From: a virus
IMG/VR virus record: IMGVR_UViG_3300017727_000096
Coordinates: 1-29,937 of that record
Strand: one strand, 5' to 3'
DNA length: 29,937 nt
Part shown: positions 1-29,937 of the stretch, one piece after another
Position numbering within the stretch: the first letter of the stretch is position 1
Layout: each line of letters begins with the position of its first letter
Notes under the pieces: model-generated
Told to the model about the DNA's origin: nothing
Seen by the model: the letters and a program-made list of their open reading frames with translations, nothing else
Database searches by the model: none
Translations under genes and position numbers: made by a program

Positions 1-3000
1 AAAACATCTTCTAATTTTTCGTATTCTTGTCCATATTCAACTCTTTCAACTTGTCCTGTACCTTCTAGATATAGTGTTGCTTTTGCTCCACCCAATTGGG
101 GTAAACTTGCTAATCTTTCCCAAACTTCTGTGTTAGTTACAGCCGTTCCTGCATTAGCCTGATCCTTTGCTCTAAAGAAATTAAATCCTGATTTTACAAT
201 AGCACCACCCGGATAATTTGTTGTATTACTATAAGTTGTAAAGTCAGCAGGTTCTCCGCCAACTTCAATTTGTGTTCTTGGTCCTTCTTTTAAACTAGGC
301 TCTATATCAAAATGTTTTTTAATTGAATTAAATCCAAATACTTTATATTTTGCATCATCAGTAAGTTCAACTAATACACCTGTGTAATCGTTAGTTGTTG
401 AGTAAGGTCCTACATGAACATCTACTTGTAAATCTTCTTGTGGTAAAATTAAACTAGAACTATTACCAGTTGTAGTGTAGTTGTCTAAGAACACAGTCAT
501 TGTGTCTTTGTCTACATAACCTGCTAGTTTACTTCCTAGTTTACTTGTGACTGTTGCAAATGGTATTGCAAAGTCCTTGTTTGTATCAAGTCCTTGGAAT
601 CTCATATACGAGTCTATAAATTGTGTATATCCAGTACTTGCATTAAATTGTTCCTCTGTATTTTTACTGCCGTGAACTACTGTATTTTTAATTTTAAATC
701 TTCTATAATTGACATTTTCCAATAGTTGGTTGGTGTTCGCAGAACCACGAACTATTTTTTGTGGCTCTGCAAACACACTGGCAAACTTACCAGGCTTGGT
801 AAGATATAATGCTGAAGCAACCGCAAATGGGAAGCCTTCAGAAATTTTCCATGAATTTTCAACTGGTGCACCATCACCAAATTTCCATGTTTGATTTGTT
901 AAACTTGTATCTGCACTATATGTAATTGTTTCTGTACTTGCTAACGTGTATGTTGCAGTACCACTATCTAGTGCGTTAGCGGAACTATACAAAGTGTATG
1001 TTCCGTCATCATATGTTCCCATGCCATGATTATTAAACTGATTAGGCATGTAGAATGTAACACCCGGATGTTCTTTAAACGAATGTACATGATAACCGTT
1101 TGTTGTAGATGCTCTTAGTGCCGAGTCTACAGTTAAGTATAATGGATAAAAATATCCTTCAACACCGTTAGCCCTACCGCCAGCATTATCTGTGCCGTAT
1201 GCCGCAAACGGTCCTTCTGTTTGTAATGTTCCTGCAAACTTGCCACCTACTGTGTATGGATACGCAGGACTTCCATTTGCATCTACTGTGGCTACATAAT
1301 AATATGTACCACTTGGATATTCTGGAGTAATACCAAAACGTCCATTAAATTCATCTAAGTCGGCTCCTGTGCTACTGTATTCGTAGTCTTCTATAAACTC
1401 GCCTGTAGGAGTTCCACCAACTGTTGTTCTTGCTGTTGTTTTTAAATTATAACCACTTACTAATCTTTTTATATCAGTTGACGTGTTAAGTCTGTCGGTA
1501 TATGAATAAGGACCATATATTGGATAACCATCAAATGCCCAACCCACAATAGGTGAGTGGCTGTCTGTTGCCCATGAACTTAATCCAACTGTTTGCGGAC
1601 CAGGTTGTACATAACCATAAACATTATTACTGTCAGGATATCCTCCAGCACTATCTCTATCAACATCATTCCTGTACATGCTGTTATAGTTAAATGAAGT
1701 TGATTGACTATGTTGTGCACCTGTGTTACTATTAAATATCATAGCACCATTAACTGCTATACCTACTGCAACGTTTCCAGTTGTTGTAGCACTTCCGTAT
1801 GATGTGCTATTATTTGTTCCTGCTACAGACACAATGTTGTAACTGTTAATTTTATCTAGGTCAATGTATGCAGTATTATTTGTACTAGGGAAAGTTCCTA
1901 CGGTATGATTAACACCATTTGTAGTAGTAACAACAATGTTGCTACCAATCTCTTTTACACTTAATCCATCTACTGTTGTTAAGAATGTTGTTGCATTTGC
2001 AGTTGCAGTTCCTGATGTTGTTTCAACAAAGTCTATAGTTTTTGTTGTAGCAACTGTACTGATGATGTTTGCTGGAGCAACCAAATTACCACTAGCATCA
2101 ACCGGTATCTCATATTTTAATCCAATTCTTCTATATGGGTTATTAGTTCTATATTTGTTATTGGTAATGTTTTCTCTAGCACCACCTCTAATTTTACCTT
2201 CTTCTAAATCTTTCCAAAGTTTTCTATTACCACTAGTATAATCTGTAGCATACTCTGTTTCCCACCATGTTGGCTTTTTAATAAAGCCTAACATTTCCCA
2301 TGGATGGGTATGTGGTCGTTCTGTATCGTAACAGGCTTCAAATATCCCTCTCCAGTATCCAGGTTTTACTGTGCCACTGTTGTAGTTCCAAGTGAAGTAA
2401 TCACTTGCATCATAAAATTCATTTTTAACAAAGTCAACACCGTTTCTAGAAACATATTGATTAAAGTCATTTCTAATTAAGTTATAAAAACTTTCTCTGT
2501 CTATACCTGTAGTTCTAAATCTACCTGGTCTAATTGAATGTATGTTTAAGTCGGAATAACTGTCGTTATCTCTATATGTTTGTAAGGTGTTGTTATAAAC
2601 TCTTCGTTCAAATTCTAATAAAATATTATCTGTTATATCATTGTCAGCAACTGTTCTACTTCCATCGTGTCCAACAATAACATTCATTGGTGTAACAAAA
2701 CTGGTATCACTTATAATCTCTGGTTTATACAATGGTGTAATACCCATTGCACTAGGAGTTGGAGGAGTTTGTGTACTTTCTCTATTAAGGTCAAACAGTC
2801 TAACTTTAATGATATTACCTAGTGTTAAATTATATGACGATGTAAATTCTAATGTAACAACACCATTAAGACTGTTAATAGTATAATCTTCATCTATTAA
2901 TAGCATTGTGTCGTTATTGTTTAGTTGGTCATATATGTAAATCGAATTTTGTATATTATCACAGTCTAGATAATTTGTTAATGTATATTTTTTAGTTGCT

Positions 3001-5861
3001 ACATTATTAATTGTAATTCTTTCTTCGTTATATTTGTCACCAAATGCTAACATATAACTGTAATCAAAAACTAACTTACCCGGATTAAATGCTATTACAT
3101 TCTGCAATACAAATTCTAATACTTCACTATTTGTCATAGTTGATGTATCATTGTTGTCGATGTATCGTCTTATTTCTGATTTTAATCTTGCTTTGTATTT
3201 TACATATTCATTTGCATTGAAATTTATAGCATCTAAAATATTAAATTTATCGTTGCTTACTAACCATGAAGCCATTTGCAAATCTTCATCTGTTTGTACA
3301 ACTCTGTCTGCAAATGTTTGATCCTTAACTAAACTATCAAAGTTATTTGTTCCTAGAGGATCACCTGTAAATAATTCTTGATTTTTTATATAGTTTCTAA
3401 AATGTTCTAAGTACTCTGGTTGTGATATTGTTTTAATATCGGCATTGTCAAAGTTACTTGTCCAACTCATTGGGACATCGAAATCACCAAATCTATCTTT
3501 AGCATTAATTTTTCCAGTAGTTGTTTCGGTTTCAATGTCTATTACGTCATTTACATTTAGATTGAATGTACCAAATGTAATTGCTGTTTGTACACTTTCA
3601 AAACTAAAAGTTTTATCTCGTTTGTTATTAATGTAAACTCTTATACTGTTTTCATTGTCTGTAGGCTTTGCACTTATTTTCCAAAGTTTAATTTCTTCGT
3701 CAACGTCTTTTTGACTTACAATATATTGGTCTTTAATTTTTTGACTTGTTTGTTTTGTATGACTTTTCCAAGTTGTATCGTAAACAACATCATTGTTTGG
3801 CAAAGTTTTCTTATAATAAACATATCCTTTAACAAACGAATCCTGTGTAGCACCAAAGGCTTTATATGATATTAAATCATCATCTAAGTTATTTGTAAAT
3901 ACAATTTCACTAAAGTTATTAAAGTTTTTATATGTTAAAGCAAAACCCAACACTGAGTCGTTTGTTGCTCCTATTGTTGAGTCTTCTTTATAAGAAAATA
4001 TTTTATTACCTGTAAATATGCTGTTCGGATATACCGCTTCATTGTTTAATGATTTTTTATTAACATCATATGTATTAAATAATATTGGAGTATTTACTTT
4101 TGTTTTCTTTTGTCCTTCATTCCAATCAGTACCATTCCAAAAGTATTCTATACCTTGTTTGTTTGAACCAAATTTAATACTAACAACGTCACCTGTTGTT
4201 GCTGTATAAGGTACAAAGTTGTTATCTCCGTCAACTGCTCCTGCAGGATTTGTACTTGCTGGTGTTCTCTTTAAGAAAACTCTTTCATCAAAACTTAATA
4301 CTGTTCCAGCAGTTATTGTACTTGCACTATTTAATACTAATGCTGTACCATTTATACTTGCTACAGTAATATTGTTTAAACTGTTCCCTGGTTCTGTAAC
4401 CATTGCACCAACTTTTATATCATCATTACTTGCTGTAAGTGTTACGTTCACTGAACTGCTTACATTAGTACTTACTGTTGCTGTAGTGCTACTAGATATT
4501 TGGTAAATATGCTGACTAACATTAGTAGGCTCTAAAGGAAAAATTAATTTATTACCTGCTCTTAATGTTACAGAATCTATTACACTATTAGTTGGTCTTC
4601 CTTCTACGTCTGCTTTAAGTGTATCGTATGATGAAATTTCTACAGCACTAACACCGTTTTCACCAAAGTTAAAAAGTTCTATGTCTCTTTCAAATTCTAA
4701 AATAGGTCTAACAGCACGATTGGCTTTTGGTGGTAATTGGTCACCTGCATCTATAAAGTTTTGCCTATGATACCAAAAATTAATTCTACTCCAAACGTTG
4801 TTGTCCTTAGCACCACGTTCCATCATAATATAGTCTGGTACTGTTTGTGTATTATCACTATCAAATGGTTGAGTATCAAAAGATCCTGCACCACCTACTA
4901 CATATTGTAACGATGTTCCAATTGGAGATACATATCCACTCCACAACTCTAATCCTGAATCAGGATCTACTTGAGTCATACTAACATATCCTACTGCTGG
5001 TGTTCTGCCACCCGGAGCATATTTGTCACCATAGTGTAAAACGTATCCAGAATAGTCTGTAAATTTATTAGAGTCAGTGATAAGAGTTCCGTCTGCATCG
5101 TCTAAACCAATTAGTCCGCCACTTAACATGTTAGTACCAGCAGTACTTACTAAAGTATCGGTATTAGTAATTAACGTATTATCAAACGGTATATTAAGTT
5201 CTGTTGCAAATGTTGTTGCAAAGTTTTGTTCTCTGTTGAATAGTAAAATACTATCGCCTACACCTTCTACAATCCAACGTTGGTCATCTTGATATGAAAC
5301 AGGTATTGTATAGTTTCCTGTAAAGGAAACAATCATACCATTTTTAAATACTGTTCCGTCAGGTGCAGTATAACTTTTCTTACCTATAATATCTTTTTCA
5401 ATATTAATAGGAGTAGTTGCTGTACCTGTAATTGTTTTTGGCGTAGGGCCTGTTGGACTCCAAAAATATTCTTGATAGTTAATAAATTTATCAACATTTA
5501 TTGGGGGTAAAAAACTATAAAAATTTGTATCGAATAAAATGTTTTGTTTATCAGTATCAGCACCGTAACTTTTTAATATGTTTGTAAAGTCACTATAGAA
5601 TACATTGTTTTCACTTCTACCTGTTATAGTATCTACTGAACTTACAACTGGTTCAAAACTATAAAAGTTTCTTCCGCTTGTTGGTTGACTAACGTACCTG
5701 TCGGTGGGTTCAAATTGTTCAAACTCTTTTCTACCCACATAACCGGAAACTTGTTCAACATTTGCTTTGCTGAACAACTGTTCAACGGTGCTTTCGAAAA
5801 AGTTCTTTACAGCCGTTGTTTGCTGATTACTAGGTAGTTTTTTGTATTGCTTGTCAGCCAT
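1..5861 (-). CDS. Giant virion structural protein with YHYH-type domain, partial (left edge)
   Basis: The frame is open from an ATG at 5861 to the left edge without a stop, giving 1953 codons of a longer protein whose C-terminus is missing. It starts 5 nt after the gp6 stop, so it is probably translated by coupling and belongs to the gp25-gp6 operon. The N-terminus begins MADKQYKKLP. The middle is rich in Asn, Thr, Ser and Asp with repeated short beta-strand patterns, as in phage fibre or baseplate proteins. Around residues 1430-1445 is GWAFDGYPIYGPYSY, characteristic of YHYH-family domains. Around residues 1565-1610 there is GYFYPLY, then GYHVHSF, then TFYMPN, a pattern echoed at the gp6 C-terminus. 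Role inferred: baseplate or short-fibre component of the virion; exact function unknown. Confidence 0.8.
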   Translation of the reverse strand, partial: MADKQYKKLPSNQQTTAVKNFFESTVEQLFSKANVEQVSGYVGRKEFEQFEPTDRYVSQPTSGRNFYSFEPVVSSVDTITGRSENNVFYSDFTNILKSYGADTDKQNILFDTNFYSFLPPINVDKFINYQEYFWSPTGPTPKTITGTATTPINIEKDIIGKKSYTAPDGTVFKNGMIVSFTGNYTIPVSYQDDQRWIVEGVGDSILLFNREQNFATTFATELNIPFDNTLITNTDTLVSTAGTNMLSGGLIGLDDADGTLITDSNKFTDYSGYVLHYGDKYAPGGRTPAVGYVSMTQVDPDSGLELWSGYVSPIGTSLQYVVGGAGSFDTQPFDSDNTQTVPDYIMMERGAKDNNVWSRINFWYHRQNFIDAGDQLPPKANRAVRPILEFERDIELFNFGENGVSAVEISSYDTLKADVEGRPTNSVIDSVTLRAGNKLIFPLEPTNVSQHIYQISSSTTATVSTNVSSSVNVTLTASNDDIKVGAMVTEPGNSLNNITVASINGTALVLNSASTITAGTVLSFDERVFLKRTPASTNPAGAVDGDNNFVPYTATTGDVVSIKFGSNKQGIEYFWNGTDWNEGQKKTKVNTPILFNTYDVNKKSLNNEAVYPNSIFTGNKIFSYKEDSTIGATNDSVLGFALTYKNFNNFSEIVFTNNLDDDLISYKAFGATQDSFVKGYVYYKKTLPNNDVVYDTTWKSHTKQTSQKIKDQYIVSQKDVDEEIKLWKISAKPTDNENSIRVYINNKRDKTFSFESVQTAITFGTFNLNVNDVIDIETETTTGKINAKDRFGDFDVPMSWTSNFDNADIKTISQPEYLEHFRNYIKNQELFTGDPLGTNNFDSLVKDQTFADRVVQTDEDLQMASWLVSNDKFNILDAINFNANEYVKYKARLKSEIRRYIDNNDTSTMTNSEVLEFVLQNVIAFNPGKLVFDYSYMLAFGDKYNEERITINNVATKKYTLTNYLDCDNIQNSIYIYDQLNNNDTMLLIDEDYTINSLNGVVTLEFTSSYNLTLGNIIKVRLFDLNRESTQTPPTPSAMGITPLYKPEIISDTSFVTPMNVIVGHDGSRTVADNDITDNILLEFERRVYNNTLQTYRDNDSYSDLNIHSIRPGRFRTTGIDRESFYNLIRNDFNQYVSRNGVDFVKNEFYDASDYFTWNYNSGTVKPGYWRGIFEACYDTERPHTHPWEMLGFIKKPTWWETEYATDYTSGNRKLWKDLEEGKIRGGARENITNNKYRTNNPYRRIGLKYEIPVDASGNLVAPANIISTVATTKTIDFVETTSGTATANATTFLTTVDGLSVKEIGSNIVVTTTNGVNHTVGTFPSTNNTAYIDLDKINSYNIVSVAGTNNSTSYGSATTTGNVAVGIAVNGAMIFNSNTGAQHSQSTSFNYNSMYRNDVDRDSAGGYPDSNNVYGYVQPGPQTVGLSSWATDSHSPIVGWAFDGYPIYGPYSYTDRLNTSTDIKRLVSGYNLKTTARTTVGGTPTGEFIEDYEYSSTGADLDEFNGRFGITPEYPSGTYYYVATVDANGSPAYPYTVGGKFAGTLQTEGPFAAYGTDNAGGRANGVEGYFYPLYLTVDSALRASTTNGYHVHSFKEHPGVTFYMPNQFNNHGMGTYDDGTYTLYSSANALDSGTATYTLASTETITYSADTSLTNQTWKFGDGAPVENSWKISEGFPFAVASALYLTKPGKFASVFAEPQKIVRGSANTNQLLENVNYRRFKIKNTVVHGSKNTEEQFNASTGYTQFIDSYMRFQGLDTNKDFAIPFATVTSKLGSKLAGYVDKDTMTVFLDNYTTTGNSSSLILPQEDLQVDVHVGPYSTTNDYTGVLVELTDDAKYKVFGFNSIKKHFDIEPSLKEGPRTQIEVGGEPADFTTYSNTTNYPGGAIVKSGFNFFRAKDQANAGTAVTNTEVWERLASLPQLGGAKATLYLEGTGQVERVEYGQEYEKLEDV

Positions 5862-5866
5862 ATTGG

Positions 5867-8800
5867 TTAGTACCCACTTCCGCCGCCACCGCCACCTTCG
5901 CCGTCAGAAGTACTACTACTTGATGTTGATTGTGCAGAAGAACCTACACTATCATTTGTTGCAGTTGTACCTGTATAAGTTGTAGTTGTGGCTTGATTTG
6001 TTACATAGTTTCCTTTATATTGTGTTATACCTTTAGGCATATAAAATGTTTTTCCAAAAAACTTAATTGCTTCATTTGTTCCATCACCTACAAAGTTAGC
6101 CGCTTCAGCCGTACTGTATAGTGGATAGTATCCGTCTATTGCATATGGGCCAATTTCTTCTGTGCTGTTCTCATAAGTTGAGAAGTTACTTTGTGTTGCT
6201 GGTGCAGGACGTAAATTGTCTGCTGTTAGTTTATCAACTACATCTATATCCAAAACAGATGCGGTGCTTAAAAATAATTCATCTGAACTACATTTAACTT
6301 GGAATAAATCTCCAAATACACCCTGACTGTTTTTAGGTACAATAACAATACTACCAATAGAATTTCCTACTTGTTGGTGTATGTAACTGCTTAATTCTGT
6401 AAAGTAAAAAGTATCTCCAAAGTCCCAGTTGTTAATATTAAAATACCTATTAACAGCCGCAATCACTTTGGTTTTGATTTCATTATCACTAATACTTGTA
6501 CCTGGTAATCTTACAACTTTAAATCTTGCTTGTAAACTTTGTTGTGCGTCATTACCAAATAGTAATTTAAACTTACCACTCTTAAACAAGAGTTGGTCAC
6601 TTGCAGATTTATATTCTTGCAAGTTTTCAAATTCTGCTTCTAATTCAGAACTACTAGGTGCTATAGGGAAAGTTGTACCCGGTACATTTAAGTATGATTT
6701 AATTTTATCATAATATGTATCTGTTAAAATAAAGAACTCATGCACATTACTAATACTAGGATCAATTCTCATGCTGTTATCAGCAACGTGTTGCCATTTA
6801 AAAATAACACCGTCTTGTGCTGATGCTTGAGTATTCTGTGTAAAACTTCTTCCTTCTTTTGCTCTATGTCTTGAACTTTCGTAGTGCTTAACTACATTTA
6901 AGTTTGTACTACTATAAGTCATTAAATAAACTTTATTAGTATCTTGTGCATAGACTTTTTTGTTATGTAACTTTCCATTTGTATTATCAAATGTATTAAT
7001 AATACTTGCAGTCTTAACTAAAAAATATTCATAGTCTGCTATTTCATATACAGTACCTGTATCTGAACTTGCTACACCTGTAGAATTACCTGCTATCTTA
7101 GTGTATAAACTTCCGTTAAAGTTTACACCATCTTCTCTTCTTAAATCTAATATACCTGCTTTTACAGGTTTGCTATATGTATATCCATCAAAACTTTCAA
7201 AGTCTTCGTATAAAACAAGATTTTTCTTATTCACAAAGTCTTTAAACTGAATAGGATTATCAGGACTATCATCGCCTGTACTGTTTTGAGGAGTAACTAA
7301 AACTTTTCTAGGATCTGTATATCCATCACTTGATACAAAGTTTCCAACTGCACTCCACTTGATTGGTTTTTCTAATCTTGTTTTGTCATTTAGATATGTT
7401 ACAGTAAGTCTATCTTTACTGCTTAATCCTGTTCTATCCTTACCAAAAAACTTTTTGTTATTGTAATTTCCAATTATAAGATTACCTGTTTGTGTGGTAA
7501 CGTTTGCATTTGCTAAACTAACATGTTGTGCATATCCTACGTTTGCTGTGTCATAAGATACAGCATTAAATGAAAATGCTACATTACCATTACCTGTTGT
7601 GGATAAAATGTTATATCCAAACGTAGTATTACTGAAAGGAATATTAATGTTACCTGGTAATTGACTGATAACACCTGAATTATTTGCTATAACAACATTA
7701 GTATTTGAAACATCACTAGTATCAAATGTTGTTCCTAATTCTAATACTACATCATTTACAAATGCATTTTCAGTTCTATCACCTTCTCTAAACAATCCAA
7801 AATTGGATTGTAGTTTAACTTCTACGTCATCGTAACCTGCATCTCTGTTTCTTAAAGGTATATCACTAAATGTTCTACCTAATTCTACAGAGTACCATGC
7901 ATCACCTACGCCATCTGGGGTGGCACTCGAGTCTATCCACTCAAAGTTTTCTTCTAAAATTGGTTTGTTATTTAAAGTTGTTAATTCAACTGTGTCATAT
8001 TTTGCTAATCCTGTACCACTATCTATAATTCTATTTGAAGAAACATCATAAAATCTTACGTCTTCAAAACTCTCAAATACATATTCTGTTCCTCTTGTTG
8101 TTACATTGTATCTGTAACTTAATGTATCTATACTTTCATATGAGAATTTTAAGAGCCAACTTTTATCTCTTCCGTTACCTGATGTATCTTCAGCATTACC
8201 TATATCAAAATCTGTGCCTGCATTTAAGTTACTGTTTTGAATAACATAAAAATAGTTACTGCTTGGGTTATAACCTAAACCAAATGTTTTTTTAGTTTCT
8301 AATGCATTCTTAATTGCAGTTTTCTCACTATCGAAAAATGTTTTTCTCAAAGTTGTAATAAGTTCTATACCTTCCCAATTCTCAGGTATTGCTTCACTTA
8401 ATGTTACTGGCCCTACATTTGTTGTAAGATTGCCACCACGTCTTCCGTTGTCAACTATAGTTTTAATCTTTGCCCAAATATATTCTGACCTTTTTTGTGG
8501 GTTTACAAATTTAATCATATGCCCGGGTTGTATTAATTGCAAATTAGGATTTGCAATATTAACATCTGCAACTGTTCCATTTTGTGTAAATGTTTCAGTC
8601 ATGTACCCTGTTATACTAGATGAAGTTCTAGGCAATGTATGCCAAACTATATTATAGTTTTCTAAATTAAATTTATTAGGTTGTCTTGCAATCCAACTAT
8701 CTCTAAATGTGCTGTATGCAAAATCATTTAGTTTTAAATTTTTTAATATAAGTTGTACTGTCCTATTAATTTGTTCTGTAGCAGTATTGTTTACGTCTAT

Positions 8801-10294
8801 TATAAAATTACTGCTTGTAAATACGTTATCTAAATATAATGCACCATCTTCAGCAATTACATCTGTAGTTTGAAACGTACTTGTAGGGTCAGTGATATCA
8901 ATGTATCTACTATGACCTGCATGTGTTCTATTAGTAACTTTTAGTTTAGCAATATTGGTATTCTTTGCTAAAGGCAATGTTTGATAATCTTGGTTTGTAA
9001 TCATTCTATCTTGTGCATAGTATGATTGTGGTGCTCGTTCTTTAATACCTGCTACTGTTTCTTCAGGCAAACTATTATTAACTGTATTCTGTAATTGTGC
9101 AGTAAGTGTTAGTACATATTGTACTCCTTTAGAATTTAAGTAAGGTATTCTAATTGCTGTTGTTCCTACATCATCTGGTGACATTGTAAATCTTTCATTG
9201 TCACTCTTTCTGTAATACATTCTGTAGTCGCCAACTGGTACACTTGCAAAGTTACCATCTGCAAATTCTAATTTTACGCCACCAGTACCTAAATTAGATA
9301 CTGCATATAATAATGGAGTATTTTTTGCTTTAACATTATATTGTAATGTTTGTCCAACTGTATTAGGAATTTTTTCCCATTTATTTACAACTGTCTTCAA
9401 ACTGTTAAGTTGTTGGAACCAAACGTCTGTTTCGTTTATACCTGCTACACCAACTTCTTCTGTTCTATTTTCAACAGGTACACTGAAATCAAAATCTCTT
9501 TGTTCCATAACACCTTGTTTGAACATCATAAAGAAGCCATTGTTTTTACTGGACATACCTAGTCCATCGTTTCTATAAATTAATCCAAAGTTATTAACTG
9601 GGTCCGGATGTTTTTCATAAAAGAATTTATTATCTGTAAAATCTGAGTTTACAAATTCAAAACTTCTTTTCTGCCCGTTAATATTTGAATCAAATCCAAA
9701 TACTAAAGGAGCAGTTGTGGGTGTATTAACTTCGTATAAGTCTGTTACAATATCACCTAATGTTCCTGTCTTTACGGGTTTACTAAATCTGTTTACTTGA
9801 CCAAAGGCACTATTCATTATTGTTATGAATTGTTCATAACTGTCTGGATTGTTTGAATCATTCCATGTAACTGTTCTATTATTGATTTGATTGCCTAGGC
9901 TGTCTGTTAATGGTTCAGTTGTAGATATACTTACAACTTTCATTAATCCACTTGCAGGAACATTTCTTTTAGGATTGTATCCTAACATTCTTGCTAGTTT
10001 AAATACTGAATCTCTTCTTTCAGCAGTTTCTAAAAAGTTTTCTCTGGTATTAACATCCATTCTAAATGCAATACTTTGTCCAAGGTATGCTAGTAATTCT
10101 ATAATAGCAATAAACTCTGAACTTTCAATATAGTCGTTGAAGTTTTCAGGGAAATTTGTTTTTATGTACTCAACCATAGCACTTCGAATTGTATCGAAGT
10201 CGTATGCTTGTAAATCTACTTGCGTATAAGCCTGATAGGCTACGTCCCAATCTTCTGCCGCAAATAAATTGTTTTGTCTACTATTAACTGCCAT
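5867..10294 (-). CDS. 6: Baseplate wedge protein gp6-like, enlarged (1475 aa)
   Basis: The N-terminal region (about residues 30-120: YDFDTIRSAMVEYIKTNFPE, then a stretch with IELLAYLGQSIAFRMD and RRDSVFKLARMLGYNPKR) is the typical start of T4 gp6/GpJ-type baseplate wedge proteins, which form the dimeric ring joining the wedges. T4 gp6 is about 660 aa; this protein is more than twice that, with long inserted beta-rich segments. The C-terminal ~90 residues hold DGYYPLY and TFYMPKG followed by a Gly/Ser-rich tail (GEGGGGGGSGY), resembling a segment of the next protein. The start lies 1 nt after the gp25 stop, so the pair is almost certainly co-translated. gp25 next door supports the assignment: the two proteins contact each other in T4 wedges. 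Confidence 0.9.
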   Translation of the reverse strand: MAVNSRQNNLFAAEDWDVAYQAYTQVDLQAYDFDTIRSAMVEYIKTNFPENFNDYIESSEFIAIIELLAYLGQSIAFRMDVNTRENFLETAERRDSVFKLARMLGYNPKRNVPASGLMKVVSISTTEPLTDSLGNQINNRTVTWNDSNNPDSYEQFITIMNSAFGQVNRFSKPVKTGTLGDIVTDLYEVNTPTTAPLVFGFDSNINGQKRSFEFVNSDFTDNKFFYEKHPDPVNNFGLIYRNDGLGMSSKNNGFFMMFKQGVMEQRDFDFSVPVENRTEEVGVAGINETDVWFQQLNSLKTVVNKWEKIPNTVGQTLQYNVKAKNTPLLYAVSNLGTGGVKLEFADGNFASVPVGDYRMYYRKSDNERFTMSPDDVGTTAIRIPYLNSKGVQYVLTLTAQLQNTVNNSLPEETVAGIKERAPQSYYAQDRMITNQDYQTLPLAKNTNIAKLKVTNRTHAGHSRYIDITDPTSTFQTTDVIAEDGALYLDNVFTSSNFIIDVNNTATEQINRTVQLILKNLKLNDFAYSTFRDSWIARQPNKFNLENYNIVWHTLPRTSSSITGYMTETFTQNGTVADVNIANPNLQLIQPGHMIKFVNPQKRSEYIWAKIKTIVDNGRRGGNLTTNVGPVTLSEAIPENWEGIELITTLRKTFFDSEKTAIKNALETKKTFGLGYNPSSNYFYVIQNSNLNAGTDFDIGNAEDTSGNGRDKSWLLKFSYESIDTLSYRYNVTTRGTEYVFESFEDVRFYDVSSNRIIDSGTGLAKYDTVELTTLNNKPILEENFEWIDSSATPDGVGDAWYSVELGRTFSDIPLRNRDAGYDDVEVKLQSNFGLFREGDRTENAFVNDVVLELGTTFDTSDVSNTNVVIANNSGVISQLPGNINIPFSNTTFGYNILSTTGNGNVAFSFNAVSYDTANVGYAQHVSLANANVTTQTGNLIIGNYNNKKFFGKDRTGLSSKDRLTVTYLNDKTRLEKPIKWSAVGNFVSSDGYTDPRKVLVTPQNSTGDDSPDNPIQFKDFVNKKNLVLYEDFESFDGYTYSKPVKAGILDLRREDGVNFNGSLYTKIAGNSTGVASSDTGTVYEIADYEYFLVKTASIINTFDNTNGKLHNKKVYAQDTNKVYLMTYSSTNLNVVKHYESSRHRAKEGRSFTQNTQASAQDGVIFKWQHVADNSMRIDPSISNVHEFFILTDTYYDKIKSYLNVPGTTFPIAPSSSELEAEFENLQEYKSASDQLLFKSGKFKLLFGNDAQQSLQARFKVVRLPGTSISDNEIKTKVIAAVNRYFNINNWDFGDTFYFTELSSYIHQQVGNSIGSIVIVPKNSQGVFGDLFQVKCSSDELFLSTASVLDIDVVDKLTADNLRPAPATQSNFSTYENSTEEIGPYAIDGYYPLYSTAEAANFVGDGTNEAIKFFGKTFYMPKGITQYKGNYVTNQATTTTYTGTTATNDSVGSSAQSTSSSSTSDGEGGGGGGSGY

Positions 10295-10295
10295 A

Positions 10296-10667
10296 TTATA
10301 ACTCTACGTCTTGGCGAGCATATTCTACATATAATTCATCTTCGCCTAGTCTCGGCAAAATTCTAAGTTGTACAGCACACCTTATTGTGTGGTCTAAGAC
10401 ATCTGTTTTCACAGTTTGTAATTCAACTCTTGGGTCTTTATTAACAATTCTGATTACATCATCCTCAACTTCTCCGACAACATATTCATCCAATGGATTC
10501 ATAAGCAAGTCAAAAATTCTTGTACCAAACTTTGGACGCATTACACGTTCTCCTTGTCTGGTGTTGAGTTCATTCAGTAAATCAGTTTTAACAAGTTCAG
10601 CATCTGTTAATGTGTAAGGTGCTCGAATCTTGTTCACTGTACTAAAGCCTTTGTAAATGTTTGCCAT
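10296..10667 (-). CDS. 25: Baseplate wedge protein gp25-like
   Basis: At 123 aa this is the usual size for the GPW/gp25 family, the most conserved sheath-initiating component of contractile baseplates. Recognisable family features are the early TLTDAELVKTDLLNELNTRQ region, then GERVMRPKFGTRIFDLLMNP (residues ~39-58: loop with R, P and FG), and the central EVEDDVIRIVNKDPRV helix. It is the first gene of a minus-strand unit followed by gp6. There is no Shine-Dalgarno sequence before the ATG at 10667. A late-promoter box GATAAATA ends 5 nt upstream, so the predicted transcript starts on the start codon itself. The next in-frame Met is too far downstream to be the true start. Confidence 0.95.
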   Translation of the reverse strand: MANIYKGFSTVNKIRAPYTLTDAELVKTDLLNELNTRQGERVMRPKFGTRIFDLLMNPLDEYVVGEVEDDVIRIVNKDPRVELQTVKTDVLDHTIRCAVQLRILPRLGEDELYVEYARQDVEL

Positions 10668-10672
10668 ACCAA

Positions 10673-10705
10673 TATTTATCTGATACCATTAAAACTAGTT
10701 TTAAT
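10673..10705 (-). promoter_or_regulatory. Composite late promoter upstream of gp25
   Basis: Read on the minus strand: the perfect 18-bp palindrome ATTAAAACTAGTTTTAAT (10705-10688), a 7-nt spacer, and the box GATAAATA (10680-10673). By analogy with the T4 late box TATAAATA (-13 to -6), position +1 would be 10667, the A of the gp25 ATG. The same arrangement occurs at 28752-28784 with an identical 18 nt from the box through the start codon. Confidence 0.75.
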
Positions 10706-10755
10706 ACACCAATTTTAAGCACATTACTGTCAACGTGTTATAAGTAACAATGGAG

Positions 10756-10772
10756 ACGATAATCATTATCGT
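10756..10772. repeat. Perfect inverted repeat before the hydrolase island
   Basis: ACGATAAT and ATTATCGT are 8-bp arms around a single C, followed on the plus strand by a T-rich run (10772-10780). It lies 30 nt upstream of the 10802 start codon, in the divergent region between gp25 and the plus-strand island. It could be an operator or a weak intrinsic terminator/attenuator; the sequence alone does not decide. Confidence 0.5.
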
Positions 10773-10801
10773 TATTTTTTGAACCTTTACAAGGATGGCA
10801 G

Positions 10802-11083
10802 ATGAAAAACGTATTAGAACGTTTCGACAAAGTTGTTGATTTAGCATTTAAAGTCAACAAAAAAATTTACGACAATAATTATGAGGAATCGAGTGGGTAT
10901 GGACCTAGGTTCCGCAAAATGTTGCACAAAAACGGCAACAGAATTCATTCACTAGGCATATTTGATTACCATACAAAAAAATATGTATTATTTGAGATGG
11001 TTAATATGGTAGGGCAAAAAAATAAAGTGCCAGCAGAATTTAATCTCATGGAGCAGTTAATACGGGATGGCGAACCAAACTAA
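10802..11083 (+). CDS. Hypothetical protein, first gene of hydrolase island
   Basis: I do not recognise this 93-aa protein. It begins MKNVLERFDKVVDLAFKVNK and is rich in Lys, Asn and aromatic residues, with a central segment (residues ~45-75: HSLGIFDYHTKKYVLFEMVN) that looks like a small mixed alpha/beta fold. No signal peptide or membrane segment is visible. The start is supported by AAGGA 8 nt upstream of the ATG. Its last 17 bases overlap the start of the next gene in another frame, so the two are probably translationally coupled. It is plus-strand while both flanking tail operons are minus-strand, which marks this as an inserted or separately controlled unit. Confidence 0.8.
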   Translation: MKNVLERFDKVVDLAFKVNKKIYDNNYEESSGYGPRFRKMLHKNGNRIHSLGIFDYHTKKYVLFEMVNMVGQKNKVPAEFNLMEQLIRDGEPN

Positions 11084-11696
11084 TGTTGTTTTCATCCATG
11101 GTAGTGGACAAAGTAAATTAAGTTTTAATTTTTTAGAAATTTTTTTACCGGAACATAATCTTTTAAATTTAGAATATAATGTTCAAGAAGATCCAGAAGT
11201 CATAGTTAAACGATTCAAATTTTTAATTGACCAACATCTTGGAGACAATCCGTTTTCCATTATTGCACATAGTTATGGCTGTGTTTTATCTGCAAGACTA
11301 TTAGACTTGTATAAAAATATTGACCACTTGTTTGCATTGAGTTCACCGTGGGGTGGTAGTAGAACAGCAAAGTGGTTAGCAATGGTATTTAGAACTAGCA
11401 ATCTTTTTGCAACAATGAATCCAGGAAGTGAGTTTTTGACATCCATTGCTAATGGTAAAAGCGAAATTCCGATAACTAATATAGTAACAGCAGGAACAGG
11501 CAGTGGTAATGCACTTGCAGGATTAGGTTCAGCACCCAACGATGGACTGCTTACAATAGAGACACAAAAGAAGGTTCCTGTAGGTTTTGTAAATACAAAA
11601 AATATAACGGTTGACTTATCCCACAATGAAGTGTTATTATCTATGGAAATAGTCGAGATTATAAAGGAAAGAGTTTTTAATGAAAACCAAAACTAA
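11067..11696 (+). CDS. Lipase-like alpha/beta hydrolase
   Basis: At 209 aa it is a compact alpha/beta hydrolase. An oxyanion-hole loop HGSG lies at residues 11-14 after a hydrophobic first strand (VVFI). The nucleophile elbow is AHSYG at 67-71, so Ser69 is the predicted nucleophile. A lipase-like segment SSPWGGS lies at 92-98 and a MNPGSEFL segment at 118-124. The likely catalytic Asp is D159 in APNDG, and the likely His is H186 in SHNEVL. All three triad residues are therefore present in the right order, resembling triacylglycerol-lipase/PGAP1-type esterases. There is no signal peptide, so it acts in the cytoplasm or travels with virions or lysis. It overlaps both neighbours by 17 bp. The substrate is unknown; a role in membrane breakdown at lysis is only a guess. 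Confidence 0.85.
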   Translation: MANQTNVVFIHGSGQSKLSFNFLEIFLPEHNLLNLEYNVQEDPEVIVKRFKFLIDQHLGDNPFSIIAHSYGCVLSARLLDLYKNIDHLFALSSPWGGSRTAKWLAMVFRTSNLFATMNPGSEFLTSIANGKSEIPITNIVTAGTGSGNALAGLGSAPNDGLLTIETQKKVPVGFVNTKNITVDLSHNEVLLSMEIVEIIKERVFNENQN

Positions 11697-11892
11697 AGAG
11701 TCAGAATATAATACATTAAATGATACTGCTGAAGAGCAATTAAGACGTATGCTTGTTGATAAAAACAATGAGTGTAATGCATTAAGAGATACTATCAAAC
11801 TATTGGAAAAAAATATTAAAGATGAGCAAGATATGAAATATCGTGCTTGGGTAAAGATATCTGACTTACAAAAAAATAATCCTACCAGTTAA
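11680..11892 (+). CDS. Small coiled-coil hypothetical protein
   Basis: This is a 70-aa, highly charged protein predicted to be almost entirely helical. Residues ~16-65 show heptad-like spacing of Leu, Met and Ile (EEQLRRMLVD, then ALRDTIKLLEKNIKDEQ), so a coiled coil is likely. GGAAAG lies about 8 nt upstream of the ATG. The gene starts inside the end of the hydrolase gene (17-bp overlap), and its 3' end overlaps the end of the convergent gp5-like gene by 11 bp. It may be a partner or chaperone of the hydrolase; no family is recognised. Confidence 0.7.
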   Translation: MKTKTKESEYNTLNDTAEEQLRRMLVDKNNECNALRDTIKLLEKNIKDEQDMKYRAWVKISDLQKNNPTS

Positions 11893-14584
11893 ATAAATTA
11901 AATGGTGAGAATAGAGGACCTGATCCTAAGTTACCCATTGGGTTAGGCGGATTGTCGCCGTCATAAAATTTTACATTTTCCCTGCTATCAATTGTTGCTA
12001 AACTTACTGGCATTTTTGCAGTATCGTCATAAGGCATAAATCTGTTAGTAGGTCTTCCGTAGCCTTTACTTCTATCATAACTATCCATTTGTATTTGTGC
12101 CGCTTTAGGACCCCATCCAACTCCTCTTCCTCCTACGTGATTTGGAGTATAATTATCAGCCATTCCCCATAAGGTGCTTTCATAAGTTCTTCTGTTTGCT
12201 AAGTTTTGTTTGTAACCTCTAGAATTACTAGAGTAGTTCATCATTTCAATTGGTACTCTGATATAGTCGCCATTTAATATTGCACTTTTAACACTACTAC
12301 TCATCCAATTGGATTCACCCATGCTTTCTGCAAACATAACTGTAGCCAAATATTGATTCTTACTCATACCACCCTGTGCTCCACTTAAACTTAATGCTAC
12401 CCATTTAGATGTATTACCCAATGTGTTTTTTAATAAGTTAGTTGCAACACCTGTTGCCATGTTAGTGCCTAAATTATGTAATATAGTTCCAGTACCTGTT
12501 TGGTATGAGCCTTTGGAACCCATTACTCTTGATAGTCCTGCATTTGTTAAGTCTTGTGACATACCACCCTTTATCATAGAAGTCGCATCCGATATACTGA
12601 TACTAGTTCCGGGCAATGCTCCACTAGATTTAGGATTAAAAATATTGCCTCCACCAAAGACAGAAACACCTGCATCTGCTTCTTCCGGACTTAACTTATG
12701 TCCCATACCTACCATTTTAACACCGTTGTCTAATTCTTTTGGCATAGGAGTATTGCTAACTGCTGAACTTATTGTACCAGCACCTACAACTGCACTTTCA
12801 GTTTTAAAGAAACTCTCGCCTTGTTTACTAGGATCAGTCATTGCTGACATTTGGTCTGATGGTTCATAATTAGGAACACTATTAGGCCCTACTTTAATTC
12901 CTTGTGCTTTTATGTCATCGCCAGGTACACCATCGTAACCAGTACCAACTTGCATTTGTCCATTTGCATCTGTGTAATTAGCAGGTGCTGTGTCTGTTGG
13001 GTTTGTTGCATTAGTTGGATTGTTGTCTGTTGCCCGTCCGTCTTTTTTGACATCAGCAGGGTCTCCTGCAGGTCCACCTCCGTGTCCTATCCAAGGTTCT
13101 AAGGTTGTAACTGTTTCTAATATAGAATTAATATTACCGTTTATAGGTTCAGGCCTGTCGCCGTCCGTAGGTAATGGATTAGTATCTTTACTAACATCAC
13201 CTTCTGTATAATCGAATTCAGGTTTTTCTTGCGATACATCTATGTGTGCAATTGGTGTTATCTTTTCAACTGTTTCTGCTTGAGTGGCATCAGATGCCGT
13301 ACCGCCATCATTTAAATGAACTGTTGATCCTAGTACATTGTTTCTACCACCTGCTTGACTTGTAATTTCTGCACCACTCTTTATGTGCATATTAGATGCT
13401 GATGTTAAAAGTATTTCTTCTCCAGCATTACTATGAATTGATTGTTCTGCAAAATTAAAAATTTGTCCTGGTGTAGTATGATGTATTGAGGAGCCTTCTC
13501 CTCTAGCATATACTTTATATCTATTAACTGTATAATTTTCTATACTATTACCTGATTGTATTTTTATATCGCCATATGGTCCTGAACTTCCGTCAGGTCC
13601 TTCTCCTTCTTCAAGCACACCTGCACTGATATTAACTTCTGTGCCACCTTCTAAATTTAAGGCTCTGTCTGCTCTTATGTTTACATCTTCTTTTGCTCTG
13701 ATGTTTAAATTTTTATTTCCATATACATTAATACTACCGGATTCGTCTAATTCAACCCAAGCAGTACCATCTCTATTAATAATGTATATTAAACCATTTG
13801 TATCGTCCATTAATATTTGATTGCCTAATGCTGTACGCAATCTAATGTGACGTTGATCCATATTGTCATCCATTACAAATGAATGACCACCTCTTCTGTT
13901 TACACCATCTACTTTGCCTGTGTTTAAGTTTCTATTATCTGGCCCTGGTGTTAATATACCAAATACTTGTGAAGGACTTTCTCTTCTTGCACTGGACGTT
14001 GTTATACCTCTAATTGGGTCTTTAATCAGTCCTTGGTTTAAAATTGTTTCTGTTACTATATTGTTTAAAGGTCTTTTTGCTTTATTACCGTGGTCTAAAT
14101 CTTCATCAAGTTTATTTTTTTCTGCTACAGGCAAATTCAAATTTGTACCGTAAGTACTACCAGCGGCATTTCCTGGAACCATGTATTGCATTTGATCCGG
14201 GAACATACATCCTATAATAACTGGCATTTTCTTTTTACCATCTGCAAAAGTCATTAACACAAAGTTACCTGGGTCAGGTGGAACCATCCACATGCCATAA
14301 GTTTTCATTGTGTCTTGATAGTCTGCTACGTTCTCGCCTATTTTTGCTGAGGGTGTAGTACCTGCAAAAGGACTGCTCCAAAAACAATTAAAATATCCTG
14401 CAGGGTCGTCTCTGTCTTTGCTTAACATCGGAACATATACTGTTATACGTCCGCTGTGCGTTGCGTCTTTGGGTCTTACAATAACTTCTCCCATGTAAAC
14501 GCCAAAGTCTAACTCAGCACCTTCACGCATTTTATCACGTGGGTTCTTTTTACTTCTTCTAAAATCGTTTGGTTTATATGCCAC
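11882..14584 (-). CDS. 5: Baseplate central spike/hub protein gp5-like (900 aa)
   Basis: The N-terminal ~140 residues form an OB-fold type domain seen in gp5/VgrG spikes (GVYMGEVIVRPKDATHSGRI, then PPDPGNFVLMTFADG and PVIIGCM). Residues ~235-330 contain the RHIRLRTALGNQILMDDTNG segment followed by short alternating repeats (NLNIRAKEDVNIRADRALNL), the start of a gp5/VgrG-like beta-helix needle. A long Gly/Asp/Pro/Thr-rich linker follows. The C-terminal ~180 residues contain a segment (SSSVKSAILNGDY, then NLANRRTYESTLWGM) resembling the C-terminal lobe of phage lysozyme (GH24), but without the catalytic Glu motif. The start codon is GTG, overlapping the upstream TAG by one base (TAGTG). It should form the membrane-puncturing spike under the 905-aa hub protein. 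Confidence 0.82.
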   Translation of the reverse strand: MAYKPNDFRRSKKNPRDKMREGAELDFGVYMGEVIVRPKDATHSGRITVYVPMLSKDRDDPAGYFNCFWSSPFAGTTPSAKIGENVADYQDTMKTYGMWMVPPDPGNFVLMTFADGKKKMPVIIGCMFPDQMQYMVPGNAAGSTYGTNLNLPVAEKNKLDEDLDHGNKAKRPLNNIVTETILNQGLIKDPIRGITTSSARRESPSQVFGILTPGPDNRNLNTGKVDGVNRRGGHSFVMDDNMDQRHIRLRTALGNQILMDDTNGLIYIINRDGTAWVELDESGSINVYGNKNLNIRAKEDVNIRADRALNLEGGTEVNISAGVLEEGEGPDGSSGPYGDIKIQSGNSIENYTVNRYKVYARGEGSSIHHTTPGQIFNFAEQSIHSNAGEEILLTSASNMHIKSGAEITSQAGGRNNVLGSTVHLNDGGTASDATQAETVEKITPIAHIDVSQEKPEFDYTEGDVSKDTNPLPTDGDRPEPINGNINSILETVTTLEPWIGHGGGPAGDPADVKKDGRATDNNPTNATNPTDTAPANYTDANGQMQVGTGYDGVPGDDIKAQGIKVGPNSVPNYEPSDQMSAMTDPSKQGESFFKTESAVVGAGTISSAVSNTPMPKELDNGVKMVGMGHKLSPEEADAGVSVFGGGNIFNPKSSGALPGTSISISDATSMIKGGMSQDLTNAGLSRVMGSKGSYQTGTGTILHNLGTNMATGVATNLLKNTLGNTSKWVALSLSGAQGGMSKNQYLATVMFAESMGESNWMSSSVKSAILNGDYIRVPIEMMNYSSNSRGYKQNLANRRTYESTLWGMADNYTPNHVGGRGVGWGPKAAQIQMDSYDRSKGYGRPTNRFMPYDDTAKMPVSLATIDSRENVKFYDGDNPPNPMGNLGSGPLFSPFNLFNW

Positions 14585-17301
14585 TAGAATCCGCCTCCAG
14601 GTTCACTGTCTTGTGTTGTGTCTGTTCGAAGACTCCTTCCAAATTCAAAAGTAGTTGTTTTTCTAGTAACTACTTTTGTGATACCATCAGGTCCTACTGT
14701 AGTTGTAGTTGTTGAACCATCTGCGTTTTGGACTGTAGTGCTATCAGGTTTATTGCTAGTATCTCTCGCAACCTGACCACTCTCTGTCTTAACACTTGTA
14801 TTCTCTTCATTAATTTTTGCTTCTTCTAGTGCTTTTCTTTCTGCTTCAGCCTCTCTTTTTGCTAATGCGGCTTCTTTTCCACCTTCTTTTGAGATGTCTT
14901 CCATTAAATGCGATAAACTTAATCCTGTTTGTTTATGTCCTGCTACATCACATGTAAACATGCCACCATTGAACACAGCACTAACTCTTGATATCATATA
15001 CACTCCACTTATAAAAAATGATGTTCCTGCTTTATCCATATATCCTGAATTGTTATCTTCATCATCTATGTCAGGGTCTCTTACTCTTGGAGTTTGCATG
15101 GTAAACAAAAAGTAGTTATCATCAAAATCATAAGCCAACCCTTCAGGTTTGGACCTAACTGCTTTGTCTTTAGAACTAGTAATACTTTTGCCTGCTCTTG
15201 CGTCTTCGTATGTTGTTGGCTCTCCTAGATACCATGGATCGCCTTTAAGTCCTATATCCATACTAACTAATATAGCCGCATCTTGTACATTATTATACAT
15301 GTAGCCAAATAACGTACCACTTGATGTTCCATCATTTGTTGAAGAACCATCGTTTACAATACTTTTACTACTTTCTGTTTTTACTATAGGATCAGTTGCT
15401 TCTTCTGAAGGAACTTTGTTTGCGGCTTGTCTTAATTGTGTTAATGTTTGGTTTTCACCTATAAAACTTTCTATGCCACCAGCATCTGTTAATATATCTG
15501 ATGAATATAAAAATCCACTAGGTTCTGGTTTATAAGTTTTTATTCCGCCACCGCTTGTTTCATTGTCACTTTCAGTTGGAGAATTTTTCGATGCATCTTT
15601 TCCAACTTTTTTGTCTATAAACCCTAAAGGATCTTTACCATTGTTTGCTAAGTAGACTGCCGTTTTAGCAAATTCACCTGCTAACTTATCGTCATTGTCC
15701 ATTCTATCTAAATCTTCTTGAGTAGCAACTCCTTTGTCTTTAAGTCTCTGTCTTAAAGCAGGGTCATTTTTTAATGCTTGTTTAACTCCAGAAACATCTA
15801 CCTGCTTTCCTTCTCTTACTGCTTTTTCTTGTGCGGCTTTTTCGTCCGCACTTAGTTCTGCCGTAGGAGCAGTACTGTTTGGATTTGTAGACATGTCTCC
15901 CATTTTACCACCGCCTGGAGCAAGTAATAAAATTTGACCAGCATCGAATTTAATATCTGCATTTAAAATTTGGTCATTTAATCCTGTGTATAGATAATGA
16001 TATGCCTTGAGTAAGTTTTTACTTTCATTTAGTTCTTTAACACGATTTTTAACATCTTCTTTTGCTGGTTTGGCTTCAACACCCGATGTCATTGTTAATT
16101 CATTTGATGTATCGTAAAGCATGGGCTGATATGTTACACGTTGAGCATATTTGTTTCTGCTGGTATCATAATCTAAATATTCCATTTCTGATTCTATCTT
16201 GTACCATTTTGTGTATGCCTTCTTCAAATCGTAATTGTCTTCGGTCATATCCGGGTCGTCTAAATTTATTTTTCTATTAACTTTGTCTAAAAACTTTTTG
16301 TTCATTACAAGTATCGTTGTAAAGAACTTGTTTATGTCTGTTCCTTCTTTAAAATTAATTCTGTTGTTTTGGAATATTCCAGCATTTACAGATGCACCAC
16401 CATCTAAACTGTCGGGGTCGTCTTCTAATGCTTTTTCAAAATCTGCTTTAGTTGTAATACCTTGTGATTCTGCATTCATTAATCTGTTTACTTGTTCTGC
16501 GGCTTTTTGACTAGCAGTATCATAAACTATTGTTTCATCTCCCAATTCTTCTATTAATTGGTCAATATCAAATTCTATTACGTCTTGTACGTCATTGTCT
16601 GTTAAGTTTTCTTCTTTAAATCTTTTAATATTGGCTTGCAGTTCATCGACTAATTCTGTAATTGTGGAACCACTTACTGACGTGTCCATTGGTATTCTAA
16701 AGTAATTGTCAACAGTTGCGTTACTAGTGCCAACAGTACACATTACTTCGTACTCACTGCCTTTGTCATCTATTGCAATACTAATTTTTGCTAGTTTAAG
16801 TTGATATATAAATGGCCCGCAAATATGTATTGGTTCACCTTTTCCATCTTCTTCTTCCATAGAAGCCGCATAACCTTTAAAGTTTATTTCTAAAAACATT
16901 GGCACATCAGCATACATTCCTGCTTCAATTCCTAAATGTACTTTAGCGGCTTGTATTTGGTCTAGTAAATCTGCGGCTCCAGGTTGTATAAGTGAAAAGT
17001 TAGCCGCTGTGGCAAAATGATTTCCTTTGTCTTTAACAAAGTCTAATGTAAGTCCATCCATCTGCACACCAGTTACACCTGTTTGTGCAATAACAACTGT
17101 TTCTTCTGGTTTAGCCGCCAAGGCACCATTAACATAACCACCGCCACCGGAAGTTCTGTCTTTAATCATGTATAATTTGAGATTATAAGATGTATTTACG
17201 GCTTCATCTAAAACATTACCAAAAACAGTATTTAGAAATCTATCTTCCTGTTTAGGTGCTGATTGACTTTTGTCGTCTGCTTTTTCGTTTGATTGTGCCA
17301 T
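14584..17301 (-). CDS. Large structural protein, probable baseplate hub (gp27-like position)
   Basis: This is a 905-aa protein between the gp53-like and gp5-like genes. The first ~220 residues are a beta-rich domain (VVIAQTGVTGVQMDGLTLDF, then GIEAGMYADVPMFLEINFKG) reminiscent of tail hub proteins. Residues ~490-610 are a charged, helical low-complexity linker (SADEKAAQEKAVREGK, DPALRQRLKDKG). A further folded part contains TSFFISGVYMISRVSAVFNG and FTCDVAGHKQ, a common closing motif of hub domains. The tail is Lys/Glu/Ala coiled-coil, then Thr-rich. It starts 2 nt after the gp53-like stop and its stop overlaps the GTG of the gp5-like gene. The gp27 role is inferred from position before the spike gene; sequence similarity to T4 gp27 is not evident by eye. 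Confidence 0.75.
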   Translation of the reverse strand: MAQSNEKADDKSQSAPKQEDRFLNTVFGNVLDEAVNTSYNLKLYMIKDRTSGGGGYVNGALAAKPEETVVIAQTGVTGVQMDGLTLDFVKDKGNHFATAANFSLIQPGAADLLDQIQAAKVHLGIEAGMYADVPMFLEINFKGYAASMEEEDGKGEPIHICGPFIYQLKLAKISIAIDDKGSEYEVMCTVGTSNATVDNYFRIPMDTSVSGSTITELVDELQANIKRFKEENLTDNDVQDVIEFDIDQLIEELGDETIVYDTASQKAAEQVNRLMNAESQGITTKADFEKALEDDPDSLDGGASVNAGIFQNNRINFKEGTDINKFFTTILVMNKKFLDKVNRKINLDDPDMTEDNYDLKKAYTKWYKIESEMEYLDYDTSRNKYAQRVTYQPMLYDTSNELTMTSGVEAKPAKEDVKNRVKELNESKNLLKAYHYLYTGLNDQILNADIKFDAGQILLLAPGGGKMGDMSTNPNSTAPTAELSADEKAAQEKAVREGKQVDVSGVKQALKNDPALRQRLKDKGVATQEDLDRMDNDDKLAGEFAKTAVYLANNGKDPLGFIDKKVGKDASKNSPTESDNETSGGGIKTYKPEPSGFLYSSDILTDAGGIESFIGENQTLTQLRQAANKVPSEEATDPIVKTESSKSIVNDGSSTNDGTSSGTLFGYMYNNVQDAAILVSMDIGLKGDPWYLGEPTTYEDARAGKSITSSKDKAVRSKPEGLAYDFDDNYFLFTMQTPRVRDPDIDDEDNNSGYMDKAGTSFFISGVYMISRVSAVFNGGMFTCDVAGHKQTGLSLSHLMEDISKEGGKEAALAKREAEAERKALEEAKINEENTSVKTESGQVARDTSNKPDSTTVQNADGSTTTTTVGPDGITKVVTRKTTTFEFGRSLRTDTTQDSEPGGGF

Positions 17302-17303
17302 TT

Positions 17304-17603
17304 TTAACCAATTATTCGTTGTATAGTTTCACCGCTAGGAAGATATATTGTTACACCTGCTTTAAAATCTTCTATTGGATCTATAATAAGATCCGGATTC
17401 CTCATAGCAAAGAGCCACCACAACCTAACTGTGCCATATAATTTATCTGCAAGTAAATCAGGTCGTCCTTCATATTGATGTTCTATTTCGTATAATTGGT
17501 CACCTCGGCTTTTAGGAACACTTGGTAGTTGATTGATATCGAGATATAATCCTTTTACAGGAGCACGTCTTAAAAAACTGTCTTTGCTGTGAAAACTTGC
17601 CAT
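17304..17603 (-). CDS. 53: Baseplate wedge protein gp53-like (LysM-type, 99 aa)
   Basis: Residues ~37-90 contain YEIEHQYEGRPDLLADKLYG, then LWWLFAMRNPDLIIDPIEDF and GVTIYLPS. This corresponds to the LysM-like part of T4 gp53, where the 'RPEELANAIYGNPQLYWVLL' region is the match: a binding module for baseplate wedge parts rather than peptidoglycan. T4 gp53 is about 196 aa; this is half that, so it represents mainly the LysM module. The ATG overlaps the TAA of the preceding gene by one base (TAATG), and its own stop is 2 nt before the next start, a tight translationally coupled chain. Confidence 0.8.
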   Translation of the reverse strand: MASFHSKDSFLRRAPVKGLYLDINQLPSVPKSRGDQLYEIEHQYEGRPDLLADKLYGTVRLWWLFAMRNPDLIIDPIEDFKAGVTIYLPSGETIQRIIG

Positions 17604-18412
17604 TAAATAAATCCCTTAGTATAATCTTTACCACTTGAAAAAGCACCCAGGTCAAAGTTTTTTCTGAGTTTCTTGTATGTGTACTGAGGCGCCATTTCAA
17701 TCATTATATCTGTTTCTGTTGGCATGTATGTAGTCTTACCATTATAAACAACAGGTATGTAATCTACGCCATCTGGTAATTGCATGTTGTAACTTCTAAT
17801 AATAACAGGAACTTTGTTAAATCCATATTCTCCTAAATATTCAAATATCAATACTGGAGGTGGTGTTCCAAATCTGTCGTTTTGTACTGCACTATCTCCA
17901 TAAAAGCCTTTTGTTACTGTTCTTAAGAAATGAAATACTGCTAATAAGTATTGTGCCTCTTCTGTTGTGTTTGCAGTCCAGGCTCCTTGTACAGGTAGCA
18001 CTGGTGGTCTGCTATTAATATATGTGTAGAATGGATAATTTGTTCCATGGAATGTTGCTTCATTGTATTCAACACTTGCTTGTAAGAAAATGTTTGGTGT
18101 ATATGGAAACACAATACCGCCTCTTTCTTTTAAAGGCTTTAGAATACTGTTTGCTGGGTCGCCCCCGTCTGTAGCATTCATACCATATGCAGTATCTTCG
18201 CCACCTTTTTTGGGTCTGATTCTTGCTCGCCAGTCCATTTGTTTAACTTGCCCATTGGCTCGTCCAGCACTTTTAACATTGCTGTTTGTTTTGGTGCCAC
18301 TTTCACCATACTCGTCAATAAGTGCTTGAGTTTTAGGCTTGATATACCCTTGCTCTTGTGCGGCAATCCCTCTTGGTGAGCCCAGTCCTTCTTGATTTAT
18401 TTCTTCTGACAT
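17603..18412 (-). CDS. 48: Baseplate tail-tube cap/initiator protein (gp48/gp54-like)
   Basis: The annotated start is the ATG at 18412 (protein begins MSEEINQEGL, 269 aa). GGAG lies upstream, and a longer frame from 18463 would run through the late-promoter box. Residues ~102-270 match the gp48/gp54 family, which caps the baseplate and nucleates the tail tube: FPYTPNIFLQASVEYNEATF, then GTNYPFYTYINSRPP, the helix EEAQYLLAVFHFLRTVTKGF, GTPPPVLIFEYLG and LPDGVDYIPV. The N-terminal ~95 residues are charged and Gly-rich, probably flexible. It is the first gene of the minus-strand unit running to gp5. I cannot distinguish gp48 from gp54 by eye; only one such gene is present here. Confidence 0.8.
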   Translation of the reverse strand: MSEEINQEGLGSPRGIAAQEQGYIKPKTQALIDEYGESGTKTNSNVKSAGRANGQVKQMDWRARIRPKKGGEDTAYGMNATDGGDPANSILKPLKERGGIVFPYTPNIFLQASVEYNEATFHGTNYPFYTYINSRPPVLPVQGAWTANTTEEAQYLLAVFHFLRTVTKGFYGDSAVQNDRFGTPPPVLIFEYLGEYGFNKVPVIIRSYNMQLPDGVDYIPVVYNGKTTYMPTETDIMIEMAPQYTYKKLRKNFDLGAFSSGKDYTKGFI

Positions 18413-18438
18413 TTTTATCAAATCTCCATCTATACGAC

Positions 18439-18471
18439 TATTTATCTGGATAAATAAAAACATACTTTAAT
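18439..18471 (-). promoter_or_regulatory. Composite late promoter for the gp48-to-gp5 operon
   Basis: On the minus strand GATAAATA occupies 18446-18439, with predicted +1 at 18433 and a ~20-nt leader carrying GGAG before the 18412 ATG. Exactly 7 nt upstream of the box is ATTAAAGTATGTTTTTAT (18471-18454). It matches the gp25 promoter palindrome at 13 of 18 positions, including both outer arms ATTAAA and GTTTT. A GATAAATA also exists on the plus strand at 18449-18456 but has no such upstream element. Confidence 0.7.
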
Positions 18472-18506
18472 TTTTTATTAAAGGTTACCAGAATTTTATT
18501 TTGGAG

Positions 18507-18534
18507 TTGACTTTATACAGGATATGTGTATAAT
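18507..18534 (+). promoter_or_regulatory. Sigma70-type promoter for the gp55-gp47-gp46 operon
   Basis: TTGACT (18507-18512), a 16-nt spacer and a perfect TATAAT (18529-18534). It lies 38 nt upstream of the gp55 ATG, and GAGGAG sits just before the start. This is a host-polymerase type promoter, consistent with early or middle expression. Confidence 0.8.
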
Positions 18535-18572
18535 ACAACAATATAAACGAACTATAGTTTTGAGGAGATTAA

Positions 18573-19442
18573 ATGACACAACCTAAGAAGGTGAATTATC
18601 TTAATAACAAAGATATTCTAAAACAAATACATTACAGTAAGATGTCATACTGTTATATGCAGGATGACAAATATTCAGAAGTAGATTTAATTGTTGAATC
18701 AGTAAAAAAGATAAACAAGTCTGCTATCAAACAAGCACAAATTAATAAAGCGGCTAAGTTAAGCACGTTAGCATACCAACAAGCAGTTGCAAAAGGCGAT
18801 TGGACTAAGAAGCCTAAACAAAAAGAGTTCACTGTTGATCCTAAAACAATGGCAGTAGATGAACTAGTGTTTAGGGTTACTACTTATGACCATATTCCAG
18901 ATGAGCCAGGTAGAAAGAAAACAACAAAAACTATTGCTGACACAAAAGCGAAAGTAAACTTTCCACCATTTAAGCATTACATTTTAGATAGTGCTGGAAT
19001 TAATCCTAGAGAAGTTGTTAGAAGTCATTGGGTAGGTGGACTACACAATGGACATTTTTCAGTTGACCATGGCAGGATTTCAAATGAACTAGGAAAAATG
19101 TTTATGAAACTTGTTGAACGTTATAGTCAAAGAGGTAACTGGAGAGGTTACACTTATGTTGATGAAATGCGTGGACAAGCACTAGTGCAATTGGCACAAA
19201 TTGGTTTACAGTTCAATGAAGCAAAATCAGATAATCCTTTTGCTTATTATACTGCAACTGTAAACAATAGTTTTACAAGGGTATTGAATTTAGAAAAACG
19301 TAACCAAACAATCAGAGATGATATTTTAATTGAGCAAGGTCACTTGCCAAGTTACGGAAGACAAATTCAGCACGAAAATCAAATGCGTGAACTTCGTGCT
19401 AATGCAGAAAACGAAGTTGATACAACACCTAGTAGTGAATAA
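18573..19442 (+). CDS. 55: Late-transcription sigma factor gp55-like, with large insertion
   Basis: The N-terminus KKVNYLNNKDILKQI matches the T4 gp55 start (KYNYVNNKELLQAI). The core at residues ~169-247 matches T4 gp55 sigma region 2: ISNELGKMFMKLVERY, NWRGYTYVDEMRGQALVQLA, NPFAYYTATVNNSFTRVLNL. This domain binds RNA polymerase and recognises the TATAAATA-type late box. T4 gp55 is 185 aa; this one is 289 aa because ~140 residues (~25-165), rich in Lys and with PGRKKTTKT, separate the two conserved parts. The C-terminus (NENQM..., ending DTTPSSE) lacks the hydrophobic tail by which T4 gp55 binds the gp45 sliding clamp. The product should switch on the late promoters described here. A GAGGAG Shine-Dalgarno precedes the ATG. 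Confidence 0.88.
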   Translation: MTQPKKVNYLNNKDILKQIHYSKMSYCYMQDDKYSEVDLIVESVKKINKSAIKQAQINKAAKLSTLAYQQAVAKGDWTKKPKQKEFTVDPKTMAVDELVFRVTTYDHIPDEPGRKKTTKTIADTKAKVNFPPFKHYILDSAGINPREVVRSHWVGGLHNGHFSVDHGRISNELGKMFMKLVERYSQRGNWRGYTYVDEMRGQALVQLAQIGLQFNEAKSDNPFAYYTATVNNSFTRVLNLEKRNQTIRDDILIEQGHLPSYGRQIQHENQMRELRANAENEVDTTPSSE

Positions 19443-19445
19443 TAT

Positions 19446-20462
19446 ATGGCAAACCTCTTTGAGAGAGCCGCATGTTTCACCGATATACATTACGGCTTAA
19501 AACAAAACAGTAGACAACATTTAAAAGATTGTCACGATTACGTTAATTGGTTCATAGCAGAAGCCAAGGCAAGAGATTGTGAGACCTGTTTCTTTTTAGG
19601 TGATTGGCATCATCATAGAGCAAGTATTAATATTGCAACTATGAATGCTACTATACGAGATTTAAAATTAATAAACGAGTCGTTTGAAACAGTTTATTTT
19701 ATAACTGGTAATCATGATTTATATTATAGAGAAAAACGTGACCTTAACAGTATTGAGTTTGCTAGAGATTTAGAAAACTTTGTTATGGTAGATGAACACT
19801 TTTGTAAAGATGGTGTTGCTATCATACCTTGGCTTGTTGGAGATGAACACAAAAGTCTTAACAAGTTAGATTGCAAATATATGTTTGGTCATTTTGAGTT
19901 GCCTTACTTTAAAATGAATGCGATGGTAGAAATGCCAGACCATGGTGGCATAACGGCACAACATTTATCAAATCCTGAATATGTGTTTAGTGGACATTTC
20001 CACAAAAGACAATATAAAGGCAACATACATTACATTGGTAATGCTTTCCCACACAATTATGCAGACGTTAGTGATAATGAAAGAGGTGCTATGTTTTTAA
20101 CATGGGACGAAGAGCCTATGTATGTTAATTGGGATAAATGTCCAAAATATATAATGATGGGATTACGACAGTTATTGGAAGACCCAGGCAAATATTTAGA
20201 TGAAACTACCCATGCTAGAATAAAATTAGATGTTGGTATTAGTTACGAAGAGGCAAACTTTATTAGAGAAACTTTTGCTGAGCAATATCAAGTTAGAGAA
20301 CTACAACTTATCCCAATTAAAGAAGAAGATGAGATTTACGAAGGTACTGAAATAGAATTTGAAAGTGTTGACCAAATAGTAATATCGCAGTTAGATACAA
20401 TAGAAAGTCCGACTGTTGAAAAAGAAAAATTGATTGAAATTTATAGAGACATTGTAATATAA
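19446..20462 (+). CDS. 47: Recombination nuclease subunit gp47-like (Mre11/SbcD family)
   Basis: This is a 338-aa calcineurin-type metallophosphoesterase with the family motifs in order: FTDIHYG (D13, H15), LGDWHHHR (D53, H55), TGNHDLYY (N89, H90, D91), FGHFELP (~146-152) and SGHFHKRQY (~181-189). These coordinate two metal ions. With gp46 it forms the ATP-dependent end-processing nuclease used in recombination-dependent replication and host DNA degradation. The length matches T4 gp47 (339 aa). It starts 3 nt after the gp55 stop, and its TAA overlaps the gp46 ATG by one base (TAATG), the usual coupling of this pair. Confidence 0.95.
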   Translation: MANLFERAACFTDIHYGLKQNSRQHLKDCHDYVNWFIAEAKARDCETCFFLGDWHHHRASINIATMNATIRDLKLINESFETVYFITGNHDLYYREKRDLNSIEFARDLENFVMVDEHFCKDGVAIIPWLVGDEHKSLNKLDCKYMFGHFELPYFKMNAMVEMPDHGGITAQHLSNPEYVFSGHFHKRQYKGNIHYIGNAFPHNYADVSDNERGAMFLTWDEEPMYVNWDKCPKYIMMGLRQLLEDPGKYLDETTHARIKLDVGISYEEANFIRETFAEQYQVRELQLIPIKEEDEIYEGTEIEFESVDQIVISQLDTIESPTVEKEKLIEIYRDIVI

Positions 20463-22264
20463 TGCTTAAGATAAAAAATGTAACTGCAAAAAACTTTATG
20501 AGTGTTGGTAATAATACTCAGGCTGTGGGTTTTGATACAGACTCACTTACACTTGTATTAGGACACAATTTAGACTTAGGCGGAGATGGTAGTAGAAACG
20601 GTACAGGTAAGACTACTATTATTAATGCATTAAGTTTTGCATTGTATGGTGAAGCATTAACTAATATTCGTAAAGATAATCTCATAAACAAAACCAACGG
20701 CAAAGGTATGATGACTACTGTTGATTTTGAAATCAGCGGAACTGAGTACAGAATAGAAAGAGGAAGACGTCCTAATGTATTAAAGTTTTATATTGATGGT
20801 GTAGAGCCAGGCGATAATGAACAACAAGGTGACAGCCGAGAAACACAAAAAGAAATAGAAAAGATTATTGGTTTCCCGCATAATATGTTTAAGCATTTAA
20901 TTGCTCTTAACACATACACTGAACCTTTCTTAAGTATGAAAACAAATGACCAACGAGATATGATTGAGCAGTTGTTGGGCATAACAGAAATAAGTCAAAA
21001 AGCAGATGTACTAAAAGAACTTCTAAAAAATACTAGGGATAGCATTAAAGAAGAAGAACTAAGAATTAAAGCAGTTAAAAGTGCAAACAGTAGAGTAGAA
21101 AAAAATGTTGCTGACATTGAGCTCAAAGCAAAAGCATGGGCCAATCAACATAATCAAAAGATAAACGAATTACAAAGTTCGCTAGACACACTACAAGAAA
21201 CAGACATAACTATGGAACTTGATAACCATAGAAAAACTGCAGACATAACTCAGCAATATCAGAAAGTACAAGGGTTAGAAAACGAGTTAAGTATTTTAAC
21301 CACTAGCAGTGGTAGAAGTGAAAAGACAATACAAACTTTAGAAGCAAATTTAGTAAAAGCAGACGAAGGTGTGTGCCCAGCATGTGGACAAGAAACTGCA
21401 CACTTAGATACACATGAAGTATATACAAAAGAATTAATTGAAGACAAAGAAAAAGAACAAAAACACTTAGATGAAGTTACGTTAAAAATAGATGGTTTAC
21501 AAGAACAGATAGCAGAGTTTGGTGAGTTACCTGAAACTCCTATAACTTTTTATTCTTCTATGGAAGATGCATTAGGACACATGCATAATGTTGAAACTTT
21601 AACAACACAAATTGGTGAAAAAAGCAAAGAAGAAAATCCTTACACTGAACAAGTTGTCCAACTTAAAGATACTGGAATAGAAGATATAAATTACGACTTG
21701 ATTAATGACTTAACATATTTAAAAGAGCACCAAGAGTTCTTGTATAAGTTATTAACAAGCAAAGACAGTTTTATAAGAAAGAAAATTATTGACCAAAACT
21801 TACAATACTTAAATTATAGATTAAGTCATTACTTAGACAAATTAGGACTACCGCATGATGTTAAATTTAATAGCGACTTGTCTGTAGACATTACAGAATA
21901 TGGTAGAGACTTAGACTTTGATAATCTAAGTAGGGGTGAAAGAAACAGATTGATACTTGGTATGAGTTGGGCTTTTAGAGATATATTTGAAAGTCTTAAT
22001 CAGCCAATGAATCTAATGTGCATAGATGAACTTGTAGATAGTGGCATGGATACAACTGGTGTAGAAAATGCTCTAGCAGTTCTCAAGAAGATGGGTCGAG
22101 AATCAAATAAAAATGTTTTCCTTATTTCACATAAAGAAGAACTACAAGGCAGAGTTAATAGTGTATTGTATGTTGTTAAAGAGGGAGGCTTTACATCGTA
22201 TTCAAATGATATCGAAATAGTAGACGCAGATTCAGATGTATATAGATTTAAAGTTAAAACATGA
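20462..22264 (+). CDS. 46: Recombination nuclease subunit gp46-like (Rad50/SbcC family ATPase)
   Basis: This 600-aa SMC-like ATPase has a Walker A motif in GSRNGTGKT (K50, T51). Long coiled-coil arms (~170-300 and ~310-450) surround a zinc hook CPAC with Cys305 and Cys308. The ABC signature LSRGERNRLIL lies near 488-498 and a Walker B region MNLMCIDELVDSG near 514-526. All parts needed for an active Rad50-type motor are present. It partners the gp47 nuclease encoded directly upstream. The last bases overlap the next gene's start in an ATGA arrangement. Size is close to T4 gp46 (560 aa). Confidence 0.96.
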   Translation: MLKIKNVTAKNFMSVGNNTQAVGFDTDSLTLVLGHNLDLGGDGSRNGTGKTTIINALSFALYGEALTNIRKDNLINKTNGKGMMTTVDFEISGTEYRIERGRRPNVLKFYIDGVEPGDNEQQGDSRETQKEIEKIIGFPHNMFKHLIALNTYTEPFLSMKTNDQRDMIEQLLGITEISQKADVLKELLKNTRDSIKEEELRIKAVKSANSRVEKNVADIELKAKAWANQHNQKINELQSSLDTLQETDITMELDNHRKTADITQQYQKVQGLENELSILTTSSGRSEKTIQTLEANLVKADEGVCPACGQETAHLDTHEVYTKELIEDKEKEQKHLDEVTLKIDGLQEQIAEFGELPETPITFYSSMEDALGHMHNVETLTTQIGEKSKEENPYTEQVVQLKDTGIEDINYDLINDLTYLKEHQEFLYKLLTSKDSFIRKKIIDQNLQYLNYRLSHYLDKLGLPHDVKFNSDLSVDITEYGRDLDFDNLSRGERNRLILGMSWAFRDIFESLNQPMNLMCIDELVDSGMDTTGVENALAVLKKMGRESNKNVFLISHKEELQGRVNSVLYVVKEGGFTSYSNDIEIVDADSDVYRFKVKT

Positions 22265-23049
22265 TTTTAGACTTACACTTTGGTAAAAACAAAGAGTTTA
22301 CATTATCATATAAACTATACAACAATCCAGAAAGTAAGCAGTTATTCAAACGATTACAAACACAAAAGAATGAGTTAGTAAGTAGAACTGAATTTTATAA
22401 CTTTGGCGAAACCATTGAAGATGTAGATGCAAAGATAAATTCTGTCATCACAAAACTTGTAGATTTAAAAGTTATAGAAAGCAGTAATGACCTTAACAAA
22501 TTACATGAAGACTTTGCACGTTATGAAAGTATGTACCCTAATACAGAAAAGCAACGACTTCTTTGGGACCTAAATATTCATATACACCATAAAGAAGACT
22601 TGCTCAAAGCGGCAGGAGAAAAACGAATTAACCTAGCATGTAACGATGACGGCGAACCGTTGTTAGACGACGCCTACGAACGTTTTACAATACAAAAAGA
22701 CTATGGTGTATTATATATGGGCTATCCACATGTTGGCAAACATCTCATTGAATTATTTTTAGATAATGACATTGACATACCTGCAGAACAAATAATACCA
22801 ACAAACTTACTAGCAAACTATCTAGTCTGCTATTTAGGAGAAGGTAGATATCAACAACGAATAGATGTTGATGTGTTTATGTTAGACTTATTAAACTTTT
22901 ACAGAAAGATAGAAAATAAAATGCCATACAAGTGGGGAGATAAAAGATTGGCAATAGGCAGTTTGCCTTTAGGAGAATTATTGGATAAGAATGTGGACAT
23001 ATCTCCGTTGAATGAAAATAAATACGTTCACAGTTGGACATGTAGATGA
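22261..23049 (+). CDS. Hypothetical protein downstream of gp46
   Basis: I do not recognise this 262-aa soluble protein. It begins MILDLHFGKNKEFTLSYKLY. A helical region with charged heptads lies at ~25-110 (FKRLQTQKNELVSR, then EDVDAKINSVITKLVDL). A more globular half follows (DYGVLYMGYPHVGKHLIELF at ~147-166; YLVCYLGEGRYQQRIDVDVF). PHVGKH looks slightly like a P-loop but lacks the GxxxxGK[ST] form, so no nucleotide binding is claimed. The gene overlaps gp46 upstream (ATGA) and the GIY-YIG gene downstream (ATGAG). It is therefore locked into the recombination operon and probably acts in DNA metabolism. Confidence 0.85.
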   Translation: MILDLHFGKNKEFTLSYKLYNNPESKQLFKRLQTQKNELVSRTEFYNFGETIEDVDAKINSVITKLVDLKVIESSNDLNKLHEDFARYESMYPNTEKQRLLWDLNIHIHHKEDLLKAAGEKRINLACNDDGEPLLDDAYERFTIQKDYGVLYMGYPHVGKHLIELFLDNDIDIPAEQIIPTNLLANYLVCYLGEGRYQQRIDVDVFMLDLLNFYRKIENKMPYKWGDKRLAIGSLPLGELLDKNVDISPLNENKYVHSWTCR

Positions 23050-23474
23050 GTGCAGATTGGACATATGAAGGAGAAAAGATAGATGCTATCCCGGATCAGT
23101 ATGAAGGGTTTGTTTATATTATCACGAATACCACCAATGGCAAAAAGTACATTGGGAAAAAACTTGCAAAATTCAAAACAACAAAGCCGCCACTTAAAGG
23201 AAGAAAAAATAAAAGACGTGGCAAAAAAGAAAGCGATTGGAGAACCTACTGGGGAAGTTCTGACCTACTCCAAGAAGATGTTGAAAAACTCGGTGAAGAC
23301 CAATTCACCCGAGAAATCATTCACTTCTGTGAATCTAGAGGTGTAATGAGTTACTTAGAAGCAAAGGAACAGTTTGATAGAGAAGTTCTTTTGAGAGATG
23401 ATTACTACAATGGAATCATCAATTGTCGTATAGGTGGATCAGAAATTTTACGTGAATCCATGAAAGGTAGATAA
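23046..23474 (+). CDS. GIY-YIG family nuclease
   Basis: This 142-aa protein has the N-terminal GIY-YIG signature: FVYIITN (residues 22-28) and NGKKYIGKK (31-39). A basic stretch PLKGRKNKRRGKKESDWRTY (~49-68) includes a candidate catalytic Arg (R66), and a candidate metal-binding Glu, E105, lies in SYLEAKEQF. These are the parts of the family's single catalytic domain. No separate DNA-binding domain follows, unlike I-TevI homing enzymes. As the last gene of the gp55-gp47-gp46 operon, it may process branched DNA or degrade host DNA rather than home. It could instead be a free-standing homing nuclease. The ATG overlaps the preceding TGA. Confidence 0.85.
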   Translation: MSADWTYEGEKIDAIPDQYEGFVYIITNTTNGKKYIGKKLAKFKTTKPPLKGRKNKRRGKKESDWRTYWGSSDLLQEDVEKLGEDQFTREIIHFCESRGVMSYLEAKEQFDREVLLRDDYYNGIINCRIGGSEILRESMKGR

Positions 23475-23532
23475 CTATCTATTGAGTAACACAATAGACA
23501 CCAAGTCAAACTAACATAGGCAAACATAAGGC

Positions 23533-23607
23533 ATCACACCGCCCAACCGAGGCTGATGAAATCGGTATCCTTGAGGTTCCATACGGCGCCAGATTCTGGA
23601 TTGTGAT
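23533..23607 (+). ncRNA. Candidate structured RNA (multi-helix fold)
   Basis: An outer helix ATCACA (23533-23538) with TGTGAT (23602-23607) encloses two elements. The first is CGCC (23540-23543) with GGCG (23585-23588), which itself encloses CCGA/TCGG (23547-23550 with 23562-23565) and a TAT/ATA stem over CCTTGAGG. The second is the hairpin CCAG-ATT-CTGG (23589-23599), which abuts the GGCG strand. Nested helices plus locally high GC in AT-rich DNA suggest a functional RNA; no known class is matched with confidence. The strand is assumed from the flanking transcription. Confidence 0.35.
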
Positions 23608-23810
23608 AGGCAAGATACAAACAACTTTATGGTATTAAAAGAATTTAGGCTCTGAGAAAAAGCAACCTATAAGTCTAGTATAATGAATTCCTCCAGTTAT
23701 ACAGACTCCCGTGAGATTCGAGACGGTAGTGTAAAGGGGCAAAAAGCTCACTGGCTCCTAATAGCACCCGAGATGGAAATGATGAAGCATCACATGATGG
23801 CAAATCATTG

Positions 23811-23830
23811 TTCTCCTTGCATAAGGAGAA
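23811..23830 (+). promoter_or_regulatory. Perfect hairpin hiding a Shine-Dalgarno sequence
   Basis: TTCTCCTT and AAGGAGAA pair over 8 bp with loop GCAT. The right arm carries AAGGAG, 4 nt before an ATG (23833) that opens a 9-codon reading frame ending TAA at 23862. No T-run follows, so it is not a typical terminator. The geometry resembles an SD-sequestering switch or a leader-peptide control element. Confidence 0.4.
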
Positions 23831-23881
23831 TTATGACTTCAACATACATGATAGCAGTTTAAAAAATGTTTTCAACAAGTA

Positions 23882-23904
23882 ATGAAATGAATGAAATGAA
23901 TGAA
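23882..23904 (+). repeat. Short direct repeat, unit ATGAAATGA
   Basis: The 9-base unit ATGAAATGA occurs twice in tandem, followed by a partial third copy. It lies inside a 16-codon frame (23866-23916) that would read as alternating Asn-Glu-Met triplets. Its role is unknown. Confidence 0.55.
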
Positions 23905-24027
23905 TTCCGCAGTTGAAAAAGGTACGAAGTACCTAATAAATGTATTATAATATAACACTATTCTTAAAACCCTTATAAAACAAGCATCTAAAACATAAAA
24001 TAATTACCATTTTTCTTGGTAAAAAAC

Positions 24028-24055
24028 TTGACATTGACTCCAAAAGACGTATAAT
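24028..24055 (+). promoter_or_regulatory. Sigma70-type promoter for the accessory operon
   Basis: A perfect TTGACA (24028-24033), a 16-nt spacer and a perfect TATAAT (24050-24055). It lies 37 nt before the 24093 start codon, which is preceded by AGGAG. Spacer length and distance to the start are nearly the same as for the gp55 promoter. This should be read by host RNA polymerase without phage factors. Confidence 0.88.
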
Positions 24056-24092
24056 AGTATGTATATTAACAAAACAAGGTAGGAGTTGTAAT

Positions 24093-24614
24093 ATGTTTAA
24101 AGTTTTTCAAATCAAGTTAGCAGATGAAGTTACTGACTATGTAAACAGTAATGAACGTGGTCATGCTGGCGGCGAAGAAAAATATCCCATATATGAAACA
24201 TATATGAGGCTTAATCACAGTCTACGTGATGAAAGTAAGTTTAATGATACTGATTTCCAACATTTCACTAATGTGTGTAATGTTAGTCGCGACGCAGGAC
24301 TAGTTGATGGTGACGGTCAAAGTTGGCAGGTACGTGATTTAGAGGATGTTTTCGCAGTACTAAATGGTCGTTACTTCGACGAAGATACTGGCAAGGACAT
24401 TGTACACGAAACACATGTTAGTGGATACAAAATGAAAACTATCACTCGTAAGGACGGCGAAGTTGTTACTTACAGAGATATGCGTAGTTTAAGTGTTGGT
24501 GACTTAGTAGAAGATACTCATAACGGTACATTCCATATTGTCGCTAGTTTTGGTTTTTTAGATGTTACTAACAAAGTAAAAAACTATGTTGAGCAATCAA
24601 TGGAGGTGGCGTAA
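24093..24614 (+). CDS. Hypothetical protein, first gene of accessory operon
   Basis: I do not recognise this 173-aa acidic soluble protein. It begins MFKVFQIKLADEVTDYVNSN. The central part (YMRLNHSLRDESKFNDTDFQ, then QVRDLEDVFAVLNGRYFDED) looks helical, and the C-terminal third (SGYKMKTITRKDGEVVTYRD, then SLSVGDLVED) looks like a small beta-barrel. There is no signal peptide. AGGAG lies about 8 nt upstream, and a near-perfect sigma70 promoter drives it. It is followed one base later by the next start codon. Being under a host-type promoter suggests early expression and possibly a host-takeover function, which is inference only. Confidence 0.85.
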   Translation: MFKVFQIKLADEVTDYVNSNERGHAGGEEKYPIYETYMRLNHSLRDESKFNDTDFQHFTNVCNVSRDAGLVDGDGQSWQVRDLEDVFAVLNGRYFDEDTGKDIVHETHVSGYKMKTITRKDGEVVTYRDMRSLSVGDLVEDTHNGTFHIVASFGFLDVTNKVKNYVEQSMEVA

Positions 24615-24615
24615 T

Positions 24616-24864
24616 ATGTGTGGTGGTTACACTGGCGAGTATGACGCAGGTATAGAAGATAACTTTAACAAGCACGGCGGACCTTATGATAGGGGTAGTG
24701 CAGACAGTTATTACGGCAGACCTAAAGATCCTCATTACTATCCAAATGGAACATATAATGATCCTAGGATAGTTGAGTTTGATATGACACAAGATGAAAT
24801 TGATGCATATCACAAAGGCTTTGATGAAAATGAGGCTGATGGTAATTTTAAGGATTATGCATAA
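24616..24864 (+). CDS. Small hypothetical protein with RGSADSYYGR motif
   Basis: This 82-aa protein starts at 24616, where GGAGGT (24602-24607) is ideally placed; an in-frame ATG 30 bases upstream has no such site and lies inside the previous gene. The sequence carries GPYDRGSADSYYGRPKDPHY and ends DEIDAYHKGFDENEADGNFK. From memory, small proteins with an RG-x-AD-x-YYGR segment followed by an acidic 'Y..G...N...G..KDY' end recur in phages and bacteria, but I know no assigned function. No signal peptide or membrane segment is present. The TAA overlaps the next ATG by one base. Confidence 0.82.
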   Translation: MCGGYTGEYDAGIEDNFNKHGGPYDRGSADSYYGRPKDPHYYPNGTYNDPRIVEFDMTQDEIDAYHKGFDENEADGNFKDYA

Positions 24865-25193
24865 TGATTGAGATACTTCAAGAAATCACTGACTGGGGAA
24901 AGTACAAGGTAAACAATGGAATTTATCATGTAAACTCTGCGGGCAAACTTGTTGCATACCAACCTAGTTCAGAAGAGCCTGTACAAAAGTTAAATGTACC
25001 AAGTACGCAATTCAGCAAATCAAGACGTAAGTTTAAAAAAATTGGAGCATACCCAGAACCTAAAAAAGAAAATGTTATTGAAGTAAAAGGTTCGACTGGT
25101 AAGATATATTATATAGATACAGACAAACGCACTTGCACTTGTCCTGGCTTCACATATAGAGGAAATTGCAAACATGTTAAAGAGTACTGCTAA
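24864..25193 (+). CDS. SWIM zinc-finger protein
   Basis: This 109-aa protein ends in a SWIM-type zinc finger: Cys91-x-Cys93 followed by Cys102-x-His104 (CTCPGFTYRGNCKHV), preceded by the usual beta-hairpin GKIYYIDTDKR. SWIM domains bind DNA or proteins. The first 75 residues are basic with a KSRRKFKKIG patch (~52-61), suggesting nucleic-acid binding. The ATG overlaps the previous stop, with AAGGA upstream. Its 3' end overlaps the start of the lipoprotein gene by 20 bases. The partner and target are unknown. Confidence 0.85.
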   Translation: MIEILQEITDWGKYKVNNGIYHVNSAGKLVAYQPSSEEPVQKLNVPSTQFSKSRRKFKKIGAYPEPKKENVIEVKGSTGKIYYIDTDKRTCTCPGFTYRGNCKHVKEYC

Positions 25194-27573
25194 AAGATAT
25201 TTTTACAAAATACTAGACCTACTTATTGTAGGTCTAGTTATATTCGCATTGTCGTCATGTGCTAGTGGCGGTGGTAGTGCTGGGTTAGAACAACCTACAC
25301 AATTATCATACACACCACCTACTCAAAGTAGTCACTCTAATGACAAACGTCATAGTTTTGAAACATTTACTTCTGAGTATAGTCCAACTGCAACAGGATT
25401 TGCAGACCCTATTAATGTTACATATAGTATATTGGATTATACTGTAACAGGATTGCCTACACCAACTGACAAATACTATATTGAAGATTATGGTTTTTTA
25501 AATGTGCAAGTTGAAGGCACACATCCTGGTTTTGCTAATGGACAAGAAACTGCAGACCCTGGCCCTTACAATCAATTTACTAGAGTTTTAGAAGCAGACT
25601 TAAATGGCGATGAACATATGGACATGTATGTTATATCTTATATTGGCGACTGGAACACTAGAAGTTTTAATCCTGACAGTAAAATTTTTACTTTCTTAAA
25701 TGATGGCACAGGACACTTTATATTACAAGATGATTCATTTTGCATTATGGGTACAAATTGTAGTCGGAATACTTCTGTGACTAATGCATTAACAGTTGAC
25801 TTAAATGGTGATGGCATAGATGACTTTTTCGGTGGTCAAACATTACTGTTGAGCAACAACGGAAAGTTAGAAGATAAAAGTTCTACACTTCCTGCTAATG
25901 TATTCTTTAATGACGAAGTAGGCGGAAGTATGGGTCCATTTGCACATGATGTTGCAAACGGTGATGCTGATAATGACGGTGACCAAGATATTTTCTTTCC
26001 TCTATTTGCTAGAAACTCAGGTACAGATTGGGGCAATGGTCATACTACAAATAATGTTGAACCATGGGTTATGTTAATTAATGATGGCACTGGTAATTTT
26101 AGTGAAAATAGAAACTTTCCAATTTATAACAACGAAAACTCTACATGGGCAACCACAGCCACAGTTGCAGACTTTGACGGAGATGGCTTTGGAGATGTTG
26201 CAGTTGGATGGCAATATGCCGGTAAGGCACAAAACAATATAGCAAGTAGTCCTACAAATAGTGCTGGTGCAGTATTTTATAACAATGGTAGTAATGATTG
26301 GCGAGATGATGTAGTACCTTTGCCAGCAAACTATTATGGTGCTATAGGTGGTGCCATAGATATGGATGCGTTTGATATTGATGGTGACGGCAATATAGAT
26401 ATTATAATGGGTGTTACACCAACAAGCGATGATTCGAATTATTATGTTGGAAACATGATACAAATCTTTAAAAACAATGGTAATAAAACTTGGAGTGATA
26501 TTACTTCAACTGCAAACCCTAATACAAAATATGCAGACGGTAATCCTGCAGACGCAAGTACATGGAATGGTCAAATGTTTATTACTAAAGTTGACTTTGA
26601 TAAAGACGGAGACTTGGATATTGTTTCATCAGGTGTAAACAGTTATGTGCTAATAAACAACAATGGTGTATTTGACCTTTATGATAATTTCCCAGGTTTT
26701 GATAGTGGACATTTAACTGGATTATTTCCTATAGAAATAGATGGCAAGGATTGGTATGATTTTGTAGGCTCAACTGTAACACAAGAAACACACTCCAGTC
26801 ATAATACTTTTTGGTTAATGATGGACCCAGTTGATGTGTTAGGTCAAATGGCTGATGAAATAGCACATAAGCCTATGCAGTATGCACAAACAGTTTTTGA
26901 AAACAAAAGTATTTTTAATACATTAAAGAACCAAACGTTATTTGATGACAACGTCTTTTACACAGATAATAACTTTGATAGTGTTTTGGGTTATAATAAA
27001 AACTTTGGCAATTATGGACTACTTTTTGGTAAAACAGAAGGCGGTGGAGTTGTATTTGTTGACACACAAATTAATAACTATCACATTGGTTTAGGTTTTA
27101 TGAAAAGTGATATGTATGTTGATAATCCAGGCAAATATTATGGCACAGGTAATGCTAAACTAGATGTAGACACAATTAATTTGTTTGCAGAAAGGTCATT
27201 TGCAATACACGATAACTGGTTTTTACAGTCAGGGTTTGCTTTTTATAGCACTACTGTAGACAGTTTTAAAGAGCAAAATAGTAACTTTAATGCAGAAGTA
27301 AGTAAGTTTACATTAAACGATATTGAGTCATATACAGACTTTACAGGTAAATTTAACACCTCTAGAGGTACCACTTATGTTTCTTTAGGAGTTAGTACAA
27401 TCCATAGTTTAAGCAATAGTTCTATACATTTTAATGGTCTTAAAACTGAGTTTAGCAATAACGAAACTGTGGTAAGAGCAAGTCTAAGTCATGTTTATAA
27501 TAACATTACTGCTTATATAAAAGCAGATACTATAGACGATAATTTGAAATTTGGAATAAGTTTTAGATTATAA
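25174..27573 (+). CDS. Lipoprotein with FG-GAP/VCBS repeats and C-terminal beta-barrel
   Basis: This 799-aa exported protein has a basic start (KSTAKRYFYK), a hydrophobic segment and a lipobox LSSC with Cys29, so signal peptidase II processing is predicted. Ala at +2 favours outer-membrane sorting. Between residues ~140 and ~485 there are six FG-GAP/VCBS calcium-loop motifs: DLNGDEHMD, DLNGDGIDD, GDADNDGDQD, DFDGDGFGD, DIDGDGNID and DKDGDLD. From ~600 to the end the sequence alternates polar and hydrophobic residues with repeated aromatic strand ends and finishes KFGISFRL, like an outer-membrane barrel. The start is supported by AGAGGAA upstream. Such a surface protein is unusual in a phage. 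It could alter the infected cell's surface or block superinfection; a bacterial origin is plausible. Confidence 0.85.
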   Translation: MLKSTAKRYFYKILDLLIVGLVIFALSSCASGGGSAGLEQPTQLSYTPPTQSSHSNDKRHSFETFTSEYSPTATGFADPINVTYSILDYTVTGLPTPTDKYYIEDYGFLNVQVEGTHPGFANGQETADPGPYNQFTRVLEADLNGDEHMDMYVISYIGDWNTRSFNPDSKIFTFLNDGTGHFILQDDSFCIMGTNCSRNTSVTNALTVDLNGDGIDDFFGGQTLLLSNNGKLEDKSSTLPANVFFNDEVGGSMGPFAHDVANGDADNDGDQDIFFPLFARNSGTDWGNGHTTNNVEPWVMLINDGTGNFSENRNFPIYNNENSTWATTATVADFDGDGFGDVAVGWQYAGKAQNNIASSPTNSAGAVFYNNGSNDWRDDVVPLPANYYGAIGGAIDMDAFDIDGDGNIDIIMGVTPTSDDSNYYVGNMIQIFKNNGNKTWSDITSTANPNTKYADGNPADASTWNGQMFITKVDFDKDGDLDIVSSGVNSYVLINNNGVFDLYDNFPGFDSGHLTGLFPIEIDGKDWYDFVGSTVTQETHSSHNTFWLMMDPVDVLGQMADEIAHKPMQYAQTVFENKSIFNTLKNQTLFDDNVFYTDNNFDSVLGYNKNFGNYGLLFGKTEGGGVVFVDTQINNYHIGLGFMKSDMYVDNPGKYYGTGNAKLDVDTINLFAERSFAIHDNWFLQSGFAFYSTTVDSFKEQNSNFNAEVSKFTLNDIESYTDFTGKFNTSRGTTYVSLGVSTIHSLSNSSIHFNGLKTEFSNNETVVRASLSHVYNNITAYIKADTIDDNLKFGISFRL
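25212..25238 (+). repeat. Perfect 11-bp inverted repeat in the signal-peptide coding region
   Basis: ACTAGACCTAC and GTAGGTCTAGT pair perfectly around the loop TTATT and are followed by TTATATT. It lies just after the SWIM stop codon and within the codons for the hydrophobic signal segment of the lipoprotein. It could act as an attenuator or terminator that lowers lipoprotein expression, or as an operator. Confidence 0.6.
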
Positions 27574-27801
27574 ACTTTCTGATTTATCACCGCTTTTTAA
27601 TTTATTATAACGGTTTACTGTTTGAATAAGAGTCTCACGTTCGACAGGCGATAACTGCCATGCTTCTGTGTATGACACGGCTCCCTCACTAAATATAGCC
27701 AACTCTGCTACCTGCTTTAGGATTGTTTTTTGGTCTTTGTCGAGTTTACCTAAGTATCCTGATATTTGTTCAGGATCGGCTGACCCTAGGAACCCGTGAA
27801 A
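27568..27801 (-). CDS. Probable -1 frameshift extension of the gp26-like protein
   Basis: In the -1 frame relative to the gp26-like gene an open frame runs from just after TGA (27816-27814) to TAA (27570-27568), with no ATG, GTG or TTG near its beginning. It overlaps the gp26-like end across the heptamer A AAT TTT (27807-27801). After slippage 77 residues would be added to the first 289, making a 366-aa fusion. The extension looks like real protein: helical, charged, with DPEQISGYLGKLDKDQ, then EAWQLSPVERETLIQTVNRY and a charged end. The layout (assembly protein, slippery site, short second frame, next to a tape-measure-like gene) resembles the lambda G/GT tail-chaperone system. Its stop abuts the convergent lipoprotein stop codon. 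Confidence 0.65.
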   Translation of the reverse strand, partial: FHGFLGSADPEQISGYLGKLDKDQKTILKQVAELAIFSEGAVSYTEAWQLSPVERETLIQTVNRYNKLKSGDKSESL

Positions 27802-27807
27802 AAATTT
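27756..27807 (-). promoter_or_regulatory. Predicted -1 frameshift signal
   Basis: On the minus strand, A AAT TTT (27807-27801) fits the X XXY YYZ rule in the gp26-like reading frame, 4 codons before its TAG stop. Downstream, ATCCTG (27776-27771 region) and CAGGAT (27761-27756) form a 6-bp hairpin with a 9-nt loop about 24 nt after the slip site. This is farther than usual for a stimulator, so the hairpin's role is less certain than the heptamer. Confidence 0.55.
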
Positions 27808-28667
27808 ACAGGATCAAAGTTGATTGGTGCAATAAATTCGTTACCACCTTCTACTGGGCACTCTTCATTTTCGCACTTAACCATTACTTCGTTTTTTACT
27901 CCTTTGTCGTTAATACCATTAACGAAAGTTTCAATTTCTTTTCCTGTTGTGTTGTCTGTGTTTTCTAAAAATTCTCTTATAACTTGACCATCTGTAATAC
28001 TTACATTTTGTCCTTCTTCGTCTTGATAAACAATACTTTTGATACTGTCTACTAAAAGTTCAAAGTTTAAGTCTGCAAGTTTCACAAAACTATCATTGAA
28101 TGCACTTAGACGTTCCATATCGTCTGACATCTCTGAAATGCTTTGCATACTTCTTGTGCTTTGGAAACTGGCAACACCTGCTCTAATTGTACTAAAGTAT
28201 GTAAAAGGTAAACCTTTAACTAATAGCCCGTTTGTTAGAGTAAGTTCATATTCTGATTCAAGTTCTTCCATGCCTTGTAAAGATGCTTCAACACTGATTG
28301 TTATATCTGTAATTGTTTCACATTCTGGACACGTTGCTTGTATTTCAACATCGTCCCCACCACTTGCACCTCTAATAGCAATTAGTAATGCATCAACATC
28401 AGCACTAAACATTTTTTTAGGTTGTTTGATGTCTGGTACACATGACTTAATTAAACTTGCTACTGCTTCACCATTTAACAATGCATCTGGGTTTTTAAGC
28501 ATAAGTTCATCTTTTGTAGTCATTGGAAAAATAGCCAATTCTCCACCTTCTGGAACACTCATTATTTCTGCGTCATAAAATCTTCCACCACTTGGAATAG
28601 TCGTGTAAAGTTTAGGTGCTCTAAAATAAGCACTTAACGGATTTTGACTTTGTATTTTCTCTGCCAT
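27786..28667 (-). CDS. 26: Baseplate hub/tail assembly protein gp26-like
   Basis: At 293 aa it has the T4 gp26-like baseplate family pattern near the N-terminus: NPLSAYFRAPKLYTTIPSGG, then AIFPMTTKDELMLKNPDALL and NGEAVASLIKSCVPDI (residues 9-80), followed by DVDALLIAIRGASGG. A Cys pair CPEC (C113, C116) and C265/C270 near the C-terminus could bind zinc. The family takes part in hub/tail assembly. The start ATG at 28667 has GGAG upstream and a late promoter behind that. Ribosomes reaching its end can shift at 27807-27801 into the -1 frame. It is divergent from the tape-measure-like gene at 28790. Confidence 0.88.
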   Translation of the reverse strand: MAEKIQSQNPLSAYFRAPKLYTTIPSGGRFYDAEIMSVPEGGELAIFPMTTKDELMLKNPDALLNGEAVASLIKSCVPDIKQPKKMFSADVDALLIAIRGASGGDDVEIQATCPECETITDITISVEASLQGMEELESEYELTLTNGLLVKGLPFTYFSTIRAGVASFQSTRSMQSISEMSDDMERLSAFNDSFVKLADLNFELLVDSIKSIVYQDEEGQNVSITDGQVIREFLENTDNTTGKEIETFVNGINDKGVKNEVMVKCENEECPVEGGNEFIAPINFDPVNFFTGS

Positions 28668-28701
28668 TTAATCTCCTGTTTAATTGTATGAATTAAAACT
28701 G

Positions 28702-28734
28702 TATTTATTTATCTTAATTAAAACTAGTTATAAT
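28702..28734 (-). promoter_or_regulatory. Composite late promoter for the gp26-like gene
   Basis: On the minus strand: ATTATAACTAGTTTTAAT (28734-28717), a 7-nt spacer and AATAAATA (28709-28702). The upstream element differs from the perfect 18-bp palindrome at one position. An overlapping GATAAATA (28713-28706) is offset by 4 nt and would break the constant spacing. Predicted +1 is near 28696, giving a ~29-nt leader with GGAG. Confidence 0.7.
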
Positions 28735-28751
28735 AAATCCTGTAAAACTTC

Positions 28752-28784
28752 ATTAAAACTAGTTTTTATAGAATATGATAAATA
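28752..28784 (+). promoter_or_regulatory. Composite late promoter for the tape-measure-like gene
   Basis: ATTAAAACTAGTTTTTAT (28752-28769; one mismatch to the perfect palindrome), a 7-nt spacer and GATAAATA (28777-28784), then TTGGT and the ATG at 28790. The box-to-start segment GATAAATATTGGTATGGC is identical to that at gp25. The predicted +1 is the A of the start codon. Confidence 0.75.
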
Positions 28785-28789
28785 TTGGT

Positions 28790-29937
28790 ATGGCAGTTTC
28801 ATTTAATATTGAAGGACAAGCATACAGTTTCCCAGACTGGTCAACTGAATCAACATCTAAACAAATGGTGGATATCCTTACGGAGATTGCAAAGGCTAAT
28901 GGCGTAAGTGGTAAAGCATTAACAGAATTAAAGAAAACTAATCAAGACATGCTTAGAGCCACAACAAAGGCAAATAAGAAAGAAGAAAAGACTGCAGAAG
29001 AACACAAGGAACTTACTGAAGAACAAAAGAAAGCAATTGAAAAAGGTTTTAAAGACAATCAAAAAACAATTGAGTCTGAAGGAGCCAAAGAAAGAAAAGC
29101 AACTATAGATGCTGGCAAAAAAGGAACTGGTATCGGCAACGGTATAATGAAGTTCGGCAGGCAACTAGAGTCAGATGGTGAAGAACTTTTAGGCTTTGTG
29201 GGTAAACTTGGTGATGTTGCATTAGGTGTAGGTACTGCATTAACTGGAATAGTTGGTGGCGGACTTACATTCTTGGCATCTAAGGCATTGGGAGTTGGAG
29301 ACCAACTTAATATGCTTGCCAAAACTGGTGTAGGTTTTAACAGTAGTTTAGGAGATGCAAATACAAGTGCCACACAGGCAGTAGCAAAATTGGGTGCATT
29401 AGGTTTAGGCTTTGACGGAGCCGCACAAATGATTGCCGCAAATTCAAGAGTAGTTGCTACAGCAGGTCTTAAACGATTTGAAAACACAATGAAATTTGCC
29501 GCTGATACTTCAGAAGAACTTGGTTTAAGTTTTGAAGACAGCATGGGACAATTTGGTGAAGCATTACAAAGACGTCAAAGAATATTAAATGTTGGTAATA
29601 TTGACCAAGGCAGATTAAACAAACAAGTTCAAACAACAACAAGATTCCAAATGGCTTATGCTACTGCACTTGGTGAAAGTACAGAAGAAATACAAGCATT
29701 TGTGGATGGGTTAATTTCAAACAACGGAATGCTTACTGCAAGTTTCCTAAGATTTGGAGATTCGGTAAGAAGTGATTTAGTTGGTGGTATAGAAGTATTT
29801 GCTAGTGGACTTGCGGCACTGGGTGGTTCCGGTGGACAAGCATTAGCAGAAGCATTCACAGAACAAGCAACAATGGGTGCCATTGGATTAAGTGACGCGG
29901 CTATTGGTATGGTACAAGCACTACCAAGTTTAGCAGG
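28790..29937 (+). CDS. Probable tail tape-measure-like structural protein, partial (right edge)
   Basis: The frame is open from the ATG at 28790 to the window end, giving 382 residues of a longer protein. It begins MAVSFNIEGQAYSFPDWSTE. Residues ~30-110 are Lys/Glu/Ala-rich helix with coiled-coil character (NKKEEKTAEEHKELTEEQKK). Residues ~140-170 form a strongly hydrophobic, Gly-rich segment (VALGVGTALTGIVGGGLTFL). Long alternating Ala/Gly/Leu helices follow (ATQAVAKLGALGLGFDGAAQ). Coiled coil plus a membrane-like segment in a long protein is typical of tape measures, and the gene lies beside the gp26-like assembly gene. No Shine-Dalgarno is present. Its identity is inferred from composition and position; another inner-virion structural protein is possible. 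Confidence 0.65.
   Translation, partial: MAVSFNIEGQAYSFPDWSTESTSKQMVDILTEIAKANGVSGKALTELKKTNQDMLRATTKANKKEEKTAEEHKELTEEQKKAIEKGFKDNQKTIESEGAKERKATIDAGKKGTGIGNGIMKFGRQLESDGEELLGFVGKLGDVALGVGTALTGIVGGGLTFLASKALGVGDQLNMLAKTGVGFNSSLGDANTSATQAVAKLGALGLGFDGAAQMIAANSRVVATAGLKRFENTMKFAADTSEELGLSFEDSMGQFGEALQRRQRILNVGNIDQGRLNKQVQTTTRFQMAYATALGESTEEIQAFVDGLISNNGMLTASFLRFGDSVRSDLVGGIEVFASGLAALGGSGGQALAEAFTEQATMGAIGLSDAAIGMVQALPSLA

What the first reader, a model, noticed from the sequence alone, without database searches (positions are those of the whole stretch)
25174..27573. Phage-encoded lipoprotein with calcium-binding repeats and an outer-membrane-type barrel
Seen: a lipobox (Cys29), six DxDxDG-type loops of the FG-GAP/VCBS kind, and a ~190-residue C-terminal region with alternating-residue strands ending FGISFRL, in an operon read from a strong host-type promoter and flanked by phage genes. 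Known: VCBS/FG-GAP repeats form beta-propellers in surface and adhesion proteins; phage genes of this design are uncommon. Inference: it is made in the infected or lysogenised cell and displayed on its surface, perhaps to block superinfection, change adhesion or shield receptors. Combining a lipid anchor with a barrel in one chain is itself odd.
Basis: partly seen in the sequence, partly recalled or inferred. Interest (0 to 1): 0.75.

Follow-up and report, generated by a model that had tools for sequence, protein, structure and literature searches.

The report
Jumbo-phage lipid-anchored autotransporter-like surface protein
A family of giant marine phages carries a gene for a lipid-anchored, integrin-like propeller protein that appears able to export itself to the surface of the infected bacterium through its own barrel; its closest cellular relatives are SAR86 bacteria, the probable hosts, so the phage seems to re-dress its host's surface with a version of the host's own protein.

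Summary
ORF 25174-27573 encodes a 799-aa protein with a lipobox Cys29, six calcium-type loops and a C-terminal barrel. With a 42-sequence alignment AlphaFold2 gives mean pLDDT 83.6: an integrin-type beta-propeller, then a long helix and a roughly 12-strand barrel that superposes on the autotransporter translocators of EspP (Z 20.9) and NalP (Z 20.2). It is therefore a lipidated, autotransporter-like protein with a propeller passenger. No Pfam Autotransporter sequence match was found, so I claim fold and likely mechanism, not family membership.

The window is a fragment of a PA5oct-like jumbo phage. The gene is present in 31 of 31 contigs with a close baseplate-hub gene and in none of 50,697 public phage records. 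Lipobox, loops and a strong host-type promoter (35/37 upstream regions; 1.06 expected) are conserved. Full-length homologues are chromosomal in 10 of 203 SAR86-order genomes and absent from the 368 other Gammaproteobacteria sampled; one is 75% identical to a phage copy. SAR86-type hosts and gene exchange are likely. Best mechanism: early display on the infected cell, probably blocking further phage adsorption (inferred, untested).

In passing: a new conserved, covarying ~480-nt RNA just upstream (23475-24000).

The parts
24028..24055 (+). Host sigma-70-type promoter TTGACA-16-TATAAT of the operon
   Evidence: 12/12 consensus; 35 of 37 phage relatives have an 11-12/12 promoter on the coding strand within 1.3 kb upstream, 1.06 expected from dinucleotide shuffles, none on the opposite strand
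24093..24614 (+). Operon gene 1, 173 aa, unknown; present in some relatives only
24586..24864 (+). Operon gene 2, 92 aa, unknown, overlaps gene 1
24864..25193 (+). Small SWIM zinc-finger protein (109 aa); its 3' end overlaps the start of the lipoprotein gene; adjacent in nearly all phage relatives at both genomic positions
   Evidence: Pfam SWIM 1.7e-5; synteny
25174..27573 (+). Lipid-anchored autotransporter-like beta-propeller protein, 799 aa
25174..25260 (+). Lipoprotein signal peptide and lipobox LSSC, Cys29
   Evidence: Cys29 invariant in A4 and at least 90% in A6
25261..25362 (+). Disordered Gly/Ser/Pro/Thr-rich tether, residues 30-63
   Evidence: low pLDDT in the AF2 model
25363..26829 (+). 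Integrin-type FG-GAP beta-propeller with six calcium-type loops, residues 64-552 (seven blades inferred from matches to seven-bladed propellers)
   Evidence: AF2; fold matches to BBSome, LGI1 and DDB1 propellers Z 20-22; profile match to integrin alpha-V 2.7e-9
26836..26943 (+). Long linker helix, residues 555-590, equivalent to the helix that precedes the barrel in autotransporters
   Evidence: AF2; the EspP alignment starts at residue 555
26944..27570 (+). C-terminal barrel of about 12 strands, residues 591-799
   Evidence: EspP Z 20.9, rmsd 3.4, 244 residues; NalP Z 20.2, rmsd 3.0, 227 residues
28727..28764 (-). Probable late-gene motif AACTAGTTTTAAT (two copies) at the divergent hub and tape-like genes; absent upstream of this operon in the window (contrast element)

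Best explanation
The gene encodes a lipidated, autotransporter-like outer-membrane protein of a jumbo myophage whose host is probably a SAR86-type marine gammaproteobacterium. Soon after infection host RNA polymerase reads the operon from a near-perfect sigma-70 promoter. The protein is exported by Sec, lipidated at Cys29, its C-terminal barrel of about 12 strands is inserted by the BAM machinery, and the calcium-loaded propeller is passed out and held at the cell surface by helix, barrel and lipid. There it alters the surface of the infected cell; the most likely benefit is that it masks or imitates a receptor, so that related phages do not adsorb to a cell already taken or to its debris. Shown by computation: gene, lipobox, propeller, helix and barrel (predicted), promoter, conservation under purifying selection, SAR86 homologues and transfer. 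Inferred: surface exposure, early timing, SAR86 as host, adsorption block. Rough likelihoods: autotransporter-like architecture 0.9, surface display 0.8, SAR86-type host 0.75, adsorption block or receptor masking as main role 0.4.
For: AF2 with 42 homologues, pLDDT 83.6, shows propeller + helix + barrel; VIA matches residues 555-799 to EspP (Z 20.9) and 562-799 to NalP (Z 20.2), helix included; Foldseek also lists BrkA, EstA and AaaA. Lipobox Cys at least 90% conserved. 22 of 34 phage C-termini end in Phe/Trp, as does the outer-membrane beta-signal. dN/dS 0.10-0.17. Promoter conserved 35/37 against 1.06 expected. The probable late motif lies upstream of the hub gene in 49 of 61 loci but of this gene in 6 of 61, near-copies counted. 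Full-length chromosomal homologues in 10/203 SAR86-order genomes, 0/368 other Gammaproteobacteria and 0/397 others of the phylum sampled. One SAR86 gene is 75% identical to the product of phage L008, pairs with it at 100/100 support, and lies among surface-polysaccharide genes. One SAR86-order genome holds a 108-kb contig with hub, SegE and tape-like genes of related phages. Precedents for phage surface or membrane lipoproteins that block superinfection: T5 Llp (PMC9586334), Ltp (PMC3952083).
Against: No experiment. No sequence match of any member to Pfam Autotransporter PF03797 at E 0.1. The window's own copy ends in Leu, not Phe. Five distinct phage relatives lack helix and barrel (548-598 aa) and show no barrel elsewhere in their records, so the barrel is dispensable in some lineages. 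A host-type promoter does not prove early expression. Receptor and host are unknown; the SAR86-order genome that holds related phage genes could be mis-binned.
Confidence: 0.5

Rival explanations
1. Adhesin: the integrin-like propeller makes infected cells stick to particles, polysaccharide or neighbouring cells, which brings new hosts near or keeps the infected cell in a nutrient-rich place. Export is the same; only the ligand differs.
For: Integrin alpha-V profile match; FG-GAP propellers act in adhesion (general knowledge); homologues are kept by free-living SAR86 bacteria that gain nothing from a phage's own superinfection block.
Against: No ligand-binding motif identified; SAR86 is regarded as a streamlined planktonic lineage (general knowledge).
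Confidence: 0.25
2. Auxiliary gene for nutrient or metal capture: the phage keeps up a host uptake function during a long infection by supplying its own version of a host surface protein.
For: Full-length host homologues; phage-host transfer; jumbo phages often carry such genes (general knowledge).
Against: Only 10 of 203 SAR86-order genomes carry it; no uptake gene is consistently beside it in hosts or phages.
Confidence: 0.15
3. It is a virion part, for example a receptor-binding or baseplate decoration protein, that happens to lie next to the hub gene.
For: It lies between gp46-type and baseplate-hub genes in the window; one low-ranked Foldseek match is a phage host-recognition device, 5efv.
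Against: Conserved lipobox and outer-membrane-type barrel; homologues in bacterial chromosomes; a second genomic position away from structural genes; host-type promoter and no late motif.
Confidence: 0.05
4. Neutral passenger: a recently captured host gene without a role for the phage.
For: Host homologues and at least one recent transfer.
Against: Present in 31/31 close contigs; dN/dS 0.10-0.17; deep phage-only branches.
Confidence: 0.02

Closest known systems
Lipidated classical autotransporters (type Va secretion): NalP of Neisseria, SphB1 of Bordetella
   Same: Lipobox signal, N-terminal passenger, helix and barrel of about 12 strands at the C-terminus; NalP translocator superposes at Z 20.2; lipobox in NalP and SphB1 per PMC8151025
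   Different: Passenger is an integrin-type propeller instead of a protease; encoded by a jumbo phage; no detectable sequence match to PF03797
Phage-encoded Eib proteins of E. coli (phage-encoded immunoglobulin-binding proteins; PMC6024878); trimeric type Vc autotransporters by my own knowledge
   Same: Phage-borne surface protein made by the infected or lysogenic cell
   Different: Trimeric with coiled coils, in temperate lambdoid prophages; here probably monomeric, lipidated, in jumbo phages
Phage superinfection-exclusion lipoproteins: T5 Llp (PMC9586334), Ltp of Streptococcus thermophilus phages (PMC3952083)
   Same: Phage lipoprotein acting at the envelope; early expression
   Different: Llp is small and periplasmic, Ltp is Gram-positive; neither has a propeller or barrel
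SAR86 chromosomal homologues (L142-L144, L226-L232)
   Same: Same full-length architecture, 32-75% identical
   Different: Bacterial chromosome context (dnaG-rpoD or surface-polysaccharide genes), no SWIM partner
Unstudied database proteins of uncultured Caudovirales phages, e.g. A0A6J5L9S5 (VCBS-type repeat) and A0A6J5KUW0 ('Autotransporter beta-domain containing protein')
   Same: Fold matches to this model, the first over most of its length
   Different: 12-13% identity; not described in any paper found here

Membership tests
Classical (type Va) autotransporter | N-terminal export signal, passenger, C-terminal translocator in one chain | tested here: met
   AF2 model and lipobox
Classical (type Va) autotransporter | Helix followed by a 12-strand barrel | tested here: met
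   Predicted structure only: helix 555-590, about 12 strands 593-797; EspP Z 20.9, NalP Z 20.2
Classical (type Va) autotransporter | C-terminal aromatic beta-signal | tested here: inconclusive
   22 of 34 phage members end in Phe/Trp, but the window's copy ends in Leu
Classical (type Va) autotransporter | Sequence match to Pfam Autotransporter PF03797 | tested here: not met
   No member of A6 matches at E 0.1; hence 'autotransporter-like', not filed as a member
Classical (type Va) autotransporter | Passenger demonstrably crosses the outer membrane | not testable with these tools
   Needs expression and surface shaving
Outer-membrane lipoprotein | Lipobox with invariant Cys, no Asp at +2 | tested here: met
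   LSSC-ASGGGS; Cys29 invariant in A4, at least 90% in A6
FG-GAP / integrin-type beta-propeller | FG-GAP repeats with calcium loops in a propeller fold | tested here: met
   Pfam 1.2e-18; integrin alpha-V 2.7e-9; propeller fold Z 20-22
Superinfection-exclusion lipoprotein | Blocks adsorption or DNA entry of a second phage | not testable with these tools
   Inference by analogy only
Superinfection-exclusion lipoprotein | Early expression | tested here: inconclusive
   Conserved sigma-70-type promoter, late motif mostly absent; no transcript data
PA5oct-like jumbo phage (vector of the gene) | Shared core gene order gp25 / lysozyme-hub / late sigma / gp47 / gp46 / hub | tested here: met
   Synteny with NC_071039, gp46 54% identical

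The most novel reading that the evidence does not exclude
Jumbo phages of SAR86 carry a self-exporting, receptor-like surface protein that is exchanged with the hosts: the phage displays a version of a host surface protein to control who can infect the cell next, and some hosts have recaptured phage versions (L144, 75% identical to phage L008) as their own protection. The SWIM-plus-lipoprotein pair would be a mobile module of surface warfare, with barrel-less versions that use another export route.
Probability: 0.17. Interest if true: 0.88.

Novelty: new variant of a known kind. Interest (0 to 1): 0.7.

Why it matters
Phage-encoded surface proteins are mostly small morons of temperate phages. 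Here a near-universal gene of a jumbo-phage clade appears to encode a complete self-exporting, lipid-anchored surface protein with an integrin-like head, and its only close cellular relatives found are SAR86, an abundant ocean lineage for which a 2017 survey knew no isolated virus (PMC5332604). It gives a testable host link, a gene traded between phage and host, and a test of whether lytic phages remodel the surface of infected cells against competitors.

Tried and rejected
(1) AF2 with only three close homologues failed (pLDDT 26.7); its result is not used. (2) tblastn of the protein against 50,697 phage records: no match. (3) Single-protein scans for the hub and the barrel found only the nearest contigs; the alignment-based hub scan was the useful one. 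(4) Search for a separate barrel protein in phages with barrel-less versions: none found (L132's record gives only a 35-residue match at E=0.005). (5) Tail fibre beside the gene at its second position: rejected; the large neighbour has only a weak glycosyltransferase match and a Nol-like carbamoyltransferase gene follows. (6) PADLOC: one weak match, E=0.0021, not interpretable. (7) The hairpin in the signal-peptide coding region (25212-25238) is kept only in the closest relatives. (8) T4-type late promoter TATAAATA: none in the window. (9) About 52 further SAR86-order genomes hold only ~600-aa FG-GAP proteins; these form a distant outgroup and were not counted as homologues of the full protein.

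Full report
What is in the window. The window is a 29,937-base virus record. Gene content and order (gp25-type wedge, lysozyme/hub, late sigma factor, gp47, gp46, SegE, baseplate hub, large tape-like ORF) match Pseudomonas jumbo phage PA5oct (286,783 bases), with gp46 54% identical. It is therefore a fragment of a large T4-related phage genome; related contigs reach 339,794 bases. No cultured relative is close: gp46 is below 60% identical to every phage record found.

The gene. ORF 25174-27573 begins with a signal peptide and lipobox LSSC (Cys29), followed by a Gly/Ser/Pro/Thr-rich tether. Six calcium-type loops lie at residues 142, 209, 264, 333, 401 and 474; five are strict matches against 0.026 expected by shuffling. 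Pfam finds FG-GAP repeats. It is the last gene of an operon whose third gene encodes a small SWIM zinc-finger protein that overlaps its start codon.

Structure. Three near-identical homologues gave a useless model. With 42 homologues the model is good (mean pLDDT 83.6, pTM 0.65): signal helix 3-26, disordered tether, beta-propeller up to residue 552, a helix 555-590, then about 12 strands to residue 797. Structural comparison puts the propeller with the BBSome, LGI1 and DDB1 propellers at Z 20-22, and residues 555-799 with the autotransporter translocators EspP (Z 20.9, rmsd 3.4, 244 residues) and NalP (Z 20.2, rmsd 3.0, 227 residues); Foldseek also lists EspP, BrkA, EstA, AaaA and NalP. A sequence-profile search finds integrin alpha-V (2.7e-9). 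The barrel has no sequence match to Pfam's Autotransporter family in any member. The safe statement is an autotransporter-like architecture, with a likely type-V mode of export.

Conservation in phages. A scan with the neighbouring hub gene gave 80 loci. All 31 contigs with a hub at least 61% identical carry the gene at the same place, at roughly 37-89% identity, and none of the 49 loci with more distant hubs shows it there, although several of those loci are short. More members sit at a second genomic position, nearly always with the SWIM gene in front. In all, 38 distinct phage sequences went into the tree. The lipobox Cys is nearly invariant, and 22 of 34 distinct C-termini end in Phe or Trp. 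dN/dS is 0.10-0.17. Five distinct relatives (L017, L125, L128, L129, L132) stop after the propeller, and no barrel was found elsewhere in the records searched, so propeller plus lipid anchor is the constant core.

Expression. Of 37 phage loci with enough upstream DNA, 35 have a sigma-70-type promoter scoring 11-12 of 12 on the coding strand within 1.3 kb; 1.06 are expected from shuffles and the opposite strand has none. The palindromic motif AAAACTAGTTTT sits at the gp25, hub and tape-like genes in the window, upstream of the hub in 49 of 61 loci but upstream of this gene in only 6 of 61 (near-copies counted). This suggests a transcription class different from the structural genes; the motif's role as late promoter is my inference.

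Cellular relatives and host. Among 84,980 species genomes the full-length homologues found are in SAR86-cluster bacteria and two poorly named marine bins. Their neighbours are chromosomal (guaA, dnaG, rpoD). In the SAR86 order 10 of 203 genomes have the full protein; 368 other Gammaproteobacteria and 397 other genomes of the phylum have none at E 1e-40. The tree puts ten SAR86-type proteins in one clade (100/100) and the eleventh, L144, with phage L008 (100/100; 75% identical over the whole protein), inside the phage set. At least two exchanges, or very old shared ancestry plus one recent exchange, are needed; the direction is not proven. L144 lies among glycosyltransferase and sugar-nucleotide genes, unlike the dnaG-rpoD site seen in four others, which fits recent gain by the host. 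One SAR86-order genome also holds a 108-kb contig with hub, SegE and tape-like genes of related phages, without this gene at that place. SAR86 or a close relative as host is thus likely, not shown.

Function. The architecture predicts surface display in the infected cell. Phage lipoproteins that alter the envelope after infection are known: Llp of T5 blocks the receptor FhuA (PMC9586334) and surface lipoprotein Ltp acts in superinfection exclusion (PMC3952083). A surface-masking or receptor-imitating role is the best single guess (about 0.4); adhesion (0.25) and nutrient capture (0.15) remain open. A virion role is unlikely given lipobox, barrel, bacterial homologues, promoter type and the second position away from structural genes. 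That free-living SAR86 keep the gene argues that its molecular function is useful outside phage infection too, for instance as an adhesin or as protection against phages.

Novelty. Lipidated autotransporters exist (NalP, SphB1; PMC8151025), and phage-encoded Eib proteins are known (PMC6024878; that they are trimeric autotransporters is my own knowledge). Databases hold unstudied phage proteins named 'Autotransporter beta-domain', and no paper on a phage-encoded autotransporter was found in the library held here. The combination, its near-universality in a jumbo-phage clade and its exchange with SAR86 make it a new variant of a known kind.

In passing. The 526 bases just upstream of the promoter (23475-24000) hold a conserved non-coding element present in 35 distinct phage sequences, also in phages without this gene. 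RNAalifold on 27 sequences gives 71 pairs, 39 with compensatory double changes; Rfam has no match even at E 1 and public phage records have none. It is probably a new structured RNA and deserves its own study.

Noticed in passing
window 23475-24000 (+): Conserved ~480-nt non-coding element with 39 of 71 predicted pairs showing compensatory double changes across 27 jumbo-phage contigs; present also in phages lacking the lipoprotein gene; no Rfam match and no match in public phage records. Probably a new structured RNA family.
   Followed up: partly
window 10693-10700 and 28727-28764: Palindromic motif AAAACTAGTTTTAAT at structural genes, probably the late-promoter element of this phage clade.
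   Followed up: partly
L017/L018, L125, L128, L129, L132: Natural versions of the protein without helix and barrel (548-598 aa), with no separate barrel found in the records searched.
   Followed up: partly
window 24864-25193: Small SWIM zinc-finger gene kept next to the lipoprotein gene at two different genomic positions; a possible regulator or partner.
   Followed up: partly
L256 (G186 contig 3, 76000-95000); L255: A SAR86-order genome contains a 108-kb contig with baseplate hub, SegE and tape-like genes of a related jumbo phage: infection or mis-binning.
   Followed up: partly
window 11067-11696: Gene with weak alpha/beta-hydrolase matches, placed among baseplate genes.
   Followed up: no
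L102:11712-14765, L115:14383-18276, L126:11205-15281: Proteins of 1000-1350 aa beside the second position of the gene; the L102 and L126 copies show repeated FWVVD-type segments, L102 has a weak glycosyltransferase match; a Nol-like carbamoyltransferase gene lies next to it in L102 and L126.
   Followed up: no
SAR86-order genomes, loci L233-L252: About 52 of 203 genomes have a different ~600-aa FG-GAP protein without the barrel, many with a lipobox.
   Followed up: no
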